Part shown: piece by piece, positions 1 through 64,000 of the stretch
Layout: each line of letters starts with the position of its first letter
How positions within the stretch are numbered: the first letter of the stretch is position 1
Assembly (NCBI GenBank): GCA_902384795.1
Contig: CABMDC010000018.1
Coordinates: forward strand, 44,602-108,601
Direction of reading: 5' to 3'
DNA from: Candidatus Gugararchaeum adminiculabundum
GTDB lineage: Archaea > Micrarchaeota > Micrarchaeia > Burarchaeales > Gugararchaeaceae
Length of the DNA stretch: 64,000 bases
Notes under the pieces: generated by a model
Seen by the model: the letters and a program-made list of their open reading frames with translations, nothing else
The model's database searches: none
Told to the model about the DNA's origin: nothing
Translations under genes and position numbers: made by a program

Positions 1-1
1 G

Positions 2-1237
2 GAGATTGAGTATGATTTGGAAGTCACGCGGAAAACAAAGTGCGCGGGGGAAGTCAAGGATTTTGTGCAGTATTTCAGGAACAGGTTTGAGAGAACATCT
101 GCTTGTTTGCGGGCGCGGGCATCCACTTCGGGCGCAGTGAAAATTCAGGCAGCGCAGAAAATGCCAGGGAAGGCGGTGCGCATAATTGCCATGGTTGCCG
201 AGAAAAAGCAGACCAAGAACGGGCATATTCTGCTGGAACTTGAAGATGAGGAGACGACTCAATTGGCGCTGATTCTGAAAAATGACAGGAAAACAAGCGA
301 GGCATTCACCAAGGCGCAGAACCTTTTGTTCGACGAAGTATGTGCGTTTGACGGAAAAATCAGCAACCAGTTTTTCATTGTTGAGGACATCACCTGGCCG
401 GATATCCCGCTGAAGCAGGCGAAGATGATCGAGGAGGATTTGGCAATCGGCATGATAAGCGATATGCATGTGGGAAGCAAGAAATTCCTTGAAGAGAACT
501 TTAGGAAATTCCTGGACGCGCTGAAAGGAAAGGGGATAAAACAGCACCTGGAGACCCTGGGAAAAGTGAAGTACATAACAATTGCCGGGGATCTGGTGGA
601 CGGGGTCGGGGTCTACCCGAACCAGGAAAAGGACCTGGCTGAAAAGGACATTTATCAGCAGTATGTGCAGTTTGAGAGATTGATAAACGAAATTCCGGAC
701 CACATTGAAATCATTGTTGCCCCTGGAAACCACGATGCAGTGCGGAGGGCGGAGCCCCAGCCTGCGGTCAGTGACATTATCAAGGACCTGAATTCAAGCG
801 GAAAAATCCGCTATGTGGGAAGCCCTGCCTATTACAAGGCGCACGGGTTCCGCGGGCTCATGTATCACGGGACCTCGCTGGATTCCATAATCGCGGCGCT
901 CAAGGGAATGGATTACCATACCCCTGAAAAGCCCATGGTGGAGCTCTTGAAAAGAAGGAACCTTTCGCCGATCTATGGTGACAATCCGATTGTGCCGGAA
1001 GAAAAGGATTACATGCTGATTGACGGGGAAATCGATATTTTGCAAATGGGGCACATCCACAAAAATGGGAGCACGGTTTACCGCGGGGTGAGCGTGGTCA
1101 ATTCAGGGACATGGCAGGCAAGGACAGATTTCCAGATAAGGCAGGGGCATGTGCCGACTCCTGCGCTTGTGCCTGTTTTTGAAATGAAGTACGGGCAGGC
1201 GAAGCTGCTTGACTTTAATTACGGGGTTGCGCTATGA
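2..1237 (+). CDS. polB: DNA polymerase D small subunit (DP1), 5'-truncated by window edge
   Basis: This is the exonuclease/structural subunit of the archaeal family D replicative polymerase. The frame is open to the window edge, so the N-terminal part (usually an OB-fold region) is missing and the TTG at 17 is not the real start. Calcineurin-like phosphoesterase motifs appear in order: SDMHVGS, GDLVDGVG, PGNHDAVRR, a YHGTS segment and GHIHKNG near the C terminus. These are the metal ligands of the Mre11-like 3'-5' proofreading nuclease, and all look intact. The stop overlaps the start of the large-subunit gene by four bases (ATGA), so the two chains are probably translationally coupled. Confidence 0.95.
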   Translation, partial: EIEYDLEVTRKTKCAGEVKDFVQYFRNRFERTSACLRARASTSGAVKIQAAQKMPGKAVRIIAMVAEKKQTKNGHILLELEDEETTQLALILKNDRKTSEAFTKAQNLLFDEVCAFDGKISNQFFIVEDITWPDIPLKQAKMIEEDLAIGMISDMHVGSKKFLEENFRKFLDALKGKGIKQHLETLGKVKYITIAGDLVDGVGVYPNQEKDLAEKDIYQQYVQFERLINEIPDHIEIIVAPGNHDAVRRAEPQPAVSDIIKDLNSSGKIRYVGSPAYYKAHGFRGLMYHGTSLDSIIAALKGMDYHTPEKPMVELLKRRNLSPIYGDNPIVPEEKDYMLIDGEIDILQMGHIHKNGSTVYRGVSVVNSGTWQARTDFQIRQGHVPTPALVPVFEMKYGQAKLLDFNYGVAL

Positions 1238-4200
1238 GCAATGAAATCAAGGGCATGGGCAGAATAAAGGATGAATACTTTGCCGTGCTGAGAAAGAATT
1301 TCAATGAGGCGTACGAGGTCGCGGGAAAAGCGCGGGCCAAGGGGTTTGACCCTGAACTGGAAGTAGAAGTGGTTCCTACCGAGGATGTGGCTGCGCGGGT
1401 TGAGGAAATTGTGGGGCCGAAGGGAGTAGGGGTTGCTATCAGGGAAGCTGTGAAAAAAGGCCAGGCAAGGGAGCTGGTTGCGCACGATATTGCGAAAAGA
1501 ATTCTGAAAAAAGAATTCTGTGAAGGGACAAGGGACGAGCTGATTGAGCAGGCGGTTAGGACCGGGGTTGCGATTTTAACCGAAGGGGTGCTGGTCGCTC
1601 CGACCGAGGGGATTTCGAAAATAATTGTGAAAACAAACCCTGATGGAAGCGACTATCTTAGTGTGTATTTTTCAGGGCCGATCAGGTCTGCCGGAGGGAC
1701 TGTGGCAGCGCTAGCGGTTGTGCTCGCGGATGTGGCGCGCAAGGAAATGGGAGTTGCTGATTACAGGCCCACTGATGACGAGGTTGAAAGGTATGTGGAG
1801 GAAGTGCTGCTCTATGATGTGCGCGGGGCCAGGCTACAGTACAGGCCAACTGAAGATGAAATTAGGCACATTATCAGGAACTGCCCGATCTGCATTGATG
1901 GGGACCCTACCGAGGATTTTGAAGTGAGCGTTCACAAGGGGCTTTCGCGGTTTGAAACCGACCGCGTGCGCGGAGGAATCGCGCTGGTTATTGGAGAGGG
2001 GATTGCGCAAAAGGCGGCCAAAGTCCTAAAGTACACGAAGAAAATCAAATTGAACTGGGAATGGATTCAAACGCTGGTGAAGGTTGGGAAAAAAGAAGGG
2101 AGTGTCACTGAAATAAAACCGAATGAAAAATTCCTGGAGGATTTGGTTGCAGGAAGACCCATCTTTGCGTATCCCAGCAGGCCCGGCGGATTTAGGCTTC
2201 GCTATGGGAGATGCAGGACCAGCGGGATTGCGGGCAAGAGCATTCATCCTGCGACCATGGTGATATTGGACGAATTCATTGCAGTGGGAACGCAGATGAA
2301 AGTTGAAAGGCCGGGCAAGGGATGTGTGATGACTCCCTGCGATTCCATTGAAGGGCCGATTGTGAAACTGCAGGATGGGACAGTGGTGAGGGTTGAAAGC
2401 GTTCAGCAGGCGCGCGAGATTGCAGCCAGCGGAAAAGTGGTGGAAATCATTTTCCTTGGCGATATCCTGATCACAGTCGGGGATTTCAGCAAAGCGAACC
2501 ATCCGCTTGCGCCCAGCGGCTATTGCGAGGAGTGGTGGGCGCTAGATTTGGCAGCTGCGGGCAGGAGCGTAAAGGATGTGAATAATGTTTCCATTGATGA
2601 GGCAATTAGATTGGCCGATGATGAGGGAGGCAAGGATGGAAAGAGAGTGCCGCTTCACCCGAAATTCACCTATTTCTGGCATGATTTGAGATCAGGGGAT
2701 TTGCGAACGCTCGCTGAATGGCTGGTGAACGGAAAGCTGGATTATGGAATGCTTGGAGGAGCCGTGAAATCGCTTACGCTGAAGAATGATGAGAAAGGGA
2801 AAGCAGGGAAAACGATTCTTGAAACGCTCGGGATTCCGCACAAGGTGAGAAAAGTGGAAGCTGGGCAGGCAGAGGCAGAGATAATTCTGGAAAGCGCCGA
2901 GGCGGTTGCGCTCCTGCGCTCGCTGGGAATTCTGCAGGGAAGAAAATTGGGATTGGAAAAATTCAATGCTGGTTTTTCAGAGGAAAAGGGCGTGCTGGAA
3001 AATTTGGGAAATGTTTCTGGCTTCGTGGTTAGGAAAAAGGTTGGAATTTATATTGGAGGAAGAATGGGAAGGCCGGAAAAGGCAAAGGAAAGGGAGATGA
3101 AGCCTGCTCCGCACGTGCTTTTCCCGCTTGGGAACAATGGGGGAAAACTACGCAGCGTGCTAAAAGCTTACAAAAGTTTGAGGGAAAGAACCAAGGAGAA
3201 GGGAGTGATAACCGAAGTGGTGCGCCTGCGGTGCATGAGCTGTGGTGAGCTGGGAATCACCAATACGTGCAAGTGCGGAGGAAGAACGCAGCTGGAAAAA
3301 TTCTGCATCAAATGCGGAAGGACCACTGACAAGGACAAGTGCCCAGGGGATGGCTCGCGGACTTCTTACTATGATGAAAGGGCTGTGGATATTGTAGAAC
3401 TGTTTGACAAGGCTGTGAAAAAATGCAATGGTTTCATGCCCAATGACATGAAAGGGGTTGTCGGGCTGGTGAGCGCATATAAAATTCCTGAGCCGCTGGA
3501 AAAAGGATTTTTGAGGGCGAAGCACGGGGTTTATACTTTCAAGGATGGAACCTGCAGGTTTGATGCAACCGATGTGCCTATCACCCATTTCAAGCCAAAG
3601 GAAATCGGAATTACTGTTGAACAGGCGCGCGGGCTGGGTTATGTGAAAGATTGCTATGGAAAGGAAATGAAAAGTGATGAACAATTGTGCGAGCTCTGGC
3701 CCCAGGATATTTTGCTTGCTGAAAGGGGAGCGGAATATATGATTAATGTGGCTAAATTCGTTGATGACGAACTGGTTTACCTTTACGGGCTGCCGCAGTT
3801 TTACAATGTGAATGAGAAAAAAGATTTGGTCGGGAAGCTGGTGGTCACGCTTTCTCCGCACACCAGTGCAGGTGTGCTTTCGCGCGTTATTGGGTTTACC
3901 AAGGCGAGAGTGGGCTATGCGCATCCGTATCTGATTACCTGCCGCCGAAGGAACTGCGACGGGGATGAGGATACTACAATGCTGCTCATGGATGCGCTGC
4001 TGAACTTTTCAAAGAAATTTTTGCCCTCTTCGCGCGGAGGGACCATGGATGCGCCCCGTGTCGTGACTACTTTGATTGACCCGAGCGAAGTTGATGATGA
4101 GGTGCATTCAATGGAAGTGTGCCGCGGATATTCGGCAGAGTTCTACGAGGCAACGCAAAGGCTGGCAGGTGCGAATGAAATTCCAGTGGAAAGGGTTGCG

Positions 4201-4704
4201 GATAGATTGGGGAAGGAAGGCCAGTACTGTGATTTGTGGTTCACCCATGAGACTAGTTCGATTGATGATGCGCCGACCATTACCAGGTATGTGCAGTTTG
4301 AGAGCATGCAGGAGAAGATTGAATCCCAGCTCGCGCTCTCGAAGAAAATACGCGCAGTGGATGAAAAGGATGCGGCTGAAAGAGTGATTCTGAGCCACTT
4401 CCTTCCTGATTTGTACGGAAATCTGCGCTCGTTTTCAAAGCAGACTTTCCGATGTGTTGACTGCAATAAGAAGTATAGGAGAGTGCCTTTGATTGGAAAA
4501 TGCCAAAAGTGCGGAGGGAAAATTCTTCTTACGATTAACAAGGGGGGAATTGAAAAATACCTGAAAATTTCGCAGAAGATGTGCGCAAGGTTTGAATTGT
4601 CCGCCTATCTGATCCAGAGGCTGAACCTGATTGAAAAGGAGATTGCGAGCGTGTTCGCGGGAGGGGAAGAGGCGAAGCAGTTTAACCTTGGGGACTTTAT
4701 GTAA
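1234..4704 (+). CDS. polC: DNA polymerase D large subunit (DP2)
   Basis: This is the catalytic subunit of archaeal PolD, which replicates chromosomal DNA with DP1. The 1156-residue length is normal for an intein-free DP2. Two cysteine clusters are visible: CMSCGELG with CKCGG and CIKCG in the second half, and CVDCNKKYRR with CQKCGG near the C terminus, matching the zinc-binding modules of the family. The conserved segment YFSGPIRSAGGT lies near residue 145. The ATG overlaps the DP1 stop. A hairpin follows the stop directly, so the transcript probably ends there. Confidence 0.96.
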   Translation: MSNEIKGMGRIKDEYFAVLRKNFNEAYEVAGKARAKGFDPELEVEVVPTEDVAARVEEIVGPKGVGVAIREAVKKGQARELVAHDIAKRILKKEFCEGTRDELIEQAVRTGVAILTEGVLVAPTEGISKIIVKTNPDGSDYLSVYFSGPIRSAGGTVAALAVVLADVARKEMGVADYRPTDDEVERYVEEVLLYDVRGARLQYRPTEDEIRHIIRNCPICIDGDPTEDFEVSVHKGLSRFETDRVRGGIALVIGEGIAQKAAKVLKYTKKIKLNWEWIQTLVKVGKKEGSVTEIKPNEKFLEDLVAGRPIFAYPSRPGGFRLRYGRCRTSGIAGKSIHPATMVILDEFIAVGTQMKVERPGKGCVMTPCDSIEGPIVKLQDGTVVRVESVQQAREIAASGKVVEIIFLGDILITVGDFSKANHPLAPSGYCEEWWALDLAAAGRSVKDVNNVSIDEAIRLADDEGGKDGKRVPLHPKFTYFWHDLRSGDLRTLAEWLVNGKLDYGMLGGAVKSLTLKNDEKGKAGKTILETLGIPHKVRKVEAGQAEAEIILESAEAVALLRSLGILQGRKLGLEKFNAGFSEEKGVLENLGNVSGFVVRKKVGIYIGGRMGRPEKAKEREMKPAPHVLFPLGNNGGKLRSVLKAYKSLRERTKEKGVITEVVRLRCMSCGELGITNTCKCGGRTQLEKFCIKCGRTTDKDKCPGDGSRTSYYDERAVDIVELFDKAVKKCNGFMPNDMKGVVGLVSAYKIPEPLEKGFLRAKHGVYTFKDGTCRFDATDVPITHFKPKEIGITVEQARGLGYVKDCYGKEMKSDEQLCELWPQDILLAERGAEYMINVAKFVDDELVYLYGLPQFYNVNEKKDLVGKLVVTLSPHTSAGVLSRVIGFTKARVGYAHPYLITCRRRNCDGDEDTTMLLMDALLNFSKKFLPSSRGGTMDAPRVVTTLIDPSEVDDEVHSMEVCRGYSAEFYEATQRLAGANEIPVERVADRLGKEGQYCDLWFTHETSSIDDAPTITRYVQFESMQEKIESQLALSKKIRAVDEKDAAERVILSHFLPDLYGNLRSFSKQTFRCVDCNKKYRRVPLIGKCQKCGGKILLTINKGGIEKYLKISQKMCARFELSAYLIQRLNLIEKEIASVFAGGEEAKQFNLGDFM

Positions 4705-4711
4705 GCGTCTT

Positions 4712-4732
4712 GGGGGAAACGTAGTTTCCCCC
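4712..4732 (+). terminator. Hairpin after polC
   Basis: A perfect 9-bp inverted repeat, GGGGGAAAC and GTTTCCCCC with a GTA loop, begins 7 bases after the polC stop. The following bases are pyrimidine-rich but contain no long T run, so it may act as a transcript 3' end or stabiliser rather than a simple terminator. Confidence 0.5.
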
Positions 4733-4816
4733 GCTACCCTTGGAAGCATCCCCCTTCCTCTTCAGGTAAAGAGTTAATCATTTAAGCAACCTGGCGCATA
4801 ACTTATTCTGACATTC

Positions 4817-6004
4817 ATGGGGGTACAGATACGATTTGAGCCCAAAACAAGGGCGATTACAGTGTCCGAGCCTTCTTCTGTGTCATCGCTGCAAAACGGC
4901 TGCTATGGCATAATGCAAAAAGGGGTAATTTCCCTCGAGCCTGAAGAAGTGCTCTACCTAATTGACATCAGAAACGCACAATGCCTGGATGACGCGCTGA
5001 ATGAGTACAAGTTCAATGCGCTTGCTGGAATTTTCTCCAAGGGCGCGAAGAAATTTTTTGCCCGCTATTTCACCTACAAGGACTGGAGGGACAGGGGGCT
5101 GATTCCTCGCTCTATTTCAGAATTGACTGATGAGAAATATGGAAGGAACGCTAGGAAACCGTACCCAGGGGAGAAATTCGAAACCCCGAAGATTGCTGTG
5201 CACGGGCTGTTTTCGCCCGAGGATTTGATGACGATTATTGATGAGGAGGAAGTGGGAAAGGAACTGTACGAAAGATACTGGCTGGGGCAGTTTGGCTCGT
5301 ACAAGGCCGAGCAAAGGGGAAGAATTTCGAAATTGGATGTTTTTGAAACCCTGTTCATGCTCAAGCACTGCAAATTGTCGCTGGAGAATTCGAACGAAAA
5401 AGATGTGCTGAAAGCGGCTCGGAAGATTCACGAGTATTTTGACGAGATGTACGAGGTTTTCGAGGACTGGAGACTGCGCGGCTTTATCCTGAAAACCGGG
5501 TTCAAGTTCGGGACGCATTTTAGAATCTATTTCCCGCGCGCGAGCCCGAAGCTCGGGAACAGCGAATGGGTGCACTCAAAGCACGTGATTCATGTTTTCC
5601 CGAGGAAAAGCAAGATGCTGATTTCCGAATGGGCGCGGGCAATCAGGGTGGCGCACTCGGTGAAGAAAACATTCATTCTGGCTATTCCGGGGAAGAAATT
5701 GGCTGCCAGGAAAAAAGCGGAGACGAATTTTGACTTCCTGCTGTTCCACAGGAAAAAGGGCGGGATTGAAAAGCCGAGCGATGCTGGCGCAAAACCGAAA
5801 TACCTGATGCTTTCGCTCTCTGAAGAGGAGTATATCGGGGGCGAGGAGCTGGCGCAGGCCATTGAGGAGGCCAAGGACATAGGATTGGAGCCCATTTTGG
5901 CGATTTGCGACCGGGAAACCTCGGTTACCTACTATTTGGTCAAGAGGATCAACCTGCCTGGAAGCGAATACGAGTACTATGAAATTGAATGGGAACAGCC
6001 GTAG
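4817..6004 (+). CDS. endA: tRNA-splicing endonuclease, three-unit (epsilon2-like) type
   Basis: It cuts pre-tRNAs at bulge-helix-bulge motifs to remove introns. The 395 residues read as three modules. Residues 1-110 are an N-terminal-like unit with the degenerate FTYKDWRDRG motif. About 130-295 form a full catalytic unit: VFEDWRLRGF, then KFGTHFRIYFP with HSKHVIHV, then AHSVKKTFILA carrying the catalytic lysine. About 300-395 form a C-terminal structural unit (YLMLSLSE... ending WEQP). An alphaN-alpha-betaC order is the architecture reported for the ARMAN-2 epsilon2 enzyme, which dimerises and has broad substrate specificity. A substrate candidate, an intron in a tRNA-Leu T-loop, lies at 21310-21433. 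The last 15 bases, including the stop, are repeated at 7242-7256. Confidence 0.85.
   Translation: MGVQIRFEPKTRAITVSEPSSVSSLQNGCYGIMQKGVISLEPEEVLYLIDIRNAQCLDDALNEYKFNALAGIFSKGAKKFFARYFTYKDWRDRGLIPRSISELTDEKYGRNARKPYPGEKFETPKIAVHGLFSPEDLMTIIDEEEVGKELYERYWLGQFGSYKAEQRGRISKLDVFETLFMLKHCKLSLENSNEKDVLKAARKIHEYFDEMYEVFEDWRLRGFILKTGFKFGTHFRIYFPRASPKLGNSEWVHSKHVIHVFPRKSKMLISEWARAIRVAHSVKKTFILAIPGKKLAARKKAETNFDFLLFHRKKGGIEKPSDAGAKPKYLMLSLSEEEYIGGEELAQAIEEAKDIGLEPILAICDRETSVTYYLVKRINLPGSEYEYYEIEWEQP
5990..6004 (+). repeat. 15-bp direct repeat, left copy (endA 3' end)
   Basis: TGGGAACAGCCGTAG forms the last codons and stop of endA. An identical 15-mer lies at 7242-7256. Together they bracket an AT-richer 1.24-kb segment, as expected for integration at a gene 3' end that restores the gene. 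Confidence 0.7.
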
Positions 6005-6015
6005 GAAGTAATAGA

Positions 6016-6285
6016 TCAGATACCACCTATTTTTTTCAAGATGAACGCGCCAAATTCTGCGATTGTACCGGTGGATTTTATCGCGTCTAAAACAGCTTCT
6101 TTGTAGGTCAATGGATCGTCAATAGAGAGTTTTCCCTCGTTTAACATGTTTCTTGCTACTTCTAACTCGCCTCTTCCTTTAACTTCTAGTTCTCCTTTAT
6201 TCTCCAGATCTCCGCCAATTCGTACTTTAGCCATAGAACCAACCCTCACACTAGTGCTTTTTCCTATTGAAACTCTCACGCCCAA
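6016..6285 (-). CDS. Small beta-repeat (bactofilin-like) protein, 89 aa
   Basis: I do not recognise the family with certainty. The frame is open further upstream, but a TTG at 6285 preceded by GGAGGGAG at normal spacing gives 89 residues and avoids reading through the zinc-ribbon gene in another frame. Residues 1-52 hold short repeats with alternating hydrophobic residues and regular glycines (VRIGGDL, ENKGELEV, KGRGELEV, MLNEGKLS), like a small beta-helix or bactofilin-type fold. The C-terminal 35 residues look helical. It lies inside the repeat-bracketed island and follows the zinc-ribbon gene with a start overlapping that gene's stop, so the two are probably coupled. Confidence 0.5.
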   Translation of the reverse strand: MGVRVSIGKSTSVRVGSMAKVRIGGDLENKGELEVKGRGELEVARNMLNEGKLSIDDPLTYKEAVLDAIKSTGTIAEFGAFILKKIGGI

Positions 6286-6287
6286 AA

Positions 6288-6410
6288 TTACTCCCTCCGC
6301 TCCATAATTATTCCGCATTTGATACATTTGTGTTTGGGTTCTCCTCCGACGGAGATTTCGACTCCGATAGTGAGAGTAGAACCACAATTTGGACATTCAT
6401 ACAAAGGCAT
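6288..6410 (-). CDS. 40-aa zinc-ribbon microprotein
   Basis: The short reading frame begins MPLYECPNCGSTL and ends HKCIKCGIIMERRE, giving two CxxC knuckles (CPNC and CIKC) about 20 residues apart, a compact rubredoxin-like zinc ribbon. A strong ribosome binding site (GGAGGT) lies 7-8 bases before the ATG at 6410. It sits between the membrane-protein gene and the beta-repeat gene on the same strand with tight spacing, so it is very probably real. Its partner or nucleic-acid target is unknown. Confidence 0.7.
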   Translation of the reverse strand: MPLYECPNCGSTLTIGVEISVGGEPKHKCIKCGIIMERRE

Positions 6411-6425
6411 TTCAAAAACCTCCGA

Positions 6426-6617
6426 TTAACGTGCAAGTCTTTTTATAACTCCAACTACGCCGAGTATGAGGAGTAATATTCCGAGAATAATCGAAGCATA
6501 GATAGTGAACATTCCTAAGTCATGTTGGATATTCAACACAACAAGGACAACGCCCATGATAAACAATATTGGCACGAGTCCTTTCCCGATTAATCCAAGT
6601 GCAGATAAAACCTGCAT
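6426..6617 (-). CDS. Two-helix small membrane protein, 63 aa
   Basis: The start is placed at the ATG at 6617 because GGTGAG lies just before it; the upstream in-frame ATG at 6656 lacks a binding site. The protein has two hydrophobic segments, LGKGLVPILFIMGVVLVVL-like (about residues 10-31) and IYASIILGILLLILGVVGVI (about 38-58), and ends in KRLAR, which suggests a cytoplasmic C terminus. It is the first gene of the minus-strand set in the island, transcribed away from the HTH regulator. No function can be assigned. Confidence 0.6.
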   Translation of the reverse strand: MQVLSALGLIGKGLVPILFIMGVVLVVLNIQHDLGMFTIYASIILGILLLILGVVGVIKRLAR

Positions 6618-6667
6618 AATCTCACCTGCTCTCAAATAAAATGAGAACACTCTCATATTTATTAGGT

Positions 6668-6683
6668 AAAGTATTTAAAGTAT
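6668..6683. promoter_or_regulatory. Bidirectional TATA region
   Basis: AAAGTATTTAAAGTATTT is close to self-complementary. It gives a TATA box about 25 bases before the ATG of the HTH gene at 6702 and, on the other strand, about 50-60 bases before the membrane-protein start at 6617. It therefore probably drives both divergent units. The HTH protein is the obvious candidate to bind here. Confidence 0.45.
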
Positions 6684-6701
6684 TTGGAACTACAACCTTA
6701 C

Positions 6702-7154
6702 ATGACCTCTGATTATGAAGAAATTGAAACGCAAGAGAACGATATTAGGAAAACGATAGAACGGTATCTTGCCAAGAATCAAAAAGCAACGATAAACGAG
6801 ATAGCTGAAGCGACTGAACTATCATGGGCGACAGTAAAAAAACACTTGGAGCACCTAGAAGCTATAGGCAGAGTGCATGAAGAATCAGGGAAGAACTCGC
6901 ATTTGTATTACATTAATGGAAATGGAAAGTGGCAAAAAAAAGTTGAGCTTACGGGCAATCATACGCTATTTCTGGATACATTTATTTCTCCATTTGGAAA
7001 ACCATTTTTGAGGATAAAAGAAACGAAAAAGACCAACGACCGATGGATGGTGATAGGGGAGATAATGATCACAAAGGAAAAACTGGGGGAAGTAAAAAAA
7101 TTTCTGGAGATAGTAGAAAAGAACATAGATGAGTATGGCACGGGAGGAGCGTAA
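6702..7154 (+). CDS. Winged-helix transcriptional regulator
   Basis: It is predicted to bind DNA in the cytoplasm. Residues about 15-75 form a winged helix-turn-helix: IERYLAKNQKATINEIAEATE, then the recognition region LSWATVKKHLEHLEAIGRVH and the wing HLYYINGNGKW. The C-terminal half (to residue 150) is an unassigned effector or dimer domain. The ATG at 6702 lies about 25 bases after a TATTTAAAG box, consistent with a leaderless transcript; the in-frame TTG at 6684 would lie between TATA and start. It is divergent from the three minus-strand island genes and is likely their regulator. Confidence 0.7.
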   Translation: MTSDYEEIETQENDIRKTIERYLAKNQKATINEIAEATELSWATVKKHLEHLEAIGRVHEESGKNSHLYYINGNGKWQKKVELTGNHTLFLDTFISPFGKPFLRIKETKKTNDRWMVIGEIMITKEKLGEVKKFLEIVEKNIDEYGTGGA

Positions 7155-7202
7155 TAGTCCGGAATGGAAACGACCCTAGTGTTGGCACTCGATACGAGGG
7201 GT

Positions 7203-7240
7203 GCGGGGCCAAAACCGCAAAAACAATGTAATGGCCCTGC
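7203..7240 (+). other. Hairpin abutting the right direct repeat
   Basis: GCGGGGCCA (7203-7211) pairs with TGGCCCTGC (7232-7240), nine pairs with one G-U, around a 20-nt loop. It ends one base before the 15-bp repeat at 7242. It may be the 3' end of the island's plus-strand transcript or a recombination-related structure. Confidence 0.4.
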
Positions 7241-7241
7241 G

Positions 7242-7256
7242 TGGGAACAGCCGTAG
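7242..7256 (+). repeat. 15-bp direct repeat, right copy
   Basis: It is identical to the last 15 bases of endA at 5990-6004. Base composition returns to the neighbourhood norm after this point. Confidence 0.7.
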
Positions 7257-7370
7257 AATTGGAACGGTGCGCCACGGCGGAAATTTGTGGCTCGCTGTCC
7301 GAGGAGGCAAGTGGTAGAAAGATATTTAAACATCAGCTGGAAAAAGAGGAAACAACCAAAGGTGATATTG

Positions 7371-7628
7371 ATGGGCAAATTCTCGATTGCAAAGCAACTG
7401 GCAGGAAGGAGACTTGTAACCAATGACGGAGAGGAAATAGGGAAACTTGTTGACATTATGATCAGCGAGGTAAACGGCAAGATGGAATCACTCCTGATTG
7501 AGCCGAATTTGGACAATCCGACGGCACGCAGGCTCAAGAAGGACGATGGCATGATTATCGTACCCTATAAAGCGGTGTTGGCTGCTAGCGACTTTATTAT
7601 CGTGGACCGCCGAGCGCTCGGTGTCTGA
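7371..7628 (+). CDS. PRC-barrel domain protein, 85 aa
   Basis: The sequence GKFSIAKQLAGRRLVTNDGEE followed by KLVDIMISEVNGKMESLLIEP is the standard PRC-barrel beta-barrel pattern, and IIVPYKAVLAASDFIIVD closes it. Such small archaeal proteins are thought to bind RNA or protein partners (RimM-like barrel), but the exact role is unknown. The ATG at 7371 has GGTGAT just upstream and a TATA box (GATATTTAAAC) at 7321-7331. The 28-codon upstream extension overlaps that promoter and is rejected. Confidence 0.8.
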   Translation: MGKFSIAKQLAGRRLVTNDGEEIGKLVDIMISEVNGKMESLLIEPNLDNPTARRLKKDDGMIIVPYKAVLAASDFIIVDRRALGV

Positions 7629-7747
7629 TTTTCAGGTTTTTAACCAGTTAAATTCTTCTTTTTAGTTTTCTTTTTACCTAGCCCCGTCTCGGGCTGAACC
7701 GGTCAATTTTTATTCATCCTTGGGCAGAATAGTAGCGGTGTGGCACT

Positions 7748-8236
7748 ATGGGTGAAATGAAACAAGTAAGCAGCAGGCTCGTTATGGATACTTCGGAAGC
7801 GCTAACAAAGGAGAAAGTCATAACCGCCCTGTTTACACTCCCTGAAGAGCAAAGACGGGTGCTGGGGAAGAAACTCAATGATTTTGTCAGGGGAACCGCA
7901 AAGTCGATGAGCTATCAGTTTGGGGAGGAAAAACAGCAGAGGCCCCAGAAGTTTGAACTTAGATCTACCCCTGTCCGGGAGGGCGAGGAAAGCGACCTGG
8001 GGCGCGCGGTAAGGAAAATGCAACGATTTGAGAAAAAAGCGGATAAAGTTCTTGGGCTCAAGGGACAGGGATGGAAATCAGTTAACCCGACCGGGAATCT
8101 GCTTAAACAGAAAATTGTAATTGAAAAGGGGAACGGCGCTGTTAATGTTAAAATCGGGGATGGCGTGAAAATATCTGGCCAATGGCAGGGCAGCCCCAAG
8201 GAATTTGAAGAATTGGTGAAGAAAATATTCAAGTAA
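7748..8236 (+). CDS. Hypothetical protein, 162 aa
   Basis: I do not recognise this protein. The first 60 residues are helical and charged (LTKEKVITALFTLPEEQRRVLGK), the middle is polar and lysine/glutamine-rich, and the last 50 residues look like a small beta domain (QKIVIEKGNGAVNVKIGDGVKI). There is no signal peptide or membrane segment. It is followed after 10 bases by rnhB on the same strand, so the two are probably co-transcribed. Confidence 0.6.
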   Translation: MGEMKQVSSRLVMDTSEALTKEKVITALFTLPEEQRRVLGKKLNDFVRGTAKSMSYQFGEEKQQRPQKFELRSTPVREGEESDLGRAVRKMQRFEKKADKVLGLKGQGWKSVNPTGNLLKQKIVIEKGNGAVNVKIGDGVKISGQWQGSPKEFEELVKKIFK

Positions 8237-8246
8237 GGGTCTTTTT

Positions 8247-8915
8247 GTGGTACAGATTATTGCAGGAGTTGACGAGGCCGGAAGGGGCTGTATTATCGGC
8301 CCGCTGGTCCTGTGCATAGCCGCATCCACGCTGGAGAACGGAAGACAGCTCAAGAAATTGGGAGTAAAGGATTCCAAATTGCTTTCGCCCGCCAGCCGTG
8401 AAAGGCTGATTTCCAATGTGAAGGCCATAAGCGAAACAGTGGTGGTGCAGGTCACTGCCCAGGAACTAAATGAGATGATGAAAACCAAATCGCTCAATGA
8501 AATCGAGGCGATCAAAATCGCGGAAGGACTGGCACTGCTGAAATCAGAGCCGGAGATCATCTACATCGACTCACCTGACGCCGACCCATCGATGTTTGAG
8601 AAAAGAATCAGGAAATATTACAGCGGAAAGGCGAAGGTTGTCTGCGAGAACCATGCTGATTCGAACCACACTATTGTCGGAGCCGCCTCGATTGTTGCGA
8701 AGGTGGAAAGGGACAGGGAAATCGAGAAAATAAAGAAAATTGTTGGCGAGAATTTCAACTCTGGTTACACTTCGGATGAGATAACAATGGAATTCCTGAA
8801 AAGAAGGGTGAACGAGGAGATTGTGCTCCAGTTTGTGAGAATTAGATGGGAAACCTTTGACAGGCTGAAACAGAGAAAATTGGGAGAATTTGGAGAAGAG
8901 AAAGAAAACCAATAG
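8247..8915 (+). CDS. rnhB: Ribonuclease HII
   Basis: It cleaves the RNA strand of RNA-DNA hybrids and single ribonucleotides in DNA. The catalytic motif GVDEAGRG lies at residues 7-14, with further acidic residues at IIYIDSPDAD (about 105) and the conserved GAASIVAKVERD (about 148). The 222-residue length is normal for archaeal RNase HII. The start is GTG at 8247, ten bases after the preceding gene. It removes Okazaki primers and misincorporated ribonucleotides and fits with the replication genes elsewhere in the window. Confidence 0.95.
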   Translation: MVQIIAGVDEAGRGCIIGPLVLCIAASTLENGRQLKKLGVKDSKLLSPASRERLISNVKAISETVVVQVTAQELNEMMKTKSLNEIEAIKIAEGLALLKSEPEIIYIDSPDADPSMFEKRIRKYYSGKAKVVCENHADSNHTIVGAASIVAKVERDREIEKIKKIVGENFNSGYTSDEITMEFLKRRVNEEIVLQFVRIRWETFDRLKQRKLGEFGEEKENQ

Positions 8916-8953
8916 GCTCATTTTATTAAATCTAGACGGCAAAATCTATTCCT

Positions 8954-10519
8954 ATGAACAAAGTCGCTGTTTCGGAATATAACGAACTGGTGAACAAAGG
9001 CCTTAAGCTGCCAAAGAGGGTCAGGATTTTAGACACCACTTTGCGCGATGGCGAGCAGACGCCAGGCGTTTCCTTCAAGAAGGAGGAGAAAATCGAAATA
9101 GCCGAGGCAGTGGACGGATTGGGCGTTGATTTCATTGAAGCAGGGTTTCCGATTAATTCCCAGCCTGAATTCGATGTTGTTAAAGAGATTGCCGGAATGG
9201 GATTAAAGGCGAAGGTTGTCGCGCTTGCACGTGTTTTGGACCAGGATTTGGATTCGGCCATGAAAACAGAGTGCGGCATGGTGCACACGTTTGTTTCAAC
9301 CAGTGATATTCATTTGCAGTATCAGATGAACAAGACGAGAAGCGAAGTGAAAGCGCTCGCAGTTTCAGCCGTGCGAAAAGTGAAGCAGGCTGGCTTCATT
9401 TGCTTGTTTTCAGCAATGGATGCCACCAGGACTCCGATGAATTACTTGAGTGAAGTGCTGAAGGCAGTTGAAGCTGAAGGGGTTGACTACATCAATGTTC
9501 CGGATACCGTGGGAGTTATGCATCCGTCTGCCATGAGGCATTTTATTACCGAAGTCAAGAAACAGGTCAAGACTCCGATTGATGTGCACAATCACAATGA
9601 CTATGGATTGGCTGTGGCGAATTCGCTTGCCGCGGTTGAAGCCGGCGCTGATGGAGTGCAGGTAACGGTGAATGGAATGGGTGAAAGGTCGGGCAATGCG
9701 AGCGTTGAGCAGGTGGTAATGGCATTGCACACGCTCTATGGAATCAAGACGAATGTGAAAACTGAAAAATTGACCGCTGTTTCAAAATTGGTTGCCAAGT
9801 ATTCTGAAGCACCATTGGCTCCGTTCTTCCCCATTGTCGGGGATAACGCGTTTGCCCATGAGAGCGGGATTCATGCCCATGCTGTAATGAGGAGCTCGGA
9901 TACTTTTGAGCCGTTCCCTGCCGAGATGGTCGGCCAAAAGAGCAGAATTGTAATTGGAAAACATTCGGGCAAAGCGGCCATTGAAGCGACACTCAAAACA
10001 TTGGGATACGAAAAAGTGGACCAGAAATTGCTAGTGGACATTACAAACAAAATCAAGGAATTGGCTGAATCCAAGAAAAGAGTTTATGACGAGGATGTCG
10101 TGGCAGTGGCTGAGGATATTTTGGGCTATGCGAAAAAGGAGAAGCCCTTGATTATTGTTGATGAAGTGTCGGTGATGACTGGAAATAAGATTACTCCAAC
10201 AGCTAGTGTTGTATTGCGCTATGGAAATGATATTTTGAAAGGTGCTGCCCAGGGAGTCGGGCCAGTGGATGCGGCGAGCAATGCGATTAGGCAGATTGTA
10301 GGGAATGAGGCGAAAATTGTCTTGAAGGAGTATAATTTGAGGGCGATTACCGGCGGAACTGACGCTTTAGCAGATGTCACGATAAAAATTGAAAATGAAA
10401 AAGGAAGGCAATTCGTAGCGAACGCAGTGAAAGAGGATATTGTGATGGCGAGCGTGGAAGCTTTGATTAGGGCCGTGAATGATGCGGTGAGAGAGAAGCA
10501 TAAACAGGAGAAGAAATAG
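8954..10519 (+). CDS. leuA: 2-isopropylmalate synthase
   Basis: It condenses acetyl-CoA with 2-oxoisovalerate, the first committed step of leucine synthesis. The DRE-TIM motif DTTLRDGEQTPG is at about residues 27-38, the metal-binding HNHNDYG near 212, and GDNAFAHESGIH with GKHSG near 290-340. The last 120 residues are the LeuA allosteric/dimerisation domain (VGPVDAASNAIR, YNLRAITGGTDA), where leucine would inhibit. The full length of 521 residues fits the family. A second LeuA-like enzyme at 47545-48999 has CimA features, so this copy is the better candidate for the leucine branch. A small membrane-protein gene follows immediately. Confidence 0.88.
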   Translation: MNKVAVSEYNELVNKGLKLPKRVRILDTTLRDGEQTPGVSFKKEEKIEIAEAVDGLGVDFIEAGFPINSQPEFDVVKEIAGMGLKAKVVALARVLDQDLDSAMKTECGMVHTFVSTSDIHLQYQMNKTRSEVKALAVSAVRKVKQAGFICLFSAMDATRTPMNYLSEVLKAVEAEGVDYINVPDTVGVMHPSAMRHFITEVKKQVKTPIDVHNHNDYGLAVANSLAAVEAGADGVQVTVNGMGERSGNASVEQVVMALHTLYGIKTNVKTEKLTAVSKLVAKYSEAPLAPFFPIVGDNAFAHESGIHAHAVMRSSDTFEPFPAEMVGQKSRIVIGKHSGKAAIEATLKTLGYEKVDQKLLVDITNKIKELAESKKRVYDEDVVAVAEDILGYAKKEKPLIIVDEVSVMTGNKITPTASVVLRYGNDILKGAAQGVGPVDAASNAIRQIVGNEAKIVLKEYNLRAITGGTDALADVTIKIENEKGRQFVANAVKEDIVMASVEALIRAVNDAVREKHKQEKK

Positions 10520-10527
10520 GTGTGAAA

Positions 10528-10806
10528 ATGATGGAAAAAATGATTCTTGATATTGCACCTAATTCGTGCGGACCGAGCTGCTTCTCGCACCAGGCGGCTT
10601 TTTGTATCTATTTTAAAGCAGCTCCATTCGTTGCGTTTGCTCTTCTTATGATTGGCGGAGCGCTGTATATTGCAAGCAGAAACGCGAAAACCGAGGAGAA
10701 AACCCGCAAAAAAATTAGAATCTCTGCGATTGTAGTTTTGGTTGGCGCTTTAGTCGCGATAGTGATTGCTTTGATACCGCTGACGAGTTCCTTTAAAATG
10801 TGCTAA
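10528..10806 (+). CDS. Small membrane protein with one GGxLYIAxR hairpin unit
   Basis: The protein has about 92 residues. After a cysteine-containing N terminus (SCGPSCFS) come two hydrophobic helices, FVAFALLMIGGALYIASR and ISAIVVLVGALVAIVIALI, joined by a charged loop (NAKTEEKTRKK). The same unit occurs twice in the protein at 27394-28023. The start is ATG 10528 with GGTG just upstream; a GTG at 10522 is also possible. It lies directly after leuA and is probably co-transcribed. It ends in cysteine. The function is unknown. Confidence 0.6.
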   Translation: MMEKMILDIAPNSCGPSCFSHQAAFCIYFKAAPFVAFALLMIGGALYIASRNAKTEEKTRKKIRISAIVVLVGALVAIVIALIPLTSSFKMC

Positions 10807-10824
10807 ACTCAAAATAGATTTTAG

Positions 10825-11211
10825 CTAAGCCAGCTCGTATATTTTTCTGTCTATTATTTCGGCCTTTGTTTCGGTCATTGTAAAATTCTTATCTGCTTCA
10901 TTCAATTCGCTCAAATAAAAGAAGCGCCATCCTTTCCTGCTTAATTTCCAGGCAATCATGGTTGTGATTCCGGTGAGCTCTTCCCATCGCTTTAGCTCTG
11001 CGAACTTATCCTTGCGAATTGCGATGCTGCTCGAATCCCAGGCCTTGCACTCGAACCCGTACTGCCTTCCGTGCTTGAATGCGAGGAAATCAGGGCAGGC
11101 ATAGCCGACCCCTGAGCCTGCTGCGCGTATAAGTGCATAGCCTTTTTGCGAAAAAAGCTCCATTAGTTCGCGCTCGTTTCTTGCGCCCTTGGCGTATTTT
11201 GGTGCTGCCAT
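10825..11211 (-). CDS. hjc: Holliday junction resolvase
   Basis: This archaeal Hjc resolves four-way junctions made in recombination and fork repair. The family's PD-(D/E)xK nuclease core is present: KGARNERELMELF at the N terminus, AAGSGVGYACPDFLAF supplying the aspartate, and YGFECKAW giving the ExK pair (about residues 53-57). The 128-residue length is normal. It is convergent with the small membrane-protein gene and divergent from the CBS gene, with both starts close to A+T-rich promoter sequence around 11215-11245. Confidence 0.92.
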   Translation of the reverse strand: MAAPKYAKGARNERELMELFSQKGYALIRAAGSGVGYACPDFLAFKHGRQYGFECKAWDSSSIAIRKDKFAELKRWEELTGITTMIAWKLSRKGWRFFYLSELNEADKNFTMTETKAEIIDRKIYELA

Positions 11212-11248
11212 AAACAGGTTTTTATATTCGACCGATTAATATAGGTTC

Positions 11249-11794
11249 ATGAAAACTGACATACCGATTTCCGACGTAATGAAGCATGGTGTAATCACCG
11301 TGGATATTGGGAAAACCGCAGTGGATGTTGCCCAATCGCTGAAAAAGAACAACATCGGCTGCGTGATTGTTACGCAAAAGGGCAAGGCCCGCGGAATAGT
11401 GACCGAAAGGGACATAGTGCAAAAGGTCATTGCGCTCGGAAAGGATGCTAAAAAGGCGAAGGTCCAGGATTTCATGAGCACCCCGCTGCGGGTGATTAAG
11501 GACAAGGACAGCATCCAGGATGCGGCAGAGGCAATGAAGGTCTACAATGTGAAAAGGCTGCCTGTGATTAATGCCAAGGGCCAGCTGATTGGAATAGTGA
11601 CCGAGAGCGACATGGTGCGCGTGCTCCCTGGGCTGGTTGAAGTGCTTCTTGAGAAAAAACAGTATGACGAGTTCAGGCCCAATGAGGAACTGACTGGTTT
11701 GTGCTCAATCTGTGGATTGCACAGCGACAGCCTGGTCAGGGAAGACAATGGAAAGCTCGTGTGCGAAGAGTGCGCCGAAGAAGAGGAAGTCTGA
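11249..11794 (+). CDS. CBS-pair protein with C-terminal zinc ribbon
   Basis: Two CBS domains (residues about 5-60 and 70-130; repeated TERDIV and TESDMV motifs after G-I-V) form a Bateman module that binds adenine nucleotides or SAM. A C-terminal ribbon with CSICG and CEEC knuckles follows (about residues 152-175). CBS-zinc ribbon proteins are common in archaea and are thought to sense energy state, but the partner is unknown. TATA-like sequence (TATTCGACCGATTAATATAGG) is directly upstream, consistent with a leaderless start at 11249. Confidence 0.85.
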   Translation: MKTDIPISDVMKHGVITVDIGKTAVDVAQSLKKNNIGCVIVTQKGKARGIVTERDIVQKVIALGKDAKKAKVQDFMSTPLRVIKDKDSIQDAAEAMKVYNVKRLPVINAKGQLIGIVTESDMVRVLPGLVEVLLEKKQYDEFRPNEELTGLCSICGLHSDSLVREDNGKLVCEECAEEEEV

Positions 11795-11802
11795 ATCAGT
11801 AG

Positions 11803-12528
11803 CTATCTATGAATTCCCTTGGCTAGCCTTGCCCCGCGGCCGGATTCCCGGGGAGGAATTTGAACGTGAGTTGTCGTACCTCGATCCCTTGCGCTTTTCT
11901 GCCGGTTGTTGTGGGTTTTTACCCTGAATTCGTCGTCTTCTTTTGAGTGTCTTTTCGCGCTGTCTTGTTTTTCCTGGTCTGCCTCGCTGAGTTGCAGGAA
12001 TATTTGACCAATCGTTCTACGCTTTTCTTTAGGGCCGCCATTCTCGAGAAGTTCCCTTACTTTTGCGTTTACCCGGTGAAGGTCCAAACCTTCGCAATTT
12101 GCAATCAGGTCGCCTGCCAGTTTGAGAGGGCCTTTGCTTTCGCCAGGGGTTTCCCCGAAGCCGGTTGAGTGTTCAAGGGCCGCGAGTATAAACAGTTCCG
12201 CAAGCACCGGATGCTTGGCCAATGTTTCCTGGAGCGCTTCGTAAACAGTGGTTTTGACTTTTTGGTGTAAAGTGACATTATCTAAAAATTCGACTGCTTC
12301 CATGAAAAGCGGTAGAAGTTCTCGGGGAGCGGCTTCGTTCAGTTCTAACATAGCAGATATGCCTGGCTTGGCTGCCTTTGCAAGCCGGTGATAATAGGAA
12401 GTGGGATTTGCTGAGGGATGCCCAGTCGCCATGTTTGCGTTTTGCAGGGTCTCGGAGAGGTCGTTGACTATCTGTTTGAAGTAAAACACCAGCGTGTCTG
12501 TCGGTGCATCGATAGTGGTTTTTGCCAT
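11803..12528 (-). CDS. Hypothetical helical protein, 241 aa
   Basis: I do not recognise this protein. Residues 1-165 are predicted mostly helical with regular leucines (LNEAAPRELLPLFMEAVEFL, LAKHPVLAELFILAALEH). The last 70 residues are highly charged and probably disordered (basic tail with RQKSARDRG and ESGRGARLAKG). The ATG at 12528 has GGGGG about 8 bases upstream. It has no signal or membrane helix. The promoter lies in the A+T-rich bases around 12545-12590. It is convergent with the CBS gene. Confidence 0.55.
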   Translation of the reverse strand: MAKTTIDAPTDTLVFYFKQIVNDLSETLQNANMATGHPSANPTSYYHRLAKAAKPGISAMLELNEAAPRELLPLFMEAVEFLDNVTLHQKVKTTVYEALQETLAKHPVLAELFILAALEHSTGFGETPGESKGPLKLAGDLIANCEGLDLHRVNAKVRELLENGGPKEKRRTIGQIFLQLSEADQEKQDSAKRHSKEDDEFRVKTHNNRQKSARDRGTTTHVQIPPRESGRGARLAKGIHR

Positions 12529-12606
12529 AATAAACCCCCATTTGTTAGTCGTTATTAGGGTATTTGTGTGGTTATCCTTTTAACCCTTATTCCGGCCAGG
12601 GAAAGC

Positions 12607-12613
12607 TATTTAA
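12607..12613 (+). promoter_or_regulatory. TATA box before structured RNA
   Basis: TATTTAA, preceded by the purine-rich bases GGGAAAGC, lies about 28 bases before the first paired base of the hairpin at 12641, the usual archaeal TATA-to-start distance. Confidence 0.4.
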
Positions 12614-12640
12614 GCGGCAAAGTATAGAATATATCTACCT

Positions 12641-12696
12641 GTGCATGGATGGCTACGGGAGCACTTCGGTGCTTTGAACGCTAGTCAACAGTGCAC
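12641..12696 (+). ncRNA. Candidate structured RNA or 5' leader with UUCG hairpin
   Basis: Three nested stems are visible. GTGCA (12641) pairs with TGCAC (12692), GGCTA (12651) with TAGTC (12682, one G-U), and AGCAC-UUCG-GTGCT forms a perfect hairpin with a UUCG tetraloop (12660-12673). Transcription from the upstream TATA would start at the outer stem. It may be an independent small RNA (a one-hairpin H/ACA-like guide is possible, with AGA just after the outer stem) or the leader of the following gene. This call rests on base pairing only. Confidence 0.35.
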
Positions 12697-12750
12697 AGAA
12701 CATTCATTTGTTTGCAAAGAGTTCACGCTCATTTTGCGGGTGCAGGAAAC

Positions 12751-13014
12751 TTGACGAAAGTCCGTGTGAAGGTTGTCCCGAATTCCCGCAGATTCTCAGT
12801 GCAGTCCGAATCAGGAGTGATTCGGATAAAGCTCAGGTCGGCTCCGGAAAAGGGAGAGGCCAACAGGGAGCTCGTAAGGGAGCTTTCAGGGCTATTGGAC
12901 TGCAGTGTGGAAATCGTGCGCGGGCATGCAAGCAAAACAAAGGAGCTTGAGCTAGGCTTGGGCGATGATGAATTGAAAAGGAAATTATTGGAGTTGAATA
13001 AACAAAAAAAGTAA
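12751..13014 (+). CDS. YggU/DUF167 family protein
   Basis: This small conserved domain has an unclear role. VRVKVVPNSRR, then GVIRIKLRSAPEKGEANRE and IVRGHASKTKEL is the typical DUF167 pattern. The start is TTG at 12751 with AGGAAA just before it, giving 87 residues, close to the family size; the 20-codon in-frame extension upstream overlaps the structured region and looks non-coding. The tail is lysine-rich. Confidence 0.75.
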   Translation: MTKVRVKVVPNSRRFSVQSESGVIRIKLRSAPEKGEANRELVRELSGLLDCSVEIVRGHASKTKELELGLGDDELKRKLLELNKQKK

Positions 13015-13126
13015 GAGAGTAAAAACAAAAAATGAAAGCACGTTAGCAATTCAGATGGTGTTGTATTGAAATGCAAGTCATTCTCACTGATTTCATCCGC
13101 AAAGGGCGAGGGCTTTTTGCAGGAGC

Positions 13127-13165
13127 GGGCAGAACCGAACCTAGCTTCGGCTGGCGGGTTTGCCC
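13127..13165 (+). ncRNA. Candidate structured RNA hairpin upstream of dnaG
   Basis: The 230-base gap between the DUF167 gene and dnaG holds a long hairpin. GGGCA pairs with TGCCC, AACC with GGTT, and CTAGC with GCTGG (one G-U) under a UUCG tetraloop, with a small internal loop. A weaker hairpin (GCAAA with TTTGC) lies just upstream at about 13099-13120. It may be a small RNA or part of the dnaG leader. No known family was recognised. Confidence 0.3.
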
Positions 13166-13243
13166 AAAGAAATAGAGCGAAGAACGACTAATTTTCAACA
13201 ATATCATTTCACGGATTGCTGGTGCAATTAACAGGTGAAATGA

Positions 13244-14575
13244 ATGGGAAAAACATATGTAGACACAGTAAAATACCTAGTTTACGCGGATTTGGAAATC
13301 GGCGGATTAGTGGAAAAGCCCGATGTGGTTGGCGCAATCTTCGGCCAGACCGAAGGCCTGCTCGGTGACGAGCTCGACCTGCGCGAACTGCAGAAAAACG
13401 GGAGAATCGGAAGGATTGAAGTGGACCTTCAGCCCAGGGGGGGCAAGAGCATTGGCAAAATCAATTTGCCGTCCTCGCTGGACATGATTGAAACTTCAGT
13501 GCTCGCAGCAGCGCTCGAATCCGTGGACCGGGTAGGGCCGTGCGAGGCGAAAATCAAAATCCTGAAGATTGAGGATACTAGGAATGTCAAGCGCAAGGCC
13601 GTGATTGACAGGGCCAAGGACCTTTTGAGAACCATGCTCAAGGACGAGATTCCGGACAGCAAGGAAATCTCGGAGATGGTCAGGCAGGAGGTCAAGATTG
13701 CTGAAATCAGCGAATACGGGCCTGAGAAACTGCCGTCTGGGCCGAATGTGGACCGGTTTGACTCACTGATTATTGTGGAGGGCCGTGCGGATGTATTGAA
13801 CCTGCTCAAGAACGATGTGAACAATGTCGTTGCAGTCGGAGGCGCGAATGTGCCGAAAACGATTGCGAAATTGTGCAGGGAAAAGGAAGTCACTGTTTTC
13901 CTGGATGGGGACAGGGGCGGGGATATCATCCTGCGCGAGCTTTCGGAAGTGGCTGACATTGACTTCGTTGCAAGGGCGCCGACCGGAAAAGAGGTCGAGG
14001 AGCTCACACGCAAGGAAATGATCAAGTGCCTGAGGGCAAGGGTGCCGTACGATGAAATCGCAGGCAACACCAGAAAGGAAGGGGACCGCCGAGGGGGCAG
14101 GGAAGAAAGGCCTGTTCATTTGGCGCGCCACCCGGCTGGAAGGAGCGGAAGGCCGGATGAGTCAAGGAGCTCGAACGCTAGCTCGCAGCTGGATATTCCT
14201 TCCATAGGGGATGACCAGCAGGCTGGAGCGCAGGCAGTCGAACAGCAGGCTGCTCCGAGCGCAGTTTCTTCTGACTCTGCGCCGGTTTCTTCAGGGGACG
14301 GAAATGGTTACCTGAAAAGCCTGGCTGAGCTGGAGAACACATTGAAAGCGAGGTTGTATGATAAGCAGGGAACTGTTCTCAACGAAATTCCTGTGCGCGA
14401 TTTGATAAAATCAATTTCCGACATGCAGGATATCGGAGCAGTGGTCTTTGACGGGATTATCACCCAGAGGCTGGTGGACCTTGCTGAAAAGAAGGGAATC
14501 GCAACCCTGGTTGGCGTGAAAACAGGAAATGTTTTCCGCAGGCCTGGAAGCATACAGATTGTGACCAAGGCGTAA
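13244..14575 (+). CDS. dnaG: DnaG-like primase (archaeal, exosome-associated)
   Basis: The TOPRIM core carries IIVEGRADVLNLL (about residue 172) and VTVFLDGDRGGDI (about 215), with the metal-binding glutamate and aspartates intact. An archaeal-type N-terminal domain (KYLVYADLEIGGLVEKPDV) is present, and no bacterial zinc-binding domain. In archaea this protein is found in the RNA exosome and can have primase activity. Residues about 275-370 are a low-complexity linker (glutamine/alanine/serine-rich). GGTGA lies just before the ATG. A GAAA hairpin and T tract follow the stop. Confidence 0.93.
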   Translation: MGKTYVDTVKYLVYADLEIGGLVEKPDVVGAIFGQTEGLLGDELDLRELQKNGRIGRIEVDLQPRGGKSIGKINLPSSLDMIETSVLAAALESVDRVGPCEAKIKILKIEDTRNVKRKAVIDRAKDLLRTMLKDEIPDSKEISEMVRQEVKIAEISEYGPEKLPSGPNVDRFDSLIIVEGRADVLNLLKNDVNNVVAVGGANVPKTIAKLCREKEVTVFLDGDRGGDIILRELSEVADIDFVARAPTGKEVEELTRKEMIKCLRARVPYDEIAGNTRKEGDRRGGREERPVHLARHPAGRSGRPDESRSSNASSQLDIPSIGDDQQAGAQAVEQQAAPSAVSSDSAPVSSGDGNGYLKSLAELENTLKARLYDKQGTVLNEIPVRDLIKSISDMQDIGAVVFDGIITQRLVDLAEKKGIATLVGVKTGNVFRRPGSIQIVTKA

Positions 14576-14599
14576 ACGCGATTGAACGAAAACCGCTGC

Positions 14600-14640
14600 G
14601 GGCGCGAAAGCGCCCCGGCGCTTTCATTTTTCTTTTTTTT
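14600..14640 (+). terminator. Hairpin plus T tract after dnaG
   Basis: GGGCGC and GCGCCC enclose a GAAA tetraloop (14600-14615). After a short spacer come two T-rich runs with eight consecutive T at 14633-14640, followed by more T-rich sequence. This looks like an intrinsic terminator for dnaG. Confidence 0.65.
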
Positions 14641-14768
14641 AATTTTCTTCTTTTTAGTTTTTTATTTTTCTGATTTTATTTTCTCCCGTTAATTTTCCTA
14701 TTTCGTATTGTGTTTTAAACCTTGGTGCTGGCTAACCGATTAAATAGTGTTTGCTGAAATAACCATAC

Positions 14769-16199
14769 GTGACACTGGAATTCGAAACCACCAAGGACAT
14801 TGAGATTCCTAGCGACCCGCTATCCAGAATCATAGGCCAGGACGAGGCAGTGAAAGCAGCGCGCATAATTGCCAAGCAAAGAAGGCATCTTCTTCTTGTG
14901 GGCCCACCTGGAATCGGAAAATCGCTTATTGCCCAGGCCATCGGCTATCTGTTGCCAAAGCCTAAGCAGGAAATCAGCGTGCTCCATAATCCGAAAAATC
15001 CTGAAAGGCCGGTCGTTGATGTGCGCTCGTTCAGCGATGTGACCAATGAAACAAGAACCATTGCCAATCTTGGAAAAATTCTGACCCCTGCCGAAGTGCC
15101 TAGTTTTGTTTCTGAAAGATTGGGCTTCAGGTGCAGAAGATGCGGCACTGTTTCGCGCCATTCGGTCTGCGTGTGCCCGCAGTGCGGCGCTGACAAATAC
15201 AGGAGGGAGAACACCCCGTTTGATGATTTGATTTTCGGGTTTGCGGGAGAGACGCGCGAGGACCGGGTTGTCACCACCATGAGGTATAAGGATGGAAGGG
15301 AAGAGATTGTTGTTTATGAAAGGACAAAGGATGACAAGATAAGAAAGTTCTCGCAGCAGGAGCTGCACAAAATGGAGGAAGTGGAAAGCAAGAGGCCGAG
15401 GAAAGTCCTGCTGACTTTGGAAAGGAACACATTTGTGCAGGCAACGGGCGCGAGTGAAACGGAATTGCTTGGAGATATCAGGCATGACCCCTATGGAGGG
15501 CATCCGGAAGTCGGAACCCTGCCCTATTTGTGCGTTGTTCCTGGCTCGGTGCACGAGGCGCACGAGGGAGTTTTGTTCATTGATGAGATTCCTACGCTAG
15601 GTGAGTTGCAGAGGTATCTGCTGACCGCGATGCAGGAGAAGAAATTCCCGATTACTGGAAGGAATTCAACCAGCAGCGGGGCGAGCGTGAAAGTTGAAAG
15701 CGTGCCGTGCGATTTCATCCTGGTTGGCGCATTGAACACCAATGACTTGCAGTATATCCTGGCGCCATTGAGGTCGAGGATTATTGGAAATGGATACGAA
15801 ATTCTGCTCAACACGCACATGGATGACACCATGGGGAATAGGGAGAAAATAGCGCAGTTCGTTGCCCAGGAAGTGGTGAAGGACGGGAGGATTCCGCACC
15901 TGACGCGCAAGGCAGTTGAACTGATAATTGAAGAAGCGAAATCAAGGGCTAAGAGGATTGATGACGCGAACGGGCTGACCTTGAGGCTGAGAGGGCTTGC
16001 AGGCGTGATTAAGCTGGCAGGGGATGAGGCAAGCGTGGATGGAATTGAATTGATTGACGAGAATTATGTAAAGAAAGCGCTTTTGAAATCAAAGACCATC
16101 GAGGAGCAGGTCAGTGAAAGATACGATAGCTGGTGGAAAGCAGGCCAGGCCGATGCCGGGCAGGCTAATACTCCGTACACTGGGAAAGAGATTAGGTAG
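14769..16199 (+). CDS. LonB-like AAA+ ATPase lacking the protease domain, with zinc-ribbon insertion
   Basis: The AAA+ module has Walker A LVGPPGIGKS (about residue 42), Walker B GVLFIDEIPTLGELQ (about 270) and the downstream helical part (NGLTLRLRGLAGVI). This is the ATPase arrangement of archaeal LonB, but the protein ends at residue 476 and the S16 Ser-Lys peptidase domain is absent. Between Walker A and B is a four-cysteine ribbon (CRRCG and CPQCG near residues 120-140) instead of a membrane segment. GTG 14769 lies about 25 bases after GATTAAATAG, so it is leaderless. It may remodel proteins or nucleic acid without degradation. Confidence 0.8.
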   Translation: MTLEFETTKDIEIPSDPLSRIIGQDEAVKAARIIAKQRRHLLLVGPPGIGKSLIAQAIGYLLPKPKQEISVLHNPKNPERPVVDVRSFSDVTNETRTIANLGKILTPAEVPSFVSERLGFRCRRCGTVSRHSVCVCPQCGADKYRRENTPFDDLIFGFAGETREDRVVTTMRYKDGREEIVVYERTKDDKIRKFSQQELHKMEEVESKRPRKVLLTLERNTFVQATGASETELLGDIRHDPYGGHPEVGTLPYLCVVPGSVHEAHEGVLFIDEIPTLGELQRYLLTAMQEKKFPITGRNSTSSGASVKVESVPCDFILVGALNTNDLQYILAPLRSRIIGNGYEILLNTHMDDTMGNREKIAQFVAQEVVKDGRIPHLTRKAVELIIEEAKSRAKRIDDANGLTLRLRGLAGVIKLAGDEASVDGIELIDENYVKKALLKSKTIEEQVSERYDSWWKAGQADAGQANTPYTGKEIR

Positions 16200-16201
16200 A
16201 A

Positions 16202-16429
16202 CTAGCGCGTTGCGCGCCTATTCTTTTTGGATTTTACAAATTCCTTGTAAGATTCTTCGCTGTCAAATTCCAATGGAACCCTGGTTTCACCGCAGTTCCT
16301 GCAATGTGACATGCCGGAAAGGGTTGAAAATCCGCTTTTGGTAAAAAACGAGTCTGCTCCGCCTGGAAGCGAATCTAAATTAGTGCTTGCGCAAACCATG
16401 CACGCCTTGATGACTTTGCTTTTTGCCAT
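16202..16429 (-). CDS. Zinc-ribbon protein, 75 aa
   Basis: CMVCAS near residue 9 and CRNCGE near residue 45 form a zinc ribbon. The rest is MAKSKVIKA at the start and a charged tail with KKNRRATR. The ATG at 16429 is chosen because the in-frame extension upstream runs through a hairpin repeat and does not look like protein. It is convergent with the LonB-like gene, only 2 bases apart. A structured repeat lies just upstream. The function is unknown, with nucleic-acid binding likely. Confidence 0.65.
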   Translation of the reverse strand: MAKSKVIKACMVCASTNLDSLPGGADSFFTKSGFSTLSGMSHCRNCGETRVPLEFDSEESYKEFVKSKKNRRATR

Positions 16430-16440
16430 GGAAACCAGTT

Positions 16441-16479
16441 GTAAAACAGGCGAGCGAGGAATCGCGAGCCTGCTTTTAC
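16441..16479 (+). repeat. Structured repeat, partial copy 1 (first hairpin only)
   Basis: GTAAAACA and TG(C)TTTTAC extend the conserved core hairpin of this family: GGC, GA, GCGA, a GGAA loop, TCGC, GA, GCC. The second hairpin seen in the other copies is not recognisable here; a different hairpin (CCTTTTCTTT, GCGA loop, AAGAAAAGG) lies at about 16513-16535. The 3' end of the minus-strand tRNA-Val is about 65 bases away. Confidence 0.6.
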
Positions 16480-16543
16480 CGTAGTTAGTAGTTTTCTTTT
16501 GGGGTGGACAGACCTTTTCTTTGCGAAAGAAAAGGGATGTCAA

Positions 16544-16615
16544 TGGGCCCGCGGAGAATCGGACTCCGAATCTTCACCGTGTCAGGGTGACGTCTTACCA
16601 TTCGACTACAGGCCC
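16544..16615 (-). tRNA. tRNA-Val (GAC)
   Basis: Reading the minus strand, the acceptor GGGCCTG pairs with CGGGCCC (one G-U), the D-stem is GTC/GAC, the anticodon arm TCACC/GGTGA holds loop CTGACAC (anticodon GAC), and the T-arm CGGAG/CTCCG holds loop TCCGATT. Discriminator A; CCA is not encoded. There is no intron. It is about 65 bases from partial repeat copy 1. Confidence 0.93.
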
Positions 16616-16682
16616 CTAAAATTCCAACTCGCTCGATGAAAGAGAACTCGAGTTTTTAATGTTTATACCCGGTAATACTATT

Positions 16683-17486
16683 ATGCTTTTTGATTGGGGA
16701 ACCCGCACGTTCGTCATGGGAATCGTCAACGTCACTCCGGACTCGTTTTACCCGGGCAGCAGGCACCTGAAATCAGAGGATGCGGTGAAAACCGCACTCC
16801 GAATGGTCGCGGAAGGGGCGGATATGCTGGATATTGGAGGGGAGAGCTCCAGGCCGGATGCGGCGCCAGTGAGCGAAAAGGATGAGATTGCGCGCATAAT
16901 TCCGGTAATCCAGAAAATAAGGAAGGAAAGCGAGATTCCCATCTCCGTGGATACCGTGAAGCCGGCTGTTGCCATGGCTGCGATTGAAGCCGGTGCGAAT
17001 GTGGTGAATGACATCAGGGGGCTCAGGGACGGGGAAATGAGAAGGGTGATTTCCGAAGCAAGCATTCCGGTTATTGTCATGCATATGCAGGGGACTCCGC
17101 AGACAATGCAAGCGAACCCGACTTACACAAATGCTCCGAAAGAGGTTTACGAGTTCCTTGAGGAGCGCGTGAAAGAGGCGGAAGATGCCGGAATTAAGGA
17201 GATTGTTGTTGACCCTGGAATCGGATTTGGGAAAACTGCTGAGCATAATTTGGAATTATTGAGGAATCTGAAGGAACTGCGAAAGCTGAAAAAGCCAGTG
17301 CTGGTTGGAGTGAGCAGGAAAAGTTTTTTGCAGCATATTTTGAAATTGGGAGTTGACGAGAGGCTGGAAGGCTCGCTTGGTGCAGGGGCTGCGTGCATAA
17401 TGAATGGCGTGGACATGCTGCGAGCCCATGATGTGAAGGAAACGGTCAGGATGGCGCGCGTTGTTGATGCTATACTTAGGAGATGA
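16683..17486 (+). CDS. folP: Dihydropteroate synthase
   Basis: It joins p-aminobenzoate to a pterin diphosphate in folate synthesis. NVTPDSF lies near the N terminus, followed by GGESSRPDA, ISVDT, VVNDIRG and VGVSRKSF, the family's pterin and substrate motifs. The start is ATG 16683, about 25 bases after a TTTTTAATG box; the TATA overlaps the earlier in-frame ATG. The length of 267 residues is normal. The stop overlaps the folK start (ATGA). This is the classical bacterial-type enzyme, found only in some archaea. Confidence 0.93.
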   Translation: MLFDWGTRTFVMGIVNVTPDSFYPGSRHLKSEDAVKTALRMVAEGADMLDIGGESSRPDAAPVSEKDEIARIIPVIQKIRKESEIPISVDTVKPAVAMAAIEAGANVVNDIRGLRDGEMRRVISEASIPVIVMHMQGTPQTMQANPTYTNAPKEVYEFLEERVKEAEDAGIKEIVVDPGIGFGKTAEHNLELLRNLKELRKLKKPVLVGVSRKSFLQHILKLGVDERLEGSLGAGAACIMNGVDMLRAHDVKETVRMARVVDAILRR

Positions 17487-17968
17487 AAATGGCAACTGCT
17501 TATTTTTCCCTGGGCTCGAATTTGGGGGACAGGGAAGGGAATTTGAAAAAGGCGCTAGCCGAGCTTTGGAAAATCAATGGGGTTAGTGTAAAGAAAATTT
17601 CAAGTTTTTATGAGACAGAACCAGTGGATGTTGAGGGTGGGGAATTTGTCAATTGCTGTGTTGAGGCTGAAGTGAATGAGGGGATGGAAGCCCGGGGATT
17701 ATTGCGCGAGTGTTTGAAAATTGAAAAGAGAATGGGGCGGGATAGAAAGAAGAAAAATGAAGCGAGAATTATTGACATTGACTTGCTGCTTTTTGGAAAT
17801 GAACGGATTGATGAGAAGGAACTGAAAATTCCGCATCCTGAAATGAAAAAAAGATTGTTTGTGCTGATTCCTTTGCAGGAGATTGCGCCCGGAATCCTGA
17901 TTGATGGGGAGAAAATTGACGCGCTTATTGCCAAGGCTGAGAAGAAGGAAGTTAGAAAGATGAGATGA
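17483..17968 (+). CDS. folK: 6-hydroxymethyl-7,8-dihydropterin pyrophosphokinase (FolK type)
   Basis: It activates hydroxymethyl-dihydropterin with ATP, the step before FolP. YFSLGSNLGDREGNL at the N terminus, YETEPVD near residue 36, and RIIDIDLLLFG with IPHPEMKKRLFVLIPL near residues 95-130 are the classic HPPK motifs. The start at 17483 overlaps the folP stop; a second ATG at 17489 has better spacing to AGGAG. The bacterial-type kinase is unusual in archaea, which often use an unrelated MptE-type enzyme. Confidence 0.93.
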   Translation: MKMATAYFSLGSNLGDREGNLKKALAELWKINGVSVKKISSFYETEPVDVEGGEFVNCCVEAEVNEGMEARGLLRECLKIEKRMGRDRKKKNEARIIDIDLLLFGNERIDEKELKIPHPEMKKRLFVLIPLQEIAPGILIDGEKIDALIAKAEKKEVRKMR

Positions 17969-17994
17969 AAGAGAAAAAGAATAGAAAAGAAAAC

Positions 17995-18035
17995 TAAAAA
18001 AGAAAGAAAAAAGGAGGGGCGGAGATATTCGCCCC
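17995..18035 (-). terminator. glnA terminator
   Basis: On the minus strand, GGGGCG and CGCCCC (18030-18035 and 18016-18021) form a stem around an AATATCTC loop. They are followed by TCCTTTTTTCTTTCTTTTTT, a long T-rich tract. Confidence 0.6.
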
Positions 18036-18048
18036 GTCTATTGCTTGT

Positions 18049-19461
18049 TTAGCAATTTAGGTAGGTGTAGAATTCCCACGGGCTCGGGCGGGTCGATTCC
18101 TGCTTGTGCTCTTCCAACTTGAGCTCCATGTAGGAGTCAAGCAGTCCGCTGCCAAACATTCCCTTCAGGAAGTTGTTGTCGCTGGCAAGCGCTTCGATGG
18201 ATTCTTCCAGCGAGCCGCACAATTCCTTTATGCCGAGCTCCTTCCTCTTCTGCCTTGAAAGCTCGAAAATGTCCTCGTCAACAGGCTTTCCCGGGTCAGA
18301 CTTCTTCTTTATCCCGTCCAGGCCGGCTGCGATTAACGCAGAGAAGCTCAGGTATGGGTTGCAGGACGGGTCAGGAGAGCGGTATTCGATCCTGGTCGCC
18401 TTTTCCGATGCCGAGAAGTACCTGGGAATCCTGATTGCAGCGCTCCTGTTGCTCTTGCTCCAAACCAAGTATGCCGGAGCCTCGTAGCCCGGAACCAGCC
18501 TCTTGTAGCTGTTGGTTGTGGGGTTGGTGAACGCGCCCAATGCCGGGCCGTGCTCAACCAGACCTCCCATGAAATACCTGCAGACCTGGGAAATTTCGGC
18601 GTACTTGTCGCTGGCATCGAAGAAAACGTTCTTGTCGTTTTTCCAGATGGAAATGTGCGTGTGCATTCCTGAGCCGTTGTCCCCGAAAATTGGCTTGGGC
18701 ATGAATGTTGCAATCACCCCGTTTGCCGAGCAGATGTTTTTCACCACGTATTTGTAGGTGACCACCTTGTCTGCCATGGTCTTGAGCGTGTCATGGCGAA
18801 TGTTGATTTCGCACTGCCCTGCGGTCGCAACCTCGTGGTGGTGCGCCTCGACCTGGATGGCGAAATTGTTTTCCAGCACATTGCAGATTTGCGCCCTCAA
18901 AGGCTGGAGCGTGTCCTGCGGAGGGGCCGGGTAATAGCCCTGCTTGTAGTTGATTGGATAGTTTTGGCCGTAGGAGTTCCAGGCTGCCTCGCGCGAGTCA
19001 ATGGCGAATCCCATTCCCCTTGCAGGCAATGACATGTCCGCGGTCACTGAGTCAAAGATGAAAAATTCCAGCTCAGGGCCAATGTGCGCGCTGGTATAGC
19101 CGGCAGACTTGATTGCATCTTCGGCTTTCTGCGCGACAAAGCGCGCGTCCCTGTCGAAAGTTTCCCCTGCTCCGCCTTCCTTTATGTCGCAGATGAAACG
19201 TGCGGTCCTCTCTTCCCAGGGAATCAGGTTGTAGGTGTCCGCGTCCGGAACCAGGCGCATGTCGCTTTCGTAAATCATCTTGAACCCGCGGATGGATGAG
19301 CCATCGAGCTTTCCAACCCCCTCGGTGAAGCTGTCCGCATCGATTTCCCTGGCATGCACCGTGATGTGCTGCAGGGCGCCGTGCCCGTCAACGAATTGCA
19401 GGTCGACCCACTGGATGTCGTCGTCCTTCATTCTTTTTAGTATGTCAGTTGTTCGTGCCAT
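18049..19461 (-). CDS. glnA: Glutamine synthetase type I
   Basis: It makes glutamine from glutamate, ammonia and ATP. The N-terminal beta-grasp carries WVDLQFVDGHGALQHI, and the catalytic domain shows GPELEFFIFD, VEAHHHEVATAGQCEI and GSGMHTHISIW (the metal- and ammonia-site residues), then NRSAAIRIPR and RIEYRSPDPSCNPYL. The 470-residue length fits GSI. The start is the second ATG (19461), ten bases after GGAGG; the first ATG is only one base from GGAGG. It is monocistronic, with its own TATA and terminator. Confidence 0.96.
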   Translation of the reverse strand: MARTTDILKRMKDDDIQWVDLQFVDGHGALQHITVHAREIDADSFTEGVGKLDGSSIRGFKMIYESDMRLVPDADTYNLIPWEERTARFICDIKEGGAGETFDRDARFVAQKAEDAIKSAGYTSAHIGPELEFFIFDSVTADMSLPARGMGFAIDSREAAWNSYGQNYPINYKQGYYPAPPQDTLQPLRAQICNVLENNFAIQVEAHHHEVATAGQCEINIRHDTLKTMADKVVTYKYVVKNICSANGVIATFMPKPIFGDNGSGMHTHISIWKNDKNVFFDASDKYAEISQVCRYFMGGLVEHGPALGAFTNPTTNSYKRLVPGYEAPAYLVWSKSNRSAAIRIPRYFSASEKATRIEYRSPDPSCNPYLSFSALIAAGLDGIKKKSDPGKPVDEDIFELSRQKRKELGIKELCGSLEESIEALASDNNFLKGMFGSGLLDSYMELKLEEHKQESTRPSPWEFYTYLNC

Positions 19462-19515
19462 GTAAATCATTCCTCCAAAATCGGATTATTTTAGACTTCT
19501 GAAAAAGCTTGGGCA

Positions 19516-19528
19516 AGAAAGGTATTTA
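19516..19528 (-). promoter_or_regulatory. glnA promoter TATA
   Basis: On the minus strand, GTTTAAATACC lies about 25 bases before a predicted start near 19493, giving a leader of about 30 bases before GGAGG and the ATG. No clear operator palindrome was seen around it. Confidence 0.45.
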
Positions 19529-19694
19529 AACATTGAATGTTGTCAGGGAATAATAGAACGAATTGGGTATGAAGGCTCAGAAAAATAAAACAATGTACTG
19601 ATTTTTCATTAAATTTGTGGATAACGTTCGCTTGGATTTGAAAATAACGGGGCTTTAGGGTTAAAACTGTTTGCAACCAAAATTAATAGTGAAC

Positions 19695-19768
19695 GCCGTC
19701 GTAGCTCAGCCTGGGAGAGCAATCGGCTGAAGACCGATCTGTCGCTGGTTCAAATCCGGCCGACGGCA
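19695..19768 (+). tRNA. tRNA-Phe (GAA)
   Basis: Acceptor GCCGTCG/CGACGGC, D-arm GCTC/GAGC, anticodon arm ATCGG/CCGAT with loop CTGAAGA (anticodon GAA), T-arm GCTGG/CCGGC with loop TTCAAAT, discriminator A, no encoded CCA, no intron. Its last nine bases are repeated at 19895-19903, beyond a structured repeat element. Confidence 0.95.
19760..19768 (+). repeat. 9-bp direct repeat, tRNA-Phe 3' end
   Basis: CCGACGGCA, the 3' end of tRNA-Phe, occurs again at 19895-19903. The repeat element at 19788-19893 lies between the two. Confidence 0.5.
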
Positions 19769-19787
19769 TTTTTTATCAAATAGCGGA

Positions 19788-19893
19788 GGATTGGAGCGAG
19801 CGAGTTATCGCGAGCTCGAATCCAAAGCAGTGCTTGTTCTGGTTAGTATTCTGAAAGGGTAGAGCGGCGCGGTTAGAACATTGTACGCTCTAC
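19788..19893 (+). repeat. Structured repeat, copy 2 (two hairpins)
   Basis: Hairpin 1 (19788-19823): GGATT and AATCC, GAGC and GCTC extend the core of GA, GCGA, GTTA loop, TCGC, GA. The linker has GTTCTGG and TATTCTGAAAG. Hairpin 2 (19859-19893): GTAGAGCG and CGCTCTAC, 8 perfect pairs, around a 19-nt loop ending ACATTGTA. The element begins 19 bases after tRNA-Phe and is flanked by the 9-bp tRNA-end repeat. It lies between convergent tRNA-Phe and transglutaminase genes. Confidence 0.65.
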
Positions 19894-19894
19894 A

Positions 19895-19903
19895 CCGACG
19901 GCA
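19895..19903 (+). repeat. 9-bp direct repeat of tRNA-Phe 3' end, distal copy
   Basis: CCGACGGCA, identical to 19760-19768, lies just after hairpin 2 of repeat copy 2. Confidence 0.5.
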
Positions 19904-19904
19904 C

Positions 19905-21254
19905 TCAATTTCTTCTAACAAATAGGATAGCGGGAATTAGCGCGAGGATTGCAACTGAAACCTGGCAGGGGGACTTGGTTCGCGTAGTCGTGGTTCCTCC
20001 GATTGGGATCTGGTCTTCTTTCGGACCGGGGGACTTGCTGAAGTGAATTTCCTTTTCCTCTCCCAGTGTTGAGACTGTGATGGAATAGGTGTAGACAAAT
20101 CCCTTTTCGAGCCCGGGGAAACTCACCACCCATTCGAGCTGCCTTGTTTCATGGGGCTTCAGGTATACGAGCCGGTCGCTTTCACCGAAGAGGGTGGAGT
20201 TCAACGGCTCGCGGATGGTCACTGGGGCGAAAATGTACTCATCAAACGGATTGGAGACATTTGCGTAAATAGTTTCGGCTGTTATATTGAATTCAGAGCC
20301 AATGACTGAAAGCGTGGCGTGCTTTGCCAAGTCCTGGGAGCGGATTACGGAAATGCTCACGTTCCGCAGGAGTTTCATGCCCACGTGGTCCGAACCGACC
20401 ATGGAGGATTCCTCTGAAGCATAGCTCTGGTCCTCCACTGAAACCATGCGCAAATGGGTCGCATCAAGCACGCCCATTTCATTGAAGGTGGGATCTGTTG
20501 AAATCCAAACGTTGTTTTCCGGAGAGTAGATTTCAATCCATGAATGCAGGCCCCAGGATTCGCCGGAGAAAACATAGCCGACTGAAACTTTTGCCGGGAT
20601 GCCGAGATGGCGCATGAACGCTGCCGCAAGATGCGAGTACTCGTCACAGACACCGCGCCTGATCGCAAATGCTTCGGGAGCCGTGAGATTGACTTCCGCG
20701 TACTGTAGGTCATAGACCATGTTGTTGTGGACCCATTCGGAGACTCCTGCCGCTATTTGGAATGCATCGGAAGTGTCCTGGGAAAATGCCTGTGTTTGGG
20801 CGTTCATCTCATCGTTTATAAAAACAAGGGGCGAGTCTTTCAGGAAACCCACCTGGGAGTCGAAAGGAAACGGCTGCGGCCGGGTGAGGCTGTTGTTCTG
20901 GAAATTAGTCACTAGAACGAATTGGGCCGTTGCTTCCAGGGTGTTTGACTGGGGATTTTTCCAGGTAAAGTCAAGCGAGTAGTCCTCTCCATTTCCGGAA
21001 ATGTTCAGGGCGGGCTGCGGGGATGCGCTGAAGCTTTTGACATACTGGGAGGAGTAGTTGGAAAATCCGAAAACAACCAGGTGCACTTCTTCCAGCGTGG
21101 AAACGTCCCCGTCCAGCACAATGGTCCAGGTCGCATTCACCTGGGTTTCAAGCTCCCCGACATTTTCCACCTTGATTTCCGCGGGGTAATAGACGTCTGC
21201 GAGGGCTAGGGCCGAGAGCAGAAGGATGGAAATGAGTGCAAAACTGGCGCGCAT
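19905..21254 (-). CDS. Secreted, membrane-anchored transglutaminase-like protein
   Basis: It is predicted to sit outside the cell. A signal peptide (ASFALISILLLSALALA) follows the ATG at 21254; 15 more codons are open upstream but reach into the tRNA-Leu promoter. The papain-like transglutaminase triad is visible: cysteine in RRGVCDEYSHLAAA, histidine in GLHSWIEIYSP and aspartate in WISTDPTFNE. Beta-rich segments flank the core, with many N-x-S/T sequons. A threonine-rich stalk and a final hydrophobic segment (VSVAILALIPAILF) with RRN anchor it. Protease or cross-linking activity on surface proteins is possible, but the substrate is unknown. Confidence 0.85.
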   Translation of the reverse strand: MRASFALISILLLSALALADVYYPAEIKVENVGELETQVNATWTIVLDGDVSTLEEVHLVVFGFSNYSSQYVKSFSASPQPALNISGNGEDYSLDFTWKNPQSNTLEATAQFVLVTNFQNNSLTRPQPFPFDSQVGFLKDSPLVFINDEMNAQTQAFSQDTSDAFQIAAGVSEWVHNNMVYDLQYAEVNLTAPEAFAIRRGVCDEYSHLAAAFMRHLGIPAKVSVGYVFSGESWGLHSWIEIYSPENNVWISTDPTFNEMGVLDATHLRMVSVEDQSYASEESSMVGSDHVGMKLLRNVSISVIRSQDLAKHATLSVIGSEFNITAETIYANVSNPFDEYIFAPVTIREPLNSTLFGESDRLVYLKPHETRQLEWVVSFPGLEKGFVYTYSITVSTLGEEKEIHFSKSPGPKEDQIPIGGTTTTRTKSPCQVSVAILALIPAILFVRRN

Positions 21255-21273
21255 GCAACCGAATTGAGTTGCG

Positions 21274-21288
21274 CAAGATATAATATTA
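21274..21288 (+). promoter_or_regulatory. tRNA-Leu promoter TATA
   Basis: AGATATAATATTATT lies about 25-30 bases before the tRNA-Leu 5' end at 21310. It also overlaps the upstream side of the divergent transglutaminase gene. Confidence 0.5.
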
Positions 21289-21309
21289 TTGTTAGGCAAA
21301 ATTATTGAC

Positions 21310-21433
21310 GCGGGGATCGCGGAGCCTGGTCAAACGCGCGAGGTTCAGGGCCTCGTCTCTCAGGAGTTCGTGGGTTCGGGCCCCTTTTTCTGTTTACAAA
21401 AAACGGAGCCGCCCAAAAATCCCACTCCCCGCA
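21310..21433 (+). tRNA. tRNA-Leu (CAG) with an intron in the T-loop
   Basis: Acceptor GCGGGGA (21310) pairs perfectly with TCCCCGC (21426), and T-stem GTGGG (21370) with CCCAC (21421). The anticodon arm CGAGG/CCTCG holds loop TTCAGGG (anticodon CAG), and a long variable arm is present. The T-loop starts TTCG (21375-21378) but is completed by AAT (21418-21420) only after 39 extra bases (21379-21417). Removing them gives the standard loop TTCGAAT. The insert can pair GGGC with GCCC near its ends and TTTTT with AAAAA inside. Discriminator A; no encoded CCA. The exact bulge-helix-bulge register is not clear by eye. Confidence 0.85.
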
Positions 21434-21445
21434 CTTTAGCTTCTT

Positions 21446-21465
21446 AGGGGAACCCAGGTTCCCCT
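21446..21465 (+). terminator. Hairpin after tRNA-Leu
   Basis: AGGGGAACC and GGTTCCCCT, nine perfect pairs with only CA between them, begin 12 bases after the tRNA. No T run follows. It may be a transcript end or processing signal. Confidence 0.4.
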
Positions 21466-21511
21466 GAAAACCTAGTATTCATACCCCTCCTAAATTTCCA
21501 AAATAAAAGTA

Positions 21512-21622
21512 GGATGAAGGCGAGCGAGTTATCGCGAGCCCTTCATCCGTGGTTAAACTAGTTCTAGTTTATATTCTGAAAGTAATAGGAGCGGCTCTGT
21601 TCGAACATTGTACGCTCTTATT
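21512..21622 (+). repeat. Structured repeat, copy 3 (two hairpins)
   Basis: Hairpin 1 (21512-21548): GGATGAAGG and CCTTCATCC extend the core of GA, GCGA, GTTA loop, TCGC, GA. The linker has GTTCTAG and TATTCTGAAAG, nearly identical to copy 2. Hairpin 2 (21584-21622): AATAGGAGCG and CGCTCTTATT pair with one G-U around a 19-nt loop ending ACATTGTA. Its last bases cover the stop codon of the minus-strand acyl-CoA synthetase alpha gene. It lies about 80 bases after tRNA-Leu. Confidence 0.65.
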
Positions 21623-23123
21623 CCTCTTTGGTATGAGGCGCGGGAGGCATTATGTACTTGCACCGCGCGTCCTTGCTGCGCGTGCCTATTGAATCGGAGT
21701 AATCCACCATCCTGCGGATCGCCTTCATGGCAGAGCTGGGCGAGTGGTAGGTCGGAATCTTGTAGCCGTCAAGGATGCGCTTGTGCAGGTCGGTGTATTC
21801 TCCTCCGACGGAGATCACAACCATGGGCTTTTCGCGCTTGTCGCTCTGCTTTACAATCACATCGACCACTTTCGAATCCAGGCTCGCTGTCTGGAAAAGC
21901 ACTATGACCGCGAGGATGTCCACATTCCGGTCCCTGGAAACCAAATCAATTGCCAGCTCGTATCTTTCGGCGTTCGCATCCCCGATCAGGTCAAGCGGGT
22001 TGCGGACATTCGCATAGGAGGGAAGCTTTTCGCGCAGGGCTTTTTTGGTTTCATCGGAGAGCTCCGTCAGCTGCAATCCGTATTCTTCAGCGCTGTCCGC
22101 TGAAAGGACTCCGAGCCCTCCCCCGTTTGTAATTACCGCAACGCGGTTTCCGCAGGGGTATGGCTGGTAGAAGATTTTTGAGAAATCGAATAATTCGGTG
22201 AGCGTGCGCGCCTCGATTATTTTCGCCTGCTTGAACGCGGCGTGGTAGGCTTCAGCGCTTCCTGCGAGCGCGGCAGTGTGGCTCTTGGCAGCCTCGCTCC
22301 CTTTCTTTCCGACTCCTGCCTTGAGAACTATCACTGGCTTTGTTTTTGTGACACGCTTGGCAACTTCCAAAAAGTCGCGGCCGCGCTGGACCCCTTCTAA
22401 ATACATCACAATTACCTTGGTGGACTTGTCATGCTCGAAATATTCCAGCAGGCTGGTTTCGTCTATTACCGCGGCGTTTCCATAGCTCACGAACTTGCTC
22501 ATGCCGATTCCTGCGCGCGCTGCCAGGTCCAGCACGCAGCCGCCCACTGCGCCGGACTGGGTGATGAAGCCGATTTCGCCTTCCACCGGCCTGCCCAATT
22601 TATAGGTGGGAAGGAAAACCGAATCAACTCCTGCCTCCAGGTTCATGCAGCCCATGCAGTTGGGGCCGATTACTGCGATTGAATACTCCTTGGCGATTTG
22701 CCGGATTTCCTCTTCGCCCTGGGTATTGCCGACTTCGGAGAATCCTCCGGTGATTATGACCGCGCTCTTCACGCCTTTTTGCCCGCAGGATTTCAATATG
22801 GCCGGGACTGTTTGCGCGGGAGTGGCGATGATGACCGAGTCGACTTTTTCCTTTATTGCGGAAATGTCAGGATAGCATTTGAGGCCCAGAATCTGGTCGG
22901 CCTTTGGGTTGATGGGGAAAACTTTTCCCTTGTAGCTGCCATCAACGAAATTTTTCACAATAACATTTCCGATTTTGCCTGGCTCGCGCGAAGCCCCGAT
23001 TATGGCTATGCTTTTCGGATTGAAGACCGAATCGAGATTAACAACATGCTGGGGCTTGCTGATTTTGGTTTTTGTTTTTGCTTTGGTTTTGTTTTTTGGT
23101 TTGTTTTTTGTTTTATTTGCCAT
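21618..23123 (-). CDS. acdA: Acyl/acetyl-CoA synthetase (ADP-forming) alpha subunit
   Basis: It converts acyl-CoA, ADP and phosphate to acid, CoA and ATP, the archaeal energy-conserving step of peptide or sugar fermentation. A CoA-binding Rossmann domain (SIAIIGASREPGKIGN, about residues 34-50) is followed by succinyl-CoA-ligase-like domains. The phospho-histidine motif SHTAALAGS lies near residue 283. The first 24 residues are an odd lysine/threonine/asparagine repeat. The beta subunit is encoded 34 bases upstream on the same strand, so they are co-transcribed. The stop codon lies inside a conserved repeat hairpin. Confidence 0.9.
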   Translation of the reverse strand: MANKTKNKPKNKTKAKTKTKISKPQHVVNLDSVFNPKSIAIIGASREPGKIGNVIVKNFVDGSYKGKVFPINPKADQILGLKCYPDISAIKEKVDSVIIATPAQTVPAILKSCGQKGVKSAVIITGGFSEVGNTQGEEEIRQIAKEYSIAVIGPNCMGCMNLEAGVDSVFLPTYKLGRPVEGEIGFITQSGAVGGCVLDLAARAGIGMSKFVSYGNAAVIDETSLLEYFEHDKSTKVIVMYLEGVQRGRDFLEVAKRVTKTKPVIVLKAGVGKKGSEAAKSHTAALAGSAEAYHAAFKQAKIIEARTLTELFDFSKIFYQPYPCGNRVAVITNGGGLGVLSADSAEEYGLQLTELSDETKKALREKLPSYANVRNPLDLIGDANAERYELAIDLVSRDRNVDILAVIVLFQTASLDSKVVDVIVKQSDKREKPMVVISVGGEYTDLHKRILDGYKIPTYHSPSSAMKAIRRMVDYSDSIGTRSKDARCKYIMPPAPHTKEE

Positions 23124-23157
23124 GGAACATCAACTTTGTTCGATCAATTTCAATCAT

Positions 23158-23811
23158 TCAATCAATTATTCTCACATCAACTGCCATGCATCCTTTTTCA
23201 TAGGCGATCACCGGGTTGAAATCCAGCTCCTTTATTTTCTCATTATAGAGCATCTTGCTCACGTTCACCAGCATTTTCTGGAGCGCCAATTTGTCCACCG
23301 GCTTCCTTCCGCGCGCTCCGTCAAGCAATGCCCTGCCCTTTATTTCAGAAACCATTTCGCGCGCATCGTCTTCTGTGATCGGGCATATGCGCAGGGAAAC
23401 GTCGCGCAGCACTTCAACATAAATTCCGCCAAGGCCGAACAGGACAAGCGGGCCGAACTGGGCATCGATTTTTCCCCCGATTATCAGCTCCAGCCCCTTG
23501 GCTGCCATTTTTTGCACTAATACTCCTTCAACTGATTTGCCTTTCACTGCCTGCATTATTTCATCGTAAGCCGCTCCCACCTGGGCAGCGTCCTGGAGCT
23601 TTAGCTTGACTCCGCCGATGTCGGTTTTGTGGAGGATTTCCTTGGAGTAGATTTTGAGCGCAACCGGGTAGCCGAGCTTTTTCGCAGCTGAAACCGCCTC
23701 GCTTTTGCTTCGGGCAACGGTCATCTCGGCTAGCGGAATCTTGTATTTCTTAAGAAGAGCCAGTGTTTTGATTAAGTCCAACTGTTGCACCCCACCCGCA
23801 TTTACATTCAC
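23158..23811 (-). CDS. acdB: Acyl/acetyl-CoA synthetase (ADP-forming) beta subunit
   Basis: This is the ATP-grasp subunit that passes phosphate between ADP and the alpha-subunit histidine. YPVALKIYSKEILHKTDIGGV (about residues 48-68) carries the second active-site histidine of the family, and GVLVQKM, FGPLVLFGLGGIYVE and LDFNPV are further ATP-grasp signatures. The length of 217 residues matches stand-alone beta subunits. It overlaps the preceding membrane-protein gene by 4 bases and precedes the alpha gene. Confidence 0.9.
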   Translation of the reverse strand: MNVNAGGVQQLDLIKTLALLKKYKIPLAEMTVARSKSEAVSAAKKLGYPVALKIYSKEILHKTDIGGVKLKLQDAAQVGAAYDEIMQAVKGKSVEGVLVQKMAAKGLELIIGGKIDAQFGPLVLFGLGGIYVEVLRDVSLRICPITEDDAREMVSEIKGRALLDGARGRKPVDKLALQKMLVNVSKMLYNEKIKELDFNPVIAYEKGCMAVDVRIID

Positions 23812-24080
23812 ACCTTTATTAATTTGAATATTACTGCCGCAGCCGCGGCTAGGATTAGGAGAATGATGAGAATCGCCAGGGGCGCGTATTTTGCAATATA
23901 GTAATTATACTTGCTTTTCCTGCGCTCATTATTGACATTCAATGGCTTCTTTGGAGCGGTGGATTTCGCTTGTACGGTTGCTTTGGCTTTTTCCTGGGCT
24001 GCTGGCAGGGGAATCGGCTTCTTTTTCTGCTGCCCGATTTTCTCATTTGGAATGTTCACCTGGTTCACGAATGCTTCCAT
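23808..24080 (-). CDS. Single-pass membrane protein, possibly the tail of the upstream HTH protein
   Basis: The 90 residues contain a charged alanine/lysine-rich stretch followed by one C-terminal membrane helix (LAILIILLILAAAAAVIF). The frame continues upstream for 19 protein-like, acidic codons to the TAG stop of the HTH gene at 24138, in the same phase and with no start codon in between. So this is either a separate protein re-initiated at ATG 24080 or the membrane anchor of a single protein interrupted by an amber codon. It overlaps acdB by four bases. Confidence 0.55.
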   Translation of the reverse strand: MEAFVNQVNIPNEKIGQQKKKPIPLPAAQEKAKATVQAKSTAPKKPLNVNNERRKSKYNYYIAKYAPLAILIILLILAAAAAVIFKLIKV

Positions 24081-24137
24081 GTCAGCTTCGCTTTCCTCCT
24101 CGGTTTCCTCTCCGCCTGGCTTTGCCTGCGCCTTCTC

Positions 24138-24635
24138 CTACTGAATCGCTTTTGCAACTTCTGCGTAATTCGGCTCCGGCTCCCCGTTAACTTTCACGAA
24201 ACCTGATTCGGTCATCATCACTGAAACTTTTGTTGCGCGCAGCTCATAGTCAATCAGGCCCTTGCGCACCAGCTTGTAGAGGCGGTAGGCGAGATCCCCT
24301 GAGCGGAGGTTGAGTTCGGCTGCGAGCGCTGCCGGGTCTTTTGCGCCCGAGGAAATTTTTCTTGTGATGGAAACGTCAAGCGCGTCCACTTCCTCCTTTG
24401 CCTTTGCTGCCGCGGCCTGGAGAATGTCCAGCCCGTCCGGAGTGCAGGAAACAGGGCTTAGGCCGGGGGAGGATTGGATGTTGATGTAGCCCTTGAGCTT
24501 CATGGTCCCGAGAACATTTGCGGCATCGAAGAAGGAGGCGTTTATTTTTGAGCCAAACCGCTCCACATAAGTCTCGCGGTCTATCCTTTCGAGCACCATT
24601 AGGTCGAAGAAGGTCAATTCCCTGGAAACGCTCAT
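24138..24635 (-). CDS. Winged-helix protein ending in an in-frame amber codon
   Basis: Two winged-helix-like segments are visible: residues about 5-65 (LTFFDLMVLERID, AANVLGTMKLKGYI) and about 95-150 (DPAALAAELNLRSGDLAYRLYKLVRKGLIDY). This resembles archaeal HTH regulators with a membrane anchor, but the anchor lies beyond the TAG at 24138-24140 in the same frame. It could be a regulator of the downstream acyl-CoA synthetase genes. A TATA-like A+T stretch lies around 24655-24675 on the minus strand. Confidence 0.6.
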   Translation of the reverse strand: MSVSRELTFFDLMVLERIDRETYVERFGSKINASFFDAANVLGTMKLKGYINIQSSPGLSPVSCTPDGLDILQAAAAKAKEEVDALDVSITRKISSGAKDPAALAAELNLRSGDLAYRLYKLVRKGLIDYELRATKVSVMMTESGFVKVNGEPEPNYAEVAKAIQ

Positions 24636-24734
24636 GATTCAAAGAGTTTCCCGGGTGGGTATTTATAGATTTCTTTGGGTGGTTTTGGGCAAAGTTGGAT
24701 TAGATTAATATAGTTCCGCGTGGGTAAATCATCC

Positions 24735-24923
24735 ATGGACTCCATATCCTATCCGATTTTTGTAGTTGCCGCCGTCTTGGTGGTGATTGTCGGGGTTTAT
24801 GCCGGGTCCAAGGTTTTTGGAAAAGTCAAGTCTATTTTTGTTTGGGGGATTGTGCTGGCCGTTGCCCTTGCAATCTGCGGAGTGCTTGCCTATTACGCGT
24901 GGCAGCAGGGATGGATCGCATGA
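24735..24923 (+). CDS. Two-helix membrane protein, 62 aa
   Basis: Two hydrophobic segments, IFVVAAVLVVIVGVYAGS and IFVWGIVLAVALAICGVLAY, flank a short basic loop, and the protein ends WQQGWIA. ATG 24735 lies about 30 bases after ATTAATATAG, consistent with a leaderless start; a GTG five codons upstream is possible. The stop overlaps the nuclease start at 24920 (ATGA), so the two genes are coupled. The function is unknown; it may tether or regulate the nuclease. Confidence 0.65.
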   Translation: MDSISYPIFVVAAVLVVIVGVYAGSKVFGKVKSIFVWGIVLAVALAICGVLAYYAWQQGWIA

Positions 24924-26155
24924 AGCTGAGTTTTTTCGGGGGAGTCGGCGAGGTGGGGCGGAGCAATATCCTTCTGGAGACTGACAAGAGAATAATGATG
25001 GATGACGGGGTGAAACTGGCCCCGAAGCTGAGCTACCCGCGCCAGTTCCAGGGGTTTGTGGATGTGCTGATTCCCACGCACGCGCATCTGGACCATTGCG
25101 GAAATTTGCCTGCGGTCTATGACTATTGCTCACCGCCCATGCTGGCAACTCCGCCAACGCACGCGCTTTCCTGGCTGCTGATTAAGGATTCGATTAAAAT
25201 CCAGGAGGGGAAAGTACCCTGGCTAAAGGACTCGTTCAAAAAAGCGCAGAAGAACGCGCAACCCATGGGCTATGAACATACGAAAAGTTTCAGGCATACG
25301 GATATCACGTTCCATGATGCCGGGCATATTCCTGGAAGCGCGATGATTGAAGTGAATTATGAAAAGAAAAAACTGCTTTACACCGGGGACTACAAGATGG
25401 AGCCAACGAAAATGCACGAGGGAGCGAAACCGGTGAAGGACGTGGATGTGTTGATTACCGAGAGCACCTATTCTGACCGCGACCATCCTCCGCGCAAGCA
25501 GATGTTCAAAAACTTGTGGAAAAGCATTGCTGAAACCATAGAGAAGGGCGGGAATGTTCTCATGCCTTCGTTTGCAGTGGGCAGGGCGCAGGAGCTTATT
25601 CAGGTGCTAAGGGAATGCGACCCCGAAGTGCCGATCTTTTTGGATGGGATGGCGAAAACCGCCACTGATATAATTCTGGATTACCCGAGTTATATTAGGA
25701 GCTCGAAAGAGCTGGTAAGGGCTGCGGGCAGCACGAATTTTGTCTATGACAAGCAGGGAAAGAAAGATGTGCTAAGGCACCCGAGCATTATAGTTGCAAC
25801 TGCTGGAATGCTGAATGGCGGGCCTGCGCTCGGTTATCTGGCGCGCTTGAATGATAAGAGCAAAGTGATTTTCACGGGCTATTGCGTTGAGGAGACCAAT
25901 GGCTGGTACCTGATGAATCACGGATATATCAAAAATGATGATGGAAGCAAGCGAAAGATTCACCAGAAAGTGGAGTACTATGATTTGAGCGCGCACGCCG
26001 GGAGAAGCGACCTGTTTTCATTTGTGAAAAAATGCAACCCGGAAAAAGTGGTTTGCGTGCATGGCGAGCACTGCGATGAGTTTGCTTCGGAATTGGAGCT
26101 TGAGGGATTTGATACCCATGCGCCGAAGCTGGGCGAAACGATTAACTTGTTCTAG
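24920..26155 (+). CDS. Beta-CASP metallo-beta-lactamase ribonuclease (aCPSF2-like)
   Basis: It is predicted to cut or trim RNA. The metallo-beta-lactamase motif THAHLDHCGNLP lies near residue 55, with further ligands in HDAGHIPGSAMIEV and LLYTGDYK. The beta-CASP part has ITESTYSDRDHP, VGRAQEL and IVATAGMLNGGP, and the C-terminal histidine motifs are DLSAHAGRSDL and VCVHGEHC. It lacks the N-terminal KH domains of aCPSF1. ATG 24920 overlaps the preceding stop; the longer frame upstream runs through the membrane-protein gene and is rejected. Confidence 0.9.
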   Translation: MKLSFFGGVGEVGRSNILLETDKRIMMDDGVKLAPKLSYPRQFQGFVDVLIPTHAHLDHCGNLPAVYDYCSPPMLATPPTHALSWLLIKDSIKIQEGKVPWLKDSFKKAQKNAQPMGYEHTKSFRHTDITFHDAGHIPGSAMIEVNYEKKKLLYTGDYKMEPTKMHEGAKPVKDVDVLITESTYSDRDHPPRKQMFKNLWKSIAETIEKGGNVLMPSFAVGRAQELIQVLRECDPEVPIFLDGMAKTATDIILDYPSYIRSSKELVRAAGSTNFVYDKQGKKDVLRHPSIIVATAGMLNGGPALGYLARLNDKSKVIFTGYCVEETNGWYLMNHGYIKNDDGSKRKIHQKVEYYDLSAHAGRSDLFSFVKKCNPEKVVCVHGEHCDEFASELELEGFDTHAPKLGETINLF

Positions 26156-26206
26156 GGGCAGGGCGGACTAATCGGATTTTAACCCTTAACTGCCTAGCTT
26201 ATTCCT

Positions 26207-27388
26207 ATGAAAATCTGCATGCTAGACCCCCTGTTCCACCCCTATTACGGGGGCGCTGAAAAGGTAGTGCTGGAAATCGGAAAGCGGCTGGTGAAAAGGG
26301 GGCATGAGATTACTGTGCTTACTTCGACCCTGCCAAATGCCAAGGAGAAATTGGATGAGATTGACGGGATTGTAATCAGGAGAACGCCTGCGATTTATTT
26401 TGAAAACCTGCCCAGCTTCATGCCTCCGCCCTATACGATTCAGCCCCTGATTAACAGGGATATTCTGAAAATGGATGTGGATGCGTTTCACATCCATAAC
26501 CGGTTTTGGTATGGGTACGGAACTTTGGCTGCGGTGAAATTGCTTAAAAGAAAAAAATTAGTTTTGACTTTGCACAACGCCAAGCCCGAGGGGATCAGTT
26601 TCGGAGTGGACGTCGGAGGGCAGGCGCTTGACTTGCTGCACGGGAACCGCATCAAAGAGGCCGCGGATAGAATCATTTGCGTTTCTGATTATACAAGAAG
26701 GGTGACAGTACCGAGCTATTGCATGCGCAAGGCAAGCGTGATTTACAACGGGGTTGATGTGGAAAAGTTTACTCCGGCTAAGGAGAAGGAGGGGCAGGAT
26801 ATTAAGAAAATGCTAGGTGCTGAGAATGGGCAGCTGATTTTAACTAACGCGAGATTGGTGACGCAGAAAGGACTGAATTATTTGATTGATGCGTTTGCTT
26901 TGCTAAAAAAACAAAAGGAGTTCGCTGATTCGAAGCTGTGCATTATTGGACACGGGAATCTGAAGGGGAAACTGGAAGCGCAGGCGAGCGGGCTTGGGCT
27001 GGTTGTTGGGAAGGATGTGATATTCACCACTGGAATTGCAGAGAAGGATTTGCCGCACTATTATAATGCGGCGGACGTGTTTGCTTTGCCTTCGCTCTGG
27101 GAGCCGAGCGCGGTTGTATTGTACGAGGGGCTGGCCTCCGGGTGCGCGATTGTTTGCGCCAATATCGGGGGGAACGAGGAGATTGTGGGGGATGCGGGCG
27201 AGTATGTTAAGGCGCGGGATGTGAACGGGCTGGCTGAGAAAATAATGAAAGTGCTGAGCGATGCGGATGCCAGGAGGAAAATGCAGGAAAGGGCGAGGGA
27301 AAGGGCGGTGAAGAATTTCACCTGGGATATTGCCGCGGATAAGTACGAAAAAGTGTATGAAGAGCTGATTAGCGGGAAGAAAAAATAG
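26207..27388 (+). CDS. GT4-family glycosyltransferase
   Basis: It transfers a sugar from a nucleotide-sugar donor to an unknown acceptor. The two Rossmann domains start with YYGGAEKVVLEIGKRLVKRG (about residue 15) and NARLVTQKGLNYLIDAF (about 215). The donor-site EX7E motif is EPSAVVLYEGLASGCAIV (about 305). No membrane helix is present. TATA-like ATTTTAACCC lies about 25 bases upstream of the ATG. It stands alone between the nuclease and a convergent membrane-protein gene, so its pathway is not shown by context. Confidence 0.88.
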   Translation: MKICMLDPLFHPYYGGAEKVVLEIGKRLVKRGHEITVLTSTLPNAKEKLDEIDGIVIRRTPAIYFENLPSFMPPPYTIQPLINRDILKMDVDAFHIHNRFWYGYGTLAAVKLLKRKKLVLTLHNAKPEGISFGVDVGGQALDLLHGNRIKEAADRIICVSDYTRRVTVPSYCMRKASVIYNGVDVEKFTPAKEKEGQDIKKMLGAENGQLILTNARLVTQKGLNYLIDAFALLKKQKEFADSKLCIIGHGNLKGKLEAQASGLGLVVGKDVIFTTGIAEKDLPHYYNAADVFALPSLWEPSAVVLYEGLASGCAIVCANIGGNEEIVGDAGEYVKARDVNGLAEKIMKVLSDADARRKMQERARERAVKNFTWDIAADKYEKVYEELISGKKK

Positions 27389-27393
27389 GAAAG

Positions 27394-28023
27394 CTAGCAG
27401 AGCAGGCCTGTACCTGTTGGATTTAAGCTGTTGTTGAAATTTTCGAGCCAAAGATTTCCTATCGCAGAGTATTCAAAAAAGAAGAGTAGAACAATACCGA
27501 TCAGGACACAAATTAGCAAGATGACACTCAGATGCCTCGTTTTTTTACTGATACGCTCATTTTTGATAAAACGGGCTGCGATGTAAAGAATTCCTCCGAG
27601 CAGAAGAATTATCGCTAAGGTGAGTTCTATGCTGTTGGAGGAGACGCAATCATGCGAGAGCGGATTAATTATACAGGAAGCTGGTTTTGGTTTGCAGCCT
27701 GAGCTGAGTGGTTCCGACCCCCTTAGGGAAGAGCTGATCGGTTCCACACCCAGCAAGGGCATCGCTATGAATGTGATAAGAGCAAACAGGAGTAGAATTT
27801 TGCTCGAGCGGTTCAACTTTTTACTGGTTTCTTCATTTTTAACAATAAAACGGCTTGTAAGGTATACGGCTGCACTTGCTAGGGCAAGAGCGACCGTTAC
27901 GAAAAAAAAGAAATTACTCAATTTCAGGCAAGAATCGGAAAAATTGGGACCAAGGCAAGCGGAAACAAAACCTGTAAGCAGAGAAGCAAATAGCGCGAGT
28001 CTGGTTAAGAGTTGTTTTCGCAT
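27394..28023 (-). CDS. Membrane protein with two GGxLYIAxR-type hairpin units
   Basis: About 209 residues with a signal-like N-terminal helix and two internal repeats, each a pair of hydrophobic helices joined by a charged loop: ALASAAVYLTSRFIVKNEE (about residues 45-65) and LLLGGILYIAARFIKNER (about 138-155). The same unit forms the protein encoded at 10528-10806. Cysteine-containing loops (CLGPNFSDSCLK, CKPKPASC) face the same side, and both proteins end in cysteine. It is divergent from leuC, and the relative is next to leuA. The function is unknown. Confidence 0.6.
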   Translation of the reverse strand: MRKQLLTRLALFASLLTGFVSACLGPNFSDSCLKLSNFFFFVTVALALASAAVYLTSRFIVKNEETSKKLNRSSKILLLFALITFIAMPLLGVEPISSSLRGSEPLSSGCKPKPASCIINPLSHDCVSSNSIELTLAIILLLGGILYIAARFIKNERISKKTRHLSVILLICVLIGIVLLFFFEYSAIGNLWLENFNNSLNPTGTGLLC

Positions 28024-28085
28024 AACAAGCTTCTGGGAGTAGGGATATTTATTGTTTCCATTTCCTAATTCTAGCGTTGTTTAAC

Positions 28086-29489
28086 ATGAGTGGAACCCTG
28101 TTGGATAAGGTCTGGAAAGCACATGAAGTGCGCGCTCTACCGGATGGCAGGAGCCAGTTGTTCATTGGCCTGCATTTGATCCACGAGGTGACCAGCCCGC
28201 AGGCGTTCAGCATGCTGAAAAAAGACGGCTACAAGGTGGCATTTCCTAAAAGGACTTTTGCCACTGCTGACCATATCATTCCGACGAAAAACCAGAAGAG
28301 GCCATTTAGCGATGCGGTATCAGAGCAGATGTATGCTGAGTTGGAAAAGAACTGCAAGGAAAACGGAATCCAGTTCTTTGGAATTGAATCTGGCAAGAAT
28401 GGAATTGTGCACGTGATAGGGCCGGAGTTGGGATTGACCCAGCCCGGAATGACCATTGCGTGCGGGGATTCGCACACTGCCACCCATGGGGCATTGGGGG
28501 CTGTTGCCTTTGGAATCGGAACTTCCCAGGTGCGCGATATTTTGGCGAGCGGATGCATTGCCATGAAAAAGCCAGGAGTGAGGAAAATCGAAGTTAGCGG
28601 CAAATTGCAAAAGGGAGTTTACAGCAAGGACTTGATTTTGAAAATAATCCGTGACTTGGGAGTGAACGGGGGAATCGGCTATGCCTATGAATACGCCGGC
28701 GAAGCAGTAAGTGCGTTGGGGATAGAGGAGAGATTGAGCATTTGCAACATGACCATTGAAGGGGGAGCGCGCTGCGGCTATGTGAACCCTGATGAAAAAA
28801 CTTTTGAGTATTTGAAAGGAAGGGAATTCGCTCCCAAAGGGGAAGCGTTTGAAAATGCGAAGGAATACTGGAAAGGAATTGCTTCTGATGCGAACGCGAA
28901 GTTTGATGATGTGCACAAAATGAACGGAAGCACGATAAAGCCTATGGTAACCTGGGGGATTAATCCGGGCCAGGCGATTGCCATTGATGAGAATGTTCCA
29001 CAGCCCATGGACGCGGGAAATGTGGGAGATGCGGCAACTGCCAAGGATGCATTGGAGTATATGGGGTTTGAAGCAGGACAACCAATTGATGGAGTGAAAA
29101 TTGATGTGGCATTTATCGGCTCGTGTACCAATGGAAGGATCACGGACTTTAGGGAAGCGGCGAAAGTTGTGAAAGGAAAGAAAGTTGCCAAGGGGGTCAC
29201 TGCCTTGGCCGTGGCGGGTTCTGCTACCATGAAAATCCAGATGGAAAAGGGAGGGTTGGACAAAATTTTCAAGGATGCCGGATTTGAATGGAGGAGCGCA
29301 GGCTGTTCCATGTGCTTGGCAATGAACGAGGACAAGTTGGTTGGAAGGCAGATGAGCGCCAGTTCTTCAAATAGGAATTTCAAGGGAAGGCAGGGTTCTC
29401 CCACTGGAAGAACATTATTGATGAGCCCGGCAATGGTCGCAGCTGCTGCCATTGAAGGGAAAGTAACTGATGTGCGGAAATATTTGTGA
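28086..29489 (+). CDS. leuC: 3-isopropylmalate dehydratase large subunit, bacterial-type
   Basis: It isomerises 2- to 3-isopropylmalate with an aconitase-type [4Fe-4S] cluster. [13 protein letters not shown] opens the protein, [13 protein letters not shown] lies near residue 130, cluster cysteines appear in [13 protein letters not shown] (about 350) and [12 protein letters not shown] (about 412), and [11 protein letters not shown] is near the end. The 467-residue length matches bacterial LeuC rather than the shorter archaeal HacA-type. Cluster cysteines are intact. leuD follows after about 9 bases. The same enzyme pair could also serve the citramalate route. Confidence 0.94.
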
Positions 29490-29498
29490 GTGATTAGG

Positions 29499-30086
29499 AT
29501 GACGAAGATTGTGCAGATTGCAGGAAAAGCGGTTCCCATTCGCGGGGATGACATTGATACCGACAGGATTACGCCTGCGCGGTTCTTGAAAACAACAACT
29601 TTTGACGAGGAGTTCTTGAAAGGGGCCTTGTTTGCGGATGACAGGAAAATTTTAGGAGGAAAGAAATTCTCTGGCGCCAGTGTCATGATTGTGAACAAGA
29701 ATTTCGGCTGCGGCAGCTCGCGCGAGCATTCGCCCCAGGCAATTAAGGCTTTTGGAATCAAGGCGCTGATTGGAGTGAGCTTTGCTGAGATTTTTGCCTC
29801 CAACTGCGAAGCAATCGGGTTGGTCACAGTGCGCGTGAGTGAGCGCAAGGCAGTGGAGTTGCAGGCGTTTGTGGAAGAGGACCCGGAAGCGATTATTGAA
29901 ATCGATTTACAGGAGAAGCTAATCAGCTATGGGGATTTGGACATGCATTTTGAAATCTCCGAAGGCGCAAGGCAGAATTTCTTGCATGGGACCTGGAACA
30001 TAACGAAGACGATGGTGGATGCGATTAGTGAAACCAGGAGAAAGGCGGGCGCCATTCCCTATGTGAACGGGTTTAAGAAAAACTAG
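29499..30086 (+). CDS. leuD: 3-isopropylmalate dehydratase small subunit, bacterial-type
   Basis: This is the swivel subunit that completes the LeuCD active site. GDDIDTDRITPARFLK near residue 17, NFGCGSSREHSPQAIKAFGIKA near residue 70 and SFAEIFASNC near residue 95 are the family motifs. The 195-residue length is typical of the bacterial type. The start is taken at the ATG after ATTAGG; a GTG three codons upstream is in frame. Its 3' end overlaps the convergent hypothetical gene by four bases. No leuB lies in the window. Confidence 0.93.
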   Translation: MTKIVQIAGKAVPIRGDDIDTDRITPARFLKTTTFDEEFLKGALFADDRKILGGKKFSGASVMIVNKNFGCGSSREHSPQAIKAFGIKALIGVSFAEIFASNCEAIGLVTVRVSERKAVELQAFVEEDPEAIIEIDLQEKLISYGDLDMHFEISEGARQNFLHGTWNITKTMVDAISETRRKAGAIPYVNGFKKN

Positions 30087-30508
30087 ATGATTTTGTCTTT
30101 GTTTACGCTGAGCCCGAGCCTGTTGCTTCCGAGCTGAAAAGCTTCGGATTCGAATTTTGATTTGTGGAACAGGGGGTCCTCGTCTAAAGCCGGATTCTTG
30201 AAATTCTTGTTTTCAATGTTCCTGGCGAGATCAGCTAAGGTTGGCGACTTTTTTATCAGCTTCTTCAGGCCTTCCAGCGAGATTTCGTATTTTATTGATT
30301 GGATGAGCTCTCTCGCCTTGCGCCAATCCCCGTAGCGGGCAGAAAAGAAATTCAGCGCCTGGTCCGGGTTCTCAAAAATGACCGCTCCCTGTTTGAAAAG
30401 CGGGAATCTCGGGCTGTCTGTGTATTCCGAGCCTCCGCCAGGGAGAGGTTTTATCCTGGTTTCAAAAGAGCCGCCTCCGCGCTGCGGGCCCGGGAATTTA
30501 TGTGCCAT
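30083..30508 (-). CDS. Hypothetical protein, 141 aa
   Basis: I do not recognise this protein. The first 40 residues are glycine/proline-rich and basic (GPQRGGGSFETRIKPLPGGG). The middle is helical with FENPDQALNFFSARYGDWRKA and a lysine-rich helix, and the end looks beta-like. There is no membrane segment. Strong A+T-rich promoter sequence (TATATAATATAAT on the minus strand) lies 20-35 bases before the ATG, so it is probably expressed from its own leaderless transcript. It is convergent with leuD. Confidence 0.6.
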   Translation of the reverse strand: MAHKFPGPQRGGGSFETRIKPLPGGGSEYTDSPRFPLFKQGAVIFENPDQALNFFSARYGDWRKARELIQSIKYEISLEGLKKLIKKSPTLADLARNIENKNFKNPALDEDPLFHKSKFESEAFQLGSNRLGLSVNKDKII

Positions 30509-30582
30509 GGAAGATTATTTGTTTACACAAGATTATATTATATACTACCTGGGCAGGAAAGAATAATATTCGGAAAAAAAGG

Positions 30583-30611
30583 TTTATATTGAACATTGTT
30601 TATAGTGAACA
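30583..30611 (+). promoter_or_regulatory. Promoter with direct repeat upstream of Lrp gene
   Basis: TTTATATT (30583-30590) is the TATA box. Two TGAACA hexamers at 30590-30595 and 30606-30611 (start to start 16 bases) lie at and just after it, where a repressor would block initiation. Lrp-family autoregulation is a reasonable guess. GGAGGGG at about 30615 is the ribosome binding site. Confidence 0.4.
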
Positions 30612-30626
30612 CTCGGAGGGGATGAG

Positions 30627-31085
30627 ATGAAAGAGGAAAAGGTCTCCAGGCTTGATGAGGTTGATGAAAAGATTCTTTCTATTCTGCAAAAGGATGCGAG
30701 AGCCAGCTTCAGGGAAATTTCCAAGAAGCTGGGAATCTCCGCTTCCACCGCTTTTCTGAGGACCAAGAAACTCGAGAAGGCAGGAGTGATAAAAAAATTC
30801 GCAATTGTGCTGGACATGGAGAAAATGGGCTGGGACATGACCGTTGCCATCAGCATCAAGGTGAAGGGCGGGTTCCTAGAGGAAGTGGAGGAGAAGCTTG
30901 CCAAGAGCGAGAATGTCATGGCTGTTTATGATATCACCGGGGACTGGGACGTGCTGGCGATTGCGAAATTCAAGGGAAGGGAGGAGCTGAACGGGTTTGT
31001 GAAAAGGCTGCTCACCACTCCGCATGTGGAGCACACCTGCACCTACACCGTGCTGAATATTGTCAAGGAAATGATCGTGAACTAG
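30627..31085 (+). CDS. Lrp/AsnC family transcriptional regulator
   Basis: The N-terminal helix-turn-helix (DEKILSILQKDARASFREISKKLGISASTAFLR, residues about 12-45, broken here by recognition-helix serines) and the C-terminal RAM domain (VKGGFLEEVEEKLA, VYDITGDWDVLAIAKFKG) are complete. RAM domains bind amino acids or similar effectors and form octamers. The subtilisin-like gene follows after 12 bases and is probably in the same operon. The promoter shows a TGAACA direct repeat that the protein itself may bind. Confidence 0.9.
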   Translation: MKEEKVSRLDEVDEKILSILQKDARASFREISKKLGISASTAFLRTKKLEKAGVIKKFAIVLDMEKMGWDMTVAISIKVKGGFLEEVEEKLAKSENVMAVYDITGDWDVLAIAKFKGREELNGFVKRLLTTPHVEHTCTYTVLNIVKEMIVN

Positions 31086-31097
31086 GGGGCGGGAATA

Positions 31098-32309
31098 ATG
31101 GACAGCACTAAACTTTTTGCAGTGGTTGCAGTTGTAATTGTTCTTGCCGGGATTTATTTTGCCTGGCAATGGTATGTGGAAATTTCGGGCAAAGACAATC
31201 TTCTGGTGCAGGGGAAGACCTATTTTGTCTATTTCAAAAACATGAGCGAGGAGCAGATGAAAACCGAGCTGAAGAAAAGCGGAGGCGTGCTCAGGTATAC
31301 TTACCAGAACATGAGTTTCATCTCAGCCAAGCTTTCTGAAAAAAATATCGAGGGGCTGAAGAATAATAAGAAAGTGGAAAGCGTGGAGGAAGCCGTGATT
31401 GCGAAGGTTGATTTCGCCCCGAGCAATATTGTGAACCTGGGAACTAACAATACGGATGAGGTAATTCCCTGGGGGATTGGGGAAATAGGGGCGCAGGGAG
31501 CGTGGAAAAAAAGCAAAGGGAGTTTTGCCAGGATTGCAATCATTGGAACTGGAATCTCCCTTGGGCACAGTGAATTGGCAGCGAATACCGCCTGGGCCGT
31601 GAATGTTTTGGAAAAAGGGCCTGCCCTGGACGGGCAGGGAAGCGGAACCCATGCTGCTGGAATCATAGCTGCGGATGAAAATGGGATCGGGATTATAGGA
31701 GTTGCTCCAGAGGCGAAATTGTACGTGATTAAGGCCTGCGATGACAAAGGAGAGTGCCTGGCGGATGCGCTTGCCAAGGCCATTGAAAGCGCGAGAACGG
31801 GCCCTGATGGGAAAATTGAGACAAAGGGGGATAATGCGAAAATAATTCTCATTACCGCGAGTTCGGAGCTTACGCTGGGAAAGGCGTTTGAGGCTGAACT
31901 GGGAGCTGCGCTGGACGAGGGAATGCTGGTGGTCGGAGTTAGAGGAGGGGAGGCGGTAGGTTATCCTGCGGGGTATCCGAAGGTGTACAGCGCGATTCCG
32001 ACTGGGTTTAATTTCACCTTGCCGAGCGGGTCGCCTGCGGAGGCTTGGAGCGCGGTGGGTTATGCTCCGGGAAAGGAAATCTATTCGACCTATGTGAATG
32101 CGAGCTTTGCCATTGCCAGCGGGAACCTGGAGGCGAGCGCGCATTTTACAGGAGCTGCTGCACTGGTGATTGCGGCTAAGCCAGAGATGTCTCCGCTGAA
32201 GGCCGGGGGAATTTTGGTGAACTCGAGCAGTTTCATAAATAATACGAACAGGAGCATGGGAACTGATTTTAGCATAATCAATGCGAGCGCTGCTGTGGAT
32301 TGGAAATAA
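31098..32309 (+). CDS. Membrane-anchored subtilisin-like pseudoprotease
   Basis: An N-terminal membrane helix (LFAVVAVVIVLAGIYFAW) is followed by an I9-like propeptide domain (YFVYFKNMSEEQMKTEL, VESVEEA) and a subtilase fold. The catalytic positions are altered. The Asp motif reads IAIIGTGI instead of IAIIDTGI. The His motif is kept (GSGTHAAGI). The Asn region reads LITASSE, and the Ser motif GTSMAAPH is replaced by GNLEASAH, so Asp and Ser are gone. With the fold conserved, it is probably a binding or scaffold protein outside the cell. It shares an operon with the Lrp regulator. Confidence 0.8.
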   Translation: MDSTKLFAVVAVVIVLAGIYFAWQWYVEISGKDNLLVQGKTYFVYFKNMSEEQMKTELKKSGGVLRYTYQNMSFISAKLSEKNIEGLKNNKKVESVEEAVIAKVDFAPSNIVNLGTNNTDEVIPWGIGEIGAQGAWKKSKGSFARIAIIGTGISLGHSELAANTAWAVNVLEKGPALDGQGSGTHAAGIIAADENGIGIIGVAPEAKLYVIKACDDKGECLADALAKAIESARTGPDGKIETKGDNAKIILITASSELTLGKAFEAELGAALDEGMLVVGVRGGEAVGYPAGYPKVYSAIPTGFNFTLPSGSPAEAWSAVGYAPGKEIYSTYVNASFAIASGNLEASAHFTGAAALVIAAKPEMSPLKAGGILVNSSSFINNTNRSMGTDFSIINASAAVDWK

Positions 32310-32333
32310 AAAATGGGAAAGAGTGCGCACAAA

Positions 32334-33530
32334 TTAGGAAAGAATTTTCACGCCGGGCAATTCCTTTCCACTCAAATATTCTATCAGGGCTTTTCCTGAA
32401 AGCGAGATGTAGCCGAACTTCTTTTTGTCAAGCCCGAATTTCCCGATGGCAGTGATAGTGTGGCCTCCGCCTGCAACCGAGAACGCCTTGCTGTTTGCGA
32501 TTGCGGTAAGGACTGCGCGCGTGCCTGCTGAAAATTCCTCCTTTTCATAAACTCCGGCTGGCCCGTTCACAACGACTGTCTTTGCCGAAGCGAGCTTGGC
32601 TGAAAATGCCTTGGCTGTCTGCGAGCCGATGTCAAAAATAGGCAGGTCGCTGGGAAGCCTGGAGACAGGAATTTCCTGGCGCTTGCCATGGTTGTCCAGC
32701 GCGACATCTGTTGGAATCATAATTTTACCCGGGTATTTTTGGAGAAGCGCCTGGGCCGTTGGCAGGAAGTTTATTGCACCTGATTTTTCCAGGAAATCCT
32801 TGGAAGCTCCGATGTCAATGCCCTTGGCTTCGAGGAAAAGGGTGCCGAGCACCCCGCAGCAAATGGCAGAATCCAATTTGCCCTGATTGAGCCATTGCTC
32901 GAGAATTGAAATGGAATCCTCAGGCTTTGCGCCCCCGAAAACGAAAATTGCAGGGCGGGCCGGGGATTTGAGTTTCTCGAGCGCGCGAAGCTCGGCTGCC
33001 ATTACCGGGCCGGCAAGAGTTGGAACGCCTGCCGCCGCAAAACCAACAACACTGGCTTGCGCGCGGTGCGCAACTGAGAATGCGTCCAAAACGAAATAGT
33101 TGCAAAGGGGCTTGAGCTCGCGCACCAACTGCGCGTTCGCATTTTCAGCCGTTGTCTTGAATTTGGTCTCATCGTCCAAAAAGCGGACATTGTCAAGAAG
33201 AATTGCTTCGCCCGGCTTCAGGGAGTTGATTGCGCTCTTCGCCTTCTCACCGCAGACGTCATCAACGAACTTCACTTTGATGCCCGATTCCCTGGAAAGA
33301 ATTTGCGCGTGCTGGGAAAGCGAAATGCAGTCCGGGTCGCCTTTGCGGCCCTGGTGGGCGAGAACCACCAGCTTGGCGCCCTTGGAGCAGATTTGCTTCA
33401 CCGATTGGGCGTGCGCCTTGATGCGCTCGTTTGTCTCTATTTTGCCGGTCTTTTCATCGTAAGGGGAATTCAGGTCTGCGCGCATGAATACCGTCTTTCC
33501 CTTCAGGTCAACGTTCTCTATGGTTTTCAT
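32334..33530 (-). CDS. pgk: 3-phosphoglycerate kinase
   Basis: It transfers phosphate between 1,3-bisphosphoglycerate and ADP in glycolysis or gluconeogenesis. FMRADLNSPYD at the N terminus, LVVLAHQGRKGD near residue 58, and LDNVRFLDDET near 118 form the substrate basic patch; FVFGGAKPEDSI and VVNGPAGVYE are in the nucleotide domain. The length is 398 residues. It is divergent from gap with about 60 bases between starts, so the two glycolytic genes may share regulation. Confidence 0.95.
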   Translation of the reverse strand: MKTIENVDLKGKTVFMRADLNSPYDEKTGKIETNERIKAHAQSVKQICSKGAKLVVLAHQGRKGDPDCISLSQHAQILSRESGIKVKFVDDVCGEKAKSAINSLKPGEAILLDNVRFLDDETKFKTTAENANAQLVRELKPLCNYFVLDAFSVAHRAQASVVGFAAAGVPTLAGPVMAAELRALEKLKSPARPAIFVFGGAKPEDSISILEQWLNQGKLDSAICCGVLGTLFLEAKGIDIGASKDFLEKSGAINFLPTAQALLQKYPGKIMIPTDVALDNHGKRQEIPVSRLPSDLPIFDIGSQTAKAFSAKLASAKTVVVNGPAGVYEKEEFSAGTRAVLTAIANSKAFSVAGGGHTITAIGKFGLDKKKFGYISLSGKALIEYLSGKELPGVKILS

Positions 33531-33591
33531 GAAAGGATTTTAGTGGGAAGGATTTAATTGATTTCTAAGCAAAGGAAATTGGGGTGGAATT

Positions 33592-34593
33592 ATGGTAAAG
33601 GTAGCCATCAACGGATTTGGAAGGATTGGAAGAAATGTGCTGCGGAGCGCAGTGAAACAGGGAGTGTTTGGAAAGGAGTTTGACATTGTTGCAGTGAATG
33701 ATTTGACTGACGCGAAAACGCTGGCGCACCTGCTGAAATACGATTCGGTCCATGGAAAATTTGACGGAACTATTGCTGTTGAGGGAAACGACCTGGTTGT
33801 GAATGGAAAGAGGATCAAAATTCTTGCTGAAAAAGACCCGGAGAAACTGCCCTGGGCGAGCATGGGAGTAGGGGTCGTAATTGAATCAACCGGATTTTTC
33901 ACAGATGATATTGGCGCTGGGAAGCACCTGAAAGCAGGGGCGAAAAAGGTTGTGATCAGCGCGCCGGCAAAGGGAGCTGTGAGAACTGTTGTGATTGGGG
34001 TAAATGAAAGGGAGTATGACAGGGGCAAGGACAATATTATCTCCATGGCAAGCTGCACCACGAACTCGCTTGCACCGGTTGTGAAAGTGATCAATGACAA
34101 GCTGGGAATCAGAAAGGGATTCATGACCACGGTTCACTCCTATACCAATGACCAAAAGATTCTGGATTTGCCGCACAAGGATTTGCGAAGGGGAAGGGCG
34201 GCTGCTGTTTCCATTATTCCGACCACCACCGGGGCTGCGAAGGCATTGGGTGAAGTGATTCCTGAAATAAAGGGAAAGATGGATGGGCTGTCGCTCCGTG
34301 TGCCCACGCCGGATGGAAGCATCACGGACATGACCCTGGAAGTTTCGCGTGAGACGACTAAGGAAGAGGTAAACGCCATACTAAAGGAGGCCGCGGACGG
34401 GCCGCTCAAGGGGGTCATTGAATATTCCGAAGAGCCGCTGGTTTCGATTGATATTATTGGAAACCCGCACCCTGCGATCGTGGACTCGCTTTCAACCATG
34501 GCGATCGGCACCCAGATCAAGGTGCTGAGCTGGTATGACAACGAGTGGGGATATTCTAGCCAGCTGGTTAAACTGGTGACGAAGATACTCTAG
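33592..34593 (+). CDS. gap: Glyceraldehyde-3-phosphate dehydrogenase, bacterial-type
   Basis: It oxidises glyceraldehyde 3-phosphate to 1,3-bisphosphoglycerate with NAD(P). [13 protein letters not shown] opens the Rossmann domain, the catalytic cysteine is in [10 protein letters not shown] (about residue 152), the histidine in [10 protein letters not shown], and [13 protein letters not shown] closes the protein. These are class I bacterial/eukaryotic GAPDH motifs. The archaeal class II enzyme lacks them, so this gene was probably acquired from bacteria. The length of 333 is normal. TATA-like sequence (GATTTAATTG) lies between it and divergent pgk. Confidence 0.95.
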
Positions 34594-34619
34594 CGAGGAA
34601 TTAGATTTCTTTTCTTTGT

Positions 34620-35207
34620 TTATTTTTTATTTTCTTTTTTATGCAACTGGAGCGGGACGGTCAAGGAGAACAGTTGTTCGCTCCAGTTCACGAATTTTTT
34701 CTTTGGCTTCTTTTTTGCGGTGATTAGTTTCTGCGCTTCCTTGGCTGACTGCACGGCTGATTTCCCAGTGGTGTCCAGCTCAAAGACTATTTTCTCAGGG
34801 TAATTTTTCTGTGAAAGCAGCAGGCAGTAGTCAAGCGCCTCGGCCATGACATTCTCGTTTAATTTGTGCTTCGGGTATTTGCGCTTGCCCAGCCGCTCGC
34901 GCAGCTCATTGGGATTGGTGCGCAAAACTAGGACCAGGTCTGCTTCTGGAATGCAGAATTCGCACGCGAGATGGCCTTCAATCAGCATGTTTGTTACAGT
35001 GACGGTCATGGTGTTTATTGCTGATTTCAGACCAGGCAGGTGGACGATTTTGGAATTGTCAGACGGGTCGATTGCCGAGTATAATTTGTGTTTTTTCACC
35101 AGGTCATTGAGCGAAACTAGCTGGTGCTTTGGCTTGAGGGATTTGGCCAAAAGCTGGGCTATTGCGGTTTTGCCGGTTCCCGGAACTCCGGTGAGAACTA
35201 TTATCAT
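34620..35207 (-). CDS. AK6/Fap7-like adenylate kinase
   Basis: P-loop VLTGVPGTGKTAIAQLLA at the N terminus, then the short NMP-binding region and VLRTNPNELRERLGKR near residue 95 resemble the AK6/Fap7 (hCINAP) family of archaeal and eukaryotic adenylate kinase-like proteins that act in small-subunit ribosome maturation. The last 45 residues are lysine-rich. The length of 195 is typical. It is convergent with gap and divergent from fni. The exact substrate is not shown by sequence. Confidence 0.8.
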   Translation of the reverse strand: MIIVLTGVPGTGKTAIAQLLAKSLKPKHQLVSLNDLVKKHKLYSAIDPSDNSKIVHLPGLKSAINTMTVTVTNMLIEGHLACEFCIPEADLVLVLRTNPNELRERLGKRKYPKHKLNENVMAEALDYCLLLSQKNYPEKIVFELDTTGKSAVQSAKEAQKLITAKKKPKKKFVNWSEQLFSLTVPLQLHKKENKK

Positions 35208-35260
35208 CCAGGGAATTTGGGTAAAAGGGCATTTTAATTCTTTTACTGTGAAATTGGCTT

Positions 35261-36343
35261 ATGGCTTCAACCATCGAGAGGAGAAAGGAGGAGCACGTGA
35301 AACTTGTGAGCGAGAGCGATGTGGAATACGAAAATGTGAAGCCGGGGTTTGCTGACGTTGAAATTTTGCCTTTGGCCAATAGAAAGAGGCTGGATGTAAG
35401 CAAGATTAATATTGAAACCAAGCTGCTCGGGAAAAAACTAAGGGCCCCGATTGAAATCGAGGCAATGACCGGGGGCTATGATGAAGGAGGAAGGATTAAC
35501 GAGGAGCTGGCGCAGGTGGCTGAGAAGTTCGGCTTTGCGTTCTGCCTTGGCTCGCAAAGGGCGATGATTGAGCAGCCAGAGCTGGCTGAAACTTATATGG
35601 TGCGGAGAGTGGCGCCAAAAACGCTGGTGTTCGGGAATATCGGCTATGCGAACCTGAAGGAGTATGATGTGAAAATCCTGAACGAGGCGCTGAAAAAAAT
35701 AGGGGCGGATGCGCTGTATATTCACCTGAATCCCCAGCAGGAGGAGTTCCAGCCCGAAGGGAACAGGGTAAAATTGGAAAAAGCGTTTGCAGAGATAAAA
35801 CGGGTTGCCAGGGGACTGAAATATCCGGTGGCTGTGAAAGAAACAGGCGCTGGAATTGAATTGGAAGTGGCGAAAAAACTAGTCGCTTCTGGAGTGAAAA
35901 TAATTAATGTCGCAGGGGCCGGAGGCACCAGCTGGGGAAGGGTTGAGATTGTCAGGGGAAATGGAAGGGGAGATTATGAGAAAGGAGTGTTCCCGACGGT
36001 GGATTGCATTGTTTCCTGCGCGCAGCTGCGGAAAAAAGGGGTGAAACTGATTGCCAGCGGAGGGGTCAGAAACGGGCGGGATGTTGCCAAGGCCATTGCG
36101 CTTGGGGCCGACCTGGCAGGGCTGGCAAAGCCATTTTTGCATGCTTACAATGAGAATAAGCTGGAACTGTTTTGCAGGGGGATAGTAGGAGGATTGAGGG
36201 AGGAAATGGCGCGCGTGGGCGCGAAGAATTTGAATGATTTGCAAAAGTGCAAAGTAAGGATTTCGGGTGCTACTGCGAAAAGGCTGAACAAGAAAAAGAA
36301 TGGAGTTAGAATGAAATTGGACGAACGGGTTGAGCTTGTATGA
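35261..36343 (+). CDS. fni: Isopentenyl-diphosphate delta-isomerase type 2
   Basis: This FMN-dependent enzyme interconverts IPP and DMAPP for archaeal lipid and other isoprenoid synthesis. RKEEHVKL near the N terminus, PIEIEAMTGGYDEGG (about 65), LGSQRAM, HLNPQQEEFQPEGN, VKETGAGIELEVA and GAGGTSW are family motifs, and IASGGVRNGRDVAKAIALGADL holds the phosphate site. The length is 360. The stop overlaps the gltX start by four bases, so the two are translated from one transcript. Confidence 0.95.
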   Translation: MASTIERRKEEHVKLVSESDVEYENVKPGFADVEILPLANRKRLDVSKINIETKLLGKKLRAPIEIEAMTGGYDEGGRINEELAQVAEKFGFAFCLGSQRAMIEQPELAETYMVRRVAPKTLVFGNIGYANLKEYDVKILNEALKKIGADALYIHLNPQQEEFQPEGNRVKLEKAFAEIKRVARGLKYPVAVKETGAGIELEVAKKLVASGVKIINVAGAGGTSWGRVEIVRGNGRGDYEKGVFPTVDCIVSCAQLRKKGVKLIASGGVRNGRDVAKAIALGADLAGLAKPFLHAYNENKLELFCRGIVGGLREEMARVGAKNLNDLQKCKVRISGATAKRLNKKKNGVRMKLDERVELV

Positions 36344-38049
36344 GTGAATTGAATGAAATTGTCAGAAAACATGTGGTGAAGAACGCGCTTGATTACGGGA
36401 AGGCGAATGCTGGCGCTGTTGTGGGAAGAGTAATCGGAGAACTTCCTGAAGCTAAAAATGACATGAAAGAAACAATGAAAATTATCAGCAAGGCGGTTGC
36501 TGAAGTGAACAAGCTTTCGCGCGTGGAGCTGGAAGGGGAAGCTGCGAACTATACTTATGCTGAAAAGAAAGTTGAGGAGAAAAAAATAGTTTTGCCAAAC
36601 GCCGAGAGGGGGAAGGTTGTTACAAGATTTCCTCCGGAGCCGTCGGGTTATCCGCACATAGGGCATGCGAAAGCCGCGCTGCTGGATTATGAGGCGGCTA
36701 AAGAGTATGATGGAAAATTCCTGATTAGGTTTGATGACACGAATCCTGAAAAGGAAAAAGCCGAGTATGTTGAAGCGATTCTGAATGGATTGAAATGGTT
36801 GGGAGTGAAATGGGACGGGGAAGTGGAATACACCAGCGATTTCATGCCGCAAATCTATTCCTATGCTAGAAAATTAATTGCCAAGGGGAAAGCGTATGTG
36901 TGCTTCTGCGCTGCGGACAAGGTTAAAACTAATCGCCAGGAAGGGATTGGCTGCGAATGCAGGGACAGGAGCGCTGAGGAAAATTTAAATGAATGGAAAA
37001 AAATGCTGGCCGGTGAATTTTCTGAGGGAAAAGCGATTGTAAGGTACAGGGGAGATATGAGCGCTGAGAATACGGTGATGCGCGATCCGACAATGCTGAG
37101 AATCATAAAGGCAAAGCATTACCGACAGGGAACCAAATATAGCGTATGGCCTAGCTATGACTTCTCGGTTCCGATTGTTGATTCGATCACCGGGATCACC
37201 CATGCCATGAGGACCAAGGAGTACGAACTGCGTGATTATCTTTACTATGAATTGATTAGGGAACTGGAACTGAGGCCGGTTATTATTGTGGAATTCTCGC
37301 GCCTGCAACTGAAGGGGTTCCCTGTTTCAAAGAGGCTGATTACTCCGCTCGTGGAAAAAGGGAAAGTGCATGGCTGGGATGACCCGAGGTTGCCAACGCT
37401 CATGGGGCTGAAAAGAAGGGGAATTTTGCCCGAGGCCGCGCGGAAATTCGCGCTTTCATCCGGGATCGGAAAAAGCGAGAGCACTGCTGAAATCGAGCAG
37501 CTGCTGGTGGAGAACAAGAGGCTGGTGGAGCCCACTGCCCAGCGGAGATATTTTGTGAAGAATCCGGTGAAGCTGACTATAAAAAACAAGCCTGGCAGGA
37601 GCGAAGTGATGATCAGGAACCATCCTACAAATAAAGAACTCGGGGAGAGGAAAGTGAAAATCAGCGATGTGTTTTACATCAGCGGGGATGACGCCAGGGA
37701 GCTGGAAAGGGGGAGCGAGTTCAGGCTCAAGGAGCTATATAATGTGAAGATAGTGGACGAGCTTACGCCTGAATTTTTCGGTGAGTACGAGGGAGAAAAG
37801 ATTGTGCCTGGGAAGAAATTGCACTGGGTGAGCGACAAGGGAAAGGTGAAATGCAGGGTTATTGTGCCCGGCGAGCTGTTTGATGGCGACACTTTCCGAG
37901 AGGAAAGCCTGAAAATCGATTCCGGCTATTGCGAGGAGTCCTGTGAAAAGCTGAAAATTGGCGACGTAATCCAGTTCGAGAGGTATGGTTTCTGCCGTTT
38001 TGATGCCAAGGAAGGAGATACACTAGTTTTCATTTATACCAACCCCTAG
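36340..38049 (+). CDS. gltX: Glutamyl-tRNA synthetase (archaeal type)
   Basis: Class I synthetase charging tRNA-Glu, and in archaea without GlnRS usually also tRNA-Gln. The archaeal N-terminal extension (about 85 residues) precedes the catalytic core. The HIGH motif is EPSGYPHIGHAKAA (about residue 105), and the KMSKS equivalent is LKGFPVSKRLI (about 325). The C-terminal domain is the beta-barrel type shared with GlnRS and eukaryotic GluRS. ATG 36340 overlaps the fni stop. The length of 569 is normal. Confidence 0.95.
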   Translation: MSELNEIVRKHVVKNALDYGKANAGAVVGRVIGELPEAKNDMKETMKIISKAVAEVNKLSRVELEGEAANYTYAEKKVEEKKIVLPNAERGKVVTRFPPEPSGYPHIGHAKAALLDYEAAKEYDGKFLIRFDDTNPEKEKAEYVEAILNGLKWLGVKWDGEVEYTSDFMPQIYSYARKLIAKGKAYVCFCAADKVKTNRQEGIGCECRDRSAEENLNEWKKMLAGEFSEGKAIVRYRGDMSAENTVMRDPTMLRIIKAKHYRQGTKYSVWPSYDFSVPIVDSITGITHAMRTKEYELRDYLYYELIRELELRPVIIVEFSRLQLKGFPVSKRLITPLVEKGKVHGWDDPRLPTLMGLKRRGILPEAARKFALSSGIGKSESTAEIEQLLVENKRLVEPTAQRRYFVKNPVKLTIKNKPGRSEVMIRNHPTNKELGERKVKISDVFYISGDDARELERGSEFRLKELYNVKIVDELTPEFFGEYEGEKIVPGKKLHWVSDKGKVKCRVIVPGELFDGDTFREESLKIDSGYCEESCEKLKIGDVIQFERYGFCRFDAKEGDTLVFIYTNP

Positions 38050-38144
38050 TCTCTCGTAGAAGCGCGAGATATACTGCCATGGAATAACAAATCCTTTTTA
38101 AATACCTAATTTATAGAACTGCTCCGCGACCAGAAGTGAGACGT

Positions 38145-40463
38145 ATGACACCACAGGATGGATCTAGCAACGGTAATGCGAGAACGCAGGCAAGAGAAGC
38201 GACCGTAGTGGCGGGGGTTGACCCGAAAACGCAGATGCTTTTCGAGAGAATGTCTGAGCAGGCTGGGACGAAGAATCCGATTGCCATTCAAGCGGATATA
38301 AATGGTGGGATTACCATGCCAAGAAAGGAACCACATCACAGAACGGCTTTCATTGACGAGGCAGGCGGCGCCCAGATGGTGGAAATGCTGGACGAGCAGC
38401 CAGTAAAGCAGGAGGCAGCTAGGACCAGCCCGGGAGTGTTTAGCAGAATTGCCCAACTTTACAAGAGAATGGACGAGCCGCTTAAAACTCTGCTTGACGA
38501 GGCGGTTGCCCTGGGCAGGGAAGCGGCCGGGATTCCCGAAGAAACTATCATGATTTACTTGAGGGAGAGCAGCGCAGGAGCACAGGCTGCTGACCAGGCA
38601 GGCGATGGATTCTCGGTTGTTTCGCTGAAAAGCGGGGACGCGGAGATTGATAAGATCACGCCAGAGCTGATGGCAGAATTGAGGATAGCTGACAGTGATG
38701 CTTCGGGCAAGATTACCCAGCTGATTGTGAAAACTGACCCGAATGATGGGGGCAGGACGCTGACCCCGACTATCGAGGGGAGCCCGCCAGAAGTGCTTAC
38801 AAAAATGCTAAATGTTGAGTTTGCCAGGAGAGGCTTGGGAGGATTTGAATTGGCTGAAAGCTGCCATGTGAATAATGGAAAACACCACGGGGGCCTGGTG
38901 GTGCTGACCCGGAGCGGGACAAAATTGACCGCGGAAAAGGCGCAGATATTGCAGGGGCTTTCGGACATTATTGGCGAATTGATAGGTCTGAAAAACGAGC
39001 GCGAGGAAACTAAAGCAAAACTTGACGAGCAGAAAATAATGTTAGGGGATGCGGAGAGGATAATTGAATCGAAGAGGGAAATCCCACCAGATGTGCTTGA
39101 GAAAATGAATGGTGACCAGGCTGCTGCTTCGATTTATAGGCTGCTGCAGGCAACCGGGGAAATAATGAATGGGGAGATTGGGGCGCTTTCCACATTTTCA
39201 ACTGTCCAGAATAAAACGGATGTCCAGCTTATATCGGACATGGTAATAGGGGAGGATGGAAAACGGGCAAAGGATATCGCACCCGTGAGCATATACTCGC
39301 GCGGGGTTTTGCCAACGCTCACAAGAGTTGCCATGCAGGAAAATGAAGCGATTTGCATTTCGAGCGGCAAGAGCTCCGTAGTGTTTACGGTCGACATGGA
39401 AACTGGAGAGTTTGTTAGATTCGGAGCGGTTGATGGGGGAAACCCCTGGAAGAGTGGAGAGGGCGCGGCGCAGACAGAAACCGCTGCCATAAGTTACGCA
39501 ATAAAAAACAAGAAAGGGCAGGTGAGAGTGTTTTCATTCCCAATTTTCAAGGAAGTGCAGGTAACTGAAAAAACCTCGGTCAGGGCAGTTGGAAAAACAC
39601 AGAAGGAGAAGGAATTTTTGGAAGCAATGCAAATCCTGGTGGAGGAGGAAAGGGCGTTTGGCGCAAAGGATCTGAGAAGGATAAGGCTTGCCTGCGCACA
39701 GATGGCGGATGAGATAACCTTGCAGGTGCAGGCTGGAAAATCACTCAAGGACGGGCTTACTGGCGCATACAACCGCGTTTACTTCATGGAAGAGATGCTT
39801 AGGGAAGTCAGGAAGGCGAGAAGAAGCGATGGTGAATACCCGTTCGCTGTGCTGCTGGCTGATGTTGACAACTTCAAAAAAGTGAATGACACTTACGGGC
39901 ACGGAATGGGGGATGTGGTGTTGAAGACCGTGGCGGATATCATTAGAAGCGTGACAAGGAGCACGGATGTGCCATGCAGATATGGAGGAGAGGAGTTCAC
40001 TGTGCTGTTGGAGGGGAATACTGCCAGGGGAGTTGATGCTGAAATAGTGAAGAGCATTGCCGAGGAGATAAGAAGAGAGGTCGAGGCACACGTGTTCAAA
40101 ACTTCAAATGGAGAAAAATTCTCAGTCACTTTGAGCATTGGGGCTACGGTTACTGCCGTTGAAAGAGACGATGCAAGAGGCAGTGATGAGGAGATATTGG
40201 CGAGTGTGATTGAAATCGCTGACAATGCCGAGTGTGTTGCAAAAGGAAACGGCCGCGGTGTGGAAATCGCCAGCAAATACGGTGCTGTTGGATTTGATGA
40301 CGGGCAGCCAGCGAAGAACAGGACTTTCTTCTGCAACTGCGCAACTGGTAGAATGGAAAAAGTGACGCTTACCAAGGTGAGAGGTTTTGTAAAAAGCCAA
40401 CACAAAGAAGAGGAGAAGAGTGTGGGTCGCAAGAGAGCCACAGCTGTAAAAAATAGAGCGTAG
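38145..40463 (+). CDS. GGDEF-domain protein, predicted diguanylate cyclase
   Basis: About 772 residues, soluble. Residues about 170-295 and 410-530 look like two divergent GAF-type sensor domains separated by a coiled coil (NEREETKAKLDEQKIML). Residues about 535-700 form a complete GGDEF domain: DGLTGAYNRVYF, then LLADVDNFKKVNDTYGHGMGD (metal and substrate residues), then RSTD followed by five residues and RYGGEEF, i.e. an intact active site GGEEF with the RxxD inhibitory site at the standard spacing. FSVTLSIGAT follows. It is predicted to make c-di-GMP from GTP. No EAL, HD-GYP or PilZ protein is in the window. TATA (TTTTTAAATACC) lies about 40 bases upstream. Confidence 0.9.
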   Translation: MTPQDGSSNGNARTQAREATVVAGVDPKTQMLFERMSEQAGTKNPIAIQADINGGITMPRKEPHHRTAFIDEAGGAQMVEMLDEQPVKQEAARTSPGVFSRIAQLYKRMDEPLKTLLDEAVALGREAAGIPEETIMIYLRESSAGAQAADQAGDGFSVVSLKSGDAEIDKITPELMAELRIADSDASGKITQLIVKTDPNDGGRTLTPTIEGSPPEVLTKMLNVEFARRGLGGFELAESCHVNNGKHHGGLVVLTRSGTKLTAEKAQILQGLSDIIGELIGLKNEREETKAKLDEQKIMLGDAERIIESKREIPPDVLEKMNGDQAAASIYRLLQATGEIMNGEIGALSTFSTVQNKTDVQLISDMVIGEDGKRAKDIAPVSIYSRGVLPTLTRVAMQENEAICISSGKSSVVFTVDMETGEFVRFGAVDGGNPWKSGEGAAQTETAAISYAIKNKKGQVRVFSFPIFKEVQVTEKTSVRAVGKTQKEKEFLEAMQILVEEERAFGAKDLRRIRLACAQMADEITLQVQAGKSLKDGLTGAYNRVYFMEEMLREVRKARRSDGEYPFAVLLADVDNFKKVNDTYGHGMGDVVLKTVADIIRSVTRSTDVPCRYGGEEFTVLLEGNTARGVDAEIVKSIAEEIRREVEAHVFKTSNGEKFSVTLSIGATVTAVERDDARGSDEEILASVIEIADNAECVAKGNGRGVEIASKYGAVGFDDGQPAKNRTFFCNCATGRMEKVTLTKVRGFVKSQHKEEEKSVGRKRATAVKNRA

Positions 40464-40492
40464 TTAAACTTGTTTTATTGGTCTTGTTTTGT

Positions 40493-42334
40493 TTATTGTT
40501 TTGGATTTTGCTTCCAGTAGAGTGTGTTATAGCCGTTTTCAAACGCGCGTATGCTTGCCACAACTATGTCTGGGTTGGTGCCCTTGCCATAGACTTTGTT
40601 CTTGTGCTTGTCCTGCAGGGTCATGGAAACGTCAACCGTGGCTTCAGTGCCACCGGTGTTGATGTCCACATGGTAATCGGTCAGTGAGAAATCAAAATCA
40701 GTGAGAACCTTGCGGATTGCGTTTATTGCCGCGTCAACAGGGCCGTCTCCTGTGCTTTCCAAATCATATTTCTTGCCCTTGTAGCCGACCGTAACTTCGG
40801 CTTTGGGCTTTTCATGCGCGCTGTCGGTTATTGAATAGTCGAGAACCTTGAGAATGCGCTTCTCCTGTTTTATTCTGGAGAGCGCTGCTTCGATTATGAG
40901 CTTGAGGTCGCTCTTGGTAACGCGCTTTCCTTTCTTTGTGAATTCGCCGATTTCCAGGAGAACGTCCTTGATTTCATCCTCGCCCAATTTCACATTGAAG
41001 AGTTTCACTACTGTTTCGCGCAATTGCTTTAGCTCTGGGATTGTGGAGAAAATTAATTGGTCTTTTTCTTCCCTGCGAACAGGGGCGCGCAGATTGTAAA
41101 GTTGCTGGGTTATGAATTTGGAAACCTCTGCTTCAACCGGTTCCACTGCAGGAGGATAGGTGAGTCCGCTGAGCGCTGCGCGCGGGTCCTTGAGCCCATT
41201 GCCGGTTAGAATCGCCACCACCGTGCCCGTGAGCTTGCCCTTGAGTTTGTGGATCGCCGCTATGCTGGCTGCTGCGCTCGGCTCTGCGAAAATGGAATCG
41301 GATTTGCCTATGAGCTGCTGGGCTTCCAGCATGTCGCCGTCGGAAACCGAAAGCGCGAGGCCGTTGGATTCGCGCAGAGCTGTGAGCGCCTTGTCTCCGT
41401 CCAGCGGGTCGCCTGCTGCTATCGCAGTGGCGATGGTGTCCGGCTTTTCAATGGGAGTTATTTTTGCAGTCTTCAGGGGATTGTTGAAAGCCGTAACTAC
41501 TGGGGGGCAGCCGTCTGCCTGGACTCCAACTAAGTGCGGAAGCTTGCCTGAAACTATTCCCAAATCCCTGAATTCCTTGAAGCCTTTCCAAATACCTGCG
41601 AGATGCGTGCCGCAGCCGATGGGGACTATTACCCAGTCCGGGAATTTCCAGCCAAGCTGCTCTGCTATTTCGAATGCAGTGGATTTTTGTCCCTCTACGC
41701 GGAAAGCATAGTCGCCCGTAAGACGATAGTCGTATTTTTTGCTGATTACTTCGGTGATGCGCGAAGCATCGGAATAGGTGCCTTTTATTTGGAGAACGCG
41801 TGCGCCGTAGGAAAGTGTTTGTGCGAGCTTTCCGAGCGCGGTTCCTTCAGGGACGAATACGTAGCAGGGGAGGTTGACTTTTGAGGAATAGGCCGAAACG
41901 CTGGCAGCCATGTTGCCCGTGGAAGCGACTGTGATCACCTTGGCCGAGTTCTCCACTGCTTTTGTGAGCTCGACCATGGATCCCCGGTCCTTGAAAGCGC
42001 CGGTCGGGTTCATGCCTTCGTTTTTTATCTTTAGGTCAAAGCCGAATTCATCGGAAAGTGTTTTTGACGAGTAAAGGGGCGTGCCGCCTTCGTCCAGGCT
42101 GACGATTTTCTTGTAATTCAAAATTGGGTAGAATGCTAGGTATTTGAGAGCCGAAATTGGAGCCGAGCGCAGAGTTTGCTGGTTGAGGCGCTCGCTGACC
42201 TGTTCGTAATCGTAAACCACGTCGAGTGCGCCGCCGCACTTCAGGCAGCGGCAGTAGGTTTGGTCCTCGGTAAAACTAGCTTTGCAGTGAATGCACTTCA
42301 GTTCATAGAGTTTGTTGGCTGATAATGTAACCAC
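40493..42334 (-). CDS. thrC: Threonine synthase fused to a LeuA-type allosteric domain
   Basis: Residues 1-400 are a PLP fold-type II threonine synthase: N-terminal zinc ribbon (CIHCKASF, CRCLKCGG), the PLP lysine in GAFKDRGSMVELTKA (about residue 115), VASTGNMAASVSAYSS and the glycine-rich VPIGCGTHLAGIW. Residues about 410-505 are a helical linker. Residues about 510-605 match the LeuA dimerisation/allosteric domain: STGDGPVDAAINAIRKVL, VDINTGGTEATVDVS and PDIVVASIRAFENG align with the C termini of both LeuA-like proteins in this window. This predicts feedback control by an amino acid. Last gene of the ychF-aroDE-aroK-thrC operon, 7 bases after aroK. Confidence 0.9.
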   Translation of the reverse strand: MVTLSANKLYELKCIHCKASFTEDQTYCRCLKCGGALDVVYDYEQVSERLNQQTLRSAPISALKYLAFYPILNYKKIVSLDEGGTPLYSSKTLSDEFGFDLKIKNEGMNPTGAFKDRGSMVELTKAVENSAKVITVASTGNMAASVSAYSSKVNLPCYVFVPEGTALGKLAQTLSYGARVLQIKGTYSDASRITEVISKKYDYRLTGDYAFRVEGQKSTAFEIAEQLGWKFPDWVIVPIGCGTHLAGIWKGFKEFRDLGIVSGKLPHLVGVQADGCPPVVTAFNNPLKTAKITPIEKPDTIATAIAAGDPLDGDKALTALRESNGLALSVSDGDMLEAQQLIGKSDSIFAEPSAAASIAAIHKLKGKLTGTVVAILTGNGLKDPRAALSGLTYPPAVEPVEAEVSKFITQQLYNLRAPVRREEKDQLIFSTIPELKQLRETVVKLFNVKLGEDEIKDVLLEIGEFTKKGKRVTKSDLKLIIEAALSRIKQEKRILKVLDYSITDSAHEKPKAEVTVGYKGKKYDLESTGDGPVDAAINAIRKVLTDFDFSLTDYHVDINTGGTEATVDVSMTLQDKHKNKVYGKGTNPDIVVASIRAFENGYNTLYWKQNPKQ

Positions 42335-42341
42335 CGAGTTG

Positions 42342-42857
42342 TCACTTCTTTTGTTTTGCTGTTTTTAAATAGGTTAGTATTTTTTCAACGACTTTCTCCT
42401 GAGTCAGGTTGTCGGTGGCGATTTGCACGTCGGCTTTTTCATAGAATGGCTTGCGGAATTCCAGGAGCTCCTTGATTTTGCCGTAAGGGTCTTGGGTTGC
42501 GAGCAATGGGCGGCTGGTGTCGGTTTTGATGCGCGCGAAAATCGTGTCAGCGGTCGCAGTGAGGCAGATTATGATTGTGCTTTTCTTTAGGCGGTTTATG
42601 TTTTCATCAAACAGGACTACGCCGCCCCCGCAGGAAATTACCTGGTTCTGAAATCTGCAGACCTGGTCAACCGCCTGTTTTTCCAATGAGCGGAAGTGCT
42701 GCTCGCCCTTGTCCTCGAAAATTTCCGGAATCCTTTTGCCTGCGTTCTTTTCAATCACATCGTCTAGGTCTACGAAGCGCAGGCCTAGTTTTTTGGCTAG
42801 CAACTGGCCCACAGTGGTTTTGCCAGTGCCCATGAATCCTACTAAAGCAATGTTCAT
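42342..42857 (-). CDS. aroK: Shikimate kinase, bacterial P-loop type
   Basis: It phosphorylates shikimate. Walker A GFMGTGKTTVGQLLA at residue 7, DLDDVIEKNAG (shikimate-binding aspartate), FRSLEKQAV and CGGGVVL are those of bacterial AroK/AroL. Most archaea use an unrelated GHMP-family shikimate kinase, so this is a likely bacterial acquisition. The length is 171. It is encoded 17 bases after aroDE in the same operon. Confidence 0.93.
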   Translation of the reverse strand: MNIALVGFMGTGKTTVGQLLAKKLGLRFVDLDDVIEKNAGKRIPEIFEDKGEQHFRSLEKQAVDQVCRFQNQVISCGGGVVLFDENINRLKKSTIIICLTATADTIFARIKTDTSRPLLATQDPYGKIKELLEFRKPFYEKADVQIATDNLTQEKVVEKILTYLKTAKQKK

Positions 42858-42874
42858 TGAATCAACTCGTTGGA

Positions 42875-44371
42875 TTATTTCTTTGCGCTAAGTGATTTTT
42901 TCACTGCATCACGCATGATGTTTATGTTAGGAGTTTCTCCTGTAAACAACTTAAATGCCTCTGCCCCCTGCTGAACGAGCATTTCGGAACCATCAAGCGT
43001 TTTCCATCCTGCGGATTTGGCTTTCTTTAGGAATTGGGTTCCCTTGGGCGAGTAAACCAGGTCGAAAGCGATTGGAGCCCCGTTGCCCTTTGCCTTGGCT
43101 TTTGGAAATTTGGAAATTGGGGAAACATCGGATTTGAGGCCGAGCGAGGTTGCGTTGATTATTATTTTGAAATCTGAAAGAATTTTTGGATTGCGCAGGC
43201 TGCTGAAAGGAAGTGTTTTGCAGTTGAAATCGCGCGCGAGCGCTAGGGATTTGGATTCAGTCCTGTTTGTGAGGGTGATGTCTGCTTCCTGTTTCCATAA
43301 ACCGTAAACTGCTGCCCTGCCTGCGCCGCCTGCGCCGATTAACAGGACTTTTTTTGCCTTGAGAATCGGGTCTAGTTGCTTTAGGGAAAAGGAAACGCCC
43401 AGGGAATCGGTGTTGTGGCCAAAGGCGCGAGTGTTCTGAATTGTGACTGTGTTCACTGCGCCAATCCGGGAAGCATGTTTGTCTGTGAAATCCATGAACT
43501 GCATTACTGAAACCTTGTGCGGGATTGTCACATTGAAGCCGTTGATGCCAAGGGATTTGCACATGAATGTGAAATCCTTGAGAAGCTCAGGTGGGACGCG
43601 CTGTTTCATGTAAAATGATTTTAGGCCCAGGTGATTGATGGCCGCGTTCTGCATTTGCGGTGAAAGGCTGTGGTCGATTGGATCTCCGATTACCATGAGA
43701 ATGCCCGAGGCATCGGGCCGGTTTGCGAGCTGGGTGAACGCCTGGCGCAGTTCGACAGCCGGAATTTGGCCAGGGGCAGTTCCGCTTGCCTTGTCCAGTG
43801 AAGCGAATGTGAATTCCGCCCCGAAAGTGCAGGAAAGGATGCGGGAGATTGGGCCGAATTCGCCCATGCAGAATGAAACTATGGGAGAAGTGGAAAGCTT
43901 GACTAAATTGAGAGTGGAGAGGTTGTCAAAGAAGCGCTCGGCTGTGCCGATTATTTTGCAGACATCAGCGCCTTTGGCCGCCATTTGCTTCTGGAGCTTC
44001 TGAAGCTCCGGGACACTGGGGATGTTTTTTGGAAAGTGTTTGGAAAGGATTAGTTTGGCTCCGCTGGCTTTCACCTGTTTTGTGAAATCTTTGGAAAATT
44101 TGGCATCGAATTCCAGGTCGACGTAAGTGAAATTGTGGGAAGCGACTAACTGGGAGAAAAGTTTCTCGCGCTGGATTTCGGTTCCTTTGAAATTTCCTAA
44201 CTCCCATTTTGGCCGCAGGGTGGCGATGAGCTGTTTGCTTGTTTTTAGCTTCTTGAGCTGCGCTAGATCGCGCTTGGTGAAAAAGTCAAGCCTGAGCTCT
44301 ATAATGTCGGCTAGTGCCTCTGCTTTTTTCAGCTGTTTGAGAGAGGTTATGGGTACAGCGATTTTTGCCAT
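42875..44371 (-). CDS. aroDE: Bifunctional 3-dehydroquinate dehydratase / shikimate dehydrogenase
   Basis: It carries out two successive steps of aromatic amino-acid synthesis. Residues 1-215 are type I dehydroquinase: IIELRLDFF, LILSKHF (catalytic His), ADVCKIIGTAE (Schiff-base Lys) and FCMGEFGPISRI. Residues about 225-495 are shikimate dehydrogenase: VIGDPIDHSLSPQMQNAA, NVTIPHK, HNTDSLG and LIGAGGAGRAAVYGL. Such a fusion is best known in plants and some bacteria. The start is placed at the ATG before AKIAVP; an in-frame GTG three codons earlier is possible. It lies between ychF and aroK in an operon. Confidence 0.93.
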   Translation of the reverse strand: MAKIAVPITSLKQLKKAEALADIIELRLDFFTKRDLAQLKKLKTSKQLIATLRPKWELGNFKGTEIQREKLFSQLVASHNFTYVDLEFDAKFSKDFTKQVKASGAKLILSKHFPKNIPSVPELQKLQKQMAAKGADVCKIIGTAERFFDNLSTLNLVKLSTSPIVSFCMGEFGPISRILSCTFGAEFTFASLDKASGTAPGQIPAVELRQAFTQLANRPDASGILMVIGDPIDHSLSPQMQNAAINHLGLKSFYMKQRVPPELLKDFTFMCKSLGINGFNVTIPHKVSVMQFMDFTDKHASRIGAVNTVTIQNTRAFGHNTDSLGVSFSLKQLDPILKAKKVLLIGAGGAGRAAVYGLWKQEADITLTNRTESKSLALARDFNCKTLPFSSLRNPKILSDFKIIINATSLGLKSDVSPISKFPKAKAKGNGAPIAFDLVYSPKGTQFLKKAKSAGWKTLDGSEMLVQQGAEAFKLFTGETPNINIMRDAVKKSLSAKK

Positions 44372-44387
44372 ATGGTTCACTAGGTCG

Positions 44388-45551
44388 CTATTTACCGGCT
44401 ACTATTTTTATTATATCCCCAGGCTGCAGCTGGTAGTCCTTGCCAACGCGCATCTTTGTCCTGCAGTTGACTGCGCTTATGAAATGCTTGGCTAAATCAG
44501 TGTGAATTTTGGCTGCTAAATCGAGTGGAGTGGAACCGCGCGGGAGAAGGAAGGAATCGGGGAGGACTTTGCCGAAATTGTTGCAGAATTTTGACTCGTC
44601 CTCAACAGGGTAGACTTCGATGAGGTCAAGGAGCTCCTGAACCGCGGCATTGATGCATTGCTGGACTCCTGTGCCGCCCCACTGCTTCATTACGCCGCGG
44701 ATTTTGTCCAGGGCGTGTTTTTGCGCTGGGTTGACATTGACTTCTGTGAAATCTGCTGCACCGGGAGTGTAATGGATTAAACCTTTGTCAGCAGCTTTGC
44801 GCAGGGCGAGTTCTCCGTCGGCAAAACAGGGGATTATTATCTTGTCCGGGAAGCGCTCCTTTAATTTTTTATAATTTTCTTTTGCTCCGGGGAGGTCGAT
44901 TTTGTTTGCCGCAATGATGACTGGTTTGGAAACTTTGCGCACTTCCTGGGAAAATGAAAAGCGCTCTTCTTCTGTCCAATTCATTTTCTCGGTTGCGAGC
45001 CCGAGCTGTTCGGCTATGGAGATTGTTTCTTTTTCTGAAACATGCAAGCCGGAAAGGATTTTTGCAACGTCCTGGATGTTTTTGCCCTTGAGCTTTGGCC
45101 AGGCGCGCTTTAGAATGCCGTCAATCCAGAATTCGATTTCTTTTTCAAGGAACAGGATTTCTTCGGCTGGGTCGAAATTGGGCGAGGGGTTGCCTTCGCA
45201 GTTGGTGTTGCCGCTGGCATCGATTATCTGGATGAGCGCGTCTGCTTCGCTCAGGTTGCCAAGGAATTCGTTGCCCATGCCTTTGCCCTCGTGCGCGCCG
45301 GGAACCAGGCCGGCCACATCGATCATGTTGATAGGAATTAAACGGATGCCGTTTTCGCATCTTGAGTTGTGCGGGTCGCATTTTTGCAAGTGAAGCGAGA
45401 GGTGCGGGCAGGTTGCCTGGAAGTAGGTGACACCCTTGTTCGGGTCAATGGTGGTGAAGGGGTAGTCTGCGATTTTGGCCTGAACCAAGGTGGCTGCGCT
45501 AAACAGGGTGCTCTTGCCTTTGTTGGGTGCGCCCACTACTCCGAGAAGCAT
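44388..45551 (-). CDS. ychF: OBG-family GTPase, YchF-like, with TGS domain
   Basis: P-loop GVVGAPNKGKSTLFSAAT at the N terminus, switch regions YPFTTIDPNKG and INMIDVAGLVPGAHEGKGMGNEFL, and AANKIDL (G4) mark an OBG-type translation-associated NTPase. A helical insert (residues about 125-210) and a C-terminal TGS domain (LPRGSTPLDLAAKIHTDLAKHFI, QPGDIIKIV) follow. The length is 387. It likely binds ribosomes. It is divergent from rfcL, with starts about 50 bases apart, and heads the aro-thr operon. Confidence 0.88.
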   Translation of the reverse strand: MLLGVVGAPNKGKSTLFSAATLVQAKIADYPFTTIDPNKGVTYFQATCPHLSLHLQKCDPHNSRCENGIRLIPINMIDVAGLVPGAHEGKGMGNEFLGNLSEADALIQIIDASGNTNCEGNPSPNFDPAEEILFLEKEIEFWIDGILKRAWPKLKGKNIQDVAKILSGLHVSEKETISIAEQLGLATEKMNWTEEERFSFSQEVRKVSKPVIIAANKIDLPGAKENYKKLKERFPDKIIIPCFADGELALRKAADKGLIHYTPGAADFTEVNVNPAQKHALDKIRGVMKQWGGTGVQQCINAAVQELLDLIEVYPVEDESKFCNNFGKVLPDSFLLPRGSTPLDLAAKIHTDLAKHFISAVNCRTKMRVGKDYQLQPGDIIKIVAGK

Positions 45552-45599
45552 GGTTAGAGTTAGGGCTGGTTAGAATTAATAGCCTTACATGAGAAAGAA

Positions 45600-47075
45600 A
45601 TGTGTATGATTTGGGCCGAAAAACACTCGCCAAAAGACATAGACGAAGTCGCTGGAAACCAGGACGCGCGCGAGGAGATCAAGCGCTGGGCATTGGACTG
45701 GCAGCGAGGAAAGGTGGGCGAGCCTTTGCTTATTTACGGGCCCGCGGGGAATGGAAAAACCAGCGCAGCCAAGGCCATTGCCAGAACAATGCAATGGGAA
45801 ATCGTTGAGATGAACGCCGGGGATTTGCGGGATAAGGAAAGTGTGGAAAGAATTGTTGGAAGCGCGTCAACCTCGAACACCCTGAGCGGGGGGAGAAAAT
45901 TGATTTTGATCGATGAGGTGGATAGTATTGGAAGGAATGACAGGGGAGGAAGCCCGGCGATTGTTGACCTGATGAAAAATGCCAAGCAGCCGGTGATCCT
46001 GACCTGCAACGAACTTTACGCCAAGAACATGGCGAGCATAAGAGGGGAAAGCAGGAAATTGGAATTCAAAAAAGTGAATGTGAGCACCATCAGGAACGTG
46101 CTCAAAAAAATTGCTGAGAAGGAGAACCGCGAAATTGACGAGCAGAATTTGGAGGCAATCGCCAAAAATAGCAGCGGGGATCTCCGGTCGGCGATCAATG
46201 ATTTGCAGGCGAATTTGGTTGGGGGGGAAGACGCGCGCAACAGGAAACGGAACATATTCGAGACCATGGGAGCGATTTTGAAAACCATGGATTACAAAAA
46301 AGCGCGAAGCGCGGGCATGGAAGCGGATGTAGACCGGGACATGCTCAAAGCGTGGACAGAAGAAAATATTCCTTTGGAGTATGAGGACTGGGGGGATAAC
46401 GCCAAAGCGTTTGAGGCAATGAGCAGGGCGGATGTTTTTGACGGGAGAATACTGAGAAGGCAACAGTGGGGTTTGCTTAGGTATTCGGGGGATTTGTCAA
46501 GTGCTGGCGTCGCGCTGGCGAAGAAAGAGACTTATCATAAATTTACAAAATATTCTTATCCAAGCAAGATTAGAACTCTGGGAGCGAACAAAGGCGAGCG
46601 CGCAAAACGAAAGGAGATTTGTAAAAAAATCGGAAGGGTTTGCTCCTGTTCGATTAAGGAAGCGCAGAAATATTTGCCCCTGGTTGCATTGATGGGCGAG
46701 CAGAATTTGATTGGTTTGAAAAATCTTTTTGGGTTTGAGGAAGAGGAGCTCGCGTTCCTGATCAAGGCCACGGAAGCCAAGGTGCAGAAAATTTTGAAAG
46801 GCGAAGTGAAAGAGGAGAAGCCGAAAAAAGAAAAGAAAGCGAAAAAGAGCGAGAGGGAGAAAGGAGAAGGCAAAGAAGAGGACAAAAAGAAAGAAGCCGA
46901 AGAAAAAGAAAATGCTGATTCTGAGATCGAAAAAGTGACAAAAGAGATTGGGGTTCCTGAAAAAGAAGCAAAGGAAACTAAAAACAAGAGGGGAACCGCT
47001 GAGCAGAAAGGAAAGGAAAAAGAGGCCAAAGAGCCGGTTAAGAAGAACAACGCGACTTTAGATCAGTTCTTCTAG
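45600..47075 (+). CDS. rfcL: Replication factor C large subunit
   Basis: This clamp-loader subunit opens PCNA onto DNA. Residues 1-230 are AAA+: WAEKHSPKDIDEVAGNQDAR, Walker A IYGPAGNGKTSAAKA, Walker B KLILIDEVDSIG, sensor 1 TCNE and SGDLRSAINDLQA. A helical collar domain follows, then a very lysine/glutamate-rich tail (residues about 395-480) and a terminal PIP-like motif NATLDQFF for PCNA binding. TATA-like AGAATTAATAG precedes the ATG by about 25 bases. The small-subunit gene is not in the window. This is the last strongly G-rich plus-strand gene before the skew change. Confidence 0.94.
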   Translation: MCMIWAEKHSPKDIDEVAGNQDAREEIKRWALDWQRGKVGEPLLIYGPAGNGKTSAAKAIARTMQWEIVEMNAGDLRDKESVERIVGSASTSNTLSGGRKLILIDEVDSIGRNDRGGSPAIVDLMKNAKQPVILTCNELYAKNMASIRGESRKLEFKKVNVSTIRNVLKKIAEKENREIDEQNLEAIAKNSSGDLRSAINDLQANLVGGEDARNRKRNIFETMGAILKTMDYKKARSAGMEADVDRDMLKAWTEENIPLEYEDWGDNAKAFEAMSRADVFDGRILRRQQWGLLRYSGDLSSAGVALAKKETYHKFTKYSYPSKIRTLGANKGERAKRKEICKKIGRVCSCSIKEAQKYLPLVALMGEQNLIGLKNLFGFEEEELAFLIKATEAKVQKILKGEVKEEKPKKEKKAKKSEREKGEGKEEDKKKEAEEKENADSEIEKVTKEIGVPEKEAKETKNKRGTAEQKGKEKEAKEPVKKNNATLDQFF

Positions 47076-47221
47076 TCTTCTAATTCTCGGTTTCGCGCGC
47101 GAGACCCCCTGGCCCCGTACTTCTGATAATACTATAACCAATACGCCGCGTTTTGAGCTTCTTTTTGGTTTTCTAGTTCGTTTTGGTTTTAGATAGAGTA
47201 GATAGGATAGATATATATAGT

Positions 47222-47241
47222 TATGTAACTATAGTTACATA
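47222..47241. promoter_or_regulatory. 20-bp perfect palindrome at replichore boundary
   Basis: TATGTAACTATAGTTACATA is fully self-complementary. It begins about 10 bases after a TATATATAG TATA-like run and ends 12 bases before the ATG at 47253, so it covers the expected start of transcription. It may be an operator for a dimeric protein. Its arms around a CTATAG centre also resemble the arm-spacer-arm layout of XerC/D or XerA dif sites, and it sits at the strand-composition switch. Confidence 0.5.
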
Positions 47242-47252
47242 TAGGTTATATT

Positions 47253-47489
47253 ATGTTGATTTATGTCTATGACTTGAAAATCCGAGGTTTGAAGGAGTAT
47301 AACACACTCAAAAGGCGGTTTTATTACAATTTGAAGCACTCTTCAATCGCCGCTTCTCCCTGGAAAACCAAATCAGTCCTCTTTGTCAAAGACGACCTGG
47401 AAACAGCCGCGGATACCTTTTTCAAGCGCTACACCGGCTTTGTCGAGGTTTACAAGGCAAGAGTTTCAGACCTGGAAAGCGTTGTCTAA
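47253..47489 (+). CDS. Small protein of possible Cas2/VapD-like ferredoxin fold, 78 aa
   Basis: The sequence MLIYVYDLK, then EYNTLKRRFYYNLKHS, then KTKSVLFVKDDLETAADTFFKRY and GFVEVYKARVSD has the beta-alpha-beta-beta-alpha-beta rhythm of Cas2-like proteins (acidic residue after the first strand, arginines in helix 1). No CRISPR array or other cas gene is in the window, so it is not a CRISPR component here; VapD-like mRNA interferases share this fold. The fold assignment is an inference. A palindrome covers its promoter. Confidence 0.6.
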   Translation: MLIYVYDLKIRGLKEYNTLKRRFYYNLKHSSIAASPWKTKSVLFVKDDLETAADTFFKRYTGFVEVYKARVSDLESVV

Positions 47490-47544
47490 GGCAGAGCCAG
47501 GTTCCAGAACATTATCGGAAGTATGGGGGGAGGGTCTTACTTCC

Positions 47545-48999
47545 CTAAATAAGCAGGTTAATTCCTCGCAAAACCGCTTCCACACTAGCCATTACAATAT
47601 CGGTTTCAGCTGCGCTGGCGCTCACTTCCCGGTCGCCTTTCTTCATCTTCACCTTGACATGCACGAGCGCGTTGGCGCCCCCAGTAATCGCGTCCACCTT
47701 GTACTCGGTCAGCTTGACATTCGTGCCGCCCAGGGCCTTTTCAATGGCACTAATGGCAGCATCCACCGGCCCGTCGCCAATCCCAGCGACGACCTTAACC
47801 TCGCCATTAATCTTCAGTTTCACGCTCGCGGTCGGCGTCACCCTGTTCCCGGTGAACGCAGTGAACTCTTCCAGCTTCACCTTAGCCTCGTGCTGCTCGC
47901 CCAGAATATCATAAACAATCGCGTGCAAATCCGCGTCAGTCACTTCCTTTCCCTTATCCCCCAATTCTTTCACCTTCGCAATGGCGCGCTCCAGCTGCGT
48001 GTCGCTAAATCTAACCCCCATCTGTTCAACCTTTGCTTTCACACCCGCTCTCCCCGAATGCTTTCCAAACGAGAATCTCCTCTTTTGCCCAACCATCTCC
48101 GGGGTAATCGGCTCATAGGTGGACGCGTGCTTCAGCACCCCATCTACATGAATCCCGCTCTCATGCGCAAACGCGTTATCCCCGACCAGCGGTTTGTTCG
48201 CGTGCAAAGTCAGACCGGTAAGTGTTTCAACAACTTTGGACAATTCACTTAGTTTTTTCAACTCAACAGTTCTCACATCATAGAAATATTTCAGGTCAAG
48301 CGCCAATTCTTCAAGCGGGCAATTTCCCGCGCGCTCTCCCAACCCATTCACAGTTACATGCAACTCACTCGCCCCGCCCCTGAACGCAGCAAGCGAATTC
48401 GCGACCCCCAAACCCAAATCATTGTGCCCGTGGAAAGCAACAGGCACTTTTAATTTTTCCACCAACAATTTGTAAATTCCAAAAGTAATTTCCGGGTTCC
48501 AGACTCCGACCGTGTCGCAAACACAAACCCTGTCCGCTTTCGCAGCAATCCCTGCAGAAAAAATCTCCACCAGCGAATTGAACTCGGTCCTGCTCCCATC
48601 CTCGGCCAACACTTCCACTTTCAATCCATGCGCCTTTGCATATGTAACAAGTTCCCCAGTAAGCGCAACCACTTCTTGTTTAGTCTTCTTCAATTTCTTT
48701 TCAATGTGCAGATCACTTGTCGGCACCACCAGTGAAAGCGTATTAACATCCGTCCCAAGCGCGTCATCAATATCCTTTTTCATGGCGCGCGCAAACGAAG
48801 AAGTGTCAGCGCGCAGCCCCTCTTTCACAATCGCCTTCATCGCCTGTTTTTCCCCGACACTGGCGCACGCGCTTCCCAGCTCGATAATGTCCACGCCGAT
48901 CTCATCCAGCTTGCGCGCAATGGCCATTCTTTTTTCCAAAGTCAGCGAAACGCCCGGGGTCTGCTCCCCATCCCGAAGCGTAGTGTCCAAAATCAGCAT
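47545..48999 (-). CDS. cimA: Citramalate synthase-like LeuA family enzyme
   Basis: It is predicted to condense pyruvate and acetyl-CoA to (R)-citramalate for isoleucine synthesis. ILDTTLRDGEQTPGVSLT opens the protein, IIELGSACASVGEK and SLVVPTSDLHI follow, and metal-site FHGHNDLGLG and GDNAFAHESGIHVDG are intact. The IELGSA, VPTS and HESGIHVDG details resemble archaeal CimA more than the leuA at 8954. The C-terminal allosteric domain has IGDGPVDAAISAIEKAL and VDAITGGANALVHV. The length is 484. A 2-isopropylmalate role cannot be excluded. TATA (CCTTTTTAG) lies about 30 bases upstream. Confidence 0.8.
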   Translation of the reverse strand: MLILDTTLRDGEQTPGVSLTLEKRMAIARKLDEIGVDIIELGSACASVGEKQAMKAIVKEGLRADTSSFARAMKKDIDDALGTDVNTLSLVVPTSDLHIEKKLKKTKQEVVALTGELVTYAKAHGLKVEVLAEDGSRTEFNSLVEIFSAGIAAKADRVCVCDTVGVWNPEITFGIYKLLVEKLKVPVAFHGHNDLGLGVANSLAAFRGGASELHVTVNGLGERAGNCPLEELALDLKYFYDVRTVELKKLSELSKVVETLTGLTLHANKPLVGDNAFAHESGIHVDGVLKHASTYEPITPEMVGQKRRFSFGKHSGRAGVKAKVEQMGVRFSDTQLERAIAKVKELGDKGKEVTDADLHAIVYDILGEQHEAKVKLEEFTAFTGNRVTPTASVKLKINGEVKVVAGIGDGPVDAAISAIEKALGGTNVKLTEYKVDAITGGANALVHVKVKMKKGDREVSASAAETDIVMASVEAVLRGINLLI

Positions 49000-49122
49000 G
49001 TGATTACCGAGGGTATTTCCCCCTGCGAACTAAAAAGGCTTACCCTCTCGTTTCCACTAGCATTCTAAATAAAAATAAAATTAGAGAAATAAAAGAAAAC
49101 AAAAAGAAAGGCAATCATTCGT

Positions 49123-49431
49123 TTAACCGAACAAGCTTGCCAATCCTGCAGCTGCTTCCTCTTCGGACTTCTTCTCGTCCTTTTCTTCCTTCTTGTCAGC
49201 TTTTCCTGCTGGTGCCGCTGCGGCTGGCGCTGCTGCGACTGGTGCAGCTGCTGCCTGCTTCAGGAGGTCGTCAAAGTTTACTCCCTTGACCGCATCCGCA
49301 AGAATCTTCGCCCTTGCGTGGTCTGCGTCTACTCCTGCTGCTTTCAGCACGTGTGCTATTGCGTCAGCAGTCACTTCCTTCCCGGCTCCCTGGAGCACGA
49401 GAACTGAGTGCAGGTATGGATCTATTTTCAT
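49123..49431 (-). CDS. rpl12: Ribosomal stalk protein P1 (archaeal L12)
   Basis: This acidic stalk protein recruits translation factors. The N-terminal dimerisation helix region (PYLHSVLVLQGAGKEVTADAI, VLKAAGVDADHARAK) is followed by an alanine-rich hinge, a lysine/glutamate-rich segment and the C-terminal factor-binding end GLASLFG. The length of 102 is normal. It is the last gene of the L1-P0-P1 operon, 48 bases after P0. Confidence 0.96.
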   Translation of the reverse strand: MKIDPYLHSVLVLQGAGKEVTADAIAHVLKAAGVDADHARAKILADAVKGVNFDDLLKQAAAAPVAAAPAAAAPAGKADKKEEKDEKKSEEEAAAGLASLFG

Positions 49432-49479
49432 ATTTACACCTCAATAATCATTTCGTTTTTAATTTCACAATTTCTCTTC

Positions 49480-50379
49480 CTACTCTTTCTTTTCTCCGGC
49501 AGGCGCTGGCTCCAATGCGCCAACTTCCTCGCCCAGCTTTACTGCGGCTGTAAGAATGTCTGGAAGCGTTTCCTCGCTGACCACTCCGGCTCCTGCCGCC
49601 ATTTTCCCGGCGAGCCTCACCGCCTGGCTCAAAATCAACACAATATTCTGCTCAGTCGGGTAGTGTGCATTGATTGAGAAGTTCAGCGCCTGGTTCAAGG
49701 ACATTGCAAAGTCCTCGCGCAACTGGCTCTCGTCAATGTTCAGCACATCAAATGTGAATATAAACTGCCCGTCATCAATCGCCAGCACCTTCATGCCGAC
49801 CTCGAACGGCTCAATCCCCAGTTTCTGCAGCGCCTTGGCAACAACATCGGAGATTTTCTCCCCTGGCTTGGCAACCGGGCTGTCCCTGGCGACCCAGATT
49901 TTTCCGGCCTTAATCTGCGCGTTGATTTTCGCAGCCTTCAATTCCGAAAGCGCCGGTCCCGGGGGCAACGTAGTCTCTCCCTCGGGGACAATAATCTCAA
50001 ACGGAGCAATCTGCCCTGGTTTCGCTGCCGCCTTTCCGTTCCTGTCCTTTACGAACTTGAACATTTCATAGGGCTGCATTTCCGTAAGCACGATTGCGCT
50101 CGGGCCGGTGATATACTGCTTCAGGCTCTCTCCCTTTTTCGCAGCATCAATCGCCCTTAGCAAAATGGAATTCTTCGCGGTTGTGAACTCGGCTTTGCCG
50201 CGCAGCGCGTTCCTGATTTTTTGCAGCTGCTTGTCAGGCAATTCCTTTAGTTGGATGATTCCCACAACCTTGGCCTTCTTTATTTTCGCAGCCAGTTCGG
50301 AAACCTGCTTCTTTTTCACTGCTAGTGCTGGCCTGTCTGCGGCCCCGCCCTTGACTGCGCCTTTCTTTTTTCTAGCCAT
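49480..50379 (-). CDS. rplP0: Ribosomal protein uL10/P0
   Basis: It forms the base of the ribosomal stalk, binding 23S rRNA and P1 dimers. The N-terminal rRNA-binding domain (VVGIIQLKELPDKQLQKIRNALRGKAEF, split by KNSILLRAI) is followed by the archaeal insertion (LPPGPALSELKAAKINAQI, WVARDSPVAKPGE) and P1-binding helices ending in VGALEPAPAGEKKE. The C-terminal acidic tail is short compared with many archaeal P0 proteins. It overlaps the L1 gene by 8 bases. Confidence 0.95.
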   Translation of the reverse strand: MARKKKGAVKGGAADRPALAVKKKQVSELAAKIKKAKVVGIIQLKELPDKQLQKIRNALRGKAEFTTAKNSILLRAIDAAKKGESLKQYITGPSAIVLTEMQPYEMFKFVKDRNGKAAAKPGQIAPFEIIVPEGETTLPPGPALSELKAAKINAQIKAGKIWVARDSPVAKPGEKISDVVAKALQKLGIEPFEVGMKVLAIDDGQFIFTFDVLNIDESQLREDFAMSLNQALNFSINAHYPTEQNIVLILSQAVRLAGKMAAGAGVVSEETLPDILTAAVKLGEEVGALEPAPAGEKKE

Positions 50380-51022
50380 TTGCCTGCACCTTTTGCGGCT
50401 TGCCCATGCTCAATTTCACGAGCACTGACCGGATATTCTGGTCTCCGCCAATTTTGTTCTTGATTGCATCGTAAACCGCTTCGGCATTATCCGCCAAATC
50501 CTCGACTGTCATTGTTTCGTTTCCAAACAGGCACATGCTGTTCGGCAGGTATTTTCCCTTGCTTTTTATTTTGACGGTCTTCCTTGTTCTTTCAATCAGC
50601 CCCTTGACATCGCCAGCGGCCGGTTTTGGCAATTTTCCTCTCGTACCAAGTACTTGCCCCAGGCTTTTTCCGATTTGCATCATCAACTGTGGCTGTGCCA
50701 GAAATTCATACTTGGAAACAAAATTCTTCAGCTTGGCCTTGTCCGCTGCCATGGTCGCGATTTCCGAGCCCGCGATAATCCTCTCAGCGCCGGCGGCCTT
50801 GGCATCAACTGCCAGTTGTCCGTCTGCAAAAACAGCGATTTCACATTTCTTTCCCTTGCCCCGCGGAAGGACCACGTCCAGGTTAAGCCTGTTTTCAGGC
50901 TTGGTAAAATCAATTCCCTTAAGATTGACTATGATTTCCACTGACTGGGTGAATTTGCGTTTTCCCTTGTCTTCCAAGGCGCGCGTTATGGCTTCAGTTA
51001 ATTCCTTTCGATTCAATACCAA
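50372..51022 (-). CDS. rpl1: Ribosomal protein uL1
   Basis: It builds the mobile L1 stalk of the large subunit and in archaea often represses its own operon. INLDVVLPRGKGKKCEIAVFADGQLAV near residue 45 (broken by leucines) and QIGKSLGQVLGTRGKLPKPA near residue 117 are conserved. The length is 216. The start is TTG 51022 with GGAGGGG about 5 bases upstream. The leader of about 50 bases holds two hairpins. First gene of L1-P0-P1. Confidence 0.94.
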   Translation of the reverse strand: MVLNRKELTEAITRALEDKGKRKFTQSVEIIVNLKGIDFTKPENRLNLDVVLPRGKGKKCEIAVFADGQLAVDAKAAGAERIIAGSEIATMAADKAKLKNFVSKYEFLAQPQLMMQIGKSLGQVLGTRGKLPKPAAGDVKGLIERTRKTVKIKSKGKYLPNSMCLFGNETMTVEDLADNAEAVYDAIKNKIGGDQNIRSVLVKLSMGKPQKVQANG

Positions 51023-51026
51023 CTTA

Positions 51027-51070
51027 ACCCCTCCCGACTATGTCGGTGATTACGGGAAAAATTGCTTTCC
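51027..51070 (-). promoter_or_regulatory. L1 operon leader with two hairpins
   Basis: On the minus strand GGAAA and TTTCC (51066-51070 and 51055-51059) form one hairpin, and CCGAC, ATA loop, GTCGG (51046-51034) a second whose base touches the GGAGGGG ribosome binding site. L1 autoregulation at a leader site is known in methanogens. That this is the L1 site is an inference from position. Confidence 0.35.
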
Positions 51071-51090
51071 TGTTGCGAATATTACTCCCC

Positions 51091-51103
51091 GAAAATATAT
51101 AAA
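51091..51103 (-). promoter_or_regulatory. L1-P0-P1 operon promoter
   Basis: On the minus strand TTTATATATTTTC is a strong TATA box about 25 bases before the expected start near 51070, giving a leader of about 50 bases to the TTG of L1. The structured repeat copy 4 lies immediately upstream. Confidence 0.6.
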
Positions 51104-51110
51104 TGGTGCT

Positions 51111-51217
51111 GTAGAGCGCACAATGTTTTCCCTAAGCCGCTCTACGCGTTCAACATCCAGACTAGAACCAGCACTGCTTCGGATAAAAGGCTCGCGATTC
51201 CTCGCTCGCCTTCATCC
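51111..51217 (-). repeat. Structured repeat, copy 4 (two hairpins)
   Basis: Read on the minus strand, hairpin 1 (51217-51181) has GGATGAAGG paired with CCTTTTATCC (with G-U pairs) around the core GA, GCGA, GGAA loop, TCGC, GA. Linker AGCAGTGCTGGTTCTAGT resembles copies 2 and 3. Hairpin 2 (51145-51111) has GTAGAGCG and CGCTCTAC around a 19-nt loop ending ACATTGTG. It lies between the membrane-protein gene at 51305 and the L1 promoter and is not next to a tRNA. Confidence 0.65.
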
Positions 51218-51304
51218 CCCGCCTTTCATATTTTTGGGTTTCTCCATAACTCGCTTCGGTTGTGCGCCTCGCGCCTACACCTAGGACAACTCCCACAATC
51301 AATC

Positions 51305-51472
51305 CTACCAACTTATTGTCCACATCCTGCTCCCGACTATCCATAGCGCAATACCCAAAACTACCAATCCGACCGCAATAATCTGGTTGCCCTCCGCCCA
51401 CAGTTTAAAACCGTACCAACCTGCCGCCGCCCCAATAAACCATATTCCTATTCCTTCAAGAGTGCGGATCAT
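51305..51472 (-). CDS. Two-helix membrane protein, 55 aa
   Basis: Hydrophobic segments GIWFIGAAAGWYGFKLW and IIAVGLVVLGIALWIVGS are separated by a short polar loop; the end is MWTISW. ATG 51472 is chosen; a TTG ten codons upstream overlaps the end of the phosphoesterase gene and is also possible. Last gene of a minus-strand run with the phosphoesterase and TtuA genes. The function is unknown. Confidence 0.5.
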   Translation of the reverse strand: MIRTLEGIGIWFIGAAAGWYGFKLWAEGNQIIAVGLVVLGIALWIVGSRMWTISW

Positions 51473-51489
51473 ATCATTTTTGTCCAATT

Positions 51490-52173
51490 TCAGATAAACC
51501 AAGCCAGCCCGTTCTTCCTATTCTCCTTTTTCACATCCTCAAACTTGTACTCCACTCCCTCAAAATCCCCGTCCAGTTCCTTTCCTTTTACAAAATCAAA
51601 ATACATGCACGCCGCCCTTGGCTTGTCGCTGGTCGGGTTTCCCAGGCTCCCGGGATTAATCACGACCTGCTTTTTCTTTTTCCCGACCTTTTTCACCAGG
51701 GGCGCAAGCCATCTCCCAGTCACCAACACATCATAGTCATTAACAATCAAATCCAGATATTTCTCATTTGTTTCATTGTTTATTCCCTCGCCAAACGGGT
51801 CGCGCGGGCTTCCATTCACCATGAACAATTTCTTCCCCTCATAGGCTTCCTCAACGCTCGTTGGTAGCGCGCTCAAGAAATCGGAATTCTCCTCACTAAT
51901 TTTTTCTCTTGTCCACTCAATCGCCTTTTTCTCCTCCTCTTCGAACCCATCCATCTCATAACCCAACACCGCCCTGTCAAAATTTCCCAAAACAGAAACA
52001 AACTTTTTCTTCTTTGCCAGTTCCCGGCAAATTTCAATGGTCTCATTCGGGAAGGCATTAATCCCGACCAAATTCCCTGCGTGCAGCCAGAGGTCCACAT
52101 TTTTCACTTTATCCAAAACTGCTTTCAGGGCAACCACATTCCCCTGCACTTCAGAAATAATGCCGATTCTCAT
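51490..52173 (-). CDS. Metallophosphoesterase of the YfcE/MJ0936 type
   Basis: Cytoplasmic calcineurin-like phosphoesterase: IGIISEVQGNVVAL at the N terminus (family usually SD-H-GN), LWLHAGNLVG, VLGNFDRAV, FMVNGSPRDP, LVTGRWLAP and INPGSLGNP. Several metal-ligand positions are changed: SDxHGN to SEVQGN, GD to AGN, GNCD to GNFD, GHTH to GRWL. Catalysis by the usual two-metal site is therefore doubtful. ATG 52173 overlaps the TtuA stop (ATGA); 35 further codons upstream run through the TtuA gene and are rejected. The length is 227. Confidence 0.75.
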   Translation of the reverse strand: MRIGIISEVQGNVVALKAVLDKVKNVDLWLHAGNLVGINAFPNETIEICRELAKKKKFVSVLGNFDRAVLGYEMDGFEEEEKKAIEWTREKISEENSDFLSALPTSVEEAYEGKKLFMVNGSPRDPFGEGINNETNEKYLDLIVNDYDVLVTGRWLAPLVKKVGKKKKQVVINPGSLGNPTSDKPRAACMYFDFVKGKELDGDFEGVEYKFEDVKKENRKNGLAWFI

Positions 52174-53120
52174 GGTTTCACTTTTCTCCGTTGCTTTATT
52201 ATTCCTCGCGCCCGGGCGGCAAGCTCGCACGCCTTGCACTCTTTCTTCTGTGATGTCGGCTCCCCGCACTTGGCGCACTTCCCAATCTTCTCACCTTTCT
52301 TCGCCGCGTACTCTTTCTCCAGCGCCCTCTTAATCACCCAGAAACTTTCCAGCACCCGTTTCTTGCTTCCAGGATACTCCTCTTCAATCCCATTCAGGAA
52401 TTCGCGCGCCCTGTCCCTAAATGCCTGGGAAGCAAACGGGCAGTCCTGCATCACGCTTTCATAGCCTTTCAAAATTGAATAAAGTGCAATCTCTTTTTCA
52501 GGAGTTTCAATCAGGGGCCTGATCCGTGGCACAAAACTTTCATCCTCGCTAATCCCGCCGCTCGCCCCGAACCTAGCCAATCTGAACGGCTCATTCCTTG
52601 TAATATTCATGATTACGGTCTGCGCAGCATCATCCAAATTGTGGCCAAACGCCAGCACATCCAGTTTCAGTTCCCGCGCGGCTTTGTTCAGAATATGCCT
52701 TCGCAGCACTCCGCAATAGGAGCATGAATTATTCACTCTGCATCCGATTTCCCCAACCGTCACCTTGTACTCTTTCTTGAACGAGTAAATTTTCAGCGGC
52801 ACCCCAACTTTCTTGCATTCCTTTTTGCATTTCACAATAGCCCTGTCCCGGTACCCCCTAATTCCCTCGTCAGCCAGAATCGCAACCAACTTACATCTCA
52901 TGGGCTTGCACACTTGAGCTAATAGATGCAGCATCACCGTAGAATCCTTCCCACCAGAAACAGCAATCCCGATTCTCATCCCTTTCTTCACCATCCCGAA
53001 TTTGCGGATGGTGTGCATCACTCTTTTCTCAAACATCCTGAAAAAATGCTGTTGGCACAGCTCGCGCTGCATATATTCGATTCTCACCACCGCATCCTGC
53101 TTGCACAAATAGCATTTCAT
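52170..53120 (-). CDS. tRNA 2-thiouridine synthesis protein, TtuA/Ncs6 family
   Basis: ATP-pyrophosphatase that adenylates tRNA uridine for sulfur insertion. The PP-loop motif AVSGGKDSTVMLHLL is near residue 55, catalytic cysteines in NSCSYCGVLRR (about 135), and FGHNLDDAAQTVIMN near 160. Zinc ribbons lie at both ends: CYLCKQDA with CQQH, and CAKCGEPT with CKAC. The length of 316 is normal. The ubiquitin-like carrier gene lies 3 bases upstream, so the pair probably makes s2U together. TtuA (U54) and NcsA (U34) cannot be told apart here. Confidence 0.88.
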   Translation of the reverse strand: MKCYLCKQDAVVRIEYMQRELCQQHFFRMFEKRVMHTIRKFGMVKKGMRIGIAVSGGKDSTVMLHLLAQVCKPMRCKLVAILADEGIRGYRDRAIVKCKKECKKVGVPLKIYSFKKEYKVTVGEIGCRVNNSCSYCGVLRRHILNKAARELKLDVLAFGHNLDDAAQTVIMNITRNEPFRLARFGASGGISEDESFVPRIRPLIETPEKEIALYSILKGYESVMQDCPFASQAFRDRAREFLNGIEEEYPGSKKRVLESFWVIKRALEKEYAAKKGEKIGKCAKCGEPTSQKKECKACELAARARGIIKQRRKVKP

Positions 53121-53123
53121 AAT

Positions 53124-53312
53124 TTACCCGCCAAATATTACCTTGATCAATTCCACTTCATCGTTCCCGCCAACCGTCTCGGTTTCCGGCACAATCTTCC
53201 CGTTCTTAGCTACGACCACGGTTTCCTTCTGCACCTTAAGCAGCTTGAGCAGGCCCTTCACATCGCCGGAATAGCCCAGTTTCCTTTTTTCAGAATTCAC
53301 CCTAACGAGCAT
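53124..53312 (-). CDS. Ubiquitin-like sulfur carrier (TtuB/SAMP-like), 62 aa
   Basis: A beta-grasp protein: LVRVNSEKRKL, GDVKGLLKLLKVQKETVVVAKNG and DEVELIKVIFGG. It ends in the diglycine needed for thiocarboxylate formation by an E1-like enzyme. It is encoded 3 bases before the TtuA-type gene, strongly suggesting it supplies sulfur for tRNA thiolation. It may also modify proteins, as SAMPs do. No E1 gene is in the window. Confidence 0.85.
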   Translation of the reverse strand: MLVRVNSEKRKLGYSGDVKGLLKLLKVQKETVVVAKNGKIVPETETVGGNDEVELIKVIFGG

Positions 53313-53421
53313 AGGTTTCCCAACTATAATTTACTCGTTCATTTTATTATCTAGTACTTCCCCGTCAGCTCCGGCATAAGTTTTTTAATTGCCACGCGAT
53401 AATCTCAATTCGGTGTGAATT

Positions 53422-53925
53422 TTGGCTACTGCATTCAAATCCATCTCATCAAAAACCGTTTCCCTGGGCCCAAAGATTCGCAGCAAGCGCGCTGCCAAAG
53501 TCGGCCGCACCCTGAGAAAAAGCCCTGAATTCGCCCCGACCGAGGTGGACAGCGTGGAAAAGTCCATTGACCGCTCGGACACGCGCGACGAGGTATTCGC
53601 CCGCGCATTGGTTTCTATTCTCGACTCCTATGGCATCTCCCCCAGGGAAACAGCCTTCCTCAAAAAATCATTCGCAGCGGCGCTCGCAAACACTGAAAAA
53701 AACAGGAACCCGCTTTCAGAAGAGGACCTGGAGCGGATAAAGGAAATTTTCTCGCGCCTCGGGGTCTCGGAAAAGGCAAAGCACAAGTTCGCCTACGAAG
53801 TTTCAATCCGCGGCAATGACCAGGTGCTCTCCCACATGAACAACTTCCTAAACGCGCTCTCGTTCAAGCAGCAAAAGCCCTTTGGCTCGGGCCAGCTCGC
53901 GTCAATTCCCAAAAAAAGGAAATAA
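53422..53925 (+). CDS. Hypothetical protein, 167 aa
   Basis: I do not recognise this protein. It has a basic N terminus (about 40 residues), a central helical domain (VFARALVSILDSYGISPRETAFLKKS, EEDLERIKEIFSRLGVS) and a basic tail ending PKKRK. The start is TTG 53422, preceded by GGTGTG. No membrane segment. It is followed after about 25 bases by the PHP gene on the same strand. Confidence 0.55.
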   Translation: MATAFKSISSKTVSLGPKIRSKRAAKVGRTLRKSPEFAPTEVDSVEKSIDRSDTRDEVFARALVSILDSYGISPRETAFLKKSFAAALANTEKNRNPLSEEDLERIKEIFSRLGVSEKAKHKFAYEVSIRGNDQVLSHMNNFLNALSFKQQKPFGSGQLASIPKKRK

Positions 53926-53950
53926 AAGGGAATAGCGCGCAATCTTACTC

Positions 53951-54589
53951 ATGCTCAAAATAGATTTCCATGCCCACTCCAAATACTCGGTTGACTCGAA
54001 AAGCGAAATCACCGACATCATAAAATCAGCGCGAGCCAAAGGTTTAGACGGCATAGTTCTCCTGGAGCACAACAACATCGCGCCAATGAACGAGGTAAGG
54101 GCAAAGGCGGGCAATTTCTTCATAATTTTCGGGGAAGAGATCTCCTCCAGCGACGGCCACATCGGCGCAATCGGCATCAAAAAACCAATCCCCGCGGGCC
54201 TTTCGGCAAAGGAATCGGTGCAACTGGTCCACCAGCAGGGCGGCATCGCATTCGCAACCCACCCGTTTTCTTTCCGCGTTCCGGCAGTGCGCTTCAAATA
54301 CAAATCAATCCCCTTTGATTTGATGGAAACGCAGAACGCTTCCCACTGGTTTTCCACCAAGCTTTCCAGGCTCCTGATAGGAAACGGGCTCGGCGGAGCT
54401 GACGCGCACCTGCCGGAGGAGGTAGGCACCTCCTACACCCTGGTTGACGCGCAGCCAAACGAAGCCTCGGTCATCGCGGCGTTGCGCTCGGGCAAATTCA
54501 GGCCGGTTTCCAATTCCGGTTTTTTCAACTACCTTTCGCGCTTTTTCAAACGAAGGCAAAAGCGAGCAGCCAGGCCTAATAAATTTTAG
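53951..54589 (+). CDS. PHP-domain metal-dependent phosphoesterase
   Basis: IDFHAHSKYSVDSKSEITDII at the N terminus supplies the HxH metal site, LLEHNNIAP the next ligand, FGEEISSSDGHIGAIG the third cluster, AFATHPFS the fourth and GGADAHLPEEVG the final one. All metal ligands of a TrpH/YciV-like PHP phosphoesterase appear present. The length is 212 with a basic C-terminal tail (RRQKRAARPNKF). The substrate is unknown; RNA or nucleotide 3',5'-bisphosphate is possible. It is followed closely by nadK, probably one operon. Confidence 0.85.
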   Translation: MLKIDFHAHSKYSVDSKSEITDIIKSARAKGLDGIVLLEHNNIAPMNEVRAKAGNFFIIFGEEISSSDGHIGAIGIKKPIPAGLSAKESVQLVHQQGGIAFATHPFSFRVPAVRFKYKSIPFDLMETQNASHWFSTKLSRLLIGNGLGGADAHLPEEVGTSYTLVDAQPNEASVIAALRSGKFRPVSNSGFFNYLSRFFKRRQKRAARPNKF

Positions 54590-54604
54590 CGGGGTAATCA
54601 TTCC

Positions 54605-55327
54605 ATGAAGTTCACTTCTGCGCAAATCGTCCACAACCCGAAAAAGACGCACACAGCGCAGCTCAAGCAGGAAGTAGAATCTTTCCTGACTGAAAAAGGC
54701 ATCAAGGTTTCACAGGATGGCGAAGTTCTCATAACCATCGGAGGGGACGGCACTGTCCTTTATCACCGCAAAATAATTTCACAAAAGCCGGTTTTCGGCA
54801 TCGGCACCGCGAGCTCATTCATCTGCAGCGCAACCCATGTCACCTGGAAGCAGGAGCTCATGAAAGTAATCGAGCACGGCTACAGTGTTGACGAGCGCCC
54901 CATGGTCTCCTGTGAATTGAATGGCAAACTTTTGGACGAGGGCATCAACGAGGTCTGGCTGCGCAATTCCGGCCATCGCATAATGAACATTGATTTGCAG
55001 ATCGATGACAAGACATTCCTCTTCCGCTCGGACGGCATCATAGTTTCAACCCCGCTCGGTTCCTCCTCCTATGCCTATTCCTGCGGAGGCGACGAGCTTC
55101 CGCTTCACTCGAAAAAATTCAGCATAGTCGCCATTGCCCCTTACCGGCGCAGCTTCAAGCCGCTCGCAGTGAGCGATGAAAGCGTCTGCAAAATAGTCGC
55201 CGAATGCGAGTCCCCCTATTTCGTAGCAGTGGACGGCCAGATGGTAAAAGAGCTTGACAAAAGGACAGAGCTGAAAATCTACAAAAGCAAAAACAGGGCC
55301 AAGTTCGCAATCCCAATCCAAAAGTAG
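54605..55327 (+). CDS. nadK: NAD kinase
   Basis: It phosphorylates NAD to NADP. The diacylglycerol-kinase-like fold has ITIGGDGTVLYHRKII near residue 42, GINEVWLRN near 117, and the glycine-rich STPLGSSSYAYSCGGDEL near 148 (the usual GSTAYSLSAGG is here GSSSYAYSCGG). VDGQMVKEL is near the end. The length of 240 is short but within the archaeal range. Start ATG 54605 lies 15 bases after the PHP gene. The serine substitution in the NAD-site loop is mild, so activity is likely. Confidence 0.88.
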   Translation: MKFTSAQIVHNPKKTHTAQLKQEVESFLTEKGIKVSQDGEVLITIGGDGTVLYHRKIISQKPVFGIGTASSFICSATHVTWKQELMKVIEHGYSVDERPMVSCELNGKLLDEGINEVWLRNSGHRIMNIDLQIDDKTFLFRSDGIIVSTPLGSSSYAYSCGGDELPLHSKKFSIVAIAPYRRSFKPLAVSDESVCKIVAECESPYFVAVDGQMVKELDKRTELKIYKSKNRAKFAIPIQK

Positions 55328-55356
55328 AAACAGAATTCAATCAGTGCTCCCTCTTT

Positions 55357-55920
55357 CTAATCCATATACACTTTGGGCGCCTGGGGCGCGGTCTGGCTCA
55401 CATACTTGCTTCCTTCCTTGAAATCATAGCCGGTGCTTGCCTTCCTGTTCAGTTTGAAAAAAGACAATTGCGCAATCTTCATCCCTTTCCTTAGCAGCAC
55501 ATCATTCGGATTCACGGAACTGATCTCCAGCGTAAGCGTGCTCGGAGTTTTAGCGCCAAACCCCGCATGAATAATTCCAGCGGTCATGTGCACCACAATC
55601 CCATACCTTCCAATGGAGCTTCTTCCTTCAATTTGCGCCGCAATGCTATCAGACAATCCAATTTTCTCTTCCGTGCTCCCAAGCACAAACATACCACACT
55701 TCAAAACAAATCCCTCATCCGGGATTTTCACTTTTTCAAAAAACTCATTCTCTTTTTTAGCAGGGTCCAGCACTCTTCCAACTTTTTTGGCAACCAAAAG
55801 CTCCCCGCTCAATTTAATATCAATGCTGTCCGGGCCGAGCATCTTCCTGTCAAACGGCTCTATCCTAAGCTCGCCCTTCTTAATCTCGTCAAGAATTTCC
55901 ACGTCAGACAAAAGCGACAT
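55357..55920 (-). CDS. dcd: dCTP deaminase (possibly bifunctional with dUTPase activity)
   Basis: Trimeric dUTPase-fold enzyme. ILDEIKKGELRIEPF opens the protein, GPDSIDIKLSGELLVAKK follows, and the catalytic stretch is IEGRSSIGRYGIVVHMTAGIIHAGF, broken around the conserved serine-serine and aromatic residues, with LTLEISSVNPNDVLL supplying the catalytic glutamate. ATG 55920 is chosen; eight codons further up lie in the divergent promoter. The length is 187. It is divergent from the kinase-dCMP deaminase gene, giving a small pyrimidine dNTP locus. Confidence 0.9.
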   Translation of the reverse strand: MSLLSDVEILDEIKKGELRIEPFDRKMLGPDSIDIKLSGELLVAKKVGRVLDPAKKENEFFEKVKIPDEGFVLKCGMFVLGSTEEKIGLSDSIAAQIEGRSSIGRYGIVVHMTAGIIHAGFGAKTPSTLTLEISSVNPNDVLLRKGMKIAQLSFFKLNRKASTGYDFKEGSKYVSQTAPQAPKVYMD

Positions 55921-55981
55921 GATTCCATTACGCAAGCTAACCAATTAAAACAATTGGCGCCATATCCCTCTGGGAGCGTTT

Positions 55982-57043
55982 ATGGCACTAATAATCGGCT
56001 TAACTGGAACGCTGGGCGCTGGCAAAGGCACCACTGCCCAGTTCCTGATGGACAATTACGGCTTCGTTTACCACTCCTGCTCCGATGTCCTGCGCGAAGA
56101 ATTAGCCAAGCAAGGAAAGCAAGAAAACGTTGACACCCTTTCAGCGCTCGGCAATGAGATACGGGCGAAGTACGGAGCAAACGAGCTCGCAAAAAGACTT
56201 TTAAAAAAAATCAAAGAAAGCAAAGAAAAATTCTCAATAGTCGACAGCCTGCGCAGCGTTGGCGAAATCGAGGAAGTTAAAAAAGCAGGAGGAATAATTT
56301 TCGCATTGGACGCTCCAATTGAATTGCGCTATTCGCGCATCCAAAAGCGCAAAAGAAAAGGCGACGATGTTTCCTTTGAAAAATTCCAGGAACAGGAAGC
56401 AAAACAGCTCGCAGGAACAGGCCCGAAAATGAATCTCCGCGCCTGCATGGCCCTGGCGGACCACACTCTCACAAACGAAGGCAAGTTCGAAGACTTATAT
56501 TCCAAAATTTCAAAAATAGTCAATCGATTAGAGGTGAAAAAAATGGGAGACACTTTCAAGAGAAAAATAAGGCCAAGAATCGGCTGGGACGATTATTTTA
56601 TGAAAATCGCGTTGCTGGTTGCAGAGCGCTCCACCTGCCGGCGCCATCACGTGGGCGCAGTCGCAGTAAAGGAAAAGCGCATCCTCACAACGGGCTACAA
56701 TGGCGCGCCTGCCAATACCAAGGACTGCATAGAACTAGGCTGCCTGCGTGATGAGCTGAACATTCCCTCAGGCACTCGCCACGAGGCCTGCAGGGCAGTG
56801 CATGCCGAGCAGAACGTGATAATCCAAGCCGGCCTCCACGGAGTAAACGTTGAAGGCGCCACTGTCTACTGCACCCATTCGCCCTGCATCCTTTGCGCCA
56901 AAATTCTGGTGAACGCGCGCATCAAGAAGTTCGTCACCTGCGGTTCCTACCCAGATACTGCTGCACTCGAACTCCTAAAAGAAGCAGGAGTAGAATTCGA
57001 GAAAAGGGACAAGCCAGAGGCAGTAATCAACGTCCTTGAGTAG
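55982..57043 (+). CDS. Fusion of dephospho-CoA/nucleotide kinase-like domain with dCMP deaminase
   Basis: Residues 1-185 are a P-loop kinase-like domain (IIGLTGTLGAGKGTTAQFL, YHSCSDVLREEL, FALDAPIELRYSRIQKR). Residues 188-353 are a zinc-dependent deoxycytidylate deaminase: GWDDYFMKIALLVAERS, VHAEQNVIIQA (catalytic Glu) and HSPCILCAKILVNA (zinc cysteines). It is expected to convert dCMP to dUMP for dTTP synthesis. An internal ATG at 56543 follows GAGGTGA by 6 bases, exactly at the domain boundary, so a free deaminase may also be made. It is divergent from dcd. Confidence 0.87.
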   Translation: MALIIGLTGTLGAGKGTTAQFLMDNYGFVYHSCSDVLREELAKQGKQENVDTLSALGNEIRAKYGANELAKRLLKKIKESKEKFSIVDSLRSVGEIEEVKKAGGIIFALDAPIELRYSRIQKRKRKGDDVSFEKFQEQEAKQLAGTGPKMNLRACMALADHTLTNEGKFEDLYSKISKIVNRLEVKKMGDTFKRKIRPRIGWDDYFMKIALLVAERSTCRRHHVGAVAVKEKRILTTGYNGAPANTKDCIELGCLRDELNIPSGTRHEACRAVHAEQNVIIQAGLHGVNVEGATVYCTHSPCILCAKILVNARIKKFVTCGSYPDTAALELLKEAGVEFEKRDKPEAVINVLE

Positions 57044-57101
57044 CGAGAGAAACCGAACCAAAACCATACCTTTTTATCTTTCCAACGAGCAATAGTATCA
57101 G

Positions 57102-57404
57102 GTGACCAGATTGACCACAACATTCGTTGAGCTATTGACATCGCCAAATTGCATACACTCTCCGCGGGCCGCGCGGGTAGCCACGCAAGTCATCAAGGAA
57201 ATGGAGGCAGTGCACTTCAAGGAGATCAGCATGGTCACTGATTACGGCAAGGAAGTCGCCCAGGAATACGGCGTTGACCGCACTCCGGCGTTCGCCATAA
57301 ACGGACGGATCGCCTACATCGGAGTCCCTACTCCGGAGAAGTTGCGCCAGCTTATTTCAGAAGCAGCCTACGATGAGCGCTCAAGAGACAGCTATTTTTT
57401 CTAA
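57102..57404 (+). CDS. Thioredoxin/glutaredoxin-like protein
   Basis: FVELLTSPNCIHSPRAARVATQVI gives strand one with CIHS in place of CxxC (broken by the active-site proline side), and RTPAFAINGRIAYIG carries the cis-proline of the thioredoxin fold. With a single cysteine it may act in a monothiol fashion. The length is 100. GTG 57102 lies about 25 bases after CCTTTTTATC, consistent with leaderless initiation. Its 3' end overlaps the convergent HAD gene by 24 bases. Confidence 0.8.
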   Translation: MTRLTTTFVELLTSPNCIHSPRAARVATQVIKEMEAVHFKEISMVTDYGKEVAQEYGVDRTPAFAINGRIAYIGVPTPEKLRQLISEAAYDERSRDSYFF

Positions 57405-58004
57405 CTCGAGCAGCGACTCAATGTCTTTTCCTTTCCCTACAATCAGTGTTTTCACACCGGCAGCTGCGCCTGCTTTTGCATCCACTGACATATCCCCGAC
57501 GTAAATCACTTCTTCAGGTCTAGCATCCAACTTCCCAAGCGCCATGAAAATCCCCTCAGGATCGGGCTTTCCCTTGCCCACATCCCCACTTGCAATTATA
57601 ATATCAAAATCATTCTGGATTCCAAAATTCTCCAGCGCTTTTTCAGTGCTCTTTCTCCCCCTATTCGTGACAATAGCAGTTTTGATCCCCTTTTCCCGCA
57701 GCCATTTCACGGTTTCCACTGCGCCCCTGTGCGCTTTCACGCTTTCGATTTCCTCCATGGCAATCCTTCTCGCATTCACTCTCATTCTTTCCACAAGTTC
57801 CTTGTCATCTTTTTTTCCAGCAGGCAGCAGTGTCACAATTATTTCCAGCGTGGTGTGCCCTATCAGCGCAGTTATTGCAGGGGCGGATGGCGCCGCCTGC
57901 CCTGACTCGGTAAACGTCCGCTTAAACATCCTGATTATGGATTCCATTGAGTCGGCCAGCACCCCGTCAAAATCAAAAATCACAGCCTTGACCTTAGTTT
58001 TCAA
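57381..58004 (-). CDS. HAD-superfamily phosphatase (phosphoglycolate phosphatase-like)
   Basis: Motif I FDFDGVLADS carries the nucleophile and acid/base aspartates, motif II IVTNRG, motif III lysine in GKGKPDPEGI, and motif IV VIYVGDMSVDAKAGAAAG. A helical cap (residues about 18-85) is of the C1 type seen in Gph/PGP enzymes. The length is 207. Substrate range cannot be told from sequence. It is divergent from taw1, with starts about 45 bases apart. Confidence 0.87.
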   Translation of the reverse strand: MKTKVKAVIFDFDGVLADSMESIIRMFKRTFTESGQAAPSAPAITALIGHTTLEIIVTLLPAGKKDDKELVERMRVNARRIAMEEIESVKAHRGAVETVKWLREKGIKTAIVTNRGRKSTEKALENFGIQNDFDIIIASGDVGKGKPDPEGIFMALGKLDARPEEVIYVGDMSVDAKAGAAAGVKTLIVGKGKDIESLLELEKIAVS

Positions 58005-58050
58005 AATCTACACCCAGAATAAATAGTTTCTCAGCACAAAATTAAATCCT

Positions 58051-59076
58051 ATGCCAGACACTGAAAAGCAAAAGCGCCTGAAAAACCAGGGCTACCGGCT
58101 CATCGGGAAAAATGCGGCAGTGAAGCTCTGCCATTACACGAAAAAGACGATCCGCGGGGAATACGCCTGCTACAAGAACAAGTTCTACGGCATTTCCAGC
58201 GAATGCTGCCTCCAGCTCGCGCCCTGCGTCGGCAACTGCACGCACCACTGTACCTTCTGCTGGAGAAGCGTTGACTATTCTCCTCTTCCTCCAAAACAAA
58301 GCGAAACCGATTCTCCTGACGAAATCATCCTCTCCGCTCTTTTCGGCCAGCAAAAACTAATTTCCGGATTCGGCGGCTCGCCGGAATTAATTGACAAGGA
58401 AGTTTACGCGCGCGCCAAAACAGTGAAGCACGTGGCAATCTCACTCGCAGGCGAACCCACCATGTACCCAAACTTAGGCGAGCTAATCCAGAAATTCCAC
58501 GAACGCGGCATTTCCACTTTCCTGGTTACAAACGGCATGTTCCCAGAAGTTCTCAACTCACTTGGCTCAACCAACTCCCTTCCAACCCAGTTGTACATTT
58601 CAGTCTACGGTCCAGATGAAAAAACTTACAAAGAAATCACGCGCAGCGCGCTCAAAGATTCCTGGCAGCGCCTCAGCTCCTCGCTCAAAATTCTGGGAAG
58701 CTTCAAAGGAAAAACGCGCACAGCAATCCGCCTAACTTTAGTAAAAGGCGCCAACATGTTTTCACCTGAAAAATACGCAGATTTGCTGAGGGTCGCGAAT
58801 CCCGACTACGTGGAATGCAAAGGATACGTCCATGTTGGCGGAAGCATGGCAAATTTAGGCGCTGAAAACATGCCATCTCACAGCGAGATAAAAGAGTTTG
58901 CGCTTCAACTCGCAAAAGAAATGAACTACTCCTACAAAGACGAGGCTGAAATTTCCCGCGTAGTTTTGCTTGTGCGCGACCCTTCCAAATCCACTTTCAT
59001 TCCGGGATTTGAAAAAAACGTCTGCAAAAAACAGCCAAACCCAAGGGGCGAGAATCTCTTCGAAACAGATCTCTAA
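58051..59076 (+). CDS. taw1: 4-demethylwyosine synthase (Taw1/TYW1), radical SAM
   Basis: It builds the tricyclic base of wyosine at position 37 of tRNA-Phe; a tRNA-Phe gene is at 19695. Radical SAM cluster cysteines are in CVGNCTHHCTFCWR (about residues 57-70), the second-cluster cysteines lie upstream (C near 28 and 37, 51), and SLAGEPTMYPNLGELI and FLVTNGMFPEVL follow. YISVYGPDEKTYKEI and ECKGYVHVGGS are further family motifs. The length of 341 is normal. It is convergent with a small hypothetical gene, 2 bases apart. Confidence 0.94.
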   Translation: MPDTEKQKRLKNQGYRLIGKNAAVKLCHYTKKTIRGEYACYKNKFYGISSECCLQLAPCVGNCTHHCTFCWRSVDYSPLPPKQSETDSPDEIILSALFGQQKLISGFGGSPELIDKEVYARAKTVKHVAISLAGEPTMYPNLGELIQKFHERGISTFLVTNGMFPEVLNSLGSTNSLPTQLYISVYGPDEKTYKEITRSALKDSWQRLSSSLKILGSFKGKTRTAIRLTLVKGANMFSPEKYADLLRVANPDYVECKGYVHVGGSMANLGAENMPSHSEIKEFALQLAKEMNYSYKDEAEISRVVLLVRDPSKSTFIPGFEKNVCKKQPNPRGENLFETDL

Positions 59077-59078
59077 TT

Positions 59079-59348
59079 CTACAACCCAGCAAAATCCTTC
59101 GAGCTCTTACCCTTTGGAAAAATCCGTCCGCTCAAAGATTCAAACGGCAAATCATATTTGTGCGCCAATTTTTCCAGTTCATTTATGCTCAGGGTTTTCT
59201 CCAGCTTCACAACCGGAAAATCTCCGTTCGGTCCCTTCAATCTAACAATCTCAAACTCCTGCCTCTGGAAAATTCCAGCCCTCTGCACCCTGATCTCAAT
59301 CTTTTTGCTCTTCAGAATTTCCTCGCGCGTCGGCTCCCCTTGCATCAA
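59079..59348 (-). CDS. Hypothetical protein, 89 aa
   Basis: I do not recognise this protein. Helix-strand pattern: PTREEILKSKKIEIRV, FQRQEFEIVRLKG, PVVKLEKTLSINELEKLAHKY and a basic end. The start overlaps the stop of the upstream antiporter gene by four bases, so it is probably translated with it. It may be a small cytoplasmic partner of the transporter. Confidence 0.55.
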   Translation of the reverse strand: MMQGEPTREEILKSKKIEIRVQRAGIFQRQEFEIVRLKGPNGDFPVVKLEKTLSINELEKLAHKYDLPFESLSGRIFPKGKSSKDFAGL

Positions 59349-60682
59349 TTTTCACCCTTTGCGATTTTTACCCTGCCCATCATGGCATTAAGCAGCGGAG
59401 GCGTTATTACCGTTGTCAGAAACGCCATGGCCACAATTATGGAATATTCCGGCTTTCCAAGGATTCCGGCTCCCAGCCCGAACGCGGCAATAATCAGCGC
59501 AATTTCCCCGCGCGGGTTCATTCCGATTCCCACAATCAGCGAATTCCGCCAGCCCGCCCCGCTTGCGCGCGCGGCAGCCCCGCATCCCGCGACTTTCGTG
59601 GCAGTTGCAACCGCTGTCAGGGCCAAAATAGGCACAGCGAATTGAACGAGGCTCGCCACATCAACCATCATCCCCAATGAAATGAAAAATATCGGGACAA
59701 AAAGGGATTCAAGCGGAAACACGCTTTCCAGCAAAGCCTTTGCGTTTTTGCTGTAATTCAGCGTAATCCCCGCGACAAACGCCCCTACAATCGCGCTCAG
59801 CCCGATGAACTCCGCGATATATGCATAGAGGAAAAGGAAAGTCATCATCCGGAGAAATGCGGTCGACTCGAGTTTTTCCCCTTCTTTCGGGGTGAAATGC
59901 CTCTCAACAAACAGCGTGCCAATCCTGATCCCCCCAATTATGAAAACAAGCGCGCTTCCGGCCATCCACGCAAAATTCACCACCAGCCCGCTTCCCCCGG
60001 CTCCGCCTGGAACGGCAAGCATGGCTGCAAAGCTCAGCACCAGGAGCGCCAGCACGTCATCAATCACCGCAGCCCCTAAAATCATTCTTGCGAAATCGGT
60101 TTTCAGCGCTTTCATCTCCTCGATTATCGCCAGGGTTATGCCCACGCTGGTGGCAGTTAGCGCGGCCCCCAGGAAAATCGCCTCTGCAATCCCAGTTTTC
60201 AAATACTCCAGCCCGAACCAATAGCCCCCGGCAAACGGGATTATCACCCCCACCGTTGCTATAACCAAGTTTTTTGCAGTGAAAATATGCCTTGCCTGCG
60301 ATTGCATCCCGATTTTGAAAAGCAGCACTATGGACCCCAATTTCGCAAGCAAGCCAATGGTTTCATTCATGGTGACAAAATTCGGCTCGCCGGCAGGGGC
60401 GAAAGGCAGCACTCCCCTAATCACCGGCCATGCAAGCCCCACCACGCCCGGGCTTATCAGGATCCCGACAATCAGAAGCGCCATCGCCTGCGGCTGCCTG
60501 AAGTAATTTGCAACCAGCGTGTTCGCCAGAATTGCCGCGAGCAGCAGGAAAGTCAGCTCAAACCAGATTCTTTTTTGCCCGTCCACTTTTGTAAACAGGC
60601 TTGCGCGCACAATCGAAAGGAATAGCAGCGCGAACAGGAACAGCATCCCCAGGGTAAAAACAAATTTCAAGGTTCCTTTCAT
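59345..60682 (-). CDS. CPA2-family cation/proton antiporter
   Basis: Membrane protein with about 12-13 hydrophobic segments over 445 residues. The first helix pair (GMLFLFALLFLSIVRASLF, LLLAAILANTLVANYF) leads into the CPA2 fold with LVLLFKIGMQSQ, the ion-site pair in AAVIDDVLALLVLSF (about residue 207) and IVGAFVAGITLNYS. It is expected to exchange Na+ or K+ for H+. No C-terminal TrkA domain is seen. It lies 21 bases after a second antiporter gene of the same family. Confidence 0.88.
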   Translation of the reverse strand: MKGTLKFVFTLGMLFLFALLFLSIVRASLFTKVDGQKRIWFELTFLLLAAILANTLVANYFRQPQAMALLIVGILISPGVVGLAWPVIRGVLPFAPAGEPNFVTMNETIGLLAKLGSIVLLFKIGMQSQARHIFTAKNLVIATVGVIIPFAGGYWFGLEYLKTGIAEAIFLGAALTATSVGITLAIIEEMKALKTDFARMILGAAVIDDVLALLVLSFAAMLAVPGGAGGSGLVVNFAWMAGSALVFIIGGIRIGTLFVERHFTPKEGEKLESTAFLRMMTFLFLYAYIAEFIGLSAIVGAFVAGITLNYSKNAKALLESVFPLESLFVPIFFISLGMMVDVASLVQFAVPILALTAVATATKVAGCGAAARASGAGWRNSLIVGIGMNPRGEIALIIAAFGLGAGILGKPEYSIIVAMAFLTTVITPPLLNAMMGRVKIAKGEN

Positions 60683-60703
60683 CCAAATCCACGTTCGCCC
60701 CGG

Positions 60704-62452
60704 TCATCCGGTGCGATTTATTTTTCCCACAAGCAGCTTCATTTCCTTTCCGCTCCTGAACGCGGCGAACAAATAGAACATGGCAATGCTCGCGCAGACT
60801 ATCCTGGCGGCAAGCTGCACCTGCACCCCGTACACCTGCCCCTGCAGCGTGGGAGAGGACATCAGAAACAGCCCAAATAAAACACAGAACCCGAGATTTA
60901 TCAGGAATTTCTTCTCGGCCTTTTGCTTCTCAGTATCAATGCACATGCTCACCACCGCATCAAAAATCTTCTTCAGCCTCACCGCCAGTTTCAGGAACAG
61001 GTAAAGCGCAATGATAGCGGCCACGGTGTTCACTATGCCCCGGATTTGCTGGCTGGCCACCAGCTCAGCCGTGAAAAGCACCGCCAGAAGCAGCACCGTG
61101 ATTATCACCGCATGGTACGCATTATGTATGATTTCGAATCCCGCCCCTGGGCTGACCAGATCCGGGTCCTCCCCCTCAATCTGCTCCCGAACCTCGTTGA
61201 TTCCAATCGACACTACTCTCGCCCCGCGAACCGCCCTGCCGGGCATCAGTTCCGCCATTGTCCAGTAAATCGACTCCTCCCTTCTTATCAGCAGCGAGGA
61301 AATTATGGCGGTTGCGAAAATCAGGCCGGCCATTATCCCGAGAATATTCGAGGCCCCGACCTGGGCGGTCGCAATCCCTAGTTTGCTTCCTTCCTTGGCA
61401 ATAAGCAGGGAGATTTCGCTCACAGTCAAAAGCGCGAGCCCTGCAAAAACCGCCTGGCCACCGCTGTTTTTCACCACATAAGTTCCAATCCCCGCCCCCG
61501 CGAATTTCGCGATTACCGTTGCCACAAGCAGGGCAGCCAGCAATCCCCACTGGGAAACCATGGCCCCGGGATTCACGAACATCCCGATTGAAAAGAAGAA
61601 CAGGGATGAGAACAAAATGCTGAACGAGCGCAGGGTTTTCTCAATTTTTTTCGCCTGTTCAAGCGCCGCAATGCTGCTTCCCGCCAGGAAGGCGCCGACT
61701 TCCGGGCTAAGCCCCACATAGTCCGCGGCTCCAGCGGCAATCACCACTATCGCGAGCATCGAAAGCACCAATGCCTCGTCCGTTTTTCCCGTGTAGTTGA
61801 TGATCCGCTTCACAATTTCCGAAAGCACAATATAGGTAAACAGGAACGCCACGAGGGTTTTTGCCAGGGACCAGGCAATCGCCTGCTGGCTTGTCCCGCT
61901 TGTCGCCATCCCGTTCATCAAACCCAATACAAAGACAGCGAACACGTCCTCGAGAATCAATATGGCGGTTACGAGCTGCACCTCCTCCTTGTACATCGGC
62001 TTGTTGTCCGACATCAGCTTCACGATGATCGGCGTGCTGCTCATGGAAACCAATATCCCGATGAAAATAGAAGACCAGTTGTCCAACCCGAGCAGCAGGT
62101 AGGAAAACCCGTAAATGAAAAGGAAAATAAGCCCGATTTTTATCGCAGCCGCGATAATCGTCCCGCTTCCCACCTTGGTCAGTTTCACCAGCGAAAATTC
62201 AATGCCGATTTGGAACAATATGAGGATTGCGCCGATGCTCGCGAAAAATTCAATCTCCCCCGTATCCCCCACCAGGAAATTTTTCACCTGCACTCCCGCG
62301 ACATTAATCCCCGCCAACGGGCTGAACGGGCCGAACATTATGCCGGCAAAAAGCAGCCCGATCACGAATGGCAGTTTCAGCCTGTTCATCACTACCGTAA
62401 CCAGCGCGATGGCTGCAACGCACAGGCCAAAAGTCAGAATCGGGTCGCCCAT
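60704..62452 (-). CDS. CPA2-family antiporter with extra C-terminal membrane region
   Basis: Residues 1-385 are a CPA2 exchanger (LPFVIGLLFAGIMFGPFSP, ILFQIGIEFSLVKL, TAILILEDVFAVFVLGL with ED at the ion site, LSPEVGAFLAGSSIA). After a cytoplasmic segment (residues about 390-440: ELMPGRAVRGARVVSIG) come about four more helices (AVIITVLLLAVLFTAEL to ASIAMFYLFAAF), an unusual C-terminal addition. The length is 582. It is first of a three-gene unit (this gene, second antiporter, small protein). Confidence 0.87.
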   Translation of the reverse strand: MGDPILTFGLCVAAIALVTVVMNRLKLPFVIGLLFAGIMFGPFSPLAGINVAGVQVKNFLVGDTGEIEFFASIGAILILFQIGIEFSLVKLTKVGSGTIIAAAIKIGLIFLFIYGFSYLLLGLDNWSSIFIGILVSMSSTPIIVKLMSDNKPMYKEEVQLVTAILILEDVFAVFVLGLMNGMATSGTSQQAIAWSLAKTLVAFLFTYIVLSEIVKRIINYTGKTDEALVLSMLAIVVIAAGAADYVGLSPEVGAFLAGSSIAALEQAKKIEKTLRSFSILFSSLFFFSIGMFVNPGAMVSQWGLLAALLVATVIAKFAGAGIGTYVVKNSGGQAVFAGLALLTVSEISLLIAKEGSKLGIATAQVGASNILGIMAGLIFATAIISSLLIRREESIYWTMAELMPGRAVRGARVVSIGINEVREQIEGEDPDLVSPGAGFEIIHNAYHAVIITVLLLAVLFTAELVASQQIRGIVNTVAAIIALYLFLKLAVRLKKIFDAVVSMCIDTEKQKAEKKFLINLGFCVLFGLFLMSSPTLQGQVYGVQVQLAARIVCASIAMFYLFAAFRSGKEMKLLVGKINRTG

Positions 62453-62524
62453 TGGAAAAACCTTTTTATACCATTAGCGCCAACCTTACATTTAAACATT
62501 AGCAAGGCGACTGAGCTTGATAAA

Positions 62525-63022
62525 ATGAACTATCCCGGGCATTTACTGACAGCGTTCCTGGCTTCCATCCTGCTTCTCGCAGCCATGAACCTGATTTTTT
62601 ACATCCCATTCTCACTCATAGATTCGGTCGCCCTCATCCTGGTCTGCCTTGGCTCCACCATGCTCCCAGACTTGGATCATCCCGAGTCAAAGGGCACACA
62701 GCTCACCCAGCGTTTCCTTCCCCCACTAATCATGTTATTCGCATTTGGCACAAAATTCGCTGGCTACCGCTTCAGCGAAAACACTATCATTCCAAAACTC
62801 CAGGACGCGCTCATTTTCGGCTTTGCAGGCATCGGCTTCTTTTTTGTAATCACCAATTATTTCCGCCCCTCGCACCGCGGCATCACCCATTCGCTCCTGG
62901 TGAACACAGGCTATGGCGCCCTTATCTGGGTAGTCACTGGCTATGACGTAAATGTGACAATTTTCGCAGCAGGCGGCTATTTGACTCATCTTCTCACAGA
63001 CCAGTGCATAAAATTAGTCTAG
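62525..63022 (+). CDS. YdjM-like membrane-bound metal-dependent hydrolase (DUF457)
   Basis: The family motif is visible: MNYPGHLLTAF at the start, GSTMLPDLDHPESKG near residue 50 and HRGITHSLLVN near residue 120, with three to four membrane helices. The ATG at 62525 lies about 28 bases after CATTTAAACA; the much longer in-frame extension upstream covers the divergent antiporter promoter and is rejected. The length is 165. The substrate is unknown; related bacterial proteins bind LexA. Confidence 0.85.
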   Translation: MNYPGHLLTAFLASILLLAAMNLIFYIPFSLIDSVALILVCLGSTMLPDLDHPESKGTQLTQRFLPPLIMLFAFGTKFAGYRFSENTIIPKLQDALIFGFAGIGFFFVITNYFRPSHRGITHSLLVNTGYGALIWVVTGYDVNVTIFAAGGYLTHLLTDQCIKLV

Positions 63023-63024
63023 GC

Positions 63025-63378
63025 TCACGCCACGAGCGCCTTCAAAAATTCGCGGAACAGCCCTTTTATTTTCGTCTTCTTCACTTTTTTGAAAACCGCA
63101 TCCCCTTTGGGCGTGGTTGAATAGATTTTGCGCATGCGCTTTTCCGCCTGTTCAACGCGCACGCGCACCAGCCCCTTTTCCTCGAGCTTTCCAAGTATCA
63201 TGTAAAGCGTTGAAGCTTTCACTGGCACCATGGCGCTGTCCTGAATCTCATCAATCAGCGAATAGCCGTACATGGGCTTCTGCTTCAGGCGCCAGATTAA
63301 AAACAGCCCAAGGAACTTCGGCCCATGCGGGTGCTGGCGAATCTTTCCGGCGCATGGAGCGCCCCTTTTTTCTGCCAT
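63025..63378 (-). CDS. PadR-family transcriptional regulator
   Basis: PadR winged helix: FLGLFLIWRLKQKPMYGYSLIDEI, then VKASTLYMILGKLEEKGLVRVR and KIYSTTPKGDAVF. The C-terminal helix is short, as in minimal PadR proteins. The length is 117. The gene is divergent from an ABC transporter ATPase gene (start 63462), which it probably controls. TATA CTTAAAAG on the minus strand lies about 25 bases before the ATG. It is convergent with the DUF457 gene, 2 bases apart. Confidence 0.9.
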   Translation of the reverse strand: MAEKRGAPCAGKIRQHPHGPKFLGLFLIWRLKQKPMYGYSLIDEIQDSAMVPVKASTLYMILGKLEEKGLVRVRVEQAEKRMRKIYSTTPKGDAVFKKVKKTKIKGLFREFLKALVA

Positions 63379-63420
63379 GCATCCATTAGGGCGAGTAAAG
63401 CTTTTAAGTCTTCCAATTTA

Positions 63421-63448
63421 TAGAATACTCTAGAAAATGTAATATACT
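63421..63448. promoter_or_regulatory. Candidate PadR operator and ABC promoter
   Basis: TAGAATACTCTA (63421-63432) is a 12-base near-palindrome (10 of 12 positions symmetric) overlapping the TTTATA box of the ABC gene. A related ATATACTAGA follows at about 63442. Both lie between the PadR and ABC starts, where a divergent repressor would act. Confidence 0.4.
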
Positions 63449-63461
63449 AGAAGTTGGCACC

Positions 63462-64000
63462 ATGGAAAACACAGAATATGCGATCGACTGCACCGGCCTT
63501 ACCAAGAAATTCGGCAACTTCACGGCAGTGGACGGCATAGACCTGCGCATAAAAAAGGGCGAGCTCTTCGGCTTTCTGGGCCCGAACGGCGCAGGCAAGA
63601 CCACCACCATAAAGATGCTCACCACGCTCATAACCCCCAGCGAGGGCGTCGCGCGCGTCGCATCCTTTGACATAAAGGAGGAAGCCGCGTTCGTGCGTGC
63701 GAGAATCGGGGTCGTACCACAGGAGTTCGCACTTTTTGGCGAGCTGACCCCCATGGAGAATCTCTGGTACATAGGGGCGCTCTTCGGCATGAAGCCAAAC
63801 ATTCTCAAAAAGCGCAGCGACGAGCTTCTCAAGATAGCGGAACTCTACGATAAGCGCGATATCCCCGCGGACGGATTTTCCGGAGGAATGAAGCAGCGCC
63901 TTTCGGTTGCCGCAGGAATCCTCCACACGCCGGAAATACTTTTCATGGACGAGCCGACAACCGGGCTTGACCCGCAGAGCAGGATCGCGCTGCGCGAACT
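63462..64000 (+). CDS. ABC transporter ATP-binding protein, 3'-truncated by window edge
   Basis: Residues 1-180 of an ABC ATPase of the drug/antibiotic-export type: YAIDCTGLTKKFGNFTAVDGI, Walker A GFLGPNGAGKTTTIKML, Q-loop VVPQEFALF, signature FSGGMKQRLSVAAGIL, Walker B and D-loop LFMDEPTTGLDPQ. All ATP-site residues are intact. It runs off the window, so the membrane subunit is not seen. The upstream PadR gene suggests efflux induced by a toxic ligand. Confidence 0.92.
   Translation, partial: MENTEYAIDCTGLTKKFGNFTAVDGIDLRIKKGELFGFLGPNGAGKTTTIKMLTTLITPSEGVARVASFDIKEEAAFVRARIGVVPQEFALFGELTPMENLWYIGALFGMKPNILKKRSDELLKIAELYDKRDIPADGFSGGMKQRLSVAAGILHTPEILFMDEPTTGLDPQSRIALRE

Follow-up and report, generated by a model that had tools for sequence, protein, structure and literature searches.

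The gene of interest lies on the forward strand at 38145..40463 of the window, by which we mean the whole 64,000-nucleotide stretch analysed (44602-108601 of a 108601-base contig in the 1.47 Mb genome of Candidatus Gugararchaeum adminiculabundum), and its product carries a GGDEF domain. The open reading frame spans 38136-40463 (+) and allows two starts, ATG 38145 (772 aa) and GTG 38136 (775 aa). The ATG is the better placed of the two because a Shine-Dalgarno-like GAAGTGAG (38133..38140, +) directly precedes it, and the database copy of the protein also begins there; residue numbers below are those of the 775-aa form unless 772 is stated. A TATA-like TTTAAATA (38097..38104, +), located 41-48 bases upstream of the ATG, is likely the archaeal promoter of the gene; TTTAWATA occurs six times in the window, both strands counted, and of 30 gene starts examined 3 have it within 100 bases upstream. 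Hydropathy gave no membrane segment in the protein (top 19-residue mean 0.84), and the translation ends in a 68-residue C-terminal tail (40257..40460, +) with a basic stretch at its end.

The setting is archaeal. Upstream lies the archaeal glutamate-tRNA ligase gene gltX (36340..38049, +), whose product scores 530.7 bits (cut-off 401.75) and whose best database match, 57% identical, is named Candidatus Micrarchaeota; the convergent downstream neighbour is thrC (40493..42334, -), a threonine synthase with a LeuA_dimer domain. Other archaeal genes in the window encode the PolD large subunit, a tRNA-splicing endonuclease, an RFC-large-subunit-like ATPase and a wyosine enzyme, and ribosomal protein L10 bears the archaeal/eukaryal insert. 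The codon usage of the GGDEF gene falls inside the range of its neighbours (distance 0.124 versus 0.084-0.209 for 27 other genes). Contamination was raised as a concern for earlier archaeal cases in the available part of Galperin 2018 (PMC5847659), and one Micrarchaeal EAL match, in genome G166 (see below), does look like contamination. At the present locus, bacterial contamination of the archaeal bin is very unlikely, with a chance that we would put close to nil, because the gene is flanked by archaeal genes on either side within a long (108.6-kb) contig, has native codon usage and a TATA-like element, and belongs to a genome of low contamination (93.18% complete, 2.1% contaminated). The original prediction of an archaeal gene is upheld on these grounds.

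Several features of the surrounding DNA are recorded here in their own right. G002 is the one order-mate with a close threonine synthase; the enzyme shows 60% identity to the fusion at 40493-42334 (-) over residues 4-568, and the G002 contig ends inside its gene. LeuA_dimer domains also occur at 8954-10519 and 47545-48999. At about 48000 the GC skew switches from positive to negative and the cumulative skew reaches its maximum, a possible replication landmark. A fusion of type I 3-dehydroquinase and shikimate dehydrogenase (42875-44380, -) adjoins shikimate kinase, and a P-loop kinase-like domain is fused with a cytidine/dCMP deaminase domain at 55982-57043 (+).

The GGDEF domain and the region that precedes it

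The catalytic domain (residues 538-707; 39747..40256, +) was recognised by Pfam, NCBIfam, PDB matching and the structure model. Pfam found a single GGDEF domain (PF00990, E 2e-34, 119.1 bits versus a cut-off of 23.8) and TIGR00254 scored 133.1 bits versus 37.4; the match is therefore far beyond chance. The predicted intact active site is likewise borne out. The metal and GTP stretch LLADVDNFKKVNDTYGHGMGD (39852..39914, +) is complete in the alignment, and 20 columns do not vary between the protein and 55 homologues from the database; these columns include D576, N584, D593, R615, G617, G618, E620 and K703. PleD entries are the best of the 50 matching PDB sequences (E 4.8e-25), and in alignment with PleD the NDT[YF]GH..GD, R..D.PCRYGGEEF and SIG stretches match up. 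The metal Asp, the GTP-binding Asn/Asp and the GG[DE]EF motif are all present, the last as GGEEF (39984..39998, +). The RxxD inhibitory (I) site, RSTD (39957..39968, +), was located, as was GGEEF, by both the PDB alignment and the residue survey; it stands exactly five residues ahead of GGEEF, as had been claimed, with VPCRY in between (RSTD-VPCRY-GGEEF, 39957-39998). An RxxD at this distance from GGDEF is common among diguanylate cyclases, and not universal. The selectivity position, which we take to be that of PleD D344, holds Asp and not the Ser that presumably marks the Hypr cGAMP synthases.

Two GAF-like sensor regions and a coiled coil had been proposed ahead of the domain, and these parts of the original prediction fared differently. 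Two alpha/beta modules and long helices, sized and ordered as in GAF or PAS sensors, are suggested by the structure model: a first putative sensor module (residues 160-265; 38613..38930, +), alpha/beta in the model's secondary structure and of GAF/PAS size; a predicted long helix linking both modules (266-313; 38931..39074, +; pLDDT about 54-81 in blocks of ten); a second putative module of low model confidence (320-509; 39093..39662, +); and a predicted signalling helix that runs into the GGDEF domain (510-537; 39663..39746, +). The two predicted helices agree with the proposed coiled coil. In the full-length model the GGDEF part has pLDDT about 73-98 and residues 241-300 about 67-81, and most N-terminal blocks fall below 60, except 31-50, 171-200, 241-300 and 491-537; the sensor segment folded alone had a mean pLDDT of 36. 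Fold prediction thus suggests a helix-linked two-module layout at low model confidence, and does not establish GAF. The two GAF-like regions were not confirmed by homology either: Pfam gave no match at E <= 1 outside the GGDEF domain, and hhalign of the N-terminus with 17 Micrarchaeal proteins and with tandem-GAF proteins from the database returned nothing significant, so that neither Pfam, nor hhalign with its two sets, nor the two structure predictions were conclusive. The structure-match list covers residues 487-722 almost exclusively and is uninformative on the N-terminal fold.

Neither a whole-protein database search nor a search of genomes of the class detected a relative of the N-terminal ~530 residues. 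The former scored the 7995 candidates with the most shared words at a length ratio of 0.55-1.75, and in all 61 other matches the alignment begins at residue 470 of 772 or later; the latter, with residues 1-531 against 301 genomes, returned the self-match only. A whole-protein scan of genome contigs gave 16 pattern matches and zero relatives. The database GAF-GAF-GGDEF sensors (for example P0200 and P0201) resemble the protein in their GGDEF domains (47-48% identity), in length and in the two-module, helix-linked layout that the model suggests for it, but its N-terminus has no significant match to theirs. PleD of Caulobacter and WspR, in contrast, are REC-GGDEF proteins, whereas the Pfam scan found no REC here, ahead of the domain stand the ~530 residues of undetected kinship, the host is archaeal and no EAL, HD-GYP or PilZ partner was found in it. 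The PleD family equivalog model NF007135, which goes with a REC-REC-GGDEF layout, gives 127.7 bits where 474 are required, over the GGDEF part alone. The protein belongs to a known enzyme family; its orphan sensor and partnerless archaeal setting are its new features.

GGDEF genes, their partners and their origin in Micrarchaeota

The genome holds a single GGDEF match, and all 15 of its order-mates examined lack any. The premise that GGDEF domains are rare in archaea holds for this order and fails for the phylum, in which 109 of 295 Micrarchaeota genomes have a GGDEF over the curated cut-off (127 at E <= 0.001). We surveyed 70 distinct sequences, our own included (63 from 62 fetched loci plus our own, and 7 others). 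Because the fetched loci were the strongest GGDEF matches among the 295 genomes, this sample leans to intact domains; with that bias, the catalytic set (metal Asp, N335-type Asn, [GAS]G[DE]E) is kept in 66 of the 69 other sequences, one of these keepers (L152, from G166) being a probable contaminant, RxxD is present in 55, and both occur together in 53. The selectivity position is Asp in 62, Asn in 7 and Ser in none. Some weak matches differ. Three examined by eye (L149 3761-5107, -; L150 3431-4780, +; L151 3584-4801, +) begin with what resembles a winged helix, followed by a REC-like domain and a degenerate GGDEF domain in which NGDDF, NSDQF or NSDEF replaces the motif. They are possibly DNA-binding readers of something GGDEF-like; as c-di-GMP receptors they are unsupported, since all three lack RxxD. 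The protein described here, with an intact GGDEF and neither a winged helix nor a REC-like domain, is of another type. A REC domain with an inactivated GGDEF in Micrarchaeum acidiphilum, described in the available part of Galperin 2018 (PMC5847659), resembles these three; it comes from the same phylum and shares with our protein a GGDEF-derived domain.

The archaeal genes Pus10, PolD and RLI near Micrarchaeal GGDEF genes support the view that the latter genuinely belong to archaea. Pus10 adjoins GGDEF in four loci of one family (by Pfam for one of the four genes, by BLAST grouping for the other three), the PolD large subunit gene is found in L096 and that for the ribosome biogenesis/translation initiation ATPase RLI in L116. 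Ten neighbours were scanned at the last two loci; three had no match at E 1e-20 and five were less telling (Rad50-like, HMG-CoA reductase, pyrophosphatase, MFS transporter, PEP synthase). Contigs of at least 30 kb carry 27 of the 62 fetched loci.

The partners expected of a bacterial c-di-GMP system are largely missing. As the original prediction had it for the window, none of the 38 longer, non-overlapping ORFs scanned with Pfam encodes a receptor or phosphodiesterase, and the search extended to the whole genome found no EAL (PF00563), HD_5 (PF13487), PilZ (PF07238) or MshEN (PF05157), about 7% of this 93%-complete genome being possibly missing. Across the phylum EAL exceeds the cut-off in 1 of 295 genomes (6 of 14 control genomes were positive). 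This one, G166, encodes a GGDEF-EAL protein that is a probable contaminant, because its GGDEF nests inside a branch of database rows (support 96/88, 98/94) and its contig measures 6.4 kb. Another EAL match, in G127 (E 5.6e-4), is fragmentary and falls short of the cut-off. None of the 295 genomes gave a PilZ match (controls, 5 of 14), and none of 40 GGDEF-bearing genomes, ours included, a MshEN match (controls, 5 of 14). A search for the c-di-GMP-I riboswitch RF01051 gave no match in 40 genomes, and is uninformative because it gave none in the 14 control genomes either. HD_5 exceeds the cut-off in 24 of 295 genomes (29 at E <= 0.001; controls, 4 of 14). Among 14 HD_5 loci the motif reads HHExxDGxGY in four, HHExLNGxGY in three (family f11) and HHExxSGxGY in two, with the form absent in five; a minority of Micrarchaeota genomes may therefore have a phosphodiesterase. 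Two order-mates (G005, G010) encode an HD_5 protein over the cut-off and no GGDEF. The three HD-GYP-like proteins of family f11 (L136, L137, L138), with HHExLNGxGYY, come from genomes that also bear GGDEF, and each could possibly form a make-and-break pair with it.

The history of the gene was approached with a tree that combined 70 Micrarchaeal domains with 85 rows from the database, the latter selected for nearness to our GGDEF and labelled bacterial by us, few of them being named. One side of a supported branch (97/90) is formed by 36 Micrarchaeal sequences with no database row within. Our GGDEF stands outside this clade, in a poorly resolved part with database and other Micrarchaeal rows, and was probably acquired separately from the main Micrarchaeal clade. 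The supported branches require no fewer than four changes between Micrarchaeal and database groups, on a tree with unsettled bootstrap and several long branches. The 119 nearest other database GGDEFs listed (the best 120 of 7366 matches, our own included) are 33-48% identical, and where names are given among these they are bacterial or generic. Because the nearest GGDEFs are only this similar and the N-terminus has no detected relative, we infer that the gene was acquired independently and long ago, or has diverged strongly, rather than that it was transferred recently.

A candidate archaeal diguanylate cyclase and its competing explanations

We think that the protein is probably a sensor-controlled, product-inhibited c-di-GMP synthase, that is, a diguanylate cyclase in an archaeon; synthesis of c-di-GMP is likely because the residues that form the active site and the feedback site in the bacterial enzymes are present. 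Characterised diguanylate cyclases are dimers mediated by helices, are active only as dimers and are subject to product feedback at the I-site. By analogy with these enzymes, the N-terminal region would respond to a cue in the cytoplasm and let two GGDEF domains meet through the predicted helices 266-313 and 510-537, and only the GGDEF dimer so formed would join two GTP into c-di-GMP. The product would bind RSTD and limit its own synthesis; with no phosphodiesterase recognised in the genome, such feedback may be what chiefly keeps the signal level in check. The gene probably arrived by horizontal transfer and would since have gained its archaeal-type promoter, and the receptor would be of a kind missed by the PilZ and MshEN profiles.

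A number of points weigh on this proposal. The GAF reading of the N-terminus failed its tests, and a genome without recognised phosphodiesterase or receptor could mean an unused signal, though it is 93% complete. A small but real chance, in our view, goes to a bacterial diguanylate cyclase acquired by one lineage, perhaps active and not wired into any archaeal circuit. Such a passenger gene would fit the absence of GGDEF from all 15 order-mates, the place in the tree outside the 36-sequence clade among mostly bacterial database rows and other Micrarchaeal ones, and the lack of any EAL, HD_5, PilZ or MshEN partner in the genome. The distance to the nearest GGDEFs listed and the isolated N-terminus speak against recent arrival, and the native codon usage, the archaeal type of promoter and the retention of every catalytic and I-site residue also count against a mere passenger. 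GGDEF proteins that serve as receptors are known, and a lone GGDEF without a phosphodiesterase could be its own receptor through RSTD, sensing GTP or c-di-GMP by its fold and I-site with no role as a synthase. We find this doubtful: receptor types usually have decayed active sites, unlike the complete set found here, and the genome has no second GGDEF as a source of c-di-GMP. There is only a slight chance that the product is a different cyclic dinucleotide, for example the 3',3'-cGAMP of Hypr GGDEFs; enzymes of this sort exist (cited in the available part of PMC10086821), but the selectivity residue of our protein is Asp and none of the 69 other Micrarchaeal sequences surveyed has Ser.

Synthesis of c-di-GMP, the reading we favour, has to be set beside what is known of archaea. 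c-di-GMP is usually regarded as a bacterial signal. Archaeal GGDEFs as such are already known: the available text of Braun 2021 (PMC8646023) gives more than 300 archaeal BLAST matches, many in Asgard and DPANN, and that of a 2023 groundwater study (PMC9938205) counts diguanylate cyclase genes in ultra-small prokaryotes. The former also reports that c-di-GMP was not detected in Haloferax volcanii and Sulfolobus acidocaldarius, which speaks against our proposal, although neither is a close relative. Marine ammonia-oxidising archaea respond to c-di-GMP among the signals of surrounding bacteria, according to the accessible part of PMC11442133. Whether archaeal GGDEFs are real or contaminants is left open in the available parts of PMC5847659 and PMC10086821, and those of PMC9040811 and PMC7567580 yielded nothing on archaeal GGDEFs. 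We found no c-di-GMP measurement in any Micrarchaeon and, in literature mostly outside subscription journals and bioRxiv, no Micrarchaeota-wide GGDEF survey; the accessible text of Braun 2021 (PMC8646023) likewise gave no residue-level, phosphodiesterase or receptor survey of the kind presented here. The phylum-wide, residue-level picture with its missing receptors is, so far as this literature goes, new. An intact GGDEF in an unambiguously archaeal contig, a residue set that recurs across the phylum and the lack of a PilZ match in all 295 genomes matter for this reason: if the enzymes work, a class of c-di-GMP receptor is still to be found, for which the gene neighbourhoods supply candidates.

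Neighbourhood leads to receptors and targets

Neighbours within 3 kb were compared at the 62 fetched GGDEF loci (27 genera). A prepilin peptidase gene lies this close at 8 loci versus 0.37 expected (4 genera versus 0.18), and an ion-channel gene at 6 loci versus 0.49 (3 genera versus 0.24). This excess is a lead only, because the K+ channel and prepilin peptidase were chosen after recurrent neighbours had been viewed, which is not a clean test, and because genera of one family are not independent (the 4 prepilin-peptidase genera fall in two families, as do the 3 ion-channel genera). In genus g56 (4 genomes) the prepilin-peptidase match, at 20.5-25 bits, is below the Pfam cut-off and was grouped by BLAST. 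Surface pili or ion channels may thus be the best receptor or target leads, drawn from the loci of other Micrarchaeal families, which is a point against applying them to our protein; its own genome has one prepilin peptidase and two ion-channel matches, all on contigs other than that of the GGDEF gene. Tentatively, and as a possibility that we hold with less conviction than the synthase itself, the phylum may share a c-di-GMP system of intact cyclases in which EAL is largely missing and PilZ was not found, and which would act through an unfamiliar type of receptor on type IV pilus maturation and K+ channels, our protein being an independently acquired, orphan-sensor input.

Two arrangements stand out by their gene order. 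In four genomes of three genera (L077, L081, L082, L092) GGDEF, Pus10 and prepilin peptidase genes follow one another in an apparent operon. In four genomes of one genus (L086, L090, L095, L097) the GGDEF gene and a K+ channel gene (Ion_trans_2 + TrkA_N) are divergently oriented, and a prepilin-peptidase-like gene comes after the channel gene.
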